From: Cyclobacteriaceae bacterium
GTDB taxonomy: Bacteria > Bacteroidota > Bacteroidia > Cytophagales > Cyclobacteriaceae
Reading direction: 5' to 3'
Length of the DNA stretch: 64,000 nucleotides
Assembly (NCBI GenBank): GCA_016787725.1
Contig: JAEUTZ010000006.1
Coordinates: 62,001 to 126,000, forward strand
Shown here one piece after another: positions 1-64,000 of this stretch. The notes beneath the pieces were generated by a model. The model searched no databases, was not told where the DNA came from, and saw only the letters and a list, made by a program, of their open reading frames with translations. Position numbers and translations under genes: made by a program. Each line of letters begins with the position of its first letter. The first letter of the stretch is position 1.

Positions 1-708
1 TGCATCCCCGATAAAATTATCCCAATCTACCGTTCCGGCATTCGCATCGGTTGGAATTGAATACTGCCAGGCACCATTCGCACTGTGGCGATCCATCCAG
101 GTTTCGACAAGCACCAGATCACCAATTGTTTTAGATTCAAAAATTTCCTTGGTTTTCTGAGTCACAATTGAACTTACCCGTTGACTTCCTACGATGAGAA
201 CTTTTCCGGTTTTCTTTTGGGTAGCAATCACTTCCGCCCCTTCCTCCAGCCGGTGAACCATTGGCTTCTCGCAATACACATGCTTCCCCTTATTCATGGC
301 CTCAATGCAAATCCGATCATGCCAGTGATCGGAGGTTGCAACAATTACTGCATCTACATCTTTGCGATCCAGAATTTCCTTGTAGTTCTTTGTTACAAAC
401 AGATCTTTACCATACTTCTCCCTGGCACGTTCCAGCCGGCCAGTGTATAAATCGCAGACCGCCACTAATTTTACTCCGGGAACCTGCAACGTCCAAAATG
501 CATTATTAAAACCCATAATGCCCATTCCAATGATGGCTACATTTACCTGGTCATTGGGAGCGAATTTATGCCTCTCGTAAACAGGAGCCTCAAGAAAATT
601 TGATTGTGGTTTAGTACCCGCCAGGATGCTGGGTGCAGCTGTCGCGGCCAGGGTTGTACCGGCCAGTTTTCGGATAAAGTTTCTTCTTGATGATCTTGAA
701 CTTGTCAT
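1..708 (-). CDS. Gfo/Idh/MocA family oxidoreductase, Tat-exported (3' end outside window)
   Basis: Partial gene: 236 codons are present and the reading frame runs off the left edge. The start ATG is at 708-706. Residues 7-14 read SRRNFIRK, a twin-arginine motif, followed by an Ala-rich hydrophobic stretch, so export by Tat is likely. A Rossmann nucleotide-binding motif GMGIMG lies at 61-66 and the family EKP motif (GKHVYCEKP) ends at 149. The family performs NAD(P)-dependent oxidation or reduction of sugars, often via 3-keto intermediates; the substrate cannot be read here. It is divergent from the FG-GAP gene, with 22 bp between the two upstream start codons. The C-terminal substrate-binding domain is mostly missing from the window. 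Confidence 0.9.
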   Translation of the reverse strand, partial: MTSSRSSRRNFIRKLAGTTLAATAAPSILAGTKPQSNFLEAPVYERHKFAPNDQVNVAIIGMGIMGFNNAFWTLQVPGVKLVAVCDLYTGRLERAREKYGKDLFVTKNYKEILDRKDVDAVIVATSDHWHDRICIEAMNKGKHVYCEKPMVHRLEEGAEVIATQKKTGKVLIVGSQRVSSIVTQKTKEIFESKTIGDLVLVETWMDRHSANGAWQYSIPTDANAGTVDWDNFIGDA

Positions 709-729
709 TTTTAAAACGGTTAATAATTG

Positions 730-737
730 TATGTTTG
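730..737 (+). promoter_or_regulatory. TATGTTTG, Bacteroidota -7 box overlapping an annotated ATG
   Basis: Exact match to TAnnTTTG. It overlaps the ATG at 731, so if used the transcript would begin near 744 and translation would have to start downstream, for example at the in-frame TTG at 767. No clear -33 TTG is visible at the usual distance. Confidence 0.35.
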
Positions 738-2281
738 ATAATTCAATCCATTTAAAGATAACTGGTTTGTACATTAAATCCCGCACCGTTCAAATTAAAC
801 TTTCAGCGCTTGTATGCATTTTGTCTTTGCTTTTCTATGCATGCAAGACTGAAGAAGCCAGCGTTGAACAACTTGTAAAAAATACCTGTAGCAGTTGCCA
901 CCTCTTTCCGGAACCGAACTTACTACCGAAAGATATTTGGCTTACGCAGGTCCTGCCCAACATGGCCTTTCGAATGGGATTGGTTGACCTGATGGACGGG
1001 CTTGTCTATGTACCCCAGCAAGATTTACTCACCGTAATCGGCACCTTGCCCAAAGAGCGTATGGTAAACGAAGATGAATGGGCTCAGATTGTGAACTACT
1101 ACCAAACTAAATCCCCCGACACCTTACCCTCAATTCCGGAAGCTAAATATGTAGAACTTAACACGCAATTTACGTTGGCTACCTATCACAATCCTTCCGA
1201 TGATGAGCCTCTGGTAACCTTAATCAAATTTGATTCGCTCCGGCAACAACTTGTTTATGGCACCCGCCATTCTAAATTGATCGCATTAGATAAAAACCTG
1301 AATACGACTACCGAGCTATCGCTCGACAGTCCTCCCTCCGCAATCGAATTTTCGCTTGCTTCCAATTACCTGTCATTAATGGGAATCATGGATCCTAATG
1401 ATCAGGAAAAAGGTATGGTTATTACTTGGAATGGACTGGAAACCCTGCCCATTATCGATTCCCTTAAAAGACCGGTCCATATCCAAATGGAGGATTTAAA
1501 TAACGACTCACGAAAAGATTTCATAATCTCTGCTTTTGGCAACTATACAGGTGACTTAAGCGTCTATGAAAGTCAAGGGGGTGACCGGTACAAGCGTCAC
1601 CTGCTCTCTGCCTTACCGGGTGCCCGAATGACTGTCATTAAGGACGTTAATCATGACTCATTACCCGATATAATAGCACTTTTCACACAGGGTGATGAGC
1701 AACTAACCTTATTTATTAACCAAGGCAACTTTCAGTTTCAATCGAAAGTTCTGCTGCGATTTCCGTCTGTTTACGGCTCCACTCATTTCGAAGTAGTTGA
1801 CTTTGACAAGGATGGAAATCTGGATATCCTCTATGCAAATGGCGACAACTCTGATTACTCACAAATCCTTAAACCGTACCATGGAATCCGGCTATTTCGG
1901 CAAACTGGTGAGTGGAAATATGAAGAAACCTGGTTCGCACCCCTTCATGGCGCTTCCAAGGCCATCGCCCGCGACTTTGACCAGGATGGCGATTTAGACA
2001 TTGTGGCCATCGCCTATTTCCCGGATTTTACCAGCGATGCAAGAAGAAATTTTGTCTATTACGAAAACAAAAACAATCAGTTTACCCCCAACATACTGCC
2101 GTCAACACCCAAGGGCAGATGGATCGTTATGGATGTTGGCGACATTGACAATGACCATGATCTTGATATTTTTCTGGGGGCTCTAAATTTTAACACAAAA
2201 GTACCAAAGGTGCTATCTGATGAATGGCTAAACCATCCCGTGAGTGTATTGATCTTAAAGAACAATCTGTACGCAGAATGA
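731..2281 (+). CDS. FG-GAP/VCBS repeat lipoprotein with N-terminal cytochrome c-like CxxCH motif
   Basis: 516 residues from the ATG at 731; an open frame extends further upstream but lies inside the divergent oxidoreductase gene. A hydrophobic segment ending FYAC places a probable lipidated Cys at 38. CSSCH at 53-57 is a classical haem c attachment motif, followed by a conserved-looking Pro-rich segment (FPEPNLLP) and Met residues that could act as distal ligand. From about residue 260 onward there are at least five FG-GAP/VCBS repeats with calcium-type DxDxDG loops (DFDKDGNLD, DFDQDGDLD, DIDNDHDLD), giving a beta-propeller. This fusion suggests a surface or periplasmic redox protein, but the function is unknown. 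The in-frame TTG at 767 would give a shorter, more typical signal peptide. The gene ends 5 bp from the convergent FG-GAP gene. Confidence 0.8.
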   Translation: MFDNSIHLKITGLYIKSRTVQIKLSALVCILSLLFYACKTEEASVEQLVKNTCSSCHLFPEPNLLPKDIWLTQVLPNMAFRMGLVDLMDGLVYVPQQDLLTVIGTLPKERMVNEDEWAQIVNYYQTKSPDTLPSIPEAKYVELNTQFTLATYHNPSDDEPLVTLIKFDSLRQQLVYGTRHSKLIALDKNLNTTTELSLDSPPSAIEFSLASNYLSLMGIMDPNDQEKGMVITWNGLETLPIIDSLKRPVHIQMEDLNNDSRKDFIISAFGNYTGDLSVYESQGGDRYKRHLLSALPGARMTVIKDVNHDSLPDIIALFTQGDEQLTLFINQGNFQFQSKVLLRFPSVYGSTHFEVVDFDKDGNLDILYANGDNSDYSQILKPYHGIRLFRQTGEWKYEETWFAPLHGASKAIARDFDQDGDLDIVAIAYFPDFTSDARRNFVYYENKNNQFTPNILPSTPKGRWIVMDVGDIDNDHDLDIFLGALNFNTKVPKVLSDEWLNHPVSVLILKNNLYAE

Positions 2282-2286
2282 ACTGC

Positions 2287-5200
2287 CTATTTCAATACTT
2301 TGTAGACCACAACATCCTTTCTATTCATTCCTCCAATGAGGTAATCCTGTTCTCCTTCAATGTATAATAACGACTCAACTTGCCCGTCCAATAGAATTCC
2401 GCTTCGGGCCGGTGCCACCACATCGAACGTTGTCTTGCCCGTTCCGGTAAGGATTACACCCTTGTTTGCATTGTAGTATCCTGTTGATACATCGTACGTG
2501 TGATCGTTCCCGGTTAATAAAATATCAAGCCGGCTGTCGCCATCAAAATCCCGAACCAACATATGTTTTAGCGGTGCTACCTGAGCTTCGACAGGCAGTT
2601 CTTGCCAGCGGAAGCTGCCACCCTCGTTCCAAAGAATATAGCTGGACGTAGTGTTTACATAAAATGTATTTTTAGAAGAAATCGTATCCGGATTGACAAT
2701 CTCTTTTGATGTAGTGTAACTAAATTTAGTGTAACTGGTAAACATCTTTCTGAAGAACGGAGATTGTGAAGCCAATTCATCCAGATAATTTACCGGATAC
2801 TCCTGCATTACACCACGCTCATCCTTCCAGTAGCATGTTGAAACGGGGTCAATAAAACCATTCTTATCCAAATCAATGGCATATACCTTCATGGGATATT
2901 GATCGCTGATGATAAACCGGTGATTCCAACCCAGATTACCAGCTATATAATCATCATCTCCATCCGAATCAAAGTCACCGGAAGCCAGGCTAAACCAAAG
3001 TCCATGCTTGGATTCTAAGTCCTTCGAAGAAACTTCTTCAAATCCTTTTCCTGCAAGGTTTCTAAAAATAGCAATCGAATTCCACTCGCGCGTAATTATT
3101 AAATCTTTCCAACCATCATTATCATAATCGCTCCAGAGGGCATCCGTAACCATTCCTACGTTGAAACTCAATTCTTCCTGTGCGTGAAAGGAACCGTTGT
3201 TGTTGACCAAAATATAGGAGTCTAGAGATGTGGGGAAGCCCCACTTCTTGACCCGACAACCAATGAAGATATCTTCATCACCATCCTGATCATAATCCGC
3301 TGGCCGAATAACAGAAGCCGGAAATGCCGGAATCGGGAGTTCTTCTTTGACAAAGGTCCCACGCTCATTTCTATAAAGAAAATGCGTATACAGTTTCTCA
3401 TCTTCCAGCATGTAGCCTCCGGTTGCTATAATAACATCCTGATCGTTGTCCTTATCGACATCAAGAATTACAATGGCAGCTTCCTGCCCTCGTTTAACAC
3501 CGGTAAGACCAGCAAGCTCTTCTTTCCTAAAACTTGATCCGTGACGCTTAAAGAAGGTTGTCGGCTGATCGATGGTGGCACCGATTAATATGTCATCCTG
3601 GCCATCACCATCAAGATCTCCTTGCGCCATGATAGGGCCGATTTGCGAAAATTTGTGAGGGATGATACTTTGACCCTGAAAGAAATCAATATAATCCTTT
3701 TCAGCATGTTTAAAGCTCAATACACTATCTGTCCTTTCAAACCAGTTTGACTCAATTTCATCCGAAATTGATGGCTTTGTGACTGCATCTTTCTCCGACA
3801 GTGTTAGCAGTTGGTTCGCCTTTACATTCTTCAGCACAGTTACTTTTTCTCCACGGGGCCAGGTAACTTTGACTGAATCCACTGTATTTTGATCTCCCAA
3901 CCCGAAATGAAGAATTGGTTCAACAGAGGAAATATATCCTCGCGACAAATGCTTCTCTGCATATTGCATTGCCCCCTCCTGCCATACCTCAACCCTGGCG
4001 CCAATCGCTGCCAAATTAGGGGTCTCTCCTTTTAGCTCCAATCGTAGAAAGTAATTCCGTTCGCCCAGCGCGCCAATTGTGTTGTTTCGATAGACAAATG
4101 CAGGATCATTAATATTGTTTGTCACATAATCCAAATCACCATCGTTATCAAGATCAACAAAAGAAGCACCGTTGGAAAAAGAGGGCAAATTCATTCCCCA
4201 TCCATTAGTTTGATCCACAAATTTCAACTTGCCGGTATTCTCAAATGCATAATTGGTAACCTTCACGACAGGGATTCGCTGCAGCATATGTTCATCATCG
4301 GCAACAGAACCATACACCTGAGCTTTATAGTTGGTGAAATCCTTGTCAGTAAGATCTTTGGGAAATCCATTGGTGACAAACAAATCTTTGTCTCCATCGT
4401 TGTCAAAGTCTGCAAATAAGGGTGACCAACTCCACTCCGTCTGGTACACCCCCGCCAGTTGAGCTACTTCGCTATAAGGCAACATGGTGGAGTCAACAAA
4501 TCCATTATGGATGTGCAACATATTTCTTACAAACTGTGGTTCATAATTGTACTTTTCATTATTCACATACACGTAGTAGCTGTTTCCATTTATCGTTTGC
4601 TTTTTCCGGAAGTATTGCTCGGGCATCATGTCCATGGTAATGATATCAAGCAAACCATCATTATTCATGTCGGCCATATCATTTCCCATAGAGAATCGGG
4701 ATTGATAGGAAATATAATTCTTAGCCTCGTTCCTAAAAGTTCCATCCCTTTGATTGATATACAGCAAGTCATTGGCGATGTAATCGTTTGAGATATATAA
4801 ATCCGGATAGCCATCTTTATTTACATCCCCAACGGCTATCCCTAACCCATACCCTTCGTAAACAATACCCGTCTCGATGGTGGCTTCCCTAAATGTTCCG
4901 TTCCCGAGGTTTATGTAAAAGTGATCGTTGTTTACTGCAGTGCCATCCGAAATCTTTACCCGATAATTGGTTGGTACTGCTTTGTTGATAATATTATTCA
5001 ATACATATAAATCCAGATCCCCATCCAGGTCATAATCAAAAAAGGCAGCATGCATCGAATGGCCTGTGTCCGCTATCCCATACGCTTCAGCCATTTCCTT
5101 GAAGGAGGGTACTCCTTCATGGATCCCCTGATTGATCCAAAGCTGATTTTTTCTCAAACTGCTATCCGGACTCATGGTTGATGTAAAGTAAACATCATTC

Positions 5201-5568
5201 AATCCATCCGCATTGATGTCAACGATACAGACGCCACTGATCCATTGATCCGCGGAAAGGCCTTCAAAGGTTGTGATTTCTTTGAATGAAAAGTCCCCTT
5301 CGTTTAAGAAGATCTGAGATTTTACTTTGTTGCCCGTGAAAATGATATCCTGCAGTCCATCATTGTTTAGATCGCCAATGCCTACGCCACCCCCGTTATA
5401 CATATACTCATTCCGCATGATGTTAAACGTGTCCTTTTCCAGGACATCGTTACGAAATGTAATCCCGGTTTCTTCGCTGGAAAGTAGTTCGAAACGGGGA
5501 GGCTTACTGCACGAAATGATGGTGAGTATACTTAAGAGGGCAAGCGTACAGGGTAAGAAAATTTTCAT
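2287..5568 (-). CDS. FG-GAP repeat lipoprotein with central ASPIC/UnbV domain (CRTAC1-like)
   Basis: 1093 residues. The N-terminus is a lipoprotein signal ending IISC (Cys20). I count about 14 DxDxDG-type calcium loops in two blocks, roughly residues 45-480 and 630-1060, indicating two beta-propellers. Between them, about residues 500-590, is an ASPIC/UnbV module (GARVEVW ... GYISSVEP ... HFGLG ... VTWPRGE). In Bacteroidota such proteins are common near SusCD loci and are presumed surface-exposed binding proteins; the ligand is unknown. The gene lies downstream of susD in the same direction but is separated by a strong terminator, so it is probably expressed independently or at a reduced level. 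Confidence 0.9.
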   Translation of the reverse strand: MKIFLPCTLALLSILTIISCSKPPRFELLSSEETGITFRNDVLEKDTFNIMRNEYMYNGGGVGIGDLNNDGLQDIIFTGNKVKSQIFLNEGDFSFKEITTFEGLSADQWISGVCIVDINADGLNDVYFTSTMSPDSSLRKNQLWINQGIHEGVPSFKEMAEAYGIADTGHSMHAAFFDYDLDGDLDLYVLNNIINKAVPTNYRVKISDGTAVNNDHFYINLGNGTFREATIETGIVYEGYGLGIAVGDVNKDGYPDLYISNDYIANDLLYINQRDGTFRNEAKNYISYQSRFSMGNDMADMNNDGLLDIITMDMMPEQYFRKKQTINGNSYYVYVNNEKYNYEPQFVRNMLHIHNGFVDSTMLPYSEVAQLAGVYQTEWSWSPLFADFDNDGDKDLFVTNGFPKDLTDKDFTNYKAQVYGSVADDEHMLQRIPVVKVTNYAFENTGKLKFVDQTNGWGMNLPSFSNGASFVDLDNDGDLDYVTNNINDPAFVYRNNTIGALGERNYFLRLELKGETPNLAAIGARVEVWQEGAMQYAEKHLSRGYISSVEPILHFGLGDQNTVDSVKVTWPRGEKVTVLKNVKANQLLTLSEKDAVTKPSISDEIESNWFERTDSVLSFKHAEKDYIDFFQGQSIIPHKFSQIGPIMAQGDLDGDGQDDILIGATIDQPTTFFKRHGSSFRKEELAGLTGVKRGQEAAIVILDVDKDNDQDVIIATGGYMLEDEKLYTHFLYRNERGTFVKEELPIPAFPASVIRPADYDQDGDEDIFIGCRVKKWGFPTSLDSYILVNNNGSFHAQEELSFNVGMVTDALWSDYDNDGWKDLIITREWNSIAIFRNLAGKGFEEVSSKDLESKHGLWFSLASGDFDSDGDDDYIAGNLGWNHRFIISDQYPMKVYAIDLDKNGFIDPVSTCYWKDERGVMQEYPVNYLDELASQSPFFRKMFTSYTKFSYTTSKEIVNPDTISSKNTFYVNTTSSYILWNEGGSFRWQELPVEAQVAPLKHMLVRDFDGDSRLDILLTGNDHTYDVSTGYYNANKGVILTGTGKTTFDVVAPARSGILLDGQVESLLYIEGEQDYLIGGMNRKDVVVYKVLK

Positions 5569-5613
5569 TGGACCGGATCAAATCGAGTACAATGTTATTA
5601 AATAACAGGGATG

Positions 5614-5649
5614 TAAAAAAAGAAGCCGCTATGGTTTATAGCGGCTTCT
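5614..5649 (-). terminator. Rho-independent terminator of the susCD operon
   Basis: Perfect 12-bp stem (5621-5632 with 5638-5649) with a 5-nt loop. Read on the minus strand it is followed by six T residues (5620-5615). It begins 19 bp after the susD stop codon. Confidence 0.9.
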
Positions 5650-5668
5650 GATTATCTGAAATTATTCC

Positions 5669-7438
5669 TTATCGATTTTGCTTCAACCGACCACCCATGA
5701 GGTCGATCTGTTGTTGTGGAATCGGATAATTGACGTCTTCAGGTCCTACGGTAGTTGCTCCATACAGTGAAGAGCGTCTCGTCTTTTCATAGGTAAGGAT
5801 CCGATTCAGTTCGGTTACCGTAATGCCCCAACGGTTTAAATCGAAGTACCGGTGTCCTTCCATACCTAATTCCAACTTACGTTCAAAGCGCAAAGCTAAG
5901 CGAGCATCGGCAAGTGTTGTTATCGAACCACTATACGTGTTTATGGTATAGGTTACAGCAGGATCAGCCTTGGCAGAACCAGCAGCACGAGCTCTGATCA
6001 CATCGATGTTGGCCATACCGTTAGCGATTTCACCAGTTTCAATTTGGCATTCAGCTAACAAGAGTAGGACATCGGCTGCGCGGATCAAACGATAACCGTT
6101 TACGGTGTAGCCGGAAGTCCAGTTACCAACCTCGGTTAATTGACCTTCCTGAGCTTTCTTATAAACTTGCTTTTTGGGTGCGTAAGGACCGGCATAGGAT
6201 TGATCGCGAATCCAATCGGAACCGGTCATTTTTCCCCAATCCAAGTATTCAATTCCTCTGCGGCCCACACTCCAATCCAAACGAGGATCCAAATTCGGCC
6301 CCAAATCCGGTGTAAATGGCTGGGCCGGAGTTAAGCCCTGATCATCTACCAAGGCATTGCCTGCATCGTTGTAGGTGTTTGTTAACAGAGGTAGACCAGC
6401 CGAAGTACGGAAAGAGTTTACAAAATCGTGCGATGGTTGAAAGAATCCGCAGCAACCACCAGGACTGGCTCCACTTTTATAGGGGAAGTTCAATACTTCA
6501 CCCCATCCTGCATTCCATCCACCGGATCCATCATTCACAGAATATTGGATGGTGTAGATAGTCTCCAGACTGGTGTTACGACTGGCTGCATCGAAGATGT
6601 TTCCATAATTCGGATCCAGCCCGATAGTCGCATTATTGGGCTTCCTGCCACCTGACCATGCGGTACCTGCAGCGGGTGCAACACTTCCGCCAATAATGCC
6701 TGATAAAATAGTTTTAGCTCCGGCATAATCCTGTTGCAATTGCATCATGGCTTTCGCTTTTAATACTTTTGCAACGGTGCCATTAAAGCGACCAATCTGG
6801 GTCATATTATCCGGTAACGTTGTTCCTGCGTCTAAGTCAGCAATTACCTGAGCCCGGATATCAACGTCATTGGTAACTTCCGAAGTGTTGGTAGTCTCAT
6901 CTACATACGGTACACCGGTTCCGTCTGCTTTTCCCCACAGGCGCATGGCTTCTAAATGGAAGTATCCTCTTAATGCGCGGGCTTGTTTTCTGAAGGAATC
7001 TGCTTCCGCTGCCGATACTGCTCCAGATGATTCGGCCTGTGCCAAAACAACCAATGCCGAATTTGACCGGGCAATGCCATCGTATATAGAACGCCACTTA
7101 ACATTCAGATACGGGTTGGTGGAAGCTTCCGCATAGGTCTGAATCGGATTGATATCCGGCTGGTCACCAGCATCTGTTCCCTTATTGGCTTCAAGGCCTC
7201 GAATACTACCATATACCCAGTTCGATGAGGCCGCTTCCCAGCCAAAGCCGTTACTCGCAACCCCGTCCAACATGGAATACGCGCCTATCAATAGAGCATC
7301 AACACCCTTTGAGGTTGCCAATACTTGCGCACTCAAGGCGCCATTTGGATTTACGGTAAGAAAATCCTCCTTGCAGGAATTTGTAAAGGCGAGCATCCCT
7401 GCAAATACCAATCCTACCTTTAGATTTATTCTTTTCAT
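5669..7438 (-). CDS. SusD/RagB family outer-membrane nutrient-binding lipoprotein
   Basis: 589 residues from the chosen start. The N-terminus KRINLKVGLVFAGMLAF...NSC gives a lipobox Cys at 22. The body has SusD hallmarks: an early 'DFLTVNPNG' segment, TPR-like helices, and a C-terminal half with 'GYRLIRAADVLLLLAE', 'IRARAAG' and 'LRFERKLELGMEGHRYFDLNRWG'. SusD proteins cap the SusC channel and bind the incoming substrate, usually a glycan. An alternative ATG at 7462 overlaps the susC stop codon (TAATG) and would add eight residues; coupling to susC is possible with either start. The operon ends at the hairpin at 5614-5649. Confidence 0.95.
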   Translation of the reverse strand: MKRINLKVGLVFAGMLAFTNSCKEDFLTVNPNGALSAQVLATSKGVDALLIGAYSMLDGVASNGFGWEAASSNWVYGSIRGLEANKGTDAGDQPDINPIQTYAEASTNPYLNVKWRSIYDGIARSNSALVVLAQAESSGAVSAAEADSFRKQARALRGYFHLEAMRLWGKADGTGVPYVDETTNTSEVTNDVDIRAQVIADLDAGTTLPDNMTQIGRFNGTVAKVLKAKAMMQLQQDYAGAKTILSGIIGGSVAPAAGTAWSGGRKPNNATIGLDPNYGNIFDAASRNTSLETIYTIQYSVNDGSGGWNAGWGEVLNFPYKSGASPGGCCGFFQPSHDFVNSFRTSAGLPLLTNTYNDAGNALVDDQGLTPAQPFTPDLGPNLDPRLDWSVGRRGIEYLDWGKMTGSDWIRDQSYAGPYAPKKQVYKKAQEGQLTEVGNWTSGYTVNGYRLIRAADVLLLLAECQIETGEIANGMANIDVIRARAAGSAKADPAVTYTINTYSGSITTLADARLALRFERKLELGMEGHRYFDLNRWGITVTELNRILTYEKTRRSSLYGATTVGPEDVNYPIPQQQIDLMGGRLKQNR

Positions 7439-7461
7439 TTTAATTTTCTTTAAAGCTTCCA

Positions 7462-10400
7462 TTAAAATCCAATATTAAGACCCACCAGGTATTGCTTCAC
7501 AACCGGAATTGATCCATAGTCAATACCAAACTGTGTATCACCCAACGTATTGATATCCGGATCCGGACCGCTATAGTCAGAGATCGTGAAGAGGTTTACA
7601 CCCTGTACATAAATCCGGGCATTGCTCAGGCCGATCTTGCTGATGGCAGAACGTGGGATTGTATACCCAATTTGCAGGTTTCTTAACCGCAAAAAGGTCC
7701 CGTTTTCTACATAATAGCTAACCGATTGTGTATTGGTTGAGAAGTTTGATTTGTTGGAAGCCTTCGGTACGTTGGTATCCGTACGGGTAGGTGTCCAGCT
7801 TCTGTAAAGCAAGTCGGTGCTCTTCTGGTTCTGGAACGAAGGCCAGAAATCTAGCCACCACTTATTGTAGTTGAAGATCTCATTGCCTACCGAACCATAG
7901 AAGAACACGGAAAGATCAAACCCTTTGTAATTGGCGCCCAAATTTAAGCCATAAGTAAAGTCTGGGTTCGGATTTCCAATAAAGGTTCTGTCATTTGGAT
8001 CGATGACGTTGTTCGAAGCATCAACGTTTTCATACCGGAAGAAGCCGGGTTCTGCCCCTGCCTGAGTAGCGGCACCAGTAACCTCCGCACTTGTTTGGAA
8101 TAACCCAATCACATTGTACCCAAAGAACTCCGAAATGGAGCGACCTACCATATTGCGGGTAAAGGTACCGATACGGGAGATGGATCCTGGATCGAAAAAC
8201 TTCACATCATCCGTAATCTTAACAATCTCATTGTTGTACGAAGTCAATGTGAACGTTGCATCAAAGGAAAGGTCATTGGATACAATCTGCTTGTAAGCAA
8301 TCTGAATATCAATACCTGTATTCTTCATCTCCCCAATGTTCACGAACGGAGCTGTAGCGGCACCATCCACAGCGGGGCGAGCCGGGTTAAACAACAAGTC
8401 CTGGGTTGACTTCTGATACCAGTCGAAATTGATCTGGAGTTTATTGTCTAACAAACCAGCATCAAAACCTACGTTGGTAGTCACGTTGGTTTCCCATTGA
8501 GCATTGGGGTTACCAATTTGAGAGGGCCTGAAACCCTGAAGGGAAGACGAGCCAGATCCGTTTAAGTCGTAGTTTGCATCACTTACACTACCTCCAAACA
8601 GGAAGTATTGATTCTGTGGGGAAACCGGTAACTGATTACCCATGGTTCCATATCCACCTCGGATCTTCAAATCGGAGATCAGATCCACGCCAGCCAAAAA
8701 CGATTCTTCACTAATCCGCCAACCTGCTGAGAACGAGGGGAATGTTCCATATTTAGTGTCTTCACCAAAAACAGAAGCTCCGTCTCTTCGAACCGTAGCA
8801 CTTAACAAATATTTGTCCTTAAACCCATAATCTGCTCTTAAGAACTGAGATACTAACTGACGGGGTGTATTAAAACCTGAAGTAGCTGCTTGAATCTGGG
8901 CGCCATTACTCACCGTACGGAATGAAAAGGCATCTGAGAAGTAACCCGCGCGGGTTGCACTAACACCACGTCCAATTCCATATTTAACCGCTTCATATCC
9001 TGCCACAGCAAGAATTTTGTGCGCATCAAAGGTCTTGTTAAAGGTTAATGTGTTTGTCCACACCCAGTCGCTATTATAATAGGCATTTTCGTTATAACTG
9101 GCAGTAGCAATGTTTTCAGCACGCTCGTAAGTAGAGCCTTGCCAGTTGGTATTGTACCCATTCTGATAAGTGCCACCAAAAGTCGTACGGAAATTCAAGC
9201 CTTCGATCAATTTAGCATCCAGATACATACTACCTAATAACCGGATATCTTGAGCACGGTCATCCTGATCCCGCTCCAAATCCGCCAATGGATTCGGTAA
9301 GTTACCCAAACGCGGTGCAATACCAGTACCACCATATTCCCCTGGAACAAAGGTGCGCGAAGTTCCAACTATGGTTTCCGTAATCCTTGAAGGGATAATT
9401 GGTTGTGCTCCCATAGCGCGTGCAACCGGGCTACCTTCCGCACCGTTTCCTGCTACCTGAAACCCGTTACGGCCAGTAACAGTCAAGTTTTCACCAATGG
9501 TCACCCGATCCTTAATTTTAAATTCAGAGTTGATCCGCGCAGAATATCGCTTGGCAAAGTTGTGAATAACAATACCTTCCTGATTGAAATAGTTTACCCC
9601 CGCATAGAATTTTGCATTTTCATTTCCTCCGGAGAGCGAAATGTCATGATTCGTGATTAATGCACTACGGGTAATGGTATTATACCAGTCGGTATCTGCT
9701 GCCCAGCTCGGTAATGTAGGAGAGGCTGCAGAGGAAGGACCATAAACGGGGTGGGTTTCGCTGGTTCCGTCATTGTCATATACCAACCACTGGAGATCCG
9801 CATACTCCTGAGAATTTAAGAGGAAATCCGGCTTATCGCCTGGGTTTTGAGTACCCACATACATGTCATAATTAACCTTCACTCCACTGCGAGTACCGGA
9901 TTTAGTGGTGATCACAATTACCCCGTTCGAAGCCCGTGAACCATAAATAGAAGCGGCACCAGCATCTTTCAATACTGACATCGATTCAACATCGTTCGGG
10001 TTTAGGTTCGAAATATCCTGAGTCGGAACACCGTCTACCACATATAGTGGATCATTATTCTGGAACGAACCAAATCCGCGAATCCTTACTTTCGCAGGGT
10101 TTCCAGGACGACCATCCCCTGAAATGGTAACACCAGCAACCCGACCTTGTAACTGGTTCGTGATGTTACTGCTGGGGATCTGCACTAATTCATCAATCTT
10201 AACTGTTCCAACGGAACCAGTCAAATCTTTTTTCTCTTGAGCAGCATACCCTGTAACCACAATCTCCGAAAGTTCGGTTACGTCAACTTTCATGCTGACA
10301 TCGATGACCGTGTTAGTTCCGACCTCTACTTCCTGAGAGGTGTAGCCAATGAACGAAAATAAAAGTCTCGCTCCCGATCCTACCGAGATCGAAAACTTAC

Positions 10401-10593
10401 CAGACACGTCCGTTACGGTACCCGTTGAGGTACCGCTCACGATCACGTTAACGCCTGGCATTGCCGAACCGCTTTCGTCTCGAACGGTTCCAGTCACTAC
10501 TCTGTCCTGCGCCAGCGCGGTATAAGAACCGGCCATCCACAGGAAGAGAAGCATCACACGCTTCGCTTTGCTGTAAAGTTTTTCCATGGTCAT
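7462..10593 (-). CDS. SusC/RagA family TonB-linked outer-membrane transporter
   Basis: 1043 residues including a Sec signal peptide ending ALAQ (residue 29). Residues about 30-110 form a carboxypeptidase-D-regulatory-like beta-sandwich ([11 protein letters not shown]...PGVNVIV), then a TonB-box-like 'SEIVVTGY' and the plug domain ([22 protein letters not shown]), followed by a 22-strand-type barrel ending in Phe. With SusD it forms the energy-dependent importer for an oligosaccharide or similar substrate. No glycoside hydrolase is adjacent in the window, so the substrate cannot be assigned. It is divergent from a LacI-type regulator, and a CpG-centred palindrome overlaps its predicted -33 element. 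Confidence 0.95.
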   Translation of the reverse strand: [1043 protein letters not shown]

Positions 10594-10734
10594 TTAAATT
10601 GGGTTAATTGTTTAGGGTAAAAAAATAAAATTAGGTTCTCGTAAAGGCTTACAGAACATCCTACGGACTATAAACCGGAAACAAAATAAAAGTTATGAAT
10701 CATTTAAACACCAAAATATACGAAAAATAATTTT

Positions 10735-10756
10735 ACAATCGATTGTGCAATCGATT
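10735..10756. promoter_or_regulatory. LacI-type operator candidate (ACAATCGATTGT plus second AATCGATT)
   Basis: ACAATCGATTGT (10735-10746) is a perfect 12-bp palindrome with the AAnCGnTT core typical of LacI/GalR-family operators. The core AATCGATT is repeated at 10749-10756, 12 bp away. The palindrome covers the predicted -33 element of susC, consistent with repression. Confidence 0.55.
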
Positions 10757-10761
10757 CCGGT

Positions 10762-10779
10762 AACGGTAGCGCGACCGTT
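10762..10779. promoter_or_regulatory. Inverted repeat AACGGT-N6-ACCGTT
   Basis: 6-bp half-sites (10762-10767 and 10774-10779) flank AGCGCG. It lies upstream of the susC promoter. It may be a further regulator site, but its centre differs from the neighbouring LacI-type palindromes. Confidence 0.3.
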
Positions 10780-10825
10780 TGAAGGGGTTCTTATAGTCCT
10801 AACGACCATTAGCGACTCATACTTA

Positions 10826-10861
10826 TGTGTCCGCACACAACACGAAATGTGGGCGCCCACA
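10826..10861. promoter_or_regulatory. Paired TGTGnnCGnnCACA palindromes
   Basis: Two related 14-bp sites: TGTGTCCGCACACA (10826-10839) and the perfect palindrome TGTGGGCGCCCACA (10848-10861). Their centres are 22 bp apart, about two helical turns, so two dimers could sit on the same face. They lie 71-106 bp before the regulator start codon, consistent with autoregulation. Confidence 0.5.
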
Positions 10862-10931
10862 CTTATGTACTATTATTTCGTATCTTAGTTCGTCTACCCC
10901 ATTAACAGGGAGGCGAAAAAACCGTTAATTC

Positions 10932-12014
10932 ATGCCACAAAAGAATATTCGGATTAAGGATATCGCCTTACTGGCAGGCGTTTCGGAAGGCACGGTAGAT
11001 CGGGTATTGCATAAACGGGGAAAAGTATCGAAAGCGGCAGCCGAGAAAGTTAATAAAGTACTTAAAGAGATCAACTATCGTCCCAACCTGTTAGCCAAAA
11101 CTCTTGGGCAAAACCGAACTTACCGAATCGCAACCCTCACTCCCAATCCCGACCTGGATCCATTTTGGAAGCAATCGCAGGATGGAATTGTTGCCGGTGA
11201 AAAGCAACTTGCGCAATTTGGAATTCAGGTTGTCATTGAATCTGCGTTCTACAATCCGGCCATCAAGGAGTCATTTCAGGAGGCGGCTTTAAAAGTTTTC
11301 CACTCGTTCCCCGATGGAGTGCTGATCGCTCCCCTCTTCTACTATGCTTCGCTGCCTTTCTTCAAACGACTAAACGAAGTCAAAATTCCTTACATTTTGT
11401 TCAATACCCGGATTGCCGAAGCCAAACCCCTCACCTTTATTGGCCAGGACCTGATTCAAAGCGGGAGGCTGGCTGCCGACTTACTGCGTGTTGGACAGAC
11501 TTTGCCTGCTGCCTTTGCGGTGCTTCATGTGGATGAAGATTTATCGAACTCTGTTCACTTGCGTGAAAAAGAGAGTGGCTTTCGGGAGCACCTCAAAAAA
11601 AAAGATCCGTTCAGTCAGGTATACTCTTTTGAGTTGAAGAATGCGAATACTGCAGCCTTTCGTAAGGAATTGAATCTTGTGTTGAATATTGACAACCTGC
11701 GTGGTGTGTTCGTCAGCACGTCAAAAGGATATGCTGTAGCTCCCTCTGTAAAAAAAATCAATCCGGAAATTCGGGTAGTGGGATACGATTTGATCAAAGT
11801 AAACCTTGAATGCCTGGAAGCGGGCACCATCGATTTTCTGATCAATCAAAATCCCATGCGTCAGGCGAAACTCGGGATTCAAAGTCTAGCCAACTGCTTG
11901 TTATTCAACAAAACCGTTCCTACACAACATCTTTTTCCGCTTGAAATTATTACTGCCCAAAATGTGGGCTCCTATTTATCCCATCCGGGCAATCAAGCGG
12001 GCATTTTGGTTTGA
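10932..12014 (+). CDS. LacI-family transcriptional regulator
   Basis: 360 residues. Residues 4-52 form a LacI helix-turn-helix with hinge (IKDIALLAGVSEGTVDRVL...NYRPN), followed by a periplasmic-binding-protein-like effector domain (about 60-350; 'DGVLIAPLFY', 'PYILFNTRI', 'VRVVGYDLIK'-type strands). The family binds CpG-centred palindromes and releases or binds DNA on sugar binding. Its position divergent from susC, across several such palindromes, suggests that it controls the susCD operon and itself. The ATG at 10932 is the first good start; no strong Shine-Dalgarno sequence is needed in this phylum. Confidence 0.9.
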   Translation: MPQKNIRIKDIALLAGVSEGTVDRVLHKRGKVSKAAAEKVNKVLKEINYRPNLLAKTLGQNRTYRIATLTPNPDLDPFWKQSQDGIVAGEKQLAQFGIQVVIESAFYNPAIKESFQEAALKVFHSFPDGVLIAPLFYYASLPFFKRLNEVKIPYILFNTRIAEAKPLTFIGQDLIQSGRLAADLLRVGQTLPAAFAVLHVDEDLSNSVHLREKESGFREHLKKKDPFSQVYSFELKNANTAAFRKELNLVLNIDNLRGVFVSTSKGYAVAPSVKKINPEIRVVGYDLIKVNLECLEAGTIDFLINQNPMRQAKLGIQSLANCLLFNKTVPTQHLFPLEIITAQNVGSYLSHPGNQAGILV

Positions 12015-12047
12015 GTTTTAGTCGTAATTTCGCGACTTAAACTTGTT

Positions 12048-13553
12048 ATGAATCTATTTGATCAATACCCGGTATCGCTCACAAATTCTCTTACCGGAAA
12101 CAAAGAAGTATTTCAATCTTTGAACCCCGGGTTTATTGGCATGTATGTATGTGGACCCACCGTCTACAATGATGTACATCTGGGCAATGTGCGCACCTTT
12201 CTCACGTTTGATATTGTTTCCCGGTACTTCCGGTTTCTGGGGTACAAAGTTCGCTACGTTCGTAACATTACTGATGTTGGACATCTGGAAAATGATGCCG
12301 ATGAAGGGGAGGATAAGATCGCCAAGAAAGCCCGTCTTGAGCAACTCGAGCCAATGGAAGTGGTTAAACACTATACCGAAGGGTTTCACGAAGTGATGCG
12401 GCAATTCAACATTCTGCCACCCAGTATTGAACCCAGTGCCACCGGCCACATTGTTGAACAAATTGAAATCACCAAACGGCTTCTTGAAAAAGGGTTCGCA
12501 TATGAATCGAACGGTTCTGTCTACTTCAATGTACGCAAGTACAACCAGGAGCATCATTACGGCATTCTTTCGGGGCGCAATATTGAGGAGTTGATGGAAA
12601 GCGGTCGTGACCTGGACAATCAGGATGAAAAACGGGAGAGGATCGATTTTGCACTTTGGAAAAAGGCTTCCCCATTTCACATCATGCGGTGGCCGTCACC
12701 CTGGGGGGATGGATTTCCGGGATGGCACATTGAGTGTACCGTGATGAGCACCAAATACCTTGGCGAGACCTTTGACATTCACGGGGGTGGAATGGATTTG
12801 AAGTTTCCACACCATGAATGTGAGATTGCTCAAGGCACCGGAGCAACAGGAAAACGTCCAGTAAATTATTGGTTGCACTCCAATATGTTAACCGTGAACG
12901 GGCAGAAAATGAGTAAATCGCTTGGGAATTCCTTTCTTCCCCGAGAACTATTTTCAGGAACTCACCCCCTGCTTGAAAAGGGTTATGGCCCCATGGCCGT
13001 GCGTTTCTTCATGTTGCAATCGCACTACTCCAGCACGCTCGATTTCTCGAATGAAGCATTACAAGCCGCGGAAAAAGGATACAAAAAGCTGATGAATGCT
13101 TTTAACCTGATTAAGAAAATGGAATCCGTGCCTGCCGGAAAGCCAATGTCAGAACTCAATGCTGAATTTAAGCGATTAAGCGAAGCGTGTTACCTCACCA
13201 TGAGCGATGATTTCAATACAGCAAAAACATTGGCCGTGCTTTTCGAGATGTCGGCCCGGATCAATGATCTTAAGTCCGGAAACATTAACCTTGCAGAAAT
13301 TGATCAGCCTGTATTTGATTCCTTCAAACAAACCTATATCGGATTTATTGAACAAGTCCTGGGCTTGCAGGAAGAAAAAGAAGAGAACGATGAAGTGCTG
13401 AGGGGAACCCTGGATTTGTTAATCACTTTAAGAAAAAAAGCACGCACCGATAAGAACTTTGCGTTGTCCGATAAAATTCGGGACGACTTAAAGAAAATCG
13501 GGATTCAGATTAACGATGGCAAAGACGGTGAAATGACCTATTCGATTGAATAG
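12048..13553 (+). CDS. cysS: Cysteinyl-tRNA synthetase
   Basis: 501 residues, close to the usual length. Class I signature HLGN at 44-47 and KMSKS at 287-291. Zinc ligands typical of CysRS are present: Cys35 (in CGPTVYN), Cys230 (WHIEC), His255 and Glu259. It charges tRNA-Cys with cysteine in the cytoplasm. It follows the LacI-type gene by 33 bp; a TAATTTCG at 12025-12032 is a one-mismatch -7 box that could drive it separately. Its stop codon is immediately adjacent to that of the convergent propeller gene. Confidence 0.98.
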
Positions 13554-15080
13554 TTATTTCTTTGCCGCTTTCTCCGAATTGCTGACAAAAGCAATCGACT
13601 TGCTATCGGGAGACCAGGACGGAACGTTTATAGTGCCCTGCCCTCCATACAAATAAGCAATCACTTGTGGCGGACCACCCTGAGCGGGCATCAACCGCAA
13701 CATTACCCGCTTGTAGGAAGGATGATCGTTAGGGTTAATGGTTGTTGGAAACGAAATGAATGCGATCCATTTGCCATCAGGGGAAAGGTGGGGAAACCAA
13801 TCGTTGTACTCATCAAATGTGATTTGCTCCTTTGCAGAACCATCCGGTTTCATGCGCCACAGTTGCATTGTTCCGCTTTGGCTGGAGTTATAATAAATAT
13901 ACTTACCGTCCGGAGAATATTCGCACCCATCCACGTGATAGCCATCATTAGCGGTGAGCTTGATTTCTGCACCCCCCTTCACGCTGATTTTGTAGATATC
14001 ATAGTAGGTGCCATCCCGCTGCCCTACAAAAACCACTTCTTTACCGGAAGGTGACCAACCGTGCAGATACGAGGGCGTTTTCTCGGTAACCAGCGTAGGC
14101 TCTCCCCCACTAAGGGGCAATACATAAACCGTGGATCCGCCCCCTGGCAGCCCCTCACGATGATGACTGATCGCCAGCATCTTGCCATCAAAGGAAATAA
14201 CATGGTCATTATTATTGCGATTTGCTATTCCGGTATTCAGTTTTTCTTTTGTTCCATTGGCGATTGACACCTTGAATAATGAACCCTCCTCATTGATCAG
14301 TAATTCTTTACCGTTTGGCATCCAATTCGGAGCTTCAAATCGCCCGGTGGATTCCAGAATTATCTTTCTTTTCCCATCCAATACATTCATTACCTCCAGG
14401 CGGCTACCTAAGAAGCCTTGATTGTACGGATTATAAGTTTCCGCAACCGGTTTATCGATTCGTACATTCCAGACGATCGCTTCTTCGGTTACATTTTCAT
14501 TATGTGCCGAAATAAACAATCCTAACAATAGAGAATCCGGCAAGGTTTTCAGAGATAGTCGACCTACTTCCTGCAAGGGCTCTCCCACCTGAGCAACCCG
14601 CATAATGTATGTTCCGCCCAGCCGTTCCAATTGAATGATCTGGACATGTTTTTTCGAAAATCGGATTTCATCTTCCGGATCGCGCATGTGGGCTCCCTTT
14701 AAATGCCGCCATTGCATGGCCGTAAGTCCATCGCCATGCAGGGTAGCACTCATGTGCGGTGCGTCTTCCTCCAGCGATCCTCGCACCATCCAACCGATCT
14801 TCCGGTGCGGATCCGTACCCTTTCCTAAAAATTGAAAATTGGCTGTTGCAATGAAATCTCCAGAAAGTTTTTTATGAGTGTAGTGAAATTCATCGCGGCC
14901 AAACCAGATATTATAGCCACTCCCTGTAAGGTGATACTCTTGCGTGGTGGTATTAAACGTTGTGTTGCCCGGATTCTTCGGCTTTCCAATATCAGTATGT
15001 CCATCAAAAATGCCCACCAGTTGACCGATTGCGGGAAATGAACAGAAAACAGAAAAAATAAAGAGCAGTAATATTCTCAT
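13554..15080 (-). CDS. TolB-like PD40 beta-propeller protein with N-terminal DUF1349-like domain
   Basis: 508 residues from the start that gives a clean signal peptide (MRILLLFIFSVF...AIGQ); an in-frame ATG at 15116 would add 12 residues. Residues about 20-190 resemble the DUF1349/concanavalin-like fold (GYNIWFGRDEFHYTHKKLSGDFI ... GWMVRGS). From about 210 there are WD40-like PD40 repeats (WMPNGKELLI, WSPSGKEVVFVG, YSPDGKYIYYNS, LSPDGKWIAFIS, WSPDSKSIAFVS) forming a TolB-type propeller. Such proteins are often called 'TolB' or 'biopolymer transporter' by homology only; the real role is unknown, probably periplasmic binding. Confidence 0.85.
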   Translation of the reverse strand: MRILLLFIFSVFCSFPAIGQLVGIFDGHTDIGKPKNPGNTTFNTTTQEYHLTGSGYNIWFGRDEFHYTHKKLSGDFIATANFQFLGKGTDPHRKIGWMVRGSLEEDAPHMSATLHGDGLTAMQWRHLKGAHMRDPEDEIRFSKKHVQIIQLERLGGTYIMRVAQVGEPLQEVGRLSLKTLPDSLLLGLFISAHNENVTEEAIVWNVRIDKPVAETYNPYNQGFLGSRLEVMNVLDGKRKIILESTGRFEAPNWMPNGKELLINEEGSLFKVSIANGTKEKLNTGIANRNNNDHVISFDGKMLAISHHREGLPGGGSTVYVLPLSGGEPTLVTEKTPSYLHGWSPSGKEVVFVGQRDGTYYDIYKISVKGGAEIKLTANDGYHVDGCEYSPDGKYIYYNSSQSGTMQLWRMKPDGSAKEQITFDEYNDWFPHLSPDGKWIAFISFPTTINPNDHPSYKRVMLRLMPAQGGPPQVIAYLYGGQGTINVPSWSPDSKSIAFVSNSEKAAKK

Positions 15081-15173
15081 AACCGGTGATTTAAGTCTTG
15101 CGGAAATCCTTTTCAATATTAAATAAATAGTAAGAACTATTTTCGTCAGCTACCGGTTAAATCAAAGATTGCC

Positions 15174-15455
15174 ATGATCCTGAAGAAAATTTTCATCTTC
15201 CCCATCCGTATCTATCAAGCCACCCTTTCTCCTTTATTGGGGGCCCACTGCCGGCACGCTCCTTCCTGTTCGCAGTATACCATTGAGGCCATTCAGGAAT
15301 GGGGGGTTGTTAAAGGAATTTGGTTAGGTGCAAAAAGAATTTCTCGCTGCCATCCATGGGGCACCAGCGGGTATGACCCTGTACCATCCCGGCATGATCA
15401 ACGTAAAACCGAAATTCAAGAAGCTAAAATAACCGACCACAAAACTCAGCTTTGA
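15174..15455 (+). CDS. yidD: YidD membrane protein insertion efficiency factor
   Basis: 93 residues. Family core is clear: an N-terminal amphipathic segment [16 protein letters not shown], then the Cys motif [15 protein letters not shown] and '[13 protein letters not shown]'. YidD assists insertion of inner-membrane proteins with YidC. In many bacteria it sits by rnpA/yidC; here it stands alone, upstream of the GMC gene by 46 bp. The start ATG at 15174 follows the 57-bp divergent spacer shared with the propeller gene. Confidence 0.93.
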
Positions 15456-15501
15456 ATTTTAAATCCTTTGGCCCATCTTACTTTTTCTTAGAAGGAAAAG
15501 T

Positions 15502-17238
15502 ATGCCTGACTTCCAGATTAAAAAGACTCCCAAAGATTACGATGTATGCATTGTTGGTTCCGGTGCCGGAGGTGGCATGGCAGCCTATGTACTTGCCAAT
15601 GCAGGTGTAAAAGTTGTCTTGCTGGAAGCTGGTCCGCTTTATGATCCCGCTAAAAATGTAACGCAGCTAAAATGGCCATGGGAGTCGCCCCGCAGAGGTG
15701 CAAGCACACCGTACCGGCATTTTGGAGACTTCGATGCAGCCTATGGCGGTTGGGAGTTGGAGGGCGAGCCGTATACCCGTAAGAATGGAACCCAGTTCGA
15801 TTGGTTTCGTTCGCGCATGGTAGGCGGAAGAACCAATCACTGGGGCCGGATTTCGCTTCGCTTCGGACCAAACGATTTTAAACGCAAAAGCATCGATGGC
15901 CTTGGTGACGATTGGCCCATCGGCTATGAAGATGTATCTCCCTACTACGATAAGATTGATCAGTTAATTGGTATCTTCGGTTCGAAAGAAGGTATTTATA
16001 ATGAGCCTGATGGCATATTCCTTCCACCCCCCAAGCCCCGGCTACACGAACTCTACATTCAGCAAGCCGGAAAGCAATTAAACATTCCGGTCATTCCATC
16101 CCGCTTATCAATACTTACAAAACCTATTAATAAAGACCGCGGTGCCTGCTTTTATTGCGCACAGTGTAACCGTGGTTGCACGGTGTATGGTGATTTCTCA
16201 TCGTCATCCGTGCTGGTTAAGCCAGCTTTAAATACGGGCAACGTAGATGTAATCCCAAACGCGATGGCCCGCGAAGTTATAACCAACGCTGAAGGAATTG
16301 CAACGGGAGTTTCATTCGTCAATAAGGATGATAAACAAGAATACACCGTTAATGCTAAAGTAGTGGTACTGGCTGCCAGTGCCTGCGAATCAGCACGGTT
16401 GTTGTTAAATTCAAAATCATCGCACAGTCCTAATGGTCTTGCGAACTCCAGTGGAGTGGTTGGTAAATACCTTCACGATAGCACAGGAACTGATATGGGT
16501 GGCATATTGCCACACCTGGTAGGTCGCAAGCGGTATAATGAGGATGGGGTTGGAGGTATGCATGTTTATTCGCCCTGGTGGCTTGACAATAAAAAACTGG
16601 AATTCCCACGTGGCTATCACATCGAATATTATGGCGGTATGGGAATGCCGGGATATGGATTTGGTTTTGGAATGCAGGGAACCAATAGTCAGTATGCCGG
16701 CCGCGATGGTCAGAAGCGGGGTGGTGGTTATGGTGCCGCCCTTAAGGATGATTACCGTTATTTCTATGGGGCCACCTTTGGTATGTCGGGGCGTGGTGAA
16801 GCCATTGCCCGGGAAGATAATTATTGTGAGATCGACCCTACCGTGGTGGATAAGTTTGGAATTCCAGTCCTTCGTTTTCATTATCAATGGAGTGATTATG
16901 AAATCAAGCAGGCCAAACACATGAAAGAAACGTTTGCCGAAATCATTGATACCATGGGCGGTGTGGTTACCTGGGGCAAAAGTACGGCTGAAGAAAACTA
17001 TGGGTTAGCCGCCCCGGGTCGAATTATTCATGAAGTTGGAACCACCCGCATGGGCAATGACCCTAAGAAGTCGGTGGTAAATAAAAACAACCAGGCACAC
17101 GATTGTAAAAATTTGTTTGTGGTGGATGGCGGACCGTTTGTTTCACAAGCGGACAAAAATCCAACCTGGACAATCTTGGCATTATCGATGCGGGCAAGTG
17201 AATATATTATTGATGAACTAAAAAAGCAGAATATTTAA
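15502..17238 (+). CDS. GMC family FAD-dependent oxidoreductase, large subunit with four-Cys motif
   Basis: 578 residues. FAD-binding GSGAGGG at 19-25 and the ADP-ribose end LLEAG at 40-44. 'NHWGR' near 112 and the C-terminal 'HEVGTTRMG ... NLFVVDGG ... NPTWTILAL' are GMC active-site and FAD motifs. Cys216, 219, 222 and 226 form Cx2Cx2Cx3C, which suggests an iron-sulphur cluster as in FAD-dependent glucose and fructose dehydrogenase large subunits. There is no signal peptide; export may occur by hitchhiking on the Tat-tagged small subunit encoded next. Likely a periplasmic sugar or glucoside dehydrogenase; no cytochrome subunit is nearby. Substrate is inferred only. Confidence 0.9.
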   Translation: MPDFQIKKTPKDYDVCIVGSGAGGGMAAYVLANAGVKVVLLEAGPLYDPAKNVTQLKWPWESPRRGASTPYRHFGDFDAAYGGWELEGEPYTRKNGTQFDWFRSRMVGGRTNHWGRISLRFGPNDFKRKSIDGLGDDWPIGYEDVSPYYDKIDQLIGIFGSKEGIYNEPDGIFLPPPKPRLHELYIQQAGKQLNIPVIPSRLSILTKPINKDRGACFYCAQCNRGCTVYGDFSSSSVLVKPALNTGNVDVIPNAMAREVITNAEGIATGVSFVNKDDKQEYTVNAKVVVLAASACESARLLLNSKSSHSPNGLANSSGVVGKYLHDSTGTDMGGILPHLVGRKRYNEDGVGGMHVYSPWWLDNKKLEFPRGYHIEYYGGMGMPGYGFGFGMQGTNSQYAGRDGQKRGGGYGAALKDDYRYFYGATFGMSGRGEAIAREDNYCEIDPTVVDKFGIPVLRFHYQWSDYEIKQAKHMKETFAEIIDTMGGVVTWGKSTAEENYGLAAPGRIIHEVGTTRMGNDPKKSVVNKNNQAHDCKNLFVVDGGPFVSQADKNPTWTILALSMRASEYIIDELKKQNI

Positions 17239-17308
17239 TTGATTGCTGTTTGTTCGCTATCAAAAGGCCAAGCCTTCCAACAAGCAACAATTAAAAACAA
17301 AAAAAGAC

Positions 17309-17959
17309 ATGGATAGGAGAAAGTACTTAAAGACACTCGCAGTTGGATCGTTAGGTGCAACAACCTTATTGAATCAGTCGTGCGAAACACCGAAAGATAA
17401 ACCAACCGTTCCAACTTTTACCATCGATCGAACTCCTGCTGAATTAGTGCGGGAGGAAAAGTTGCTCAGCGAAACATTCTTCGATGATCACGAAATGAAA
17501 ACCATTCGCATTCTGGTAGATATCATCATTCCAAAAGACGATGTGTCCGGATCCGCCAGCGATGCCAAGGTTCCTGAGTTCATCGAATTTATTGTCAAGG
17601 ACATGCCGCGCCACCAAACACCGCTACGGGGTGGTTTAAAATGGTTGGACGTGCAGTGTATGAAGCGGTTTAATGCCGACTTTGCTTCCTGCACGGATGC
17701 TCAACAAATTGAAGTCATTGATGAAATTGCTTTCCCGCAAAAAGCAAAGCCGGAAATGCAACAAGGGGTTGCCTTCTTCAATCTGCTGCGCGATCTGACT
17801 GCCTGTGGATTTTTTACAAGCGAAATTGGAATCAACGACCTGGGCTATCAGGGCAACCGTCCTAATCAATGGGATGGAGTTCCTCAAGAGGTACTCGACC
17901 AGTATGGACTTAAGTATGATGAACGTACCTTAACGGAAAGCGTCAAATTCGATTCGTAA
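17309..17959 (+). CDS. Gluconate 2-dehydrogenase subunit 3 family (GMC small subunit)
   Basis: 216 residues. The start is chosen at the ATG giving MDRRKYLKTLAVGSLG with twin arginines at 3-4 and a lipobox-like Cys25 (LNQSC), so a Tat-exported lipoprotein is likely. The rest matches the small (gamma) subunit family that accompanies GMC dehydrogenases: 'LVDIIIPKDDVSGSASDAKVPEFI' and 'GFFTSEIGINDLGYQGN'. The large subunit lies 70 bp upstream. Function: folding, stability and export of the catalytic subunit. Confidence 0.9.
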   Translation: MDRRKYLKTLAVGSLGATTLLNQSCETPKDKPTVPTFTIDRTPAELVREEKLLSETFFDDHEMKTIRILVDIIIPKDDVSGSASDAKVPEFIEFIVKDMPRHQTPLRGGLKWLDVQCMKRFNADFASCTDAQQIEVIDEIAFPQKAKPEMQQGVAFFNLLRDLTACGFFTSEIGINDLGYQGNRPNQWDGVPQEVLDQYGLKYDERTLTESVKFDS

Positions 17960-18001
17960 TCAACAATTGTTAGACAACACTAATACTGAAATCAATTTCT
18001 T

Positions 18002-19432
18002 ATGACTACACGAAGATCATTTATCAAAACCGCAGGCCTGGCGGCAGCCGCTGTTTCAATAGTTCCTCGTCATGTGTTGGGCAAAGGCTATATCGCTCCC
18101 AGTGACAAATTATACATTGCCGGTATTGGTGTAGGTGGCAAAGGCGAAAGCGACCTCGCCAGCATCACGAAAAATCCGAAAGCAACAGTATCTATTTTAT
18201 GCGATGTGGATGATCGCAGAGCAGCCACTTCCGTGAAGCGTTTCCCCGAAGCCAAGTATTACAAAGATTACCGGAAAATGATTGAAGCGGAGTATAAAAA
18301 TATCGATGCGGTAACCGTTTCTACCCCCGACCACATGCATGCCGTGCAAGCCATGGCGGCCATGAAACTTGGAAAACATGTTTATGTTCAAAAGCCGCTG
18401 ACCCACGACATTTATGAAGCCCGCATGCTAACGGAGGCAGCCAAGAAGTATAAGGTCGTTACTCAAATGGGGAACCAGGGTGCTTCCGGTGATGGTGTGC
18501 GACAAATGCGCGATTGGTATGATGCTGGTATTATTGGAGATGTTCATACCGTTTACTGCTGGACCAACCGACCTGTTTGGCCTCAAGGAATTCCGTGGTC
18601 GGATAAAAAAGCAGAAGTACCAAAGGAACTGGATTGGGACCTTTGGTTAGGAACGGCCCCGAGCAAAGATTATGTTGAAAAACTCGTACCCTTCAACTGG
18701 CGCGGCTGGTGGGATTATGGTACCGGTGCCCTGGGCGACATGGCTTGTCATATTATCGAGCCCGCATTCCGTACCTTGGGATTAGGCTATCCTTCTGAAG
18801 TAGAATGCAGCGTAGGCAGTGTTTATGTTGATGAATTCAGGCGCGGCTACTTCCCGGAAAGTTGCCCCCCCTCCTCTCACATTACCCTTAAATTCCCCGG
18901 AAAGAATGGAAAGCCCGATATCAAATTCCATTGGATGGATGGCGGCATTCAACCGGAAAGGCCGGACGAATTAGGACCCAATGAAGTTTTTGGCGATGGT
19001 GGAAATGGAGTCTACATGATTGGCACGAAAGGCAAAATGATGTGTGGTACCTATGGCATCAATCCTCAACTGTTGCCCACCACAAAAACGAAAGAAGTTT
19101 CGGTACCTCAGAAATACAAGCGCGTGGAAGGCGGCTCAGAACCTGGTCACTACGTTCAGTGGGTAGATGCCTGTATTGCGGGGTATGGAAAAATGGAATT
19201 AAGTTCTGATTTTGAAATTGCAGGGCCATTAACCGAAAGTATTCTCATGGGCAACCTGGCGTTGCGTAGTTTTGACATCCGCAAACCAAGACCCAACGGC
19301 AGACCCGATCAATTTGACTATCCGGGAAGGTACATCAAGCTGCTGTGGGATGGGCCCAACATGAAGATCACCAACTTTGATGATGCCAATCAATTTGTAA
19401 AACGAACTTACCGCGAAGGCTATAGTCTGTAA
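18002..19432 (+). CDS. Gfo/Idh/MocA family oxidoreductase, Tat-exported (paralogue 1)
   Basis: 476 residues. Tat signal TTRRSFIKTAGLAAAAVSIVP, then Rossmann motif 'IAGIGVGGKGESD', and 'GKHVYVQKPLTHDIYEAR' where the usual EKP is QKP. C-terminal part includes a long substrate domain with 'NWRGWWDYGTGALGDMACHI'. These exported members are common in Bacteroidota and are thought to act on sugar derivatives, some via a tightly bound NAD and 3-keto intermediates. Located 42 bp after the GMC small subunit and 24 bp before a close paralogue, so one operon is likely. Confidence 0.93.
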   Translation: MTTRRSFIKTAGLAAAAVSIVPRHVLGKGYIAPSDKLYIAGIGVGGKGESDLASITKNPKATVSILCDVDDRRAATSVKRFPEAKYYKDYRKMIEAEYKNIDAVTVSTPDHMHAVQAMAAMKLGKHVYVQKPLTHDIYEARMLTEAAKKYKVVTQMGNQGASGDGVRQMRDWYDAGIIGDVHTVYCWTNRPVWPQGIPWSDKKAEVPKELDWDLWLGTAPSKDYVEKLVPFNWRGWWDYGTGALGDMACHIIEPAFRTLGLGYPSEVECSVGSVYVDEFRRGYFPESCPPSSHITLKFPGKNGKPDIKFHWMDGGIQPERPDELGPNEVFGDGGNGVYMIGTKGKMMCGTYGINPQLLPTTKTKEVSVPQKYKRVEGGSEPGHYVQWVDACIAGYGKMELSSDFEIAGPLTESILMGNLALRSFDIRKPRPNGRPDQFDYPGRYIKLLWDGPNMKITNFDDANQFVKRTYREGYSL

Positions 19433-19456
19433 TATTTTAAATTTTATTATCCTGAA

Positions 19457-20863
19457 TTGATGATTTCCAGAAGACACTTTATTAAAAAAGCTGCTTTAGG
19501 TGCCGCTGCTGTATCGATTGTACCGCGTTTTGTACTGGGTGGACCTGGGTATATTGCACCCAGCGATACGCTCTACATTGCCGGCATTGGCGTGGGTGGT
19601 AAGGGAACCAGTGACCTGACCGGGTTTGCAAAAAATCCAAAAGCGAAAATTTCTTTTCTCTGCGATGTAGACGATCGGCAAGCAATCGATTCGAAGAAGA
19701 ATTTTCCAAAGGCGAAATACTATAAAGACTTTCGCGTGCTGCTGGATAAGGAAGCGAAGGACATCGATGCCGTTTCTGTTTCAACGGCCGATCATACTCA
19801 CGCGGTTGCTGCGATGGCTGCCATGCAGCGTGGAAAGCATGTGTATGTACAAAAGCCATTAACACACGACATCTATGAAGCCCGCATGCTGACAGAAGCT
19901 GCAAAAAAATACAAGGTGGTTACCCAAATGGGAAATCAATATGCCTCGGCTGATCATGTACGGGTTGCAAAAGAGTGGGTAGATGCCGGGTTGATTGGGG
20001 ATGTGCATACCGTTCATTGCTGGACAAACCGCCCAGTATGGCCGCAGGGAATTGCCACCCCAACTGGAAAACATGCGTTGCCGAAAGAACTGGACTGGGA
20101 TTTATGGTTAGGCCCGGTGAAGGAAGTGGATTACAATCCTGCTTATCATCCTTTCAATTGGCGGGGATGGTGGAATTTTGGTACCGGTGCATTAGGTGAT
20201 ATGGCGTGCCATATAATGGATGCAGCATTCCGGATTTTACCCATTGATTATCCGTCCGAAGTTGAATGCAGTGCTACCACCGCCTGGGCTGACTTCTTCA
20301 AATTGGCCGATTACCCGGATAGCTGTCCAGCATCTTCGATCATTCACTTGAAGTTTCCTCGCACCGATGGCAAGGGAAACATCAACTTCACCTGGATGGA
20401 CGGTGGCCTGGTACCCAAACGCCCCGAGGAAATGTTACCTGATGAAATGATGGGTGACGGTGGCAATGGCTACATCTTCGAAGGCACCAAAGGCAAATTG
20501 ATTGGTAATTATGAACGACCACCCTTGTTACTGCCCAGCACTCGCATGAAGGAAGTAACCCTACCTGCTCCTACTTTACCCCGTGTACCTGGAGCAGAAG
20601 AGGGACATTACACACAATGGGTAGATGCCTGTCTTGCCGGATATGGCAACATGCAAGTAAGTTCACCTTTTGAGTTTGCCGGACCTTTCACAGAAGCCGT
20701 GCTAATGGGCAACCTGGCAATTCGTAGCTATAACATGCGCAATGGTTATAATTTTCCAGGTAGAAAGAAATTACTGTGGGATGCAAAAAATATGAAGATC
20801 ACCAACTTTGATGAAGCTAACCAGTTTGTAAAACGAGAATACCGAAAAGGCTGGAGTTTATAA
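19457..20863 (+). CDS. Gfo/Idh/MocA family oxidoreductase, Tat-exported (paralogue 2)
   Basis: 468 residues, strongly similar to the preceding gene over its entire length: same Tat-type N-terminus (SRRHFIKKAALGAAAVSIVPR), same 'GVGGKG', same 'VYVQKPLTHDIYEARMLTE' with QKP for EKP, same 'NWRGWWNFGTGALGDMACHI' and same C-terminus 'KITNFDEANQFVKREYR'. A tandem duplication with divergence is the simple reading; the differences lie in the middle of the substrate domain, so the two may process different sugars or successive steps. The start could be Met1 or Met2 (3 bp later). Confidence 0.93.
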   Translation: MMISRRHFIKKAALGAAAVSIVPRFVLGGPGYIAPSDTLYIAGIGVGGKGTSDLTGFAKNPKAKISFLCDVDDRQAIDSKKNFPKAKYYKDFRVLLDKEAKDIDAVSVSTADHTHAVAAMAAMQRGKHVYVQKPLTHDIYEARMLTEAAKKYKVVTQMGNQYASADHVRVAKEWVDAGLIGDVHTVHCWTNRPVWPQGIATPTGKHALPKELDWDLWLGPVKEVDYNPAYHPFNWRGWWNFGTGALGDMACHIMDAAFRILPIDYPSEVECSATTAWADFFKLADYPDSCPASSIIHLKFPRTDGKGNINFTWMDGGLVPKRPEEMLPDEMMGDGGNGYIFEGTKGKLIGNYERPPLLLPSTRMKEVTLPAPTLPRVPGAEEGHYTQWVDACLAGYGNMQVSSPFEFAGPFTEAVLMGNLAIRSYNMRNGYNFPGRKKLLWDAKNMKITNFDEANQFVKREYRKGWSL

Positions 20864-20916
20864 TCGGAATGAAGAGGCCAGACATTTTTCAACTTTGTCG
20901 TTCTTTCTCAAGTTAA

Positions 20917-21435
20917 ATGGAAGACAGCAATTTTATTCGTGGTAAACTTACCACCTACACAACCGAATTCATTCATTTCATCGAGGCCCAATCACCATCT
21001 CAATTTACGGATACCCCGAACGGGAAGTGGTCAAGCGGACAAAACCTGGAGCATTTAATACGCAGTTTGGCACCCGTTTCCCTGGCGCTGCTATTGCCGG
21101 GATTCCTTTTGAGATTACTTTTCGGAAAACCCAATCGCAAACCCAGGACCTACCTTGAATTGGTGGAACGGTACAAACAAAAACTAGCAGCCGGTGGCCG
21201 CGCATCGGGTAGGTTTATCCCTCCGCCAGTCGGCTGGAATGAACGTGGTCGCAAAATCATTGAACTAAAAAAAGAAGTAACTAAAATGACAACCCGGTTG
21301 AACTCCTGGCAGGAGGATCAATTGGATAAGTACCTGCTGCCTCACCCCTTACTCGGCAAACTAACCTTGCGTGAAATGTTATTCTTCTCGATTTACCACA
21401 TCGAACATCATCATCAACTATTAAAGGGGCGATAG
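20917..21435 (+). CDS. DinB-like metal-binding four-helix protein
   Basis: 172 residues. The DinB/YfiT metal triad is recognisable: His46 (QNLEHLIRS), His161 and His165 (YHIEHHH). The C-terminal half 'LLPHPLLGKLTLREMLFFSIYHIEHH' is typical of the DinB_2 family. The family includes thiol-dependent transferases and many proteins without assigned function; the role here is unknown. 53 bp after the preceding oxidoreductase. Confidence 0.85.
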   Translation: MEDSNFIRGKLTTYTTEFIHFIEAQSPSQFTDTPNGKWSSGQNLEHLIRSLAPVSLALLLPGFLLRLLFGKPNRKPRTYLELVERYKQKLAAGGRASGRFIPPPVGWNERGRKIIELKKEVTKMTTRLNSWQEDQLDKYLLPHPLLGKLTLREMLFFSIYHIEHHHQLLKGR

Positions 21436-21469
21436 AAACAACTCCCCGGATGTCTTTGTCTAAAATCGC

Positions 21470-21477
21470 TACCTTTG
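21470..21477 (+). promoter_or_regulatory. TACCTTTG -7 box before the ACMSD gene
   Basis: Exact TAnnTTTG match, 18 bp before the ATG at 21496. No clear -33 partner at the usual spacing; the start would have a very short leader. Confidence 0.4.
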
Positions 21478-21495
21478 CCGGATTGGCCAAGCCGC

Positions 21496-22506
21496 ATGCT
21501 CAAGATTGACGCCCACACACACATCCTTCCTAAAAAAATGCCCAACTGGAGTGAGAAGTTTGGGTATGGCGATTTCATTTACTTACAACATCATAAAAAA
21601 GGGTTCGCTAAAATGATGCGTGGCAATCAGTTCTTCCGGGAGATAAAAGAAAATTGCTGGGATCCGGAAATCAGAATAGAAGAGTACGAACAATTTCATA
21701 CCCAGGTACAAGTGGTATGTACCATCCCGGTCATGTTTTCGTATTGGGCGCAACCCCTGGATTGTCTTGACCTTTCCAAATTTCTAAACGACCATCTTGC
21801 CAAACTGGTCGATAAGTATCCCAAACAATACATCGGCCTGGGAACGGTGCCTATGCAAGACACGGAATTATCGGTGAAGGAGTTGGAGCGCATAAAAAAA
21901 ATTGGTTTGCACGGTATCCAGATTGGCTCTAATATTAATGATGACAATTTAAATGAGGAACGATTTTACCCGGTCTTCCAGGCATGTGAAAAATTGAACC
22001 TTGCCGTGATGGTACACCCCTGGAACATGATGGGTGAAAAGAAAATGCAACGCTATTGGCTACCCTGGTTGGTGGGCATGCCGGCCGAAACATCGCGCGC
22101 TATGTGTTCGATGATCTTTGGCGGGATTTTTGAAAGACTCCCCAACTTGCGGGTCATGTTTGCCCATGCCGGGGGTTCTTTCCTGCCAACCATTGGCCGG
22201 ATCGAACATGGTTTTGAATGCCGGCCGGATCTGGTGGCGATCGACAACAATGTAAATCCCCGGAAGTATATTGGTAAGTTTTGGGTGGACAGTGTAACGC
22301 ATGATTCGCTGATGCTGGAATATGTTTTGAAGCTCCAAGGAAGCAAGCGTGTCATGTTGGGATCCGATTATCCGTTTCCTTTGGGAGACTTGGAGATTGG
22401 TAAATTTATTGATGAAATGAATTTACCAGAATCGGTAAAAGAAGACATTTTCAGCAATGCCGCACTCGAGTGGTTGCAACTATCAAAGGAGGATTATATA
22501 CAATAA
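21496..22506 (+). CDS. 2-amino-3-carboxymuconate-6-semialdehyde decarboxylase (ACMSD)
   Basis: 336 residues from the ATG at 21496; an in-frame TTG at 21475 overlaps the promoter box and is rejected. Strong resemblance to ACMSD throughout: metal motif DAHTHILP (His7, His9), 'ENCWDPEIRI', 'VPVMFSYWAQP', 'YWLPWLVGMPAET', 'FAHAGGSFLPTIGRIEHGF' and 'GSDYPFPLGDLEIGKFI'. The zinc-dependent enzyme decarboxylates an intermediate of tryptophan/kynurenine breakdown, diverting it from quinolinate and NAD synthesis. No other kynurenine-pathway gene is in the window. Confidence 0.95.
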   Translation: MLKIDAHTHILPKKMPNWSEKFGYGDFIYLQHHKKGFAKMMRGNQFFREIKENCWDPEIRIEEYEQFHTQVQVVCTIPVMFSYWAQPLDCLDLSKFLNDHLAKLVDKYPKQYIGLGTVPMQDTELSVKELERIKKIGLHGIQIGSNINDDNLNEERFYPVFQACEKLNLAVMVHPWNMMGEKKMQRYWLPWLVGMPAETSRAMCSMIFGGIFERLPNLRVMFAHAGGSFLPTIGRIEHGFECRPDLVAIDNNVNPRKYIGKFWVDSVTHDSLMLEYVLKLQGSKRVMLGSDYPFPLGDLEIGKFIDEMNLPESVKEDIFSNAALEWLQLSKEDYIQ

Positions 22507-22509
22507 TGC

Positions 22510-23145
22510 ATGGGAAGCGTATTTAAAGGAATTGTTATTGTGCTGTTTTGGGGATTCCCCTCTTGCAGCACATATGCTCAGACGGAACAAGAAAAGCTTC
22601 GCGAATTAGAACTGCAACGCCAGGCCGATAAACAACGCAGCATCGACCGGCAAATTGATTCGATCGGCACCCTAATCGACAATCAGGAATATGAAGCCGC
22701 TGATAAAAAAATAGTAGCAGTCCTTCAATCGGTACGAAGTGTTCCTTCAACCCTCACTTTTTACATCGGAAAAAATTCGTTCTATCTTGCCAAGTACAAA
22801 CAAAGTGTCGACTGGCTAAACAAGTACATTCAACTAAAGGGTACTTCTGGTCAATTTTCGGAAGAAGCGATTCGTTTAAAAAATACCGCGGAAGCAGAAC
22901 TTCTGAAAGAACGGTTGGAAGAAAGCAAACAAACCACGCAGGTACTCTCAAAAGACTTTGACCTGGACTGTGGCCCCACAGGCAAAGTGACTTGCCCGGT
23001 TTGTAATGGTACTACAGTAATAATAAAGCGCGGCTATATTGGTGATACCTACAAGACCTGTGGATTCTGTAACCATGAAGGAGTCTTATCGTGTGCGGAT
23101 TACAATAAACTATTAAAAGGAGAGCTTAAACCAGCCTCTAAGTGA
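22510..23145 (+). CDS. Exported protein of unknown function with C-terminal zinc-ribbon-like Cys pairs
   Basis: 211 residues, no family recognised. The N-terminus looks like a Sec signal (GIVIVLFWGFPSCSTYAQ). Residues about 30-150 are Glu/Lys/Gln-rich helices that could form a TPR- or coiled-coil-like unit. The C-terminus has CPVCNGTT ... CGFCNHEG ... C, two CxxC pairs about 20 residues apart, like a DnaJ-type zinc finger. It starts 4 bp after the ACMSD stop codon, so it is probably cotranscribed. CxxC pairs could be a metal site or a redox pair in the periplasm. Confidence 0.75.
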   Translation: MGSVFKGIVIVLFWGFPSCSTYAQTEQEKLRELELQRQADKQRSIDRQIDSIGTLIDNQEYEAADKKIVAVLQSVRSVPSTLTFYIGKNSFYLAKYKQSVDWLNKYIQLKGTSGQFSEEAIRLKNTAEAELLKERLEESKQTTQVLSKDFDLDCGPTGKVTCPVCNGTTVIIKRGYIGDTYKTCGFCNHEGVLSCADYNKLLKGELKPASK

Positions 23146-23189
23146 TTGGAGCAGATATGGTTAGGCGGGACATTTTCGCAGATTTTCGT

Positions 23190-23197
23190 TACCTTTG
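23190..23197 (+). promoter_or_regulatory. TACCTTTG -7 box before trhO
   Basis: Exact TAnnTTTG match, 18 bp before the chosen trhO start at 23215. The same octamer and the same distance are seen upstream of the ACMSD gene. Confidence 0.45.
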
Positions 23198-23214
23198 CAG
23201 GTCAATTTTGCACG

Positions 23215-24261
23215 ATGGCCCTCTATAATCGTATTAACGGAAAAGAGCTCAAAGAGCGGTTACGCAATAGCCTACAAACCCGCACAACGATCTCATTTTA
23301 CAAGTACCATCAACTCGCTGACCCCGGTGCCTTGCGGGATGAATTATACCTGCGATTTGATCAACTTCAGGTTTGGGGTAGAATTTATGTTGCCCACGAA
23401 GGAATTAATGCCCAGATCAGTGTACCCACCGAACGGTATCAGGATTTTAAAGCCCAATTATATAGTATTCCGTTTCTGAATGGAGTGCGACTAAACCTTG
23501 CTGTGGATGATAACGGCAAATCCTTTTTCAAACTAAAAATTTTGGTGCGTAAAAAGATTGTAGCCGATGGATTGAATGATCGCACCTTCGATGTAACCAA
23601 CTGCGGAGTTCATGTTAATGCGAAAGAATTCAATGCGTTGGCCGATGATCCCAATACCCTTATTGTGGACATGCGAAATCATTATGAAAGTGAGGTAGGT
23701 CACTTCAAAAATGCCATATGTCCGGATGTGGACACGTTTCGGGAAGAACTCACCTATGTGCAAGATCTGCTTGGAAATCAAAAAGATAAAAACTTATTGA
23801 TGTATTGCACTGGTGGCATTCGTTGCGAAAAAGCCAGCGCCTGGTTTAAGCACATCGGGTTTAAGAACGTCTTCCAACTCAACGGTGGGATTATCAAATA
23901 CGCTCAGGAAGTAAAAGCTGAGAATCTGGAAAACAAATTCATCGGAAAAAATTTCGTGTTTGATGAGCGGCTTGGTGAACGGATTTCTGACGACATTATC
24001 AGTGAATGCCATCAATGTGGAAAGCCTTGCGATACGCATACTAACTGCAAAAATGATGGTTGCCATTTGCTTTTCATTCAATGCGGCAGTTGTGCTGAAC
24101 AATACCACGGGTGTTGCTCGCAGGAGTGTGCCGATATCCTTGCCCTCCCGGTGGAAAAGCAAAAAGAACTGAGAAAAGGAATCAACAAGGGTCGCCAGGT
24201 CTTTAAAAAGGGTCGAGCCAAAGATCTTAAGGTAAAGCTCGGTAAGTCGGTAACGGCTTAA
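23215..24261 (+). CDS. trhO: tRNA uridine(34) hydroxylase, rhodanese-like
   Basis: 348 residues from the ATG at 23215, placed 18 bp after a -7 box; longer frames begin at non-ATG codons upstream of that box. N-terminal ferredoxin-like part ('FYKYHQLADP', 'GRIYVAHEGINAQISVP'), then a rhodanese domain with the active-site loop CTGGIRCEKAS (Cys about 198), then a Cys-rich tail ('CHQCGKPCDTHTNC', 'CGSCAEQYHGCCSQEC') that probably binds zinc. TrhO (YceA) hydroxylates uridine 34 in some tRNAs. mogA follows after 1 bp. Confidence 0.95.
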   Translation: MALYNRINGKELKERLRNSLQTRTTISFYKYHQLADPGALRDELYLRFDQLQVWGRIYVAHEGINAQISVPTERYQDFKAQLYSIPFLNGVRLNLAVDDNGKSFFKLKILVRKKIVADGLNDRTFDVTNCGVHVNAKEFNALADDPNTLIVDMRNHYESEVGHFKNAICPDVDTFREELTYVQDLLGNQKDKNLLMYCTGGIRCEKASAWFKHIGFKNVFQLNGGIIKYAQEVKAENLENKFIGKNFVFDERLGERISDDIISECHQCGKPCDTHTNCKNDGCHLLFIQCGSCAEQYHGCCSQECADILALPVEKQKELRKGINKGRQVFKKGRAKDLKVKLGKSVTA

Positions 24262-24262
24262 T

Positions 24263-24802
24263 ATGGAATCGAAGAATCCTATCCGCATCGGCATCATCAA
24301 CGTTTCAGACCGCGCCAGTCAAGGCATCTACGAAGATGTGCCGGGCCAAGCCATTGTCAGTACACTCCAGGAATATCTGATCAGTGAATGGCAAAAAGAA
24401 TATGCAGTTATTCCCGATGAGCAGCCATTAATTGAACGCACGTTAATTGAAATGGCCGATGTGAAAAATTGTTGCCTGATCATCACGTGTGGTGGAACCG
24501 GGCCTGCCTTGCGCGATGTAACTCCGGAAGCCACGGAAGCCGTTTGCACGAAAATGATGCCCGGCTTTGGGGAACTGATGCGCCAGGAAAGTTTGAAATA
24601 CGTTCCCACCGCAATTTTATCGCGGCAGACAGCCGGAATCCGAAATCAAACTTTAATCGTAAATTTGCCAGGGAAACCAAAAGCTATCAGACAGTGTTTG
24701 AATGCTGTATTTCCGGCCATTCCGTACTGTATTGACCTTTTAAATGGCCCCTATATCGAATGCAGGCCCGAACTAATAGCCGTTTTTCGCCCCGCAAAAT
24801 AA
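24263..24802 (+). CDS. mogA: Molybdopterin adenylyltransferase
   Basis: 179 residues, matching the MogA/MoaB fold: 'IGIINVSDRASQGIYEDVPG' at the start, the nucleotide motif 'ITCGGTGPALRDVTPEA' at about 74-90, and 'NLPGKPKAIRQCL' near 135-147. The enzyme adenylates molybdopterin before molybdenum insertion. No other molybdenum cofactor gene is in the window. One bp after trhO and 9 bp before the M23 peptidase gene, so part of a short operon of unrelated functions. Confidence 0.92.
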   Translation: MESKNPIRIGIINVSDRASQGIYEDVPGQAIVSTLQEYLISEWQKEYAVIPDEQPLIERTLIEMADVKNCCLIITCGGTGPALRDVTPEATEAVCTKMMPGFGELMRQESLKYVPTAILSRQTAGIRNQTLIVNLPGKPKAIRQCLNAVFPAIPYCIDLLNGPYIECRPELIAVFRPAK

Positions 24803-24811
24803 TAAACGCGT

Positions 24812-25792
24812 ATGGCCAGAATAAAGTACTACTACGACACCGAGACTTGTAAGTACGAGCGAATCAAAACCACCACCGGGGATATCATTCTGAATACGCT
24901 CGGGATTCTCTCACTCACCGTGGCCATGGCTGTAGGCTTGTTGATTTTGTACAGTTCCTATTTTGAATCGCCAAAAGAATTAATCCTTCGGAATGAAGTG
25001 AAGGAATTGGAATTCTATTATGAAAATCTGCAAGCAGAAGTTGAAAAACTTCACAAGCAGCTTTCCAACATGGAATACCGCGATGATAATATTTACCGGG
25101 TAGTTCTCGGAGCCGAACCCATCGACAAGAGTATTCGCGAAGCCGGAGTGGGCGGCCTGGATCGGTATGAAGACATTCGGAATAAAAACATCATTCATGA
25201 AGACCTGATTGTCAAGTTGACAGAAAGTGTGGATAACCTCCGCAGAAAAATTTATATCGAGTCAAAGTCACAAGATGACGTAGTGGAGTTAGCGGAAAGC
25301 AAGGAGAAATTATTTGCCGCGATTCCAGCCATTCAACCGGTAGCCAATAAACAATTAATCGCCCTGGCGTCCGGGTACGGCCTGCGCATTCATCCCATCT
25401 ACAAAGTGAAGAAATTGCACACCGGTATTGATTTTGCTGCAGCCATCGGAACCCCAATCTATGCCACTGCAGATGGCGTGATCGACAAAGTTCATATTAG
25501 TTTCAGTGGATACGGAAAAATGCTGGAGATCGATCACGGTTTCGGCTACCGAACCCGCTATGCCCACATGCATGGATTTGCGGTACGGCAAGGACAAAAA
25601 GTTAAGCGTGGCGATTTGATTGGGTATGTTGGCGATACAGGGCTCTCTACAGCCCCGCACTTGCATTATGAAGTGTTCGTGAATGGAATTCACGCCAACC
25701 CGGTGCATTACTTCTTTAACGACCTTAACCCTGCCGAGTACGAGAAGATTATTGAACTTGCTTCCATAGAAAATCAATCGTTGGGAATGTAA
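24812..25792 (+). CDS. M23 family metallopeptidase, membrane-anchored
   Basis: 326 residues. A single transmembrane helix at about 26-48, a coiled-coil-like stretch at 57-90, and a LytM/M23 domain from about 185: zinc residues His203 and Asp207 (LHTGIDF), His283/His285 (HLHYEV). The complete metal set suggests an active peptidoglycan endopeptidase facing the periplasm, with roles in cell-wall remodelling or division. Ends before a good terminator. Confidence 0.93.
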   Translation: MARIKYYYDTETCKYERIKTTTGDIILNTLGILSLTVAMAVGLLILYSSYFESPKELILRNEVKELEFYYENLQAEVEKLHKQLSNMEYRDDNIYRVVLGAEPIDKSIREAGVGGLDRYEDIRNKNIIHEDLIVKLTESVDNLRRKIYIESKSQDDVVELAESKEKLFAAIPAIQPVANKQLIALASGYGLRIHPIYKVKKLHTGIDFAAAIGTPIYATADGVIDKVHISFSGYGKMLEIDHGFGYRTRYAHMHGFAVRQGQKVKRGDLIGYVGDTGLSTAPHLHYEVFVNGIHANPVHYFFNDLNPAEYEKIIELASIENQSLGM

Positions 25793-25811
25793 TTGAGAAT
25801 TACTTCATTTG

Positions 25812-25840
25812 AAGCCTGTGCTAAAGCTCAGGCTTTTTTA
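25812..25840 (+). terminator. Rho-independent terminator after the trhO-mogA-M23 operon
   Basis: Stem AAGCCTG/CAGGCTT (25812-25818 with 25829-25835), 10-nt loop, followed directly by a run of T to 25839. Confidence 0.85.
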
Positions 25841-25857
25841 TTTGCAGCAGGTTTACT

Positions 25858-25888
25858 TTTGATAATGTATCCAGCATTCATACCTTAG
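25858..25888 (+). promoter_or_regulatory. Bacteroidota-type promoter TTTG-N19-TACCTTAG
   Basis: -33 TTTG (25858-25861) and -7 TACCTTAG (25881-25888), one mismatch to TAnnTTTG, separated by 19 bp. It lies 11 bp before the start codon at 25900 and follows the terminator of the previous operon. Confidence 0.55.
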
Positions 25889-25899
25889 CAACCACGACT

Positions 25900-26838
25900 A
25901 TGAACCGACTCCTTCTTGGACTCCTGATCTCGCTGACGTGGCTTGAATCCACAGCGCAGGGTTGCAGTGATGCCGGCTTTTGCACCATGGGCGCACTCAA
26001 GCCTGATCAGCCTTTCAATAAGAAAATGCAGCTAAAATTGCGTTCCATGGAAGTGAGTTTTTACCGGGGCACCACCACCACCACTCCGGTAATTTATGTG
26101 GCTACTGCTGATCTCAATTTTGGACTTACACAACGTTCCTCTTTTCAGGTAAAGTTGCCCTACCTGGCAGTTCGGAAAGGAAATTTGGGTGAAGCGGAAG
26201 GCATATCCGATCTTTCTTTCTGCTACACCCGATCCATTATAACTTCAGAACAATTTGATGTGAATTGGTCGGTCGGTGCGAAGATTCCAACCAACACCGC
26301 TAACAAAGAATCGGAAAAGTTTCCCGGTGAGCCACTACCCATGTATTATCAAACCAGCCTGGGTACCTATGATTTTATTACCGGATTGTCTATGATTAAC
26401 CGGCAATGGCTACTCGCCACCGGAATTCAGATACCAGTTATTCATAACAATGACAACTCATTCGATTGGACTGATTATCCTGATTATCCGGATCCGAGTT
26501 ACATCGAAACTTACAGTCAAGCCAATCAATTAAAACGTGGTATTGATGTAATGCTGCGGGTTGAGCGAAATTTTAGATTTGCCCGATTCAATTTTTCTAT
26601 TGGCCTATTGCCCATTTATAGAATCACCAACGATCGAATTACCTTAAACGATGTTGAAATAAAACCTGTTGGTGCTCGTGGGTTAGCGCTTACCGGCATT
26701 GCTACAGGCGGATATAATTTCAATGTTCAATCTGGTGTGAAAGTTCTGATGGGTAGAAAGATAACACAACGCGATGTAAACCCAGATGGGCTATCCCGGG
26801 TATCGGTGGCAACAGTAAGTTACTTCTATCGCTTTTAG
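25900..26838 (+). CDS. Predicted outer-membrane beta-barrel protein (transporter-like)
   Basis: 312 residues. N-terminal Sec signal ending STAQG; then alternating hydrophobic/polar beta-strand patterns with aromatic girdles ('ADLNFGLTQRSSFQVKLPYLAV', 'FDVNWSVGAKIPTN', 'FRFARFNFSIGLLPIYRI') and a C-terminal Tyr-Arg-Phe, typical of outer-membrane barrels of the 'transporter' (MetA-pathway phenol) kind. Three Cys near residues 22-29 after the signal are unusual. The TPR-CHAT gene starts 3 bp downstream, suggesting they work together. Substrate unknown. Confidence 0.7.
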   Translation: MNRLLLGLLISLTWLESTAQGCSDAGFCTMGALKPDQPFNKKMQLKLRSMEVSFYRGTTTTTPVIYVATADLNFGLTQRSSFQVKLPYLAVRKGNLGEAEGISDLSFCYTRSIITSEQFDVNWSVGAKIPTNTANKESEKFPGEPLPMYYQTSLGTYDFITGLSMINRQWLLATGIQIPVIHNNDNSFDWTDYPDYPDPSYIETYSQANQLKRGIDVMLRVERNFRFARFNFSIGLLPIYRITNDRITLNDVEIKPVGARGLALTGIATGGYNFNVQSGVKVLMGRKITQRDVNPDGLSRVSVATVSYFYRF

Positions 26839-26841
26839 GAG

Positions 26842-29565
26842 ATGAGGCTGTACTTTTTCACCTTATTCTTAACGCTGACTTTCCAAGCCGCATTTTCGCA
26901 GTCCGCTAGGAAAGAATCTGAAATACTTCAAAAACTGGACGAACTCCTTTTCGACTCCCGGTATGAAGAAGCTGTCCTATTAGCCGATCAATCCACTTCA
27001 AAGGAGGTACAAGTAGCGGTATTGATTGGAAATAAAAAATCAGAAGCCCTCATCCGGCAAGGAAAATTTGATGAAGCCAATGCTTTGCTTCAACAAATCC
27101 TTGCTCATATCAATTCGTCTGCACTCGGTGAGCCTTTCACATCAATCACAAAATCAAATATTGGGTTCCTTTATTTGAATCAAGGAAGAAATGACCTGGC
27201 TCTTGAAATCCTGGTGCCCGCCTCCATAGCCTTGCAACACGCTGGCGCTGCGTTAGAAGCCGCGCAGGCATTTACGTATCTGGGGCTGGTCTATTTAAAC
27301 ACCGGAAAATATGTGCAGGCGGAGGAACAGCAATTGATGGCGCTTTCGATTCGTAACGATCACCTACCCGAAATGCATGAATTGATTGCCGCTTCCTACA
27401 ACGATTTGGGCTTAATCTATAGCCGTTTGGATTTGGATAAAGCGTTGGATAATTATGAGAAAGCAACCGCACTATATGCCAAATTGCATGGCGAAGATCA
27501 TCCCAAATTTGCAATTGCCAATACCAATCTGGGTGTTGTGTACCTGGCGTTAGCGCTGTATGGTGATGCCGTCAATTATTTTGAAACCGCCCTGAAAATC
27601 TGGGAGAAGCGTTCGTCACAACCCAATCCTTCCAAAGCCTTTGTGCTGCGTTACCTGGGAGAAACCTATTCAAAGATGGGCAACCTGTCCGCGGGTAAGG
27701 AGTTTTACGATAAAGCTCTGCACATGTATGAAACCGTTTATGGCAAGAAACATCCGGATGTTGCGTTTATGCACATGGTGATTGGCGATGTCTATCAATC
27801 CGAAAATCAGTATGAGGCGGCCTTAAATTCTTACCAACAATCCCTGATAGCCAATGTCAGCGATTTCAATTCTCTGGATATAGCCATTCATCCCACCGGT
27901 AAGAATTTTTACAGTGGCACTCAATTGCTTTATTCTCTGATGTCGAAAGCCGAAACACTGGAGGCCAGGCACTTGGGTAAAACCCTGAAACTATCGGATC
28001 TTACGTTAGGACTTACTGCGTTACAGGTTTGCGATTCCTTGATTGACCGGTTGCGCCAACAAACCACCAATGAAACCGATAAAATTTCACTGGGCACCAT
28101 CGCTTCTGAAATCTATGCCGATGGAGTTAGAATTTCTCATTTACTCAACGAAGTGTCTTTCACAAATCGGTATTCCTATCGAGAACTTTCCTTCTATTTT
28201 GCTGAAAAAAGTAAGTCTGCCGTATTGCAAGAAGCAATTTCCGATGCTAATGCGAAATCGTTCGCCAATATCCCGGCCCACTTACTGGAGGAAGAAAAGA
28301 GTCTGAAAGCAGCGATGGCCATGGTCAATCAAAAACTCGCACAAAAGCCTTCCGAAGAGGAAGAAAAGTATCTGCGCGAAACTGCTTTTCATTTAAATCA
28401 AAGTTATGTTGAATTCACGCAACAATTAGAACAAAACTTTCCGGATTACTTTAATCTTAAATTCAACTCTACTTTGCCTTCTGTTAAACAAATTCAGGAA
28501 TTGCTGGATGAATACACTGGCCTCCTTTCTTATTTTATTGACGAGAATGAAGAAGGGGCCAGCCGATTGTACACTTATACGATTACCAAAAAAAGTTTTG
28601 TCATTAAAGATCAGGCAATACCTGTCGAATATGACAAGTTCTTAAGCGGCTATCGGAACAGTTTGTATTTCTCCTCATTAAACACATTTATCCCAACCAG
28701 CAGAAGTCTCTACCGGCTGCTCATTCCCAAGGGGTTGCCCACTGCCATTAATAACCTGGTTATCCTTCCGGCCGGCCGAATGAGTGTTATTCCCTTTGAA
28801 GCATTGTTGACGAAAGCGGTAAGCAATGCTCAGGCAGCCTCGTTCAAAAACCTGCCCTACCTGATTAAAGAGTATAGCATCCGCTATGAGTTTTCAGCCG
28901 GTTTATTGCTTCAAAAGAAAATCTCAAAGGAGCCCCTTCAAATTACTTCTGCCCGTCTGTTGGCACCGATCTCGTTCCCCGAAAAAGATAACCTCAATAA
29001 TTTACCGGGCACTGAACTGGAAGTAAATGAAATTGCAAAATTACTGCAAACAAAAAATATCACATGTGATGTACTAATCAGTAAACAGGCTAACGAAACC
29101 ATGGTTAAGGAGGAAGATCTGAAGAATTTCACCTTGATTCATTTCGCCACCCACGGCATTGTTGATGAAGATAATCCGGAATTGTCGCGCATCTTTTTGC
29201 AGAATGATTCGGAAGCCGAAGATGGCAACTTATATTCAGGCGAGATCTATAACCTCCATTTGAATGCAAATCTGGTGACCCTGTCAGCCTGTCAAACCGG
29301 CCTGGGTAAGATTTCCAAAGGTGAGGGCGTAATCGGATTGTCGCGGGCATTGGTTTATGCGGGGGCAAAAAATCTCATTGTCTCATTTTGGAGCGTAGCC
29401 GATGAATCCACTGCAGAATTCATGACCCGTTTTTATCAAATCCTATTACAGAATCAAGGCCGTACATTTACTACGGGATTAAGAGAAGCAAAACTGGAAA
29501 TGATCGGACAGGATACCTATGCGGCTCCCTATTATTGGGCACCGTTTATATTGATAGGATTTTAA
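26842..29565 (+). CDS. Secreted TPR-CHAT domain protein
   Basis: 907 residues. The N-terminus is a Sec-type signal peptide (LYFFTLFLTLTFQAAFSQ). Residues about 60-330 hold TPR repeats of the 42-residue kinesin-light-chain kind ('AQAFTYLGLVYLNTGKYVQAEEQ', 'AIANTNLGVVYLALALYGDAVNYFE', 'AFVLRYLGETYSKMGNLSAGKEFY'). The C-terminal third is a CHAT domain, a caspase-like fold; the catalytic dyad is intact: His771 (HFATHG) and Cys817 (SACQTG). A protease role outside the cytoplasm is the natural inference, although many such Bacteroidota proteins are uncharacterised. Tight coupling to the preceding outer-membrane protein. Confidence 0.9.
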   Translation: MRLYFFTLFLTLTFQAAFSQSARKESEILQKLDELLFDSRYEEAVLLADQSTSKEVQVAVLIGNKKSEALIRQGKFDEANALLQQILAHINSSALGEPFTSITKSNIGFLYLNQGRNDLALEILVPASIALQHAGAALEAAQAFTYLGLVYLNTGKYVQAEEQQLMALSIRNDHLPEMHELIAASYNDLGLIYSRLDLDKALDNYEKATALYAKLHGEDHPKFAIANTNLGVVYLALALYGDAVNYFETALKIWEKRSSQPNPSKAFVLRYLGETYSKMGNLSAGKEFYDKALHMYETVYGKKHPDVAFMHMVIGDVYQSENQYEAALNSYQQSLIANVSDFNSLDIAIHPTGKNFYSGTQLLYSLMSKAETLEARHLGKTLKLSDLTLGLTALQVCDSLIDRLRQQTTNETDKISLGTIASEIYADGVRISHLLNEVSFTNRYSYRELSFYFAEKSKSAVLQEAISDANAKSFANIPAHLLEEEKSLKAAMAMVNQKLAQKPSEEEEKYLRETAFHLNQSYVEFTQQLEQNFPDYFNLKFNSTLPSVKQIQELLDEYTGLLSYFIDENEEGASRLYTYTITKKSFVIKDQAIPVEYDKFLSGYRNSLYFSSLNTFIPTSRSLYRLLIPKGLPTAINNLVILPAGRMSVIPFEALLTKAVSNAQAASFKNLPYLIKEYSIRYEFSAGLLLQKKISKEPLQITSARLLAPISFPEKDNLNNLPGTELEVNEIAKLLQTKNITCDVLISKQANETMVKEEDLKNFTLIHFATHGIVDEDNPELSRIFLQNDSEAEDGNLYSGEIYNLHLNANLVTLSACQTGLGKISKGEGVIGLSRALVYAGAKNLIVSFWSVADESTAEFMTRFYQILLQNQGRTFTTGLREAKLEMIGQDTYAAPYYWAPFILIGF

Positions 29566-29582
29566 ACTTGGAGCGGATTTTT

Positions 29583-29624
29583 AACCCGCCCTTGCAGTAG
29601 TGGGTGGGTTCGCCACTCCTACTG
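29583..29624. repeat. Strong palindromic hairpin between the CHAT gene and pcm
   Basis: CAGTAG (29595-29600) and GGGTGG (29602-29607) pair with CCACTC and CTACTG (29613-29624) to give a 12-bp stem with one bulged T, one G-T pair and the loop GTTCG. An alternative stem pairs 29583-29591 with 29602-29610. No T run follows, so it is not a classical terminator; it may be a REP-like element or an mRNA 3' stabiliser. Confidence 0.5.
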
Positions 29625-29752
29625 TCAGGGTCAGGTTGTAACACAGTTTAACGCTATGGCAAAATAGAATTTACTGTGCTTTAGAGAACCGTAAAGTAGG
29701 GGCATGAGTTTCAATTTTCCTAAACATTTTCCAAAACTTTGTTTCCCTGGTA

Positions 29753-29787
29753 AAAATGGCGTTTTTAGTGCCAAAATGGCGCTTTTA
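29753..29787. repeat. Direct repeat of AAAATGGCG(T/C)TTTTA, 20-bp period, at the pcm start
   Basis: Copies at 29753-29767 and 29773-29787 differ in one base. The second ends 3 bp before the pcm ATG. Two-turn spacing suggests a protein-binding pair or a translational element. Confidence 0.5.
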
Positions 29788-29790
29788 TAG

Positions 29791-30441
29791 ATGATTGAGG
29801 ACAACTACAAACAGCGCGGATTGCGCAATAAACTGGTCAAAAAACTCCGTGAAAAGGGCATTTTCGATGAGGGGGTTTTAAGCGCCATTGGAAAAGTGCC
29901 TCGCCATGCATTTTTTGATGATGCCCTGCTTGTCCATGCCTACGAAGACAAGGCTTTTCCAATTGGGGAAGGTCAGACGATTTCACAGCCTTTTACAGTA
30001 GCCTTTCAGACCGAAAAGTTAAAAATAAAGCCTGGCGAGAAGGTGCTTGAAATTGGAACCGGATCCGGCTACCAGGCCGCAATTTTAGTTGAAATGGGGG
30101 CCAAGGTGTATACCATTGAATATAATAATAAACTTTACGAGCGCACCCGGAAATTTCTTCCCCTTCTGGGCTACCAACCCTTCTTTTTTTACGGAGATGG
30201 ATCCAAAGGAATTCCTGCGAAAGCCCCGTATGATAAAATTATCGTAACTGCCGGAGCCCCTGTTGTGCCTACCGCGCTTACCGATCAACTGGCAGACGGT
30301 GGAATTCTGATTATCCCTGTGGGGGATCGCGAACGTCAAAAAATGCTGCGCATCACCAAGCTAAATGGTAAACTCAAGCAAGAAGAATTTGAATTCTTTG
30401 CCTTCGTACCGCTCTTAGGCGAGCAGGGATGGAAGCAATGA
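29791..30441 (+). CDS. pcm: Protein-L-isoaspartate O-methyltransferase
   Basis: 216 residues, usual length. 'GQTISQP' at 61-67 is the family signature; SAM-binding motif LEIGTGSGYQ at 86-95. The enzyme methylates abnormal isoaspartyl residues so that damaged proteins can be repaired. The last 27 bp overlap the 3' end of the convergent thrC gene. Confidence 0.95.
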   Translation: MIEDNYKQRGLRNKLVKKLREKGIFDEGVLSAIGKVPRHAFFDDALLVHAYEDKAFPIGEGQTISQPFTVAFQTEKLKIKPGEKVLEIGTGSGYQAAILVEMGAKVYTIEYNNKLYERTRKFLPLLGYQPFFFYGDGSKGIPAKAPYDKIIVTAGAPVVPTALTDQLADGGILIIPVGDRERQKMLRITKLNGKLKQEEFEFFAFVPLLGEQGWKQ

Positions 30442-31719
30442 TTTTAATTCTTCAAACTTGGCAGAGACAGGAATGGAAGTTTTCTTACCTGCAAGAAACT
30501 TGTTCAATCGTTCAGGTAGTTCGGGTTTGGTGTGAATAGCTTCTTCCACTACCTCCATAAACTTGGCAGAATGTGCCGTCTCCAGAAACACTCCCGAGTA
30601 TTCAGGATGCGCCTGTAGGAACGTTTTCAAACCAAGATATCCCACGGCTCCATGTGGATCCAAGACATACTGGCTCTTCTCAAAAACTGATTTCATCGCC
30701 CCTTTCGTCTCCGCATCGGTAAATGAATATCCTGCTACATCATTCGAGAACGCCTTCGCCTCCTGATTATACAAATCGAGCATTCGCACAAAATTACTGG
30801 GATTGCCAACATCCATCGCATTGCTGATTGTTTGTTTGGAGATACGTGGCAGAAACACACCCGACTTCAAAAATTCAGGAACAACTGCATTGACATTGGT
30901 AGCCGCAACAAATTTAGCAATTGGCAGTCCCATCCTTTTGGCAATTAATCCTGCTGTCAGATTCCCGAAATTGCCGCTCGGTACGGATACCACCAATGGC
31001 CGTCTGGTTTTCGCAAGATGTGCATAGGCATAGAAGTAATAGAATGATTGAGGAATCAACCGTGCGATGTTGATGGAATTGGCTGAAGTTAGGAAAAAAA
31101 CTTGCTTCAGATCCGCATCCATAAAAGCCGCTTTCACCAACCGCTGGCAATCATCAAAAGTACCCATCACTTCCAGTGCGGTAATGTTTTTACCCAAGGT
31201 GGTGAATTGTTTTTCCTGTACCTCACTCACTTTGCCGGCTGGATATAAGACTACCACACGGGTACCGGGTACATTTAAGAACGCATTTGCAACCGCACTG
31301 CCTGTATCGCCCGATGTGGCTACTAAAATTGTTATTGTTTTGTTCTCCTGTTGGGCAAAATAGCCAAGCAACCCGGATAGAAACCGGGCCCCAAAATCCT
31401 TAAAGGCCAGGGTAGGTCCATGAAATAATTCCTGGCAGTAAACATTTTTCTCAATCGCTACCAACGGTGCATCGAATTGAATCGTGTGCGCAATGATTTT
31501 CCTTAGCTCATCCTCGGGCACATCATCATCGAGAAATCGTACTGCCACTTCAAACCCAATTTGTCCGAGTGTTAAGTCTGCTAAAGCGTTGATAAAAAAC
31601 TCCGGTAGAACCGGAATATACTCGGGCATGTACAACCCATTGTCCGGAGCCAACCCCTGGATCACAGCCTCGCGTAAACTAACTTTTCGATGTCGGTTGT
31701 TGGTACTATAATACTTCAT
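30415..31719 (-). CDS. thrC: Threonine synthase
   Basis: 434 residues. PLP lysine K107 in HGPTLAFKDFG; 'ATSGDTGSAVANAF' and 'SVPSGNFGNLTAGLIAKRMG' are family motifs. Converts O-phosphohomoserine to threonine, the last step of the pathway. Its ATG overlaps the thrB stop codon by 4 bp (ATGA), indicating translational coupling, and it is last in the thrABC operon. Confidence 0.97.
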   Translation of the reverse strand: MKYYSTNNRHRKVSLREAVIQGLAPDNGLYMPEYIPVLPEFFINALADLTLGQIGFEVAVRFLDDDVPEDELRKIIAHTIQFDAPLVAIEKNVYCQELFHGPTLAFKDFGARFLSGLLGYFAQQENKTITILVATSGDTGSAVANAFLNVPGTRVVVLYPAGKVSEVQEKQFTTLGKNITALEVMGTFDDCQRLVKAAFMDADLKQVFFLTSANSINIARLIPQSFYYFYAYAHLAKTRRPLVVSVPSGNFGNLTAGLIAKRMGLPIAKFVAATNVNAVVPEFLKSGVFLPRISKQTISNAMDVGNPSNFVRMLDLYNQEAKAFSNDVAGYSFTDAETKGAMKSVFEKSQYVLDPHGAVGYLGLKTFLQAHPEYSGVFLETAHSAKFMEVVEEAIHTKPELPERLNKFLAGKKTSIPVSAKFEELKSLLPSLLA

Positions 31720-32651
31720 GTGCGCTCAGTAATATAGGCCCCGCGTTGATTAATTTTTGATACATACACATCGGCTATTAGCTCCCGCCTTTCGAATTCC
31801 TGTTGAATCGCCTCGCCTGCTCGTGTTGCGATGGGACGTGATTCACTCAAGGCAAATACCGTTGGACCAGAACCCGAAATTCCAAATCCCAGGGCACCCG
31901 ACTCCAGGGCTACGGTACGCATTTTATCAAACCCGGGAATGAAGGCAGCGCGGATGGGTTCTGCAATCACATCCTTCAAGGATCGACCGATCAAAGCGTA
32001 GTCCGGCTTCATTAACCCGATCATCAGGCCGGCAATATTTCCACTTTGCGTGATGGTATCCTTTAATGAAATCGATTGCCGCAATACTTTCCGTGAATCT
32101 TCTGTCTTCAGTTCAAGATGAGGATGAACAAGGGTACAGTACATTTTTTCCGTAGCATCAATCCGGATTACATCGAGTGGGGAATAATCCCTGACCAGCA
32201 CAAAACCACCCAATAACGAAGGAGCTACGTTATCGGCATGTGCCGACCCACAGGCTACGCGTTCCGCTTCCATCGCATGCGGCACCAACTGTTCACGCGT
32301 AAGCGGATTACCCATCAGTTCATTTATTGCAACCAAAGCTGCTACTCCACTGGCTGCACTGGATCCCATGCCACTTCCTAGCGGCAGGTTTTTATTCAAC
32401 TCAATATCAACGCCCTGGTTTAACCCTAAGGAGCGCAGGAATGATGCGACAGCAACACTGGCTGTATTTTTCATAGCCTCACGTGGGAGCTTTCCACCGT
32501 CTCCGGTAATTGATACTAGTTGAATCAACTCATCCTTCCGCAACGTTATACGCACTTCATCACCAGGATGATCCACCGCAAAGCCTAGTATATCAAACCC
32601 GCAACATACATTAGCTACGGTGGCCGGAGCAAAGGCTTTTATTGAGGTCAT
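31716..32651 (-). CDS. thrB: Homoserine kinase
   Basis: 311 residues, GHMP kinase family. ATP-binding loop PLGSGMGSSAASG at about 90-102; N-terminal 'APATVANVCCGFDILGFA'; C-terminal 'GFGISGSGPTVFAL'. Phosphorylates homoserine. It starts 6 bp after the thrA stop and overlaps thrC by 4 bp. Confidence 0.97.
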   Translation of the reverse strand: MTSIKAFAPATVANVCCGFDILGFAVDHPGDEVRITLRKDELIQLVSITGDGGKLPREAMKNTASVAVASFLRSLGLNQGVDIELNKNLPLGSGMGSSAASGVAALVAINELMGNPLTREQLVPHAMEAERVACGSAHADNVAPSLLGGFVLVRDYSPLDVIRIDATEKMYCTLVHPHLELKTEDSRKVLRQSISLKDTITQSGNIAGLMIGLMKPDYALIGRSLKDVIAEPIRAAFIPGFDKMRTVALESGALGFGISGSGPTVFALSESRPIATRAGEAIQQEFERRELIADVYVSKINQRGAYITERT

Positions 32652-32657
32652 GGAAGG

Positions 32658-35114
32658 TTAGTTGTTTGCATAGTTACCAATCCGGATTATATCCGCAAAA
32701 ACCCCAGCCGCTGTTACTTCTGCTCCCGCGCCAGGACCCCGAATAACCATGGGCCGCTCGTTATAGCGCTCCGTGGTTAATAAAATAATATTGTCACTTC
32801 CGGAAAGAGAGTAAAACGGATGTTGTGCATTGACCGATCCTAAACGAATACTTGTTTTCCCATCTTTCAAAACCGCCATATACCTCAACTTTTCATTGCG
32901 TGAAGCTGCCTCCGTTGCCAATTTCTCAAAGTAGGAATTGTGCTTCTCCAATTTTGTAAAGAATGCATCTACGGCCAACTCACCCCGGCAATCCTCGGGC
33001 ACTAAGCTTTCAACCTGAATATCCCCTAACTCCAGAGACAATCCTGCTTCCCGCGAAAGGATCAGAATTTTTCGGGCCACATCCATGCCATTAAGATCAT
33101 CGCGGGGATCGGGCTCGGTATACCCCTTCGCTTTTGCCGCTTTAACCACTTCACTGAATTGATCGCCAGGCTGAAAGGTGCTGAAGATGTAGTTCAATGT
33201 TCCGCTTAGTACTGCTTCAATTCCAATCACCGCATCCCCGCTGATCAGTAAGTCATTAAGTGTGTTGATGACAGGAAGTCCGGCACCGACATTGGTTTCG
33301 TACAAAAACTTAACGCCACGCTTTTGAGCCGCTTGCTTCAGCGTTTGGTACTTCTGCATGGACCCTGAATTCGCCTTTTTGTTAGGCGTTACAATCGAGA
33401 TGTTGGAAGAAAGTATGGCTTCGTAATGATCAGTAACTTCTGTGCTGGACGTGCAGTCTACGAAAATGCTATTCGACAGGTTCAGGCTCATCATCGTACC
33501 CATATAGGTATTCAGGTTCATCGCCTCTCCTACTTCCAGCATTTGGGCAACTGCGACTTCAAGACCTAAGCCATCTTCATTAAACAACAACTTTTTACTG
33601 TTGGCTATCCCCACCACATGTACCTCGATATGGTTTTGGCTGGCCAACTGGTTGTATTGTTTCTGAATCATGGCTAATAATGACTTCCCAATCAGACCTG
33701 TTCCTACCAGAAACACATTTAACACCTTACGATCCGACAGGAAGAATGCCTCGTGTAAAACATTCAATGCTTTCGCAATATCTTGTTGATGAATCACAGC
33801 CGAAATATTCAGTTCAGAAGACCCTTGTGCAATGGCATTGATATTAATCCCACTTTTTCCCAATGCACCGAACATCCGTCCGCTGGTACCGGGGTTGTGT
33901 TTCATGTTTTCTCCTACAATCGCCACAATGGATAGATGTTCCTCCACCTTCACTTCATCCATCTCCTGACTTCGGATTTCATATTGAAATTCCTTTTCGA
34001 TGGCGCGTTTTGCCTGGTTCGATTTGCTGCCTTCGATGGCAAAGCAGATGGAGTGCTCGGAGGATGCCTGACTGATTAAAATCACGCTAATGTTTTCTTT
34101 GGCCAGGGTGCCAAACAAACGCATGGAAACACCTACCACACCAACCAGGCCACTACCCTGTACACTAAGCAAACTAATCTTATCCATCGAAGAAATTCCC
34201 TTAATGATCAGGTCACGGCCATTGGATTGATCGCTGATCACGGTGCCCGCAAAGGTTGGATTGAATGTATTCTTGATCCAGATGGGAATATGATTCACCA
34301 TGGCCGGTTGCATGGTAGCCGGAAAAATTACTTTAGCTCCAAAATGAGAAAGCTCCATGGCCTCCTCATAGGACATTTCTTTTACCGTAAATGCCTTCTT
34401 TACCTTACGGGGATCGGCTGTCATCATGCCGTCCACATCGGTCCAGATTTCCAATGTAGATGCCTTCAGGGCTCCCGCAAAAATCGCAGCCGTGTAATCG
34501 GAACCACTCCGACCAATGGTGGTGGTTTCTCCAGACGAGGATGATCCGATAAAGCCCGTAATCACTTGCAACTCTCCATGAACATCAAAGTATTCACGAA
34601 TCAACCGGTTGGTCGTTTGAAAGTCAATCCGGGCATTCCCAAAATGATTATCCGTTCGAACTACCAGGCGGGCATCCAGAAATTCTGCTGCCAATCCCTG
34701 ATCTTTTATCGCCTCAGCAATAATGAATGCCGATAATCGCTCGCCAAAACTCATGATGTAATCGAGGGTTCGCAGCGTTCGCTCCTTCACGAGAAATACT
34801 CCATGCAACACATCTTCCAGTTCATTGATCATGAACTTCACCTGCGCGATTACTCCACTTTGCTTCTGAATCCCGATTAAGTCACGCACCGCATCCAGAT
34901 GTCTGGTTTCCAGGGCTTGCAGGTGGGTCTTGTATTCACTGTTTCCCGCCAACGCCAATGCGCTCATCGTGATGAGCACATCGGTTACTCCACCGAAGGC
35001 AGAGAATACAACGGCAATGCTATCTTCCTTGAGGCCGGGCTTTATAATTTCAATGACCGAACGTATGCGCTCCGATTTCCCTACCGATGAACCACCAAAT
35101 TTTAAAATTTTCAT
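32658..35114 (-). CDS. thrA: Bifunctional aspartate kinase / homoserine dehydrogenase I
   Basis: 818 residues. Aspartokinase domain with KFGGSSVG at 4-11 and 'GRSGSDYTAAIFAGAL'; two ACT regulatory segments around 300-450; homoserine dehydrogenase from about 464 (NVFLVGTGLIG) with 'NVGAGLPVINTLNDLL' and 'GTLNYIFSTF'. Catalyses the first and third steps of threonine synthesis, usually inhibited by threonine through the ACT domains. First gene of thrABC and preceded by a Thr-rich leader peptide, so transcriptional or translational control by threonyl-tRNA is likely. Confidence 0.97.
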   Translation of the reverse strand: MKILKFGGSSVGKSERIRSVIEIIKPGLKEDSIAVVFSAFGGVTDVLITMSALALAGNSEYKTHLQALETRHLDAVRDLIGIQKQSGVIAQVKFMINELEDVLHGVFLVKERTLRTLDYIMSFGERLSAFIIAEAIKDQGLAAEFLDARLVVRTDNHFGNARIDFQTTNRLIREYFDVHGELQVITGFIGSSSSGETTTIGRSGSDYTAAIFAGALKASTLEIWTDVDGMMTADPRKVKKAFTVKEMSYEEAMELSHFGAKVIFPATMQPAMVNHIPIWIKNTFNPTFAGTVISDQSNGRDLIIKGISSMDKISLLSVQGSGLVGVVGVSMRLFGTLAKENISVILISQASSEHSICFAIEGSKSNQAKRAIEKEFQYEIRSQEMDEVKVEEHLSIVAIVGENMKHNPGTSGRMFGALGKSGININAIAQGSSELNISAVIHQQDIAKALNVLHEAFFLSDRKVLNVFLVGTGLIGKSLLAMIQKQYNQLASQNHIEVHVVGIANSKKLLFNEDGLGLEVAVAQMLEVGEAMNLNTYMGTMMSLNLSNSIFVDCTSSTEVTDHYEAILSSNISIVTPNKKANSGSMQKYQTLKQAAQKRGVKFLYETNVGAGLPVINTLNDLLISGDAVIGIEAVLSGTLNYIFSTFQPGDQFSEVVKAAKAKGYTEPDPRDDLNGMDVARKILILSREAGLSLELGDIQVESLVPEDCRGELAVDAFFTKLEKHNSYFEKLATEAASRNEKLRYMAVLKDGKTSIRLGSVNAQHPFYSLSGSDNIILLTTERYNERPMVIRGPGAGAEVTAAGVFADIIRIGNYANN

Positions 35115-35122
35115 AATAAACG

Positions 35123-35139
35123 TCTGAAATCACTTCAGA
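35123..35139 (-). promoter_or_regulatory. Small hairpin just before thrA
   Basis: TCTGAA/TTCAGA stem with a 5-nt loop, ending 8 nt before the thrA start codon on the minus strand. Too weak for a classical terminator but placed to affect thrA translation initiation as part of the leader. Confidence 0.35.
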
Positions 35140-35190
35140 TTTTGATTTTGGAATTAAGTACTAGGATGTTATGAGAAAGCAGAAATATGT

Positions 35191-35204
35191 CGGGAGCTAC
35201 CCCG
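35191..35204 (-). promoter_or_regulatory. GC-rich hairpin at the end of the thr leader ORF
   Basis: On the minus strand CGGGG-UAGC-UCCCG can form a 5-bp stem (one G-U pair) with a tetraloop that contains the leader stop codon. It lies 3' of the Thr codons, within reach of a ribosome stalled on them. Confidence 0.4.
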
Positions 35205-35262
35205 TAATCGTGGTGGTGGTTGTCTCAATAGAGATTGAGGCCGGGTACAAAAGAAGGGTCAT
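35197..35262 (-). CDS. thrL: thr operon leader peptide (attenuator)
   Basis: A 21-residue ORF, too short for usual gene calling: ATG at 35262, TAG at 35199-35197. Residues 14-20 read TTTTTIT (codons ACA ACC ACC ACC ACG ATT ACG), preceded by a second Thr and two more Ile codons, i.e. 7 Thr and 3 Ile of 21. The composition mirrors the thrL leader of enterobacteria, which senses both Thr and Ile. It ends 82 nt before thrA, the first gene of thrABC, on the same strand. The inverted repeat CTCAAT/ATTGAG lies inside its coding region (35224-35239). Function as a ribosome-stalling sensor of charged tRNA-Thr is inferred from composition and position. Confidence 0.85.
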   Translation of the reverse strand: MTLLLYPASISIETTTTTITG

Positions 35263-35377
35263 GCAGAAAAACACGAAGTACGATTATTTCACGCAAGAAG
35301 CACATTGGGCTCGGGTATTGCAAAATATTTTTATGATTTTTGCTGCGCAGAAAACAAACTAACAGTAAGTAGCCACC

Positions 35378-35908
35378 ATGGAGCGTAAGCAAAAGCACCC
35401 TCGCGAATCATTTGTAAGCATGACTGAGTTGGTGTTGCCGAACGACACCAATACGCTGAATAACTTAATGGGTGGGCGTTTGATGCATTGGATGGATATT
35501 GTTTCTGCCATTGCCGGGCAAAAACACTGCGAAAGCATTGTGGTCACCGCTTCTGTTGACAACATCTCCTTTCGCTCCCCCATTCGCTTAGGGGATGTGG
35601 TTACGTTACGGGCACGCGCCACACGTGCCTTTAATTCTTCAGTTGAAATCCGGATTGATGTGGATGCAGAAAATATTCCGGAAGGCCGGAAGATCGACAG
35701 CAACTCTGCCTACTTCACATTTGTTGCAGTGGATAAAAATGGACAACCGGTAGCCATCCCTGAAATTGTACCCGAAACGCCCGAAGAAATTGAATTGTAT
35801 AAAGGGGCTTTACGCAGAAGGCAACTTCGGTTGATCCTGGCCGGAAGGATGAACCCAACCGAAGCCAATGAGTTGAAATCCATCTTTCATATCAAAGAGA
35901 AAGAATGA
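35378..35908 (+). CDS. Acyl-CoA thioesterase (hotdog fold, YciA/BACH-like)
   Basis: 176 residues. 'VLPNDTNTLNNLMGGRLMHWMDIVSAIAG' at about 19-47 is the hotdog-helix signature of acyl-CoA thioesterases, followed by 'ASVDNISFRSPIRLGDVV'. Hydrolyses acyl-CoA to free acid and CoA. It is divergent from the thr operon; the next gene overlaps its stop codon (ATGA). Confidence 0.93.
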   Translation: MERKQKHPRESFVSMTELVLPNDTNTLNNLMGGRLMHWMDIVSAIAGQKHCESIVVTASVDNISFRSPIRLGDVVTLRARATRAFNSSVEIRIDVDAENIPEGRKIDSNSAYFTFVAVDKNGQPVAIPEIVPETPEEIELYKGALRRRQLRLILAGRMNPTEANELKSIFHIKEKE

Positions 35909-36282
35909 CCGAATTGGATCAGATTATTTTCAGGGAGGAACTATACCGGATTAAATCCTTACCCACCGTGGTACTTACAAAAATCTGGTCGGAAATTTCT
36001 GAAACTGAAAAAGAACTGCTCTCTAAAATCCTGGCAGCCCTTAAACTATCGCTGGATAAGGTGCAGATACACTATCAACCGGAACTTAATCTGGCTAGGT
36101 TACCAGTTAAACCTGAGCGGGTAATTTACTTTGGGGCATTGCCGGCCGGCCTGTCGTATTATGAACTAATTCAAACACACAATCTGGCGTTGGTAGCCGC
36201 TGAGGATCTGACCACACTACTGGCCAAGGAGGCTGCTCGAAAACTCCTTTGGAATGCCCTGAAACAACTATTTTCTGTTTGA
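35905..36282 (+). CDS. Small protein resembling DNA polymerase III psi subunit (HolD-like), tentative
   Basis: 125 residues, no confident family. The order of motifs resembles E. coli HolD: 'LSKILAALKLSLDKVQ' (compare the HolD segment with ..VLRALTVSPDQV), then 'LARLP', 'FGALP', 'LVAAEDLTTL' and the C-terminal 'AARKLLWNALKQLF' (HolD ..ARAALWQQI..). HolD links the clamp loader to SSB. This comparison is from memory of the E. coli protein and was not aligned by a program. The gene overlaps the thioesterase by 4 bp, so it is cotranslated. Confidence 0.5.
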   Translation: MTELDQIIFREELYRIKSLPTVVLTKIWSEISETEKELLSKILAALKLSLDKVQIHYQPELNLARLPVKPERVIYFGALPAGLSYYELIQTHNLALVAAEDLTTLLAKEAARKLLWNALKQLFSV

Positions 36283-36325
36283 TTTGGCTGTATTTGCTCA
36301 TATTTTAATTATTTAGGCCTTCTTC

Positions 36326-36333
36326 TATCTTTG
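36326..36333 (+). promoter_or_regulatory. TATCTTTG -7 box before the pyrophosphatase gene
   Basis: Exact TAnnTTTG match; the -33 region upstream is T-rich (36303-36306) without a clear TTG. The start codon at 36399 is 65 bp downstream. Confidence 0.45.
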
Positions 36334-36398
36334 CGGTGCTTTTTAAAGCCCCTGCCTCTGTGTTTTGGCCGGGTTGTTTAATAAATCTAACTCACTCT

Positions 36399-38681
36399 AT
36401 GCAAAATTTACTTTACGCCTTGCCCCTCTTTGGTGTGTTGGGGCTCATCTATGTAATCTGGAAAAGTGCCTGGGTATCCAAGCAGGATGCAGGTACCGAC
36501 AAAATGAAAAAGATTGCCAGTCACATTGCAGAAGGCGCCATGGCTTTCCTAAAAGCCGAGTATAAAATCCTCAGCATCTTTGTGATTTGTGTTGCCTTAT
36601 TGTTGGCCTTTACTGCCAGTAGTGAAACTTCCTCACCCTTGGTGGGTCTCTCTTTTGTGTTAGGAGCCTTTTGCTCGGCCTTAGCCGGATTTATTGGAAT
36701 GCGCGTTGCCACGAAGGCCAATGTACGCACCACCAATGCGGCCCGTACCAGTTTAGGAAAAGCACTTGAGGTAGCGTTTACCGGAGGCTCCGTGATGGGA
36801 ATGGGCGTTGTTGGTTTGGGTGTGTTAGGACTTAGTACCCTGTTCATTCTATACAGAAATATGTTCACGGACATCAATCAGGTGATTACCGTGTTAACCG
36901 GATTTTCATTTGGTGCCTCTTCCATTGCATTGTTTGCCCGCGTTGGCGGAGGTATTTACACCAAAGCGGCTGATGTTGGCGCAGACCTCGTGGGCAAAGT
37001 AGAAGCGGGCATCCCGGAAGACCACCCCTTGAACCCGGCCACCATTGCCGATAATGTTGGGGATAACGTAGGGGATGTTGCCGGTATGGGTGCTGACCTT
37101 TTTGAATCGTACGTAGGATCGATTGTTGGTACCATGGTGTTGGGGGCTGCTTTTTTTGTCTTGCCAGAATTCGCAAATGACCAATTTGGATACGGCCTCT
37201 CTCCGGTCTTGCTGCCGTTGGCCTTGGCGGGGGTGGGAATTATTATGTCTTTCCTCGGAACATTTTTCGTTCGGGTTAAAGAGGGTGGCAATCCTCAAAC
37301 CGCGTTGAATACGGGTGAAATTGTTTCCTCCCTCATTATGATCGTTGCCTCATGGTTCATTATCAAAGGTATGTTGCCAGAAACCTGGCAATACAATGAT
37401 CCACTTTATAACAAAGAAGGAGAATTTACCATTTACACATCGACTGGCATTTTCTTTGCCACTGTGATTGGGCTTGTGGCTGGTGTTGTTATTGGATTGA
37501 TTACAGAATACTATACCGGCATGGGTAAAAAACCCGTCCTTTCTATTGTAAGACAGTCGTCAACGGGCGCTGCGACTAATATCATCGCGGGTTTAGGGGT
37601 TGGCATGATGTCAACCATGTGGCCCATTATCATTATTGCCTTATCCATCATTGGAGCATTTCACTTTGGTGGACTGTACGGTATTGCCATTGCAGCGGTA
37701 GGTATGTTATCGAATCTGGGAATTCAATTGGCGGTTGACGCCTATGGACCAATTTCTGATAATGCCGGTGGCGTAGCTGAAATGTCGGAGTTGCCGAAAG
37801 AAGTTCGTTCCCGCACGGATAAGTTGGATGCTGTAGGGAACACCACGGCTGCTATCGGTAAAGGATTTGCCATCGCCTCAGCCGCGCTTACTGCTCTTGC
37901 CTTATTTGGAGCCTTTATGACTACGGCCAATTTGAAAACCATTGACGTGTCTAAAGCAAATGTTATGGCTGGGTTGTTTATTGGAGGTATGCTGCCATTT
38001 GTTTTCTCTGCTCTTGCCATGGGGGCGGTTGGCCGTGCAGCCATGTCCATGATTGAAGAAGTTAGAAGACAGTTTAGCGACATCCCCGCTTTAAAAGCCG
38101 CTTTGGCAGTCATGAAAAAGAATGGCGAAAAAGAAATGAGTGAATGGTCGACCGAAGATCAAAAAACGTTCCATGACGCAGATGGCAAAGCGGAATATGG
38201 CAAGTGTGTCGAGATTTCGACCAAAGCCGCCATCCGCGAAATGGTTCTACCCGGCTTGATGGCGGTGGTGGTTCCGGTTGTGATTGCCTTCCTTCCTGGA
38301 TTTGGGGTTGAAGCATTGGGCGGTATGCTTGCGGGGGTTACGGTATCCGGGGTATTGATGGCAATCTTCCAATCCAATGCAGGGGGTGCCTGGGACAATG
38401 CCAAGAAGAGCTTTGAGGAAGGTGTTGAGATCAACGGCAAGATGTATTATAAGAAATCTGATCCTCACAAGGCGGCTGTGGTGGGGGATACTGTGGGTGA
38501 TCCTTTCAAAGATACCTCGGGTCCATCCTTAAACATCTTGTTGAAGCTCATGTCGGTGGTGGCTTTGGTAATTGCCCCCTTCCTTGTACAAAAAGACGAC
38601 CCGGCTACGCAGGTGAAAGTTCCAACTGTCAAAAGCGAAGTTGTCATTTCTTCAGTGAAACCAACTCCGGAGATAAAATAG
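36399..38681 (+). CDS. hppA: K+-dependent membrane-bound pyrophosphatase (H+ or Na+ pumping)
   Basis: 760 residues from the ATG at 36399; the frame is open from a GTG at 36336 but the -7 box and the hydrophobic start [15 protein letters not shown] favour the later codon. About 16 transmembrane helices. Pyrophosphate-binding acidic motifs: '[50 protein letters not shown]' and '[14 protein letters not shown]'. In the [10 protein letters not shown] motif Ala484 and Gly487 take the positions that mark K+-dependent enzymes (Lys and Thr in the K+-independent group). Couples pyrophosphate hydrolysis to ion export; H+ versus Na+ is not decided here. Confidence 0.95.
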
Positions 38682-38704
38682 TTTCGTTTTCTATAAAAGC
38701 CAAA

Positions 38705-38738
38705 GAAGAGCGGTGTCCTAATCCCCGCTCTTTTTTTT
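38705..38738 (+). terminator. Rho-independent terminator after hppA
   Basis: Stem AAGAGCGG/CCGCTCTT (38706-38713 with 38725-38732), 11-nt loop, with eight T residues at 38731-38738. Confidence 0.92.
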
Positions 38739-38757
38739 ATTTTAGTATCTTAATCGA

Positions 38758-39192
38758 ATGCGTATGAAATACATCTTGACAATTATCGGATTATTCTCTT
38801 GCTGTTGTGCGTTTGGACAGGAGAAGATTGTTGGAAAATGGAAAACCATCGATGACGAAACCAACAAACCCAAGTCCATTGTCGAAATAACTGAAAAGAA
38901 TGGCATATTCTCCGGGAAAATAATCAAGCTGTTTAGAAGCCCTGAGGAAGATCAGGACCCGGTGTGTGATGAATGCGACCCGGAAGATGGCCGGTACATG
39001 AAAAAAATCATCGGCATGGAGATTTTAAGGGACATGAAAAAGTCAGGGAGTGAGTATTCCGAAGGAACGATTCTGGATCCCAACAATGGCAAAATTTATA
39101 AGTGCAAAATCTGGCTCGAAGGAAACAATCTAATGCTTCGGGGATATTGGGGACCCTTCTTCCGTACCCAAACCTGGGTACCCGGTCAGTAA
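38758..39192 (+). CDS. DUF2147 family exported protein
   Basis: 144 residues. Sec signal YILTIIGLFSCCCAFGQ, then the DUF2147 pattern: 'GKWKTIDDETNKPKSIVEI', 'GKIIKL', 'CDECDPEDGRY' and 'MEILRDMKKSGSEYSEGTILDPNNGKIYKCKIWLEGN'. A lipocalin-like secreted barrel; the family has no firm function. Met3 is an alternative start. It follows the hppA terminator, so it has its own promoter. Confidence 0.9.
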   Translation: MRMKYILTIIGLFSCCCAFGQEKIVGKWKTIDDETNKPKSIVEITEKNGIFSGKIIKLFRSPEEDQDPVCDECDPEDGRYMKKIIGMEILRDMKKSGSEYSEGTILDPNNGKIYKCKIWLEGNNLMLRGYWGPFFRTQTWVPGQ

Positions 39193-39302
39193 GGGTACCA
39201 TCTGAACGGAAAAATAGCGACATTAAACCCGCATTAACTCCACTCATCCAATACTAACGGTTACCAATTGTGGCTTTAAGGGTATTCAAATCGAACGCGC
39301 AG

Positions 39303-39842
39303 ATGGACGAAAAGGAGATTTTCGATCGGATCCAACAAGGTGACGAAAAGGCTCTGGAGTTAATCTATAAAAAATACTATCGGATGATGACCAAGTTGGT
39401 AATCACCAATAGTGGTACGGAAGATGAAGCGCGGGATGTTTACCAGGATGCCCTGGTTGTATTCTGGCAAAAGGCCAGATCGGGGAACCTGGTGATGACA
39501 GCCAAAATGAGTACCTATATTTACAGCATTTGCCAAAATCTGTGGAGAAAGGAACTGGACCGCAAAAAGAGGCTGTCGAACGAGGAAAAAGATGCTGCCC
39601 AATCCATGGATATGGACAGCCCGGAACGAGAAAAGATCATTGCCCGGTGTTTGGATCAACTGGGTGAAACTTGTAGGAAGGTGCTAATGTATTATTACTT
39701 TGACGAGATGTCGATGCAGGAAATAGCGGAGAAACTTGGATTCGCCAACACCGACACTGCCAAGACCAAAAAATATAAGTGCAAACAGAAATTGGATGAG
39801 TTGGTGAAAGCCCAGTATACTGAACATGACTTTTTAGACTAA
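39303..39842 (+). CDS. ECF-type RNA polymerase sigma factor
   Basis: 179 residues from the ATG at 39303 (an in-frame GTG lies 33 bp upstream). Sigma region 2 at about 18-75 ('ALELIYKKYYRMMTKLVI', 'DEARDVYQDALVVFW') and region 4 at about 112-165 ('LDQLGETCRKVLMYYYFDEMSMQEIAEKLGF'). The downstream gene encodes a membrane protein that fits as its anti-sigma factor, 5 bp away. Confidence 0.92.
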   Translation: MDEKEIFDRIQQGDEKALELIYKKYYRMMTKLVITNSGTEDEARDVYQDALVVFWQKARSGNLVMTAKMSTYIYSICQNLWRKELDRKKRLSNEEKDAAQSMDMDSPEREKIIARCLDQLGETCRKVLMYYYFDEMSMQEIAEKLGFANTDTAKTKKYKCKQKLDELVKAQYTEHDFLD

Positions 39843-39847
39843 CAGGA

Positions 39848-40690
39848 ATGAGTAATTTCGAATTGATAGACGATTATTTGAGCAACCGGTTAAGCGAAGC
39901 CGATCGCAAAACCTTTGAGCAGCAACTGCAATCCGATCCAGCGTTAAAAGCAGACGTTGAATTTCAGAGCCAAATTATCGAAGGCTTGAAACAAGCTCGG
40001 ATTGCCGAACTGAAGGCCATGCTTAATAAAGTTCCGGTTGGTGGATCCTCCATTCAACTTACACCCCTGCGTATTGCTGCCGGCCTGGTCGGTGCGGCCG
40101 TCCTTATTACTGCTGCTTATTTTTATTATCGTAACAACGAGCAACCGTTGCCCAAGATTTCAACCTCCCTGGAGGACTCGATAAAGATTGCAGAAGATCA
40201 GAAACCCGAACCGATAGAGTCCACACCAGAACAGACTGAAGAATCCAAAAAAGAGGAGGTTAAGCCAGCGGTAAAGAAGCAAGAATCAGTAAAATCAGAA
40301 AAGCCGGTTCCGTCAAAAACCCAGGTTGCTAAGCCAACCATTGACGTGATTGACCCTTCGGCCGATCTTAATGAAAGTACCCCCAGCAAGGGAACCGAAC
40401 TAACTGCCAAGCCAGCGATCTCTCCTTCCAAGGTGGATGTGGACATTGACTCAACGAACAAGAAATACGGCTTCCATTACCAGTTTGTAAAAGAGAACGT
40501 GGTTCTGTTTGGGGATTTTGATAAGTCATTATTTGAAATTATCGAAATAAATGGCGAAGTACATTCCCTATTTCTTTACTATAAACAGAACTATTATCGC
40601 CTGGATGAAACTCAAACAGAGGTTACCCCGCTTCAAGTAGTAACGGACAAAGCCTTAATCCAACTATTAAGAGAATACCGGTCGAAATAA
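39848..40690 (+). CDS. Predicted anti-sigma factor, single-pass membrane protein
   Basis: 280 residues. The N-terminal 60 residues ('LIDDYLSNRLSEADRKTFEQQLQSDPALKADVEF') match the short cytoplasmic helical part of Bacteroidota anti-sigma/regulatory proteins. One transmembrane helix at about 73-94, then a Pro/Glu/Lys/Ser-rich linker (100-195) and a small C-terminal periplasmic domain. No zinc HxxxCxxC motif is present. Its position directly after the ECF sigma gene is the main ground for the call. Confidence 0.75.
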   Translation: MSNFELIDDYLSNRLSEADRKTFEQQLQSDPALKADVEFQSQIIEGLKQARIAELKAMLNKVPVGGSSIQLTPLRIAAGLVGAAVLITAAYFYYRNNEQPLPKISTSLEDSIKIAEDQKPEPIESTPEQTEESKKEEVKPAVKKQESVKSEKPVPSKTQVAKPTIDVIDPSADLNESTPSKGTELTAKPAISPSKVDVDIDSTNKKYGFHYQFVKENVVLFGDFDKSLFEIIEINGEVHSLFLYYKQNYYRLDETQTEVTPLQVVTDKALIQLLREYRSK

Positions 40691-40719
40691 GCCGTTACGA
40701 CTTTCTTAAAAATACAATC

Positions 40720-40746
40720 AAGAGCTCCCCCAGGGGCTCTTTCGTT
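40720..40746 (+). terminator. Rho-independent terminator after the sigma/anti-sigma operon
   Basis: 9-bp stem (40720-40728 with 40733-40741; one G-T pair), 4-nt loop CCCA, followed by TTCGTTTT. Confidence 0.8.
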
Positions 40747-40783
40747 TTGTGTTCTAGCCATTAAAATAACTGGAAAATCAGCT

Positions 40784-40791
40784 TATCTTTG
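40784..40791 (+). promoter_or_regulatory. TATCTTTG -7 box before ftsX
   Basis: Exact TAnnTTTG match 9 bp before the ATG at 40801, implying a very short or leaderless transcript for the ftsX-ribF operon. Confidence 0.45.
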
Positions 40792-40800
40792 CTGATTAGT

Positions 40801-41694
40801 ATGGAGGGCGATAAGAAATTTAAGGTCAGAAAGAAGAAGTTGGGGTCTTACCCCTACATCAGTGTCGTACTGAGTATCACCCTGGCCCTGTTTGTGATTG
40901 GGGTGTTTGGTGCCCTGGTGATTTACTCAAAAGAGTTGGAACGTATCGTGCGGGAGAATGTGAAGATACAGGTGTATTTAAAAAATCAAATCACCGAAGC
41001 CCAACGATCCCAAATTGAAAAAGGACTGGCCGTAAAAGCTTACGTCAGCAAAGACAAAAATGCCATTCAGTTCATCTCCAAGGAAGACGCGGCAAAGCAG
41101 TTTATTTTGGAAACCGGAGAAGACTTCAAGCAATTTTTAGGTGAAAATCCGTTGCGAGATGCTTATTTGGTTCGGATTAACGAGGGATATCATGATCCTG
41201 AAAGTCTAAAAAAAATAAAGACAGAACTGGAACAAATCAGCGGTGTTTTTCAGGTGTATTATGTTGAAAATGTAATTGACTCCATTAATCGGAACGTGAC
41301 GAAGATCGGATTAATCCTGATGGGCCTGGTAGTTCTCTTGCTGGTCGTCATTGTTTTGTTGATTAACAACACCCTGCGCCTGGCCTTATTCTCACAACGC
41401 TTTCTGATCCGCAGTATGCAATTGGTGGGGGCAAAAAGCTGGTTCATCCATCGTCCCTTTATCTACCGGGCCGGTTTCCACGGGTTGCTGGCCGGCATCT
41501 TGTCTGGCCTTCTGTTAATCGGTCTTATCAGTTTCGCTACCCAACGCATCGAAGACTTAAAATTGATACAAAATAACAATCGACTTTTACTGTTGCTGAC
41601 AGCCCTTTTGATTTTGGGTATGACTGTAGCAATCGCAAGCACCTACCGGGCAGTCAGTAAGTACTTGAAATTATCGTTAGACGAACTTTACTAA
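40801..41694 (+). CDS. ftsX: Cell division protein FtsX
   Basis: 297 residues. Four transmembrane helices (about 20-42, 168-190, 222-245, 262-282) with a large extracytoplasmic loop after the first, as in FtsX. 'YPYISVVLSITLALFVIGVFG' and 'LFSQRFLIRSMQLVGAKSWFIHRPF' are typical. With FtsE it activates wall hydrolases at the septum; ftsE is not adjacent. First gene of a tight cluster ftsX-DUF3098-uppP-truB-ribF. Start chosen at ATG 40801, just after the -7 box. Confidence 0.93.
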   Translation: MEGDKKFKVRKKKLGSYPYISVVLSITLALFVIGVFGALVIYSKELERIVRENVKIQVYLKNQITEAQRSQIEKGLAVKAYVSKDKNAIQFISKEDAAKQFILETGEDFKQFLGENPLRDAYLVRINEGYHDPESLKKIKTELEQISGVFQVYYVENVIDSINRNVTKIGLILMGLVVLLLVVIVLLINNTLRLALFSQRFLIRSMQLVGAKSWFIHRPFIYRAGFHGLLAGILSGLLLIGLISFATQRIEDLKLIQNNNRLLLLLTALLILGMTVAIASTYRAVSKYLKLSLDELY

Positions 41695-41696
41695 AT

Positions 41697-41903
41697 ATGA
41701 GCAAACTTGCTTTTGGAAGAAGAAATTATCAATTGATGGTGCTTGGCGTAATCCTGTTAGCCGTTGGCTTCACTGTGATGGCCATGGACAAGGAACCCTA
41801 TGGCTTTGGTTTTTTAGGTCTTACGCTAAGTCCGATCATCGTGCTGGGTGGATTTATAACTGAAATCTTTGCCATTCTTTATACGCCTAAAGAAAAGAAG
41901 TAA
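41697..41903 (+). CDS. DUF3098 family small membrane protein
   Basis: 68 residues with two transmembrane helices; start '[24 protein letters not shown]' and '[17 protein letters not shown]' match DUF3098, a family found between ftsX and uppP in Bacteroidota. Function unknown; its constant position suggests a link to division or envelope lipid recycling. 2 bp after ftsX. Confidence 0.9.
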
Positions 41904-41908
41904 TTACC

Positions 41909-42703
41909 GTGACGTATTTCGAAGCGCTCGTGCTTGCCGTAGTAGAGGGCCTTACTGAGTTTTTGCCGGTATCGTCCACAGGCCATATGATCATCGCATC
42001 TTCCCTTCTTGGCATTGAAACCGATCCCTTTACAAAAACCTTTACTGTATCCATTCAGTTGGGAGCCATTTTCTCCGTGGTCGTTCTTTACTGGAAACGA
42101 TTCTTTCAGTCCCTCAATTTCTTTTTTAAATTAGCGGTAGCCTTTCTTCCTGCCATGGTGCTGGGTTTTCTGTTGAGTGACCAGATTGACGCATTGCTGG
42201 AACGGGTCGAGGTTGTTGCTGTGATGTTAATTTTGGGAGGTGTGGTATTTCTCTTTATTGACAATCTCTTTAAAGGATCGGAAGAGCATGGCCAAACGGA
42301 AGTTACTTACAAAACTTCCTTTGTAATCGGCCTGTTTCAAACCATCGCCATGATCCCCGGTGTTTCCCGGTCTGCTGCCACCATCATTGGCGGCCTTACC
42401 CAAAAACTCACCAAAAAAACTGCTGCTGAATTTTCATTTTTTCTTGCGGTACCTACCATGTTGGCTGCCACGGCTTATAAACTCTGGCAGTTTTATCAAC
42501 AAGGAAATTCTGTTGACGCTGATCAAATCATAGTATTAGTCTTTGGCAATGTGGCTGCCTTTATCGTTGCTATTCTCGCGATCAGGTCATTCATCGCCTA
42601 CCTTACCGGTCACGGCTTCCGGGTATTTGGCTACTATCGGATTTCCCTTGGACTCGTCATTCTTGTTTTGTATTGGCTGGGTATTGACCTGCAGGTGGTA
42701 TGA
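41909..42703 (+). CDS. uppP: Undecaprenyl-diphosphatase
   Basis: 264 residues, starting with GTG. Motifs [14 protein letters not shown] at 13-26 and PGVSRSAAT near 150 hold the catalytic residues. Dephosphorylates undecaprenyl pyrophosphate to recycle the lipid carrier for wall synthesis. Its last 4 bp overlap truB (ATGA). Confidence 0.96.
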
Positions 42704-43359
42704 ACAACTACCTGGATAAGGTCCTGTTGTTGAACAAGCCCTTGGGGTGGACCTCGTTTGATGTCGTGAATAAGCTTCGCAAAAAGCTGAAGATTAAAAA
42801 AATCGGACATGCGGGCACCCTGGATCCGCTCGCCACGGGACTTTTGGTGATCTGCACCGGAAAGATGACTAAACAGATCGATGGCTACCAGGCACAAGAG
42901 AAAGAGTATACCGGAAAGCTAATCCTTGGCCAAACAACTCCCTCTCATGATCTGGAGACACCCGTTACCGAACCGGTGAGCATAGAACATCTTTCTGAAA
43001 GTGAATTGATAACGGCTGCGAAAAAATTTCAAGGTACCATTCAGCAAGTCCCACCCCTCCACTCGGCTATAAAAATTGACGGCAAGCGGGCTTATGCTTT
43101 TGCGCGAAAAGGTAAAGAGGTCGAATTAAAACCCCGTGAAGTAGTCGTATCCGCTTTTGAAATCACGGAAGTGCAAAAACCGACCATCACATTCAGAATC
43201 GTTTGCTCCAAAGGAACCTACATCCGGAGTTTAGCGCGCGATTTTGGAAATGAATTAGGAGTTGGTGCCTATCTCAGTGAACTTTGCCGAACCCGGATCG
43301 GTGACTTCAGACTGGAGCAAGCCCTGTCACTGGATGACATTAATCCGGAACTGCCATGA
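42700..43359 (+). CDS. truB: tRNA pseudouridine(55) synthase
   Basis: 219 residues, a short TruB without the C-terminal PUA extension. Catalytic Asp42 in [12 protein letters not shown]; '[15 protein letters not shown]' is the other family motif. Makes pseudouridine 55 in tRNAs. Overlaps uppP and ribF by 4 bp each, so the three are translationally coupled. Confidence 0.96.
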
Positions 43360-44285
43360 AGATCTATCATTCGCTGGAAGATTTTACCAGACTCTCCTTT
43401 GGCGTGGTTACCAGTGGCACATTCGATGGAGTGCACCTTGGGCATCAAAAGATTTTACAACGGGTACGTGAAATCGCCTCCAAACATGGTGGCGAATCCG
43501 TAGTGATTACCTTTTGGCCACATCCCCGTCTGATTCTTCGGCCTGAAGAACCGGCTTTGAAACTCTTGAATACATTTGAAGAGAAAGCTGAACTGCTGCG
43601 CAAGCACGGTGTTCAACACCTTTTGCGGATACCCTTTACAAAAGAATTCTCGCAGATCTCATCGATGGAATTCATCACCCAGATTCTGGTAGAAACGATG
43701 GGAACAAAAAAACTCGTTATTGGGTACGACCATCGGTTTGGAAAAAATCGTGAAGGAAGCTTTGAGCAACTTAAACTTAATGGACCCACCTATGGTTTTG
43801 AGGTGGAAGAGATACCTCGCCAAGATGTTGATCATGTAGGTGTGAGCTCCACGAAAATCCGAAAAGCATTGGAGAGCGGTGACATCGACACGGCTAATCA
43901 CTTTTTGGGCAGGCCTTACCTCCTTTCCGGTCGCATTGTTAAGGGTGATAAACTGGGCCGTGTATTAGGATTTCCAACCGCCAACATCGATTTGGATTCC
44001 CATGACAAGTTGGTACCGGCTGAAGGCATTTATGCGGTTACCGTCCTGTATGGACATATCGAGTATGGAGGAATGCTTTATATTGGTAACCGCCCCACAG
44101 TGGATGGTTCCAGAAGATCGATCGAAGTAAATATCTTCGATTTTGAGAAAGATATTTATGGGGAAACAATTCAGGTGTCCTTTCAAAAATTATTGCGTAG
44201 TGATTCTAAATTTGAAGATCTTGAATCGTTAAAACGACAATTGGAAAAAGATAAAGTGGCTGCCCTGAAGGCCCTTTCGGAGTAG
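43356..44285 (+). CDS. ribF: Bifunctional riboflavin kinase / FAD synthetase
   Basis: 309 residues. FAD synthetase nucleotidyl-transferase motif GTFDGVHLGH at 21-30 and 'GVSSTKIRKALESGD'; riboflavin kinase domain from about 185 with 'GRVLGFPTANIDLD'. Makes FMN and FAD from riboflavin. Last gene of the ftsX cluster. Confidence 0.96.
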   Translation: MKIYHSLEDFTRLSFGVVTSGTFDGVHLGHQKILQRVREIASKHGGESVVITFWPHPRLILRPEEPALKLLNTFEEKAELLRKHGVQHLLRIPFTKEFSQISSMEFITQILVETMGTKKLVIGYDHRFGKNREGSFEQLKLNGPTYGFEVEEIPRQDVDHVGVSSTKIRKALESGDIDTANHFLGRPYLLSGRIVKGDKLGRVLGFPTANIDLDSHDKLVPAEGIYAVTVLYGHIEYGGMLYIGNRPTVDGSRRSIEVNIFDFEKDIYGETIQVSFQKLLRSDSKFEDLESLKRQLEKDKVAALKALSE

Positions 44286-44337
44286 GTGTTATGGATTTTG
44301 AATCAGGAAGTTGAGATTTGTTTGAACGTTTATCGGT

Positions 44338-45033
44338 ATGATTAATAAAGTTGTATTCGGGGCCGAGGAGGCCGTACGGGATATTGGGGATAATGCTGTG
44401 CTCATGCTGGGCGGGTTCGGATTATGCGGCATCCCCGAAAATTGTATTCACGCCTTGCTGAAAAAAGGGATTAAAGGACTCACTTGCATTTCCAACAATG
44501 CAGGTGTTGATGACTTTGGCATTGGCCTGCTCCTCAAAACCCGTCAGGTAAAAAAGATGATCTCCTCCTATGTTGGGGAAAACGCAGAGTTTGAGCGACA
44601 GCTCTTATCCGGAGAGCTTGAAGTGGAATTAATACCACAAGGAACCCTTGCTGAACGGATACGTGCAGGGGGTGCTGGTATTCCGGCATTTTTTACTCCG
44701 GCTGGTGTAGGTACGGAAGTGGCAACCGGAAAAGAAGTACGTGAATTTCATGGTAAAAAATACTTACTGGAAGCCTGGCTGCGTGCCGATTTTTCAATTG
44801 TAAAAGCATGGAAGGGCGACACAACCGGCAACCTGGTGTACCGCGGCACCGCCCGAAATTTCAATCCCATGATGGCGACAGCCGGGAAAATAACGATTGC
44901 CGAAGTTGAAGAATTGGTGCCCGTCGGTGAGTTGGACCCGAATTATATTCATACCCCTGGCATTTATGTACAGCGTATTTTCCAGGGAAAGAACTATGAG
45001 AAGCGAATTGAGCAACGTACTCTTTCTAAATAA
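44338..45033 (+). CDS. scoA: 3-oxoacid CoA-transferase subunit A
   Basis: 231 residues. '[13 protein letters not shown]' at 25-37, '[18 protein letters not shown]' and '[28 protein letters not shown]' are signatures of the SCOT/AtoD alpha subunit. With subunit B it transfers CoA from succinyl-CoA to acetoacetate in ketone-body or branched-chain catabolism. 2 bp before scoB. Confidence 0.94.
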
Positions 45034-45035
45034 CT

Positions 45036-45692
45036 ATGTTGGATAAAACCGGAATCGCGAAAAGAATTGCCAAAGAGGTAAAGGATGGGATGTACATCAA
45101 TCTCGGGATCGGAATTCCTACCTTGGTGGCTAATTACATTCCCACCTCGCTAAACGTTGTACTGCAGTCAGAGAATGGATTGTTGGGTATTGGTCCTTTC
45201 CCGACAGAACAGGAAGTGGATCCGGATTTGATTAATGCCGGGAAACAAACCATTACCATGATGCCCGGGTCAGCTTTATTCAGCTCGGCCGAAAGTTTTG
45301 CGATGATCCGTGGGGGCCATGTCGATCTTACCATCTTGGGGGCCATGGAGGTATCAGAAAACGGAGACATTGCCAATTGGAAAGTACCTGGCAAAATGGT
45401 GAAAGGGATGGGCGGAGCTATGGACCTGGTGGCATCGGCTAAACATATAATTGTTGCCATGCAACATTGCAGTAAAGAAGGTGCCTCTAAATTATTGAGG
45501 CAATGCACGCTGCCGATCACCGGTATACGATGTGTAAAAAAAATAGTGAGCGACCTGGCAGTGCTGGATGTATTACCCGAAGGAGGATTTAAGTTACTGG
45601 AACGTGCCCCGGGCGTTACCGTAACAGAAATCCAACAGGCAACCGCAGGCAAGCTGATTATTGAAGGAGAAATCCCTGAGATGGTGTTTTAG
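45036..45692 (+). CDS. scoB: 3-oxoacid CoA-transferase subunit B
   Basis: 218 residues. Catalytic Glu46 in QSENGLLGIGP; 'GMYINLGIGIPTLVANY' at the start and 'AMEVSENGDIANWKVPGKMVKGMGGAMDLV' in the middle are typical. Forms the active heteromer with ScoA. gldC follows after 15 bp. Confidence 0.95.
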   Translation: MLDKTGIAKRIAKEVKDGMYINLGIGIPTLVANYIPTSLNVVLQSENGLLGIGPFPTEQEVDPDLINAGKQTITMMPGSALFSSAESFAMIRGGHVDLTILGAMEVSENGDIANWKVPGKMVKGMGGAMDLVASAKHIIVAMQHCSKEGASKLLRQCTLPITGIRCVKKIVSDLAVLDVLPEGGFKLLERAPGVTVTEIQQATAGKLIIEGEIPEMVF

Positions 45693-45707
45693 TTACAAAA
45701 AAGGAAA

Positions 45708-46040
45708 ATGAAAAAATCGACAATAGAATTTTCAGTAGAACTGGATTCCAATAACATTCCTGAACGCATTACCTGGAACGCTACCGACAAACCGGCCGGC
45801 ACTCCGGACGATACAAAATCCATATCGGTATCGCTTTGGGATAGCCAACAGAAAAATACGATGCGTATTGATTTATGGACGAAAGACATGCCGGTAGACG
45901 AAATGAAACGATTTTACATCGAATGTCTAGGTGGCATTGCACAAAGTGTCTTAAGTTCAACAGGAGATGAACGAATGGCGAACGAGATTTCCTCCCTATG
46001 CGATCGGCTTGTTACTCAGGTAAGGCAAGAACAACGATAG
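45708..46040 (+). CDS. gldC: Gliding motility-associated protein GldC
   Basis: 110 residues matching GldC: 'STIEFSVELDSNNIPERITWNATD' and 'SVSLWDSQQKNTMRIDLWTKDMPVDEMKRF'. GldC is a small cytoplasmic protein that supports gliding in flavobacteria and is found widely in Bacteroidota even without motility. No other gld gene is in the window. It marks the phylum. Confidence 0.9.
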   Translation: MKKSTIEFSVELDSNNIPERITWNATDKPAGTPDDTKSISVSLWDSQQKNTMRIDLWTKDMPVDEMKRFYIECLGGIAQSVLSSTGDERMANEISSLCDRLVTQVRQEQR

Positions 46041-46354
46041 GTTGGTTCCGGAGAGGGTGACTCCGTGGTGCTAGAAGCTGTATTGGCTGCCGCTGCCGCG
46101 TTAGTAAATATTGGCAATCTAGTACCGGGCATTTGCAAAATTCCGTAACAAAATGGGGTTCGGACCTTGCAATTATTGAGGGTCACAAAACTGTAATTGG
46201 CTGGTAGTGAAGATCGAAAACCCCTGATGGAAGGTAGCCCCTACCTTAGTCTAACAATCAAATACACTATTCGCATGAGCACAAAAAACCAGCTTCTGCT
46301 TTCGCCCCCCGGATCAGGGTTCGAAAGCTCTCCCAAAATCAAAAAAGACGTTAC

Positions 46355-46366
46355 ACAAACGTTTGT
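46355..46366. promoter_or_regulatory. Palindrome ACAAACGTTTGT, LacI-type operator candidate
   Basis: Perfect 12-bp palindrome with AAACGTTT core, overlapping the -33 TTTG (46362-46365) of the receptor promoter. Same pattern ACAAnCGnTTGT as the site in front of susC. Confidence 0.5.
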
Positions 46367-46391
46367 AATTAGCCCTTTTCTTGTAGATTTA
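46362..46391 (+). promoter_or_regulatory. Promoter TTTG-N18-TAGATTTA for the TonB receptor gene
   Basis: -33 TTTG at 46362-46365 and -7 TAGATTTA at 46384-46391, one mismatch to TAnnTTTG, 18-bp spacer; ATG at 46413. Confidence 0.5.
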
Positions 46392-46412
46392 AGGATTAAA
46401 CCCATAATTCTT

Positions 46413-49169
46413 ATGAATAAATTCTACAGAAAGGCGTTGCTACCCGCGCTCTTTTGGCTCTGCGGGTCAGCAACACTCATGGCCCAAACCTCCGTTTCGG
46501 GTACGGTAAAAGATGGCACCAGCGGAGAACCTCTGGCCGGTGTTAACATTGTGGTGAAAGGGCGCGTGATAGGAACGATCTCGAACACCAGCGGTGAATA
46601 CAGTCTAAGGGTCAATCAGGAGCCCCCTTTTACCCTGGTGTTTTCCTTCATCGGGTTTGCTACTCAGGAGGTTGAAGTGAAAGATGCCAACACAACAGGA
46701 TTAACTATTAGCCTGGAAGAACAGACACTCCTCGGACAAGAGGTGGTGGTGTCCGCTTCCCGGGTTGAGGAAAGCATTCTGAAATCTCCGGTTACCATTG
46801 AGAAGATGGATTTGTTGGCCATTAAACAATCGGCCACCCCCGACTTTTACGATGCTCTTGCCAACATTAAAGGTGTTCAGGTGACCAGCGGCAGTTTGAA
46901 TTTAACCTCCATCAATACCCGGGGATTTGCCACCATTGCCAATGTGCGGTTTGTTCAACAGGTGGATGGCATGGATACACAAGCGCCCCTTTTGAATTTT
47001 CCAACCGGCAACATCATTGGTATTGGCGAATTGGATACAGAAAGTGTTGAACTTTTGCCCGGGGCAGCCTCAGCCCTTTACGGGCCGAATGCCTTTAATG
47101 GAATCATCCTCATGAAAAGCAAAAGTCCGTTCGAATACCAGGGCTTGAGTGCACAGGTGAAAGTGGGTATGACCGATTCTGATGCAGGAGGTTCAAACCC
47201 GTATACTCAATATGCGCTGCGTTACGCCAAAGCTTTCAATAATAAGCTTGCTTTCAAAGTGAATTTTTCGCTGATGCAAGCCACCGACTGGACGAGCAAT
47301 GATTATCTTACTTCCCGGGTTGATCCGGAATCGACCACCGATTTAAGTGGCAATCCAAATTTTGACGGCTTGAACCTTTACGGTGACGAGACACCCATTC
47401 CGGTGCCGATTGGCGGAACCTTTGGCACCCTTGACCTTCGCAGAACTGGGTTTAAGGAAGAAGATATTCTTGATAATCAGGATGCGAAGAGCATTAAAGC
47501 CGATGGAGCGTTGCATTATCGTATTACCGATAAAATGGAGCTCTCCTATAACTACCGCTTTGGGGGCGGAAGTTCTATCTACCAGGGAACAGAAAAATAT
47601 GCCTTGCGTGATTTCACGCAACAATTTCATAAGCTGGAATTGAAATCTGATAATTTCTTTGTTCGTGCCTATCGTACTGAAACAAAAGATGGTGATTCTT
47701 GGAATATGTCGGCCTTAGGTGGTTTTGCCAACGAGCGTTACAGCCCAACCGCAGCTAAATGGGCTCCTGAATACGCTCAGCGGTATGTTCTCGCCTTGCA
47801 GGGATATATTCCGGGAGTACCCGCAGGTAATCCTACTGCGGCACATGCTGCAGCGCGCGCCCATGCCGATCGCGACCGGCCAGTTCCGGGCACACAAGCT
47901 TTTACGGATTTGATCGAGGACGTTCGGTCTTCGCTCTTTCAGCGCACTCCTCCCGGAGCGAGTTTTGTCGATAACTCAAGGTTATATCATGCCGAGTTCA
48001 ATTATAATTTCATGAATGAGATTGACTTTGCTGAAATTCAGATCGGTGGAAATTTCAGGCGGTATGATTTATTTTCCGATGGAACTGTTTTCAACGAAGC
48101 ACCGGATGATGGCGTGAATTTTGAACGCATTGGCATCAATGAATTTGGCGGCTATGCTCAAATCGCCAAGACCTTTGCCGATGCCTTGAAAATAACCGCT
48201 TCTTTGCGGTATGATAAAAATGAAAACTTTGATGGCCAGGTTACGCCCCGCATTTCTGCTGTGTACACGGTTTCAGAAAATCATAACCTCCGGGCTTCTT
48301 TCCAAACCGGTTTCCGGAATCCGGATACGCAGGCTCAGTTTATCTACTTCCCTTCGTCCAGTGGTACCTTACTTGGCAGCACGGAAGCCAACGCATCACG
48401 CTATGGAGTACATAATGGTGGCGCCTGGAGTTACGAATCTTACTTAGCCTACCGTGGCTCCGGTGGTGCTCTCGCTGCAGACGGGACTCCTACCGGAGGA
48501 AATGCGAGTTTACTTGTTACAGCCGATATCCCTTATGTGCAACCCGAACGGCTTAAGTCCTATGAAATTGGCTACAAGGGTGTTTTCTCTCAAAAGCTAT
48601 TGATTGATCTTAATGCTTACTATACCAGCTATACGGACTTCATTGGCGGTCAAATCGTGGCGTTGAAAAATCCAACGACCCATCAGGGTAATCCTGTCGT
48701 GCCGGGTGGCCTTTATAGTTTGTATAACAACTCGTTGGAGAATGTGAATTCGTATGGGGCGGGCATTGGATTTACGTATTCCTTACCCCGAAACTTCTCC
48801 ATCAACGGAAGTTACAGTTATGCCACCTTCGAAGAATCGGAAGACCCAGACTTTAGGGCGGGCTTCAATACACCAGAGAACAAGTACAATATTGGGATAG
48901 GCAACCGTAAGTTGTTTAACAACTTTGGCTTCAATATCAACTTCCGGTGGCAGGAAGGCTTCCTGTGGGAATCTTCTTACGGAGTGTGGAATGTACCTGA
49001 GTTTGGTGTATTGGATGCACAAATCAACTACAAACTTTCAGCCTTACGTTCCATGTTGAAAGTGGGTGCAACCAACCTGGGCGGGGGTGACTATCGAACC
49101 AACCTCGGAGCTCCTTTTGTAGGACAGATGTATTATCTCTCCATCACGTTCGATGAGTTTTTAAAATAA
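46413..49169 (+). CDS. TonB-dependent outer-membrane receptor with carboxypeptidase-like N-terminal domain
   Basis: 918 residues from the ATG that opens a signal peptide (KALLPALFWLCGSATLMAQ). Carboxypeptidase-regulatory-like domain at about 25-110 (VSGTVKDGTSGEPLAGVNIVVKG), plug domain at about 120-230 (VVVSASRVEESILKSPVTIEKM ... STNTRGF-type motif 'SINTRGFATIANV' ... 'ALYGPNAFNGIILM'), then the barrel. It is not a SusC type (no SusD follows); the partner is a lipoprotein with SGNH-like motifs 18 bp downstream. Substrate unknown. Confidence 0.93.
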   Translation: MNKFYRKALLPALFWLCGSATLMAQTSVSGTVKDGTSGEPLAGVNIVVKGRVIGTISNTSGEYSLRVNQEPPFTLVFSFIGFATQEVEVKDANTTGLTISLEEQTLLGQEVVVSASRVEESILKSPVTIEKMDLLAIKQSATPDFYDALANIKGVQVTSGSLNLTSINTRGFATIANVRFVQQVDGMDTQAPLLNFPTGNIIGIGELDTESVELLPGAASALYGPNAFNGIILMKSKSPFEYQGLSAQVKVGMTDSDAGGSNPYTQYALRYAKAFNNKLAFKVNFSLMQATDWTSNDYLTSRVDPESTTDLSGNPNFDGLNLYGDETPIPVPIGGTFGTLDLRRTGFKEEDILDNQDAKSIKADGALHYRITDKMELSYNYRFGGGSSIYQGTEKYALRDFTQQFHKLELKSDNFFVRAYRTETKDGDSWNMSALGGFANERYSPTAAKWAPEYAQRYVLALQGYIPGVPAGNPTAAHAAARAHADRDRPVPGTQAFTDLIEDVRSSLFQRTPPGASFVDNSRLYHAEFNYNFMNEIDFAEIQIGGNFRRYDLFSDGTVFNEAPDDGVNFERIGINEFGGYAQIAKTFADALKITASLRYDKNENFDGQVTPRISAVYTVSENHNLRASFQTGFRNPDTQAQFIYFPSSSGTLLGSTEANASRYGVHNGGAWSYESYLAYRGSGGALAADGTPTGGNASLLVTADIPYVQPERLKSYEIGYKGVFSQKLLIDLNAYYTSYTDFIGGQIVALKNPTTHQGNPVVPGGLYSLYNNSLENVNSYGAGIGFTYSLPRNFSINGSYSYATFEESEDPDFRAGFNTPENKYNIGIGNRKLFNNFGFNINFRWQEGFLWESSYGVWNVPEFGVLDAQINYKLSALRSMLKVGATNLGGGDYRTNLGAPFVGQMYYLSITFDEFLK

Positions 49170-49187
49170 GATTCAAAACAGATACCT

Positions 49188-50849
49188 ATGAAAACGTTTA
49201 AGTTTCTATACATACTTCCCCTGGCTATAGTTATAAACTTGGGGTGCGAACAACAGGTTATCACATTAGAGTCTCCTCCGGTTATTGAGGTTCCTCCACC
49301 GTCTGGTGCTCCCGGTTCCACTGATCTCAGCAAGTTTGTCGCAATCGGAAATTCATTTGTGGCAGGTATGCAAGGGCAGGCCTTGTTTAACGATGGACAG
49401 GCAAATTCACTCGCCAAGATAGTTGCAACCCAATTTGGATATGCCGGTGGCAACACAACTTTCAATCAACCGGATATTGGTTCAGTGAACGGTTTTAATC
49501 CTATCTTGTCCAATCCGGGAGTGGGATTGATATTAGGCCGGTTGGTGTTATTTGATCCGGATGGCACCGGACCAAGAAGCGCAGCACCCTTTGCCGCCAA
49601 GTTTCCTGGTTCGCCAGCCACTACATGTCCCTCGGCCGGACCTTCTACACCTGCACTACCAGCTCCTTACAACACTGCTGATTTTCCTGCAGCCTTCACC
49701 GGTAACAAAGCAACACTTAATAATTTTGCGGTACCCCTAATTTATTTAGGTCAGGCATTAACTCCTGCCACCGGTGGGCCCGCCTCACCAACCAATCCTG
49801 CCTACAGTCCTTTCTATGCCAGATTTGCATCCAGCCCTAGTGTAGATGGTGTAAATGGTTCGAGAATTATAACTGACGCCAAAGCAGCGGCCGGAACTTT
49901 CTATTTAATCTGGTTGGGATTTGATGATGTGCTATTATATGCTGCCACCGGAGCTGCCAACACTTCTCCAGGAGTACCTTCCGGCACATACCCAATGACC
50001 TCCACAGGGGCATTTACAGGGCAAATGACCGCAGCCTTAAATGATCCTACAATTGGATTGCTTTCCGGTACTTCATTCAAGGCAGTTATAGGAAACATTC
50101 CTAAGTTCACCGACTTACCTTACTTCTACACCGTACCTTGGAATACAATTACACTTGATGCAGCCACTGCCAGTACGTTAACCAGCAGCCTTGCAGCAAA
50201 CTACAATGGTTTCTTAGATCAAATGGTGGCCAACGCTATCATCACCTCTGAAGAAAGGAACAAGCGAAGACTAACTTATATAGCAGGAAAAAATGGTGTT
50301 TTGCTAACAGATGAAACGTTGACTGATCTATCGCCCTACATGGCCGGACCAGCTGCTGCCCTGTTGCCATATGCCCGTGCCCGCCAGGCAACATCAACAG
50401 ATTTGGTTCCTTTGGCAGCCGGGTCAATCCTTGGCACATGCAACGGAGGAAATCCCCAAGCCGTATGGGGGGTGAGCTTCCCTGTTGCAGACCAATTTAT
50501 TGTTACCGCAACGGAAACAGCCGAAATACTTACACGAACTGCTGAGTTTAATACAGCCATTTCTAACTTGGTAACGGCAAACAGTACCCGGCTTGCACTT
50601 GCTGACATTAATAAAGCGTACAGCGATTTTGTAACGGCAAAGGCTGCAGTTTTGAATGGCGTAACTATCACCCCCAGCTTTGCACCACCGACCGGTGCAT
50701 TCTCCGAAGATGGACTGCATCCTAATGCACGCGGAAACGCCTTCACGGCCAATGTGTTCATTGATGCGATCAATGCTAAATTCGGTGCCACTATTCCGAA
50801 GGCTGACCTTTCTAAGTATGTCGGAACCGGGTTACCCATCAACCCATGA
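49188..50849 (+). CDS. SGNH/GDSL hydrolase-like lipoprotein
   Basis: 553 residues. Short signal with Cys20 as probable lipid site (VINLGC). Block I 'FVAIGNSFVAG' (GNSF at 54-57, Ser56 as nucleophile) and block V 'EDGLHPNARG' with Asp508 and His511 are SGNH hallmarks. Block III, normally GxND, reads 'WLGFDDVLLYA', so the oxyanion-hole Asn appears to be Asp. The protein is rich in Thr/Ala/Pro loops, longer than simple GDSL enzymes. It is probably a surface esterase or binding partner of the receptor encoded just upstream. Confidence 0.8.
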   Translation: MKTFKFLYILPLAIVINLGCEQQVITLESPPVIEVPPPSGAPGSTDLSKFVAIGNSFVAGMQGQALFNDGQANSLAKIVATQFGYAGGNTTFNQPDIGSVNGFNPILSNPGVGLILGRLVLFDPDGTGPRSAAPFAAKFPGSPATTCPSAGPSTPALPAPYNTADFPAAFTGNKATLNNFAVPLIYLGQALTPATGGPASPTNPAYSPFYARFASSPSVDGVNGSRIITDAKAAAGTFYLIWLGFDDVLLYAATGAANTSPGVPSGTYPMTSTGAFTGQMTAALNDPTIGLLSGTSFKAVIGNIPKFTDLPYFYTVPWNTITLDAATASTLTSSLAANYNGFLDQMVANAIITSEERNKRRLTYIAGKNGVLLTDETLTDLSPYMAGPAAALLPYARARQATSTDLVPLAAGSILGTCNGGNPQAVWGVSFPVADQFIVTATETAEILTRTAEFNTAISNLVTANSTRLALADINKAYSDFVTAKAAVLNGVTITPSFAPPTGAFSEDGLHPNARGNAFTANVFIDAINAKFGATIPKADLSKYVGTGLPINP

Positions 50850-50875
50850 ATGAGTGAATCAATCATTAATTGACT

Positions 50876-50903
50876 AAAAATTAGGGGCCCACGGCCCCTT
50901 TTT
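50876..50903. terminator. Bidirectional terminator between the SGNH lipoprotein gene and metF
   Basis: Stem AGGGGCC/GGCCCCT (50883-50889 with 50893-50899), 3-nt loop, five T after it and an A-rich run before it, so it can serve both the plus-strand gene and metF on the minus strand. Confidence 0.9.
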
Positions 50904-50906
50904 CAT

Positions 50907-51863
50907 TTAAAACAATTCTTTTGCAATCCGATAGATTGGATCGGATTTACCCATCGAATAAAAATGAAGCGTAGGGACACCCTTCCTGATTAACTCTTTC
51001 GATTGTTGTATTGCCCACTGTATTCCGAGTTCTTTTACGGATGCATTATCTTTGCACTTCTCTCCTTCATCGGCTAATTCCTCCGGAATGTCGATGTGAA
51101 ACGTTTTCGGAAGAACCGTTAATTGAGCTCTTCCGGTTAAGGGCTTTATTCCAGGGATAATGGGAACGGTAATGCCTGCTTCCCGGCACTTATCAACAAA
51201 ATCAAAATATTTATTATTATCAAAAAACATCTGGGTAACAATGTACTCCGCTCCCATGTCCACTTTCAGTTTCAAATACTTTAAGTCCGTTTTCAGGTTG
51301 GGGGCGTTAAAGTGTTTCTCCGGGTATCCGGCCACCCCAATACAAAAGTTCGTAGGCGAGGCCAACTCCAGTTCCTCATCCAGATAAAGTCCTTTGTTCA
51401 TTTTAACCACCTGATCCAATAACTCGGATGCAAAGCGATGTCCGTCCGGTTCGGGCACAAACTTTGATTCACTTTTAATGGCGTCTCCCTGTAACACCAG
51501 CACATTATCGACACCTAAAAAATGAAGGTCGATCAACGCATTCTCAGTTTCCTCTTTATTGAATCCTCCACAGATTATGTGGGGAACTGTGTCTACCTTG
51601 TAATGATTTTGAATAGCCGCACATATGCCCACCGTACCCGGGCGCTTCCGGGTTGAAATTTTTTCCAACAGCCCACCTTCCTTCTTCCGGTACACATACT
51701 CTTCCCGGTGATACGTTACATCAATGAACGGGGGCTTAAACTCCATTAACGGATCCATGTTATCAAACAGATTCTTGATATTCTCCCCTTTAAGGGGGGG
51801 AAGGATCTCAATCGTAAATAGGGTTTTTCCCTGTGCGTTCTTTAAATGATCAACTACTTTCAT
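50907..51863 (-). CDS. metF: Methylenetetrahydrofolate reductase
   Basis: 318 residues from ATG 51863 (an in-frame TTG is 6 bp upstream). Catalytic Glu19 in 'FTIEILPP'; 'VDNVLVLQGDAIK', 'CIGVAGYPEKHFNAPN' and 'VTQMFFDN' are family motifs. Reduces methylene-THF to methyl-THF, the methyl donor of MetH. Lies 9 bp after metH (C-terminal part), in the SAM-riboswitch operon. Confidence 0.96.
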   Translation of the reverse strand: MKVVDHLKNAQGKTLFTIEILPPLKGENIKNLFDNMDPLMEFKPPFIDVTYHREEYVYRKKEGGLLEKISTRKRPGTVGICAAIQNHYKVDTVPHIICGGFNKEETENALIDLHFLGVDNVLVLQGDAIKSESKFVPEPDGHRFASELLDQVVKMNKGLYLDEELELASPTNFCIGVAGYPEKHFNAPNLKTDLKYLKLKVDMGAEYIVTQMFFDNNKYFDFVDKCREAGITVPIIPGIKPLTGRAQLTVLPKTFHIDIPEELADEGEKCKDNASVKELGIQWAIQQSKELIRKGVPTLHFYSMGKSDPIYRIAKELF

Positions 51864-51872
51864 TCTCAATAA

Positions 51873-54539
51873 TTAAATGTTATAACTCAAATTGGGTGCT
51901 AACCACTTCTCCACTTCCTGTACACTTATCCCCTTTCGTTGGGCATAATCGGTTACCTGGTCTTTTTCAATTTTACCCAATCCAAAATATTTGCTGGCCG
52001 GATTAGAAAAATAAAAGCCGCTAACCGCTGCACCCGGATACATGGCATACGATTCGGTTAGGGTTATGCCCACCCGATTAGCCTGGAGTAATTCAAATAA
52101 TAGCTTCTTCTCCGTATGATCCGGACAGGCTGGGTAGCCCGGGGCCGGACGAATACCTTCATACTCCTCGGCAATCAATTGTTCAGTTGTTAGCTGCTCT
52201 CCTTTCGCATACCCCCATAACTCCTTCCGGACTTTCTCATGCAAACACTCAGCAAACGCTTCCGCCAACCGATCGGCCAATGCTTTCGCCATAATCTCAG
52301 AATAATCATCGTGCTTGGCTTTGTGTCGCGCCACTAATTTCTCGAGGCCGAGGCCGGTAGTAACGGCAAACATTCCCAGGTAATCCTGGTTCGCATCAGG
52401 CGAAATAAAATCAGCCAGGCAGAAATTCGGGAGGTCTTTCGCTTTCTTGTTTTGCTGGCGCAGGAAATGAAAGGTAGATGTTTGGCCGTCCGGCAAGATT
52501 AATTGAACATCATCCCCCTTCCTGACAGCAGGGTAAAAAGCGATCACCCCGTTCGCCTGAAGGCTCCTGGATGCGATGATTTCATCCAACATCTTGTTGG
52601 CATCATCAAATAATTTTTTTGCCTCCTTCCCAACGATTTCATCCTGAAAAATGCCGGGATACCGACCGGCCAACATCCAGGTTTGGAAGAAGGGAGTCCA
52701 ATCAATGTACTTCCGCAATTCCGCCAATGGAAAGGCCACTAACTCGCGTCTTCCAACGAAACTTGGCTTGGTAAAATGGACGTGCGTCCAATCAATCTTA
52801 ACAGGATTGCTCCTTGCATCCGCTATGGAAATATAATTCTTCAACTGTTGCCGCCCCTCATGGTCCTTGCGCATGGCGCTGTACTCTGCTTTTACTTTCG
52901 CCTGGAACGCGGTGCGCGATAGCGGATTGATGAGTTCGCTGGCCACTGGTACCGAACGCGAAGCGTCCAGCACATGCACCACCGGACCCGAATAGACCGG
53001 ATCGATTTTGACCGCGGTGTGAATGCGCGAAGTAGTTGCTCCCCCAATCAACAACGGAAGATCCATTTTATCATGCTCCATTTCTTTGGCCACATGCACC
53101 ATCTCGTCCAGAGACGGTGTGATTAACCCGCTGAGTCCGATCACATCCACCTTTTCGCGTTTGGCAGCCTCCAGAATTTTTTCAGCGGGTACCATTACGC
53201 CCAGATCAATCACTTCATAATTGTTACATGCGAGTACCACCCCCACAATATTCTTTCCGATATCGTGCACATCGCCTTTCACCGTTGCCAGTAAAATCCT
53301 GGCGGCAGCCTGTCCGGCATTGCCGGTGGCGCGTTTCTCTTCTTCCAGAAAGGGAGTCAGGTAGGCTACTGATTTCTTCATTACCCGGGCACTCTTCACC
53401 ACCTGCGGCAAAAACATTTTACCTGCTCCAAATAAATCTCCCACCACATTCATTCCGGCCATCAACGGACCTTCGATCACAAATAACGGCCGGCCATACT
53501 TCAGTCGTGCCTCTTCGGTGTCGGCTTCAATAAAATCGATGATGCCTTTCACAAGGGAATGGGTGATCCGTTCTTCAACGGTTCCTTTGCGCCATTCATC
53601 ATCGGTTTCCTTTTTTCGGGCAGCGCCTTTTACAGTCTCCGCAAATTCCAGCAACCGCTCGGTAGCATCATCGCGTCTGTTCAATAGCACATCCTCCACC
53701 CGTTCCAACAAATCTTTTGGAATTTCATCGTATACCTCTAGCATGGCTGGATTGACGATGCCCATGTCCATACCGTGGCGAATAGCATGATACAGGAAGA
53801 CCGAATGCATGGCCTCCCGGACCTTTTGATTTCCGCGAAAACTAAAGGAAACATTGCTCACTCCCCCGCTTACATGAGCATGTGGAAGGTGTTCGCGAAT
53901 CCATTGAGCAGCTTTAAAAAAATCCAAGGCATAATTCCGGTGTTCTTCAATACCCGTTGCTACCGGGAAAATATTGGGATCGAAGATGATGTCCTGCGGA
54001 GGAAACTTTACTTCGTTAACTAAAATGTCATACGCTCGTTTACAGATCTCGATTCTGCGTTGGAAGGTATCCGCCTGGCCTTGTTCGTCAAACGCCATAA
54101 CCACGGCAGCTGCCCCGTAACGCTTAACCAATTTAGCCTGACGCCTGAACTCATCTTCACCCCCCTTTAAGCTAATGGAATTAACAATCCCCTTCCCCTG
54201 CAGGCATTTTAATCCGGCTTCAATTACTTCCCATTTAGAGGAATCTATCATGACCGGCAACTGGGCAATCTCAGGTTCCGAGGCCATCAGATTTAGAAAT
54301 CTGACCATGGCGGCTTTCGAGTCCAGCATGCCTTCGTCCATGTTTACATCAATGACTTGCGCCCCACCCCGTACCTGATCCAGGGCAACTTCGAGCGCTT
54401 CATCAAATTTGTCTTCTTTGATGAGTTTCAGAAATTTGGCTGAACCGGTAACGTTGGTACGCTCACCGATGTTTACAAAGTTGGAATTGGTTGAGATGAC
54501 TACGGCTTCATGGCCGCTGAGTTGAAGAGATTTAGACAT
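51873..54539 (-). CDS. metH: Methionine synthase, pterin/cobalamin/activation subunit (split MetH)
   Basis: 888 residues. Pterin-binding domain from about 15 ('[14 protein letters not shown]', 'DVNMDEGML'), cobalamin-binding domain with DVHDIGK at 423-429 (His425 is the cobalt ligand), and the SAM-dependent reactivation domain at about 560-888 ('[14 protein letters not shown]', 'SKYFGLGKI'). The homocysteine-binding module is encoded by the gene just upstream, whose last 8 bp overlap this ATG. Together they equal a full MetH. Confidence 0.96.
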
Positions 54540-55533
54540 GTTCAACTTCTAATTTACGGGGTGCGTATTTGCTTGCAGCTTGTGCAATTAACCGAATGTG
54601 ATCGGGCGTTGAACCACAACAGCCACCAACAACATTTACCAACCCCTCCTTCAAATATTCTTCCACCTGGCTGGCCATCTCCTCCGGGGTTTGATCATAC
54701 TTACCAAATTCATTCGGTAAGCCGGCATTCGGATGGGCACTCACAAAGAAGGGAGCTTTTTCGTTTAACACTTGCAGGTAGGGCCGGAGGGCGGAGGCAC
54801 CCAAAGCACAATTCAACCCAATGCTTAATAACGGAGCATGGGCCACTGAGATCAGAAATGCTTCTGCGGTTTGGCCCGAGAGAATCCTACCACTTGCATC
54901 GGTTATCGTTCCTGAAACCATGATTGGTATCTCCTTTCCAATCTCTTCAAACAATTCCTGGATAGCAAACAATGCGGCCTTCACATTCAGGGTGTCGGTA
55001 ATGGTTTCCAACAACAAGACATCCGCTCCTCCCTCCATTAAACCGCGCGCCTGTTCCTTAAAAGCAGTTGCCAGTTGATCAAATGTGACCGCCCGAAACC
55101 CGGGGTTGTTGACATCCGGTGACATAGAGGCCAGTTTAGTCGTGGGCCCGATCGACCCTGCTACGAACCGAGGCTTGGAAGAGTCTCTTTTTGTGAACTC
55201 ATCCGCTACTTCACGCGCAATTTTTGCCGATTGATAATTGAGATCGTAAACCGCAGACTCCAGGTGATAATCCGCCTGCGCAATGGAAGTACTGCTGAAC
55301 GTATTGGTTTCCAGGATATCCGCCCCGGCTTCCAGGTACTGGCGATGAATATCTTTAATAATATCGGGTCTGGTGAGCGATAACAAGTCATTGTTCCCCT
55401 TCAACGGGTAAGGATGGTCCTTGAATCGCTCCCCTCTGAAATCGGCTTCCGTCAAAGGATGGCGCTGAATCATGGTGCCCATGGCACCATCCAACACTAA
55501 AATTCTCTTGGTTAAGATGTCTTGTAATTTCAC
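54532..55533 (-). CDS. metH: Methionine synthase, homocysteine-binding subunit (split MetH)
   Basis: 333 residues, starting at GTG 55533. Homocysteine S-methyltransferase barrel: '[11 protein letters not shown]' at 13-23 and zinc ligands Cys242 (LNCALG), Cys305 and Cys306 (GGCCGSTP). It is the N-terminal module of MetH as a separate protein; the stop codon overlaps the next gene by 8 bp (ATGTCTAA). The start codon and the purine-rich bases before it lie in the 3' arm of the riboswitch hairpin. Confidence 0.95.
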
Positions 55534-55567
55534 TCTTTCTGCGTTTTAATTTTTTATCCAGAAAGAG
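55533..55567 (-). promoter_or_regulatory. Riboswitch expression platform: ribosome-site sequestering hairpin
   Basis: On the minus strand CTCUUUCUG (55567-55559) and CAGAAAGAG (55541-55533) form a perfect 9-bp stem over a 17-nt loop; the second arm runs up to the first base of the GTG start codon. The first arm is also part of a 13-nt perfect complement to the 5' side of the aptamer. Confidence 0.75.
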
Positions 55568-55579
55568 CCGTTGGGGGCT

Positions 55580-55692
55580 GCTTATCTTCTCCTAATCCGA
55601 TTGAAATTGATCAGGAAGGGAATTAGCACCAAGTTGTTGGCAAGGTTGCTAAGACATCATCGGGCCCGGTCCCTCAGTCTTTCTGGATAAGC
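55580..55692 (-). promoter_or_regulatory. SAM-I (S-box) riboswitch
   Basis: Matches the S-box pattern in order on the minus strand: P1 GCUUAUC (55692-55686) and its partner GAUAAGC (55586-55580), 'CAGAAAGA', 'GAGGGAC', 'GGCCCGAUGA' (kink-turn), 'UUAGCAACC', 'GGUGCUAAUUCC'. It lies 47 nt before the first gene of metH-metH-metF. SAM binding is expected to shut off the methionine operon. Confidence 0.95.
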
Positions 55693-55770
55693 GGTGCAAA
55701 GAAACACAATTAGGTAATAATAATAAAATCAGGAACCCTTAATTTTGGGTGGAATAAAGTACGACTCTCT

Positions 55771-56721
55771 TTGAAACTAGCCGCCATCGACATAGGTTCC
55801 AATGCCATCCGATTTCAGGTTTCTTCGGTGTTGGAAAGCAAGGACCAGGTTTTGTTTAAGAAGATGGAATACGTTCGTTTCCCCTTGCGTTTGGGTCACG
55901 ATGTGTTTACCACCAATCGCATCAGTGAAAAGAGTGTAGCCAAGTTTAAAAAGCTGATGGAAGCCTTCAAACTCTTGCTGGAACTCTACGAAGTGGACGA
56001 TTACATGTTGTGCGCTACTTCGGCCATGCGTGAATCAGAAAATGGTATGGCGTTGGCTGATGAAGTACGCAAAGAATTGGGGCTGAACATTGAAATTATT
56101 GAAGGGCAACGTGAAGCTGAATTGATCAATTCGGCCATCCGTTCTTACTTGGGCAGTCAAACCTATCTACACATTGATGTGGGTGGCGGTAGCACCGAAT
56201 TGAATGTTTACTTCGGTGGAAAAAAAATGAAGACCCGCTCGTTCCGGGTTGGATCCGTGCGAATTCTGGAGAACCATGACCTGCCAGTTGTATGGAGTGA
56301 CATGGAGCATTGGGTTCGTGAAAACATTAAGCCTAACATGGGCAAAGTGACGGCTGTTGGTACAGGCGGAAACATCAGTAAAATTTATGAGCTCGCGAAG
56401 CTCAAACCACACCGGCTCATGTCGCTGAAGAAGATGGCCGAGGTGAAAGATATGATCGCTGAACATTCCATTGAAGAGCGGATTTATAAACTTCAGATGA
56501 ACCCCGACCGGGCCGATGTGATCCTGCCGGCCAGTACCATTTATATGCGGGTTATGGAATGGGCCAAAGCCAAATACATGTTTGTCCCTGAAGTGGGGCT
56601 GAAAGATGGGATGATGTTACACCTATTCGAGCGGAATAGTCGTCAATCCAAAATTGAGTTTGTCAACAAAGAGGATCAAAGCAAAGGAAGTAAGACTCAG
56701 ATCATTCCCAGGAAGTTCTAA
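55771..56721 (+). CDS. ppx: Ppx/GppA family exopolyphosphatase
   Basis: 316 residues, starting with TTG at 55771, no in-frame ATG near the family start KLAAIDIGSNAIR. Phosphate-binding motifs 'AIDIGSNAIRFQV' at 5-17 and 'HIDVGGGSTEL' at about 134-144; the actin/Hsp70-like two-domain fold without the C-terminal HD domain of longer homologues. Hydrolyses polyphosphate or pppGpp. The last 4 bp overlap the convergent ppk1. Confidence 0.9.
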   Translation: MKLAAIDIGSNAIRFQVSSVLESKDQVLFKKMEYVRFPLRLGHDVFTTNRISEKSVAKFKKLMEAFKLLLELYEVDDYMLCATSAMRESENGMALADEVRKELGLNIEIIEGQREAELINSAIRSYLGSQTYLHIDVGGGSTELNVYFGGKKMKTRSFRVGSVRILENHDLPVVWSDMEHWVRENIKPNMGKVTAVGTGGNISKIYELAKLKPHRLMSLKKMAEVKDMIAEHSIEERIYKLQMNPDRADVILPASTIYMRVMEWAKAKYMFVPEVGLKDGMMLHLFERNSRQSKIEFVNKEDQSKGSKTQIIPRKF

Positions 56722-58850
56722 AAGAGGCTCACATCCATGATGGTCTCCCGGGTAACCTCATAAAACTCGCGGTGCACGTTAAATAACGGTTCTCCATTCT
56801 GTTCTTTGATCACATAGGTGCCATCTTCGCGCATCGTGTAGGCATTTACGTTATCCTTCAGGTTATACCGGAGGATGTTCATTACTTGCTTGCGGAGCAT
56901 GTCTTGTTCCAACAAAAACAGCGATTCTATTCTTCGGTCAAAACTGCGCACCATCGCATCGGCACTGCCAATGTACACTTTGGGGTTCCCGGCATTATGG
57001 AAATAGTAAATGCGGGAGTGTTCGAGGTAATCGCCTACGATGGAAATCACCTCGATGTTGTCGCTCAGGCCTTTACGCCCTGGTCGCAAACAGCACATGC
57101 CCCGAATGCTTAACTTAATGGGTACTCCCGCCTGAGAAGCTTCATAAAGCGTATCAATAAACTCCCTGTCCTGCAGCGAATTCAGTTTGATGACAATGCC
57201 TGCCGGAATCCCCTGACGGGCATTTTCCGCCTCACGCCTGATCAAGTTACACAACTGAATGCGCATGTCCCGGGGGGAGGTGATCAGATTCCGATAGGCG
57301 GCCGGTTGCGAATGGCCCGTGATGACATTAAAAAAGTCGGACACATCATTGGCATACGCTTCATTCGTACTTAATAAACCAATATCGGTATAGAATTGAG
57401 AGGTTATCTCATTGTAGTTTCCACTCGATAAATGAACATAGCGGTACACCCGATCCGGCTCATTGCGTACGATCAACAATAGTTTGGTATGGGTTTTCAA
57501 ACTGCTGACACCATAAATCACAAAGCAGCCCGCCTTCTGAAGTCGTTGAGCTTCGCGCAAATTATTTTCTTCATCAAAGCGGGCTTTTACTTCAAAGAGA
57601 ACGGACACATGTTTCCCGTTCTCAGCCGCGCGTAACAGGGCAGCACTGACACGGGATTCCTTTGATAACCGGTAGATGGTGATCTTAATCGATAGCACCA
57701 GTGGATCATCAGCCGCCTTTTCCAGCAACTCCAGAACGGGTTCCATCGAGTTGTAGGGGTGGTGCAAAAGGATATCCCGTTGCTTCAAGATATCGAATAA
57801 ATCACTTTCGCCTTGTTCCGGAAAAGAAAGAGGCTTAACAGGAGGCCGCGGATGCAAGCGCTTATCCTTAAAATCGCGATGATTGATGATCTGGTTAATG
57901 CCTGTAAAGTCGATCATACCCGCTTTAGGAATCTGGAAGATATTCGCATCGTCCAGGTCCCATTGTATTTTGAGCATCCTGATCAGGCTCGGATCAGGAT
58001 TTTCTTCAATGTCTATCCGCACCACACGACCCGTTCTGCGCGTTTGCAATTTCTTCTTCAATTCCTCCAGGAAATTGGATTCAATATCCTCACTCTCCTC
58101 CAGGGTAAAATCACCGTTGCGATTAATGCGGAACAGGTTGATGGCCTCGATCTCAATGTTTCTAAAGAGATGTTGCATGTTTCTGCGAATGATGTCCTCG
58201 ATGGGTACAAAGGAAATTGATTCGTCAGCATTTTTGATTTCAAAAAACCGGGGGATGTTACTCGGCACCTGAATAAAAGAAAAACGTTGTTGATTATTCA
58301 GGTCATGCGGGGCTTTGGTTATCACTCCAAATAAAATCCGGTTGTATTTCAGTACCGGAAAGGTGTGATAACTATCGAACAACATGGGGGTTAGCATCGG
58401 ATAGATCGTCCGTTGAAAGTACTGATCTACGCGCGCGCAGTCCTCCACCGGCAGGGCATCGCAGGTAACAATCCTGAATCCATTTTTCTCAAACTTTGGC
58501 TTCAGCTTGCGGATGTAGTATTCGTTTTGATCGCGGACGAACTTCTGTGTCTCCGCCAGAAGAATCTGACGGAACGGGGTTTCGCGAAGGCCGCTGTAAT
58601 CATACCGTTCTTTGCCGTAGTCGATGTAATTGTACAGACTCCCGAGTCGAATGGTACAAAACTCATCAAGGTTGGAAGCGGTAATGGCCAGAAACTTAAG
58701 TCGTTCAAAAATGCTGCGATCGATGTGCTTGGCTTGATCCAGCACGCGATAATTGAACTTCAGCCAGCTTAAATCGCGACTGATGTAATTACTCTCCTGT
58801 ATATGCTTATTCGCCAACTCCAGTGGCTTCACTCCCGCACTTTCGATCAT
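56718..58850 (-). CDS. ppk1: Polyphosphate kinase 1
   Basis: 710 residues from ATG 58850. 'NYISRDLSWLKFNYRVLDQA' at the start, 'HHPYNSMEPVLELL', the catalytic-His segment 'YGVSSLKTHTKLLLIVR', and 'SSGNYNE ... YTDIGLLS' are PPK1 motifs. Makes polyphosphate from ATP reversibly at the inner membrane. The gene starts 12 bp after gyrB, so the two are probably cotranscribed; it is convergent with ppx. Confidence 0.96.
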   Translation of the reverse strand: MIESAGVKPLELANKHIQESNYISRDLSWLKFNYRVLDQAKHIDRSIFERLKFLAITASNLDEFCTIRLGSLYNYIDYGKERYDYSGLRETPFRQILLAETQKFVRDQNEYYIRKLKPKFEKNGFRIVTCDALPVEDCARVDQYFQRTIYPMLTPMLFDSYHTFPVLKYNRILFGVITKAPHDLNNQQRFSFIQVPSNIPRFFEIKNADESISFVPIEDIIRRNMQHLFRNIEIEAINLFRINRNGDFTLEESEDIESNFLEELKKKLQTRRTGRVVRIDIEENPDPSLIRMLKIQWDLDDANIFQIPKAGMIDFTGINQIINHRDFKDKRLHPRPPVKPLSFPEQGESDLFDILKQRDILLHHPYNSMEPVLELLEKAADDPLVLSIKITIYRLSKESRVSAALLRAAENGKHVSVLFEVKARFDEENNLREAQRLQKAGCFVIYGVSSLKTHTKLLLIVRNEPDRVYRYVHLSSGNYNEITSQFYTDIGLLSTNEAYANDVSDFFNVITGHSQPAAYRNLITSPRDMRIQLCNLIRREAENARQGIPAGIVIKLNSLQDREFIDTLYEASQAGVPIKLSIRGMCCLRPGRKGLSDNIEVISIVGDYLEHSRIYYFHNAGNPKVYIGSADAMVRSFDRRIESLFLLEQDMLRKQVMNILRYNLKDNVNAYTMREDGTYVIKEQNGEPLFNVHREFYEVTRETIMDVSLF

Positions 58851-58862
58851 AGTAATCAACCC

Positions 58863-60881
<2,019 letters not shown>

Positions 60882-60984
60882 TTAGGAAAAACCCCAAGTA
60901 TTTTTGCCCGGCATTCCGGACGTTGTAAGACGCTCTTGGGAATCAATAACTAAATACTTAGTTTTAGTGTATAAACACTCGACT

Positions 60985-62373
60985 ATGAAGGCAGTTCTGG
61001 CCCTGGTTAGCACTTTATTGATTGGAACTCTCTGCTGGGGGCAACAAGGCTTTAGCATCGCGGAAGTTCCAGTGTTTTCCACTGCTTCGGATTCCGTTCG
61101 GTACGCACGCCTTCAACAGTCCCTAAGACTTGCTTTCACCACCAACGCCCAGCCAGAAGCGGTGGACAGTTTGATGCGTGAATTAAGGCAGATGGAAACC
61201 AAAATAACCGGCCGGAAGAAAGTATTTCATGGGTCGCGCGATTTCTTTCCCTATGATAGTTTACAGTTCATTTCTGATTATAGCCGGGTTAAAAAATTGA
61301 CGCTTTCCAATCGATCAGCAAAACGGTTACCGGCCGCTATCCTTCAATGTAAAAACCTCGAAGCGCTGGAACTCGTCAACACCCGGGTGAAAAGACTCAA
61401 TAAGTTGAAGCAATTGCCTTCCCTCAAGTCGATTCATGTACTCAACAATACCCCGGCCCGCCCATTGAAAATATCAAAGAGCAAAAGTGTCAAAACGGTA
61501 GTGATGAGAATGAACCAAGACAATGCCCTGCCTCACTCGTTTAAAAAGCTTGAGACCCTTGAAACACTTGATCTGGCTACCTGTGGGCTTGAGGAATTTC
61601 CAAGAGGCCTGGAAAGTAATAAACAACTGAAGGAGTTGAGACTTGGCAGTAATCGGATCACATTGAAAGCTGGTAAAATTGAATTCATTCCCAGCCTGGA
61701 GAAACTGGAGCTACAAGGAAATGAGATTGAGCACCTGCCGGAAGCCATTAGGAATTTGCCCCACTTAAAACGGCTTACTCTTACCGGGAATTCGATCGTT
61801 ACGGTAAGTCCCGCCATTGCAGAATTAAAGAAGCTTGAGGAACTCTCCTTTTACCGGAATAAGCTCACATCCATCCCCGAAGGAATCTACGCGCTGCCAG
61901 CCCTGCGGGAAATTGACCTGTACTATAACCAAATTGAACGGGTTGATGACCGGATCGGGAACCTCAAACGCTTGGAGGTTCTTTATTTATCCAACAACCG
62001 GTTAATCAGTTTGTCTGAAGCGGTTACAACGTTGCCCAACCTGGAGGAACTTTATCTTTCCAATAACCGATTGGTGGAGCTTCCCTCATCCCTTTTTTCC
62101 CTCCAAAAGCTGAAAGTATTACGTGTAAATAACAACCAGTTAAGTCAATTCCCCAATAATTTACCACGGTTAACGAATCTCGAGAGCCTTGACATCTCCG
62201 GAAATCAGTTTGCCGAGATGCCTTCCGGGATCACGGAACTGCCCCGCCTGAAATTGCTGGTGATGATCAACAACCCGTGGGACGACCCTACCCGGCTCTA
62301 CCTCACCGAACTGGCCGGATTGCTTCGCAGCAAAGAGATAATCGTGCATGTAGAGGAGGGCCCGGAACCTTAG
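60985..62373 (+). CDS. Secreted leucine-rich repeat protein
   Basis: 462 residues. Signal peptide MKAVLALVSTLLIGTLCWGQ at the ATG 60985. From about residue 105 there are roughly 13 LRR units of 22-23 residues (LxxLxLxxNxL, such as 'LEKLELQGNEIEHLPEAI', 'LEVLYLSNNRLISLSEAV', 'LKVLRVNNNQLSQFP', 'LESLDISGNQFAEMP'). It probably binds proteins in the periplasm or at the surface; partner unknown. The last 4 bp overlap the convergent ppk2. Confidence 0.88.
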   Translation: MKAVLALVSTLLIGTLCWGQQGFSIAEVPVFSTASDSVRYARLQQSLRLAFTTNAQPEAVDSLMRELRQMETKITGRKKVFHGSRDFFPYDSLQFISDYSRVKKLTLSNRSAKRLPAAILQCKNLEALELVNTRVKRLNKLKQLPSLKSIHVLNNTPARPLKISKSKSVKTVVMRMNQDNALPHSFKKLETLETLDLATCGLEEFPRGLESNKQLKELRLGSNRITLKAGKIEFIPSLEKLELQGNEIEHLPEAIRNLPHLKRLTLTGNSIVTVSPAIAELKKLEELSFYRNKLTSIPEGIYALPALREIDLYYNQIERVDDRIGNLKRLEVLYLSNNRLISLSEAVTTLPNLEELYLSNNRLVELPSSLFSLQKLKVLRVNNNQLSQFPNNLPRLTNLESLDISGNQFAEMPSGITELPRLKLLVMINNPWDDPTRLYLTELAGLLRSKEIIVHVEEGPEP

Positions 62374-63314
62374 GCCTTCTTCTTTTTCGATTTTTCCTTC
62401 CCCTTCTTCCCGTTATCCTTTTCGCTCATCAATTGAAGCTTGGCCTTTTGGAGCTCTTCTTTCTGGGCCTGGCTAACCGTAGGGTATTTGATTTCCAACT
62501 TGGCAAACTGCCGGGTGATGATGGCTGCTATGGCGAGTCGTGAAAACCACTTGTCATCGGCAGGGATTACAAACCAGGGGGCGTAGTCCGTTGAGGTGGC
62601 ACTTAAGGCTTTTTCATAGGCCCGTTGATAATCATCCCAAAAGGCACGCTCTTTCAAATCCGACAACGAAAACTTCCAGTTTTTGCTGGGGTCGTCAATT
62701 CTTTCCAGGAAGCGCTTCTTTTGTTCCTTCTTGGAAACGTGCAGGAAGAATTTCAGGATGATGGTACCATTGTCAGCCAGGTTCTTTTCGAACCTTCGAA
62801 TTTGCTTATAGCGCTGCTCCCAAAACTTGTCATCAATTTTCTTAACGGATTCGACTCCCGGAATATGTTCATTTAAAATCCACTCCGGATGAACCCGGGT
62901 GGCCAACACATTTTCATAATGCGAGCGATTATGAATCGCTATTTCTCCCCGGGCAGGAAGTGCCAGCTGGTGGCGCCAGAAATAGTCGTGGTCCAGTTCG
63001 GCCGAGTTCGGGGCTTTGAAACTGTACACCTTTACCCCTAATGGATTAAATCCGGACATGATGTGTTTCACGGCTCCATCCTTGCCGGCTGCATCCATGG
63101 CTTGAAAAATAATCAGTACGCTGTAACGGTTGTGTGCATACAGTTCGTCTTGTACCTCCGCCAGATGCTTTCGGCCATTTTCCAACAGCAGTTCTGAATC
63201 TTCTTTGTTGAGCAGCTTCCCTTTGTACTCGGTATCAAAGTCTTTCAGCTTGATATTTTTTCCTGGTTTAACGAGCAGTGATTTCAGTGAAATCAATTTT
63301 TCATCCGTAAGCAT
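62370..63314 (-). CDS. ppk2: Polyphosphate kinase 2 family (polyphosphate:nucleotide phosphotransferase)
   Basis: 314 residues. Walker A-like 'MDAAGKDGAVKH' at 73-84, 'GVKVYSFKAPNSAELDHDYFWRHQLALPARGEIAIHNRSHYENVLATRVHPEW' and lid region 'LKFFLHVSKKEQKKRFLERIDDPSKNWKFS' are PPK2 motifs, single-domain class. Transfers phosphate from polyphosphate to nucleoside (di- or mono-)phosphate. The last dozen residues are almost all Lys, a basic tail that could bind the polyanion. Confidence 0.94.
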   Translation of the reverse strand: MLTDEKLISLKSLLVKPGKNIKLKDFDTEYKGKLLNKEDSELLLENGRKHLAEVQDELYAHNRYSVLIIFQAMDAAGKDGAVKHIMSGFNPLGVKVYSFKAPNSAELDHDYFWRHQLALPARGEIAIHNRSHYENVLATRVHPEWILNEHIPGVESVKKIDDKFWEQRYKQIRRFEKNLADNGTIILKFFLHVSKKEQKKRFLERIDDPSKNWKFSLSDLKERAFWDDYQRAYEKALSATSTDYAPWFVIPADDKWFSRLAIAAIITRQFAKLEIKYPTVSQAQKEELQKAKLQLMSEKDNGKKGKEKSKKKKA

Positions 63315-63364
63315 AGTGGGTAAGTTTAATTCCCGAAGCTAACAATTAGCCCTTTACCGCCTTA

Positions 63365-63376
63365 TGATTTATATCA
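63365..63376. promoter_or_regulatory. TGAT-N4-ATCA inverted repeat, FNR/CRP-type site candidate
   Basis: TGATTTATATCA resembles the core of FNR-family sites (TTGAT-N4-ATCAA). Its centre lies about 40 bp before the -7 box of the following gene. Confidence 0.3.
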
Positions 63377-63406
63377 CTTTTTAGGACTTTATTCCACGAC
63401 TACGCG

Positions 63407-63414
63407 TACCTTTG
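63407..63414 (+). promoter_or_regulatory. TACCTTTG -7 box before the SnoaL-like gene
   Basis: Exact TAnnTTTG match, 17 bp before the GTG at 63432. Confidence 0.5.
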
Positions 63415-63431
63415 AAACTCTTCCTGAACCC

Positions 63432-63890
63432 GTGAAATTTCAGTTCCGTTATGTTGTTTTATTAACCCTGTTGGCCGGCAGCGGACCTGCGCTAACCTAT
63501 GGCCAATCCGATGTCGAACAAATTAAGGCCGTTATTGCCCGGGAAACCTCTTCGTACATGAACGTGGATTATAAAAGCTGGGCTGCCACCTGGCTTCAGG
63601 TACCGTACGCTTTCTGGGCCTATTCTGATAACGAAACCAGTCGCGTGTTGGAGAGCTGGAATACTATGAACCAGTCCTTTGCCGATTACTTTAAAAACTC
63701 AAAACCATCGCTCGGGGAAATCACCAACGACTGGATCGAAATCCGCGTATATGAAACCGGGGCTTTCGTCCGCTTTAATCAAAAGGTAGTTGACGATTTT
63801 GACACGCAAGTCACTTCACAGGTGCGGGTCCTTGAAAAAAAGGATGGCGCCTGGAAGATTGTCTGCATGAAGGCAGCCGCTAAAAACTGA
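63432..63890 (+). CDS. Exported SnoaL/NTF2-like (DUF4440-type) protein
   Basis: 152 residues starting with GTG. Sec signal YVVLLTLLAGSGPALTYGQ. 'IKAVIARETSSYMNVDYKSWAATWLQVPYAFW' and the C-terminal 'DTQVTSQVRVLEKKDGAWKIVCMKAAAK' fit the NTF2-like cone fold used in secreted DUF4440 proteins. Ligand or activity unknown. Confidence 0.8.
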   Translation: MKFQFRYVVLLTLLAGSGPALTYGQSDVEQIKAVIARETSSYMNVDYKSWAATWLQVPYAFWAYSDNETSRVLESWNTMNQSFADYFKNSKPSLGEITNDWIEIRVYETGAFVRFNQKVVDDFDTQVTSQVRVLEKKDGAWKIVCMKAAAKN

Positions 63891-63961
63891 TTAAAATTCC
63901 ATTAGCAGTATATAACTTTTTCTGAAAGTTTGGTATCTTTTAGTCCTAATCCCTTTTACTT

Positions 63962-64000
63962 ATGAAAGCTACCAGCCTATTTTTTACCGGGTTATTTTCA
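63962..64000 (+). CDS. Start of a further exported protein (truncated by window end)
   Basis: ATG followed by 12 codons reading KATSLFFTGLFS, the beginning of a signal peptide. A one-mismatch -7 box TATCTTTT lies at 63934-63941. Only the first 13 codons are in the window. Confidence 0.5.
   Translation, partial: MKATSLFFTGLFS

Follow-up and report, generated by a model that had tools for sequence, protein, structure and literature searches.

A short open reading frame rich in threonine and isoleucine codons lies directly ahead of the threonine operon thrABC in the window (the whole stretch of 64,000 nt analysed here), and we read it as a leader peptide that would sense threonine and isoleucine and control thrABC by ribosome-mediated attenuation without an intrinsic terminator, a statement towards which, taken as a whole, we lean modestly. 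Its parts differ in strength. Sequence comparison establishes the leader, its conserved control codons, a hairpin at its stop codon and the absence of a U-run terminator; the leader itself is nearly certain, it would almost certainly act as an amino-acid sensor, and a response of thrABC to threonine and isoleucine is very likely. A contribution of Rho to the early end of transcription is an informed guess, to which we give about an even chance.

The frame translates as MTLLLYPASISIETTTTTITG-stop, with 7 Thr and 3 Ile among its residues, and its TAG stop codon (35199–35197, minus strand) is separated from the thrA ATG by 82 nt; translation might also begin further upstream, at an in-frame GTG (35274). 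The frame, its composition and this spacing are, to the base, those of the first-pass annotation, as are the coordinates of the three inverted repeats that it placed within the frame, at its stop codon and just before thrA (Table 1). The operon named there is genuine: downstream of the leader, thrA, thrB and thrC overlap or are spaced 6 nt apart. Upstream of the leader, the block CAAAAATCATAAAAA..TTTGCAATAC (35315–35342, minus strand) shows a strong likeness among close relatives and may be a promoter site, with no known promoter motif confirmed in it. The promoter motif TAnnTTTG was present in 4 of 78 family upstream stretches against 8.6% of shuffles, and since this is no excess we claim neither a promoter nor a transcription start.

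Table 1. Coordinates within the window of the leader, its associated RNA elements and the thr genes.
Feature	Position	Strand	Remarks
Leader peptide ORF, 21 codons + TAG	35197..35262	minus	kept in 44/45 loci
Control codons Thr-Thr-Thr-Thr-Thr-Ile-Thr	35203..35223	minus	Thr/Ile 82–100% over 45 loci at each of the seven codons before the last Gly
ORF-internal hairpin CTCAAT-CTCT-ATTGAG	35224..35239	minus	kept in most of 12 clade members
Stop-codon hairpin CGGG-GTAGCT-CCCG (strand 1 with near strand 2)	35191..35204	minus	family-wide
ACATAT, local copy of the CATAT box	35185..35190	minus	CATAT counts in leaders
Second ACAT, remnant of the repeated unit (CTCCCG)ACAT of the window clade	35166..35169	minus	
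Pre-thrA hairpin TCTGAA-GTGAT-TTCAGA	35123..35139	minus	stem of at least 4 pairs in 12/12 clade members
C-rich, G-poor untranslated stretch between leader and thrA	35115..35196	minus	(C-G)/(C+G) 0.41
thrA, aspartokinase-homoserine dehydrogenase	32658..35114	minus	fused, 818 aa
thrB, homoserine kinase (GHMP family)	31716..32651	minus	
thrC, threonine synthase	30415..31719	minus	

When the 300 nt ahead of thrA were shuffled by mononucleotides, 1 of 4000 shuffles gave a frame running from start to stop with at least seven Thr/Ile codons out of eight; the window reaches seven of eight, as do 40 of 78 loci of its family (1 of 780 shuffles). Families bear anonymous labels here (f23, f24 and so on), the window's own being f1. 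A close set was drawn from the best 80 thrA relatives, the nearest being Cyclobacteriaceae, Flammeovirgaceae, Chryseolinea, Ohtaekwangia and similar; three that did not reach the thrA start (L042, L043 and L057) were dropped, and 44 of the remaining 77 made up the close group, with best-segment ThrA identities of 64–85%. In 44 of 45 loci, namely the window and these relatives, a Thr/Ile-rich ORF ending in ITG-stop lies 79–141 nt ahead of thrA, the one exception (L037) having retained a short Thr run and lost the ITG-stop. No such leader was found in the 33 remoter loci of the best 80, where the maximum was 5 Thr/Ile in 8 codons. A sequence-only model (R1) gave one significant match in the window's genome, which is this leader (the next at E 0.75), and matched 70 of 391 genomes of the order at E <=0.1. 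From other genera of the family, 34 of 35 matches were fetched (G296 was left out), and 33 lay upstream of a thrA homologue with the leader end in place, the exception being the weak match L178 (E 0.048). Ten matches fetched from outside the family had no thrA in the stretch examined and were taken as chance. A convincing leader was lacking in 6 of 17 own-family regions, 11 of the 17 having been chosen for lacking a model match. The first-pass annotation had let its reading stand or fall with conservation of the Thr run in relatives, and the run is kept both in the close group and in other genera of the family; by this comparison (44/45 loci, 33/34 model matches) the ORF upstream of thrA is there beyond chance.

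Synonymous change is free within the Thr run, where ACC, ACA, ACT and ACG are mixed across the 45 loci, as are ATT and ATC, and the last leader codons are nearly frozen as DNA (ATT in 44, ACG in 45 and GGG in 45 of the 45). Free wobble in the run together with a frozen end would be expected of a run that matters as peptide and an end that serves as RNA too. Over the last 13 codons these loci average 4.6 Thr, 4.3 Ile and 0.04 Met. Among the leaders of other genera (L138–L173), in many of which Met takes the place of Ile (e.g. GMTTMITG), 33 average 5.5 Thr, 1.3 Ile and 1.5 Met, and 14 of these 33 carry at least two Met, compared with 0 of 45 in the window's group. As Thr, Ile and Met all derive from homoserine, it is conceivable that the leader's gauge has been re-tuned between sets of end products. 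A histidine reading in the third frame was also considered; it gives His/Tyr mixed with Asn/Asp (75 of 328 of these four) and is not a kept frame. In a genome of the same genus label (G005), locus L119 combines a thrA homologue of 39% identity with a leader holding nine consecutive Thr (TTTTTTTTTPYGV) and CCCCGTACGGGG directly ahead of the stop codon.

Only one of the window's three hairpins, that around the leader stop codon, is common to the whole family. Of 78 family loci, 77 contain the motif ACGGG(G/T)TRR, and a CCC that opposes ACGGGG follows the stop codon within 11 nt, again in 77 of 78. A stem of at least four Watson-Crick pairs encloses the stop codon in 63 of the 81 leaders of the family (8% of shuffles), and the stretch scores a mean z of -1.5 against its own shuffles, lying below -1 in 58 of 78 loci. 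The other two hairpins of the first-pass annotation are not shared in this way: the ORF-internal one covaries weakly among the 12 members of the window clade and is no family-wide feature, and the pre-thrA one is replaced outside that clade by a hairpin of different sequence nearer the leader, its stem at the similar place within the clade being poor in two of the 12 members (L010 and L011). Compensatory change, for which the first-pass annotation had proposed to look in the hairpins, is weak: over the 12 rows of the clade the three together were paired equally well by 97 of 500 shuffles and their covariation score was reached by 104 of 500, not clearly above shuffles.

In the first 60 nt behind the stop codon, 61 of 110 leaders have a CATAT box, where shuffles predict 10.7. 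It starts 14–17 nt past the stop codon in 40 of these 61, and it was found in the last 100 nt of 7 of 57 leaderless regions. All 12 members of the window clade have the second ACAT 23–27 nt past the stop codon, and eight have the nearer copy. A downstream hairpin, mostly with a CAG loop, lies about 50–57 nt on in 21 relatives whose leaders stop with TAA or TGA; 85% of the cells of its stem are paired (65% shuffled), and its covariation score is 0.598 (0.245 shuffled; maximum 0.338 when slid), the latter score and the slid control being the fairer measures because centring on the best triloop biases toward pairing. The stability of the post-leader stretch exceeds that of its shuffles only slightly (mean z -0.76; 28 of 78 loci below -1).

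No U-run terminator was found between leader and thrA in the window by two scans, in agreement with the first-pass annotation, and its suspicion of a mechanism unlike that of E. coli fits the scarcity of intrinsic terminators in the family (2 of 82 leaders, by a scan that missed one of four positive controls, the his leader L293). The whole of Rfam gave no leader match in the window, two unrelated sub-threshold matches lying near the leader, and none in ten related loci. In the whole window only a SAM riboswitch reaches the gathering score (RF00162, 70.6 bits; 55579–55693, minus strand). The covariance model of Bacteroid-trp RNA (RF01692) had no match in the window or its genome; it matched 4 of 22 genomes, all of family f26, and the matches carry Trp-Trp-Trp leaders and a U-run terminator.

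With no terminator, two routes are left, Rho and translation, and we propose a course of events that includes the former. When charged Thr and Ile tRNA are plentiful, the ribosome would reach the stop codon, cover the ACGGGG strand and depart, and the C-rich untranslated RNA then left free would permit an early end of transcription, most likely aided by Rho. When either tRNA is scarce, the ribosome would stall in the Thr run and leave ACGGGG free for the near or the far strand; this pairing would reshape the downstream stretch so that thrABC is read, the re-folding to read-through being the weakest step. A rho gene is present in the window's genome (TIGR00767, 670 bits, above cut-off). Behind the leader, all 78 family loci have more C than G (mean skew 0.37), and the skew of the window is higher than that of all 20 other upstream intergenic stretches measured (mean 0.04, sd 0.14). 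Elsewhere the skew is 0.30 in f42, 0.03 in f23 (with terminators) and 0.04 in f24 (stop hairpin, no terminators), and 33 leaderless thrA regions show a mild one of 0.11, positive in 22; the lack of C excess in f24 and the mild excess in leaderless regions make C-richness no clean mark.

Two results count against the far strand as a competitor for ACGGGG: it pairs weakly in the window (-5.8 kcal/mol; family mean -8.7 kcal/mol), and over the loci the cognate pairing of stop and far strand does not surpass that of permuted combinations (1993 of 2000 as good). Among 82 leaders ending in G's, nearly all of f1, positions +20 to +48 contain CCC in 68 and GGG in 6, and among 21 leaders ending in C's they contain GGG in 13 and CCC in 3. 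The polarity of the far strand thus tracks that of the near strand across families, few families meaning few independent events, and this suggests that the leader strand could choose between two partners. In the f23 leaders L235 and L245, GGAGGAAG is complementary to the 5' arm of the terminator, and a choice of partner by the leader strand would work likewise there, through that arm.

Control could also lie in translation, the leader ribosome setting the openness of the thrA start region with no early end of transcription. The Thr run is indeed more complementary to the thrA start (-20 to +20) in cognate than in permuted pairs (0 of 2000 as good, close relatives not being independent), with strong pairings in L005, L006, L009, L013, L046 and L056. 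However, whether the ribosome was placed on the Thr run or at the stop codon altered the openness of the thrA start by a mean of only 0.01 (78 loci, with a rise in 8 and a fall in 5, the fold holding only 12 nt of thrA for 33), so that the translation coupling put forward in the first-pass annotation, if taken as hiding of the thrA start, finds no support in the folding. In the window itself the pairing of Thr run and thrA start is poor (-4.5), and the pairing of its leader with thrA codons (-27 kcal/mol) is unmatched in the family and, with 142 of 2000 permuted pairs across the family as good, is judged mostly chance. We regard translational attenuation as unlikely. Somewhat less likely still is pausing alone as what sets the yield of thrABC, the stop hairpin being a pause hairpin and the polymerase waiting at CATAT until a ribosome opens it. 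The common position of CATAT would place it about 9–12 nt behind the hairpin, the same spacing as in the E. coli his and trp leader pauses, but in the window and its clade CATA starts just 4–7 nt past the stop codon, directly behind the hairpin, and CATAT is missing from the first 60 nt in 49 of 110 leaders.

Far less probable than either is a classic attenuator of the thrL type whose intrinsic terminator was overlooked. Terminator-type leaders do precede thrA in f23 (5/5) and hisG in the window's own genome, and the scan was imperfect on its controls, yet both scans of the window came out empty and the family as a whole is nearly devoid of terminators. That the leader ORF encodes a small protein with a task of its own we find hardly credible: it is conserved and looks translated, but its length and N-terminal half vary freely while only the Thr/Ile run and the RNA at the stop codon are kept, and the replacement of Ile by Met in other genera would be odd for a structured protein. 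A functionless Thr run arisen by chance can be practically dismissed, being contradicted by the conservation, the shuffles and the leaders of other genera and from outside the family.

Thr/Ile leaders also precede thrA outside f1. The thrA upstream regions of 60 genomes out of 296 (228 with a match at E 1e-90) and 41 further loci gave 101 regions, and a Thr/Ile leader scoring at least 6.5 was present in 34 of them and in 3 of 1010 shuffles. Outside the window's family lie 84 of the regions, and 28 of these have such a leader. Four further families have leaders of other sequence with the stop codon in a GC hairpin, mostly without a terminator. Most leaders of f24, f42, f26 and f5 have C's ahead of the stop codon and G's after it (ACAACCCGTTAAGGGTTG, ATTACCCCTTAGGGGT), and the stop hairpin is found in 8/8, 9/9, 3/5 and 1/1 of them respectively, the two f26 leaders without it having a hairpin immediately ahead of the stop codon. 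Family f23 is reversed, with an intrinsic terminator in 5/5 and the stop hairpin in 0/5, and the remaining families pooled gave 3 terminator matches in 105 leaders, two of these being the stop hairpin itself. Loci L112 and L113 (f4) show a similar layout by eye.

In the window's own genome, outside the window (contig C22, around 45191), hisG is preceded by a His leader (MSNTQNIHGHHHHATRISGRSLF, L297) that has an intrinsic terminator. The His leaders L284 and L285, from other genera of the family, carry a stop hairpin (TTCCTCC-TAA-GGAGGAA in L285) followed by ACATATCGCCC or ACACATACCGCCC, and the same scan found no terminator in either; the stop-hairpin design is thus not tied to threonine. Four His leaders of such genera (L283, L284, L285 and L291) end in HHSS, and their stop codon is flanked by TTCCTC and GAGGAA. 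Ile/Val/Leu-rich leaders followed by U-run hairpins stand before ilvD in L307, L308, L313, L314 and L319, all of other families. We consider the case evenly balanced that Bacteroidota have a second, terminator-free class of ribosome-mediated attenuators, recognisable by a GC hairpin that encloses the leader stop codon and behind which a CATAT box and another hairpin often lie. This class would serve thrA in five or more families whose leader ends differ, as well as hisG in some genera of the window's family, replace the terminator attenuator of other operons and families, and act through an RNA polymerase that is paused or engaged by Rho.

Attenuation by leader peptides is well established in Proteobacteria as textbook knowledge, and in enterobacteria the thrL attenuator (Rfam Thr_leader) has a short Thr/Ile-rich leader before the thr operon. 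The leader of the window resembles it in being a short Thr/Ile-rich leader ahead of the same operon, but lacks a U-run terminator, has its stop codon in a short GC hairpin and matches no Rfam family. The f23 leaders are like it in residues, in position before thrA and in phylum, and unlike it in their terminators and the absence of the stop hairpin. Bacteroid-trp RNA, described as a leader-peptide element in Bacteroidota in PMC2864571, differs from it in having a U-run terminator. PMC1262725 predicts leader-peptide attenuation in Actinobacteria, in one case without terminators, and presents Mycobacterium Cys leaders with control codons near the stop and no terminator, for which its authors propose Rho; codon placement and the absence of a terminator are shared with the window, whereas amino acid and phylum differ. 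For Flavobacterium psychrophilum, of the same phylum, one sentence of PMC9723704 speaks of leader-peptide attenuation of amino-acid operons, the same idea as here. Neither a thr leader in Bacteroidota nor a stop-hairpin attenuator was found in the literature covered (titles and the beginnings of abstracts, with few subscription papers); Lopatovskaya et al. (2010), cited in PMC4833913, may hold such leaders, and the available parts of PMC2965389 and PMC7366714 yielded nothing on thrA. The window's leader is likely a Thr/Ile leader-peptide attenuator of the terminator-free variety, a known attenuator type in a different layout, with a switch step that we infer.

A large part of a bacterial family carries a previously unannotated, probable regulator of threonine synthesis. 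The leaders suggest two mutually exclusive designs of amino-acid attenuator within Bacteroidota, one with a terminator and one with a stop-codon hairpin, the latter resting on few bases and having no accepted mechanism. As attenuation of such a kind needs transcription and translation to be coupled, the finding bears on whether the two processes are coupled in Bacteroidota.
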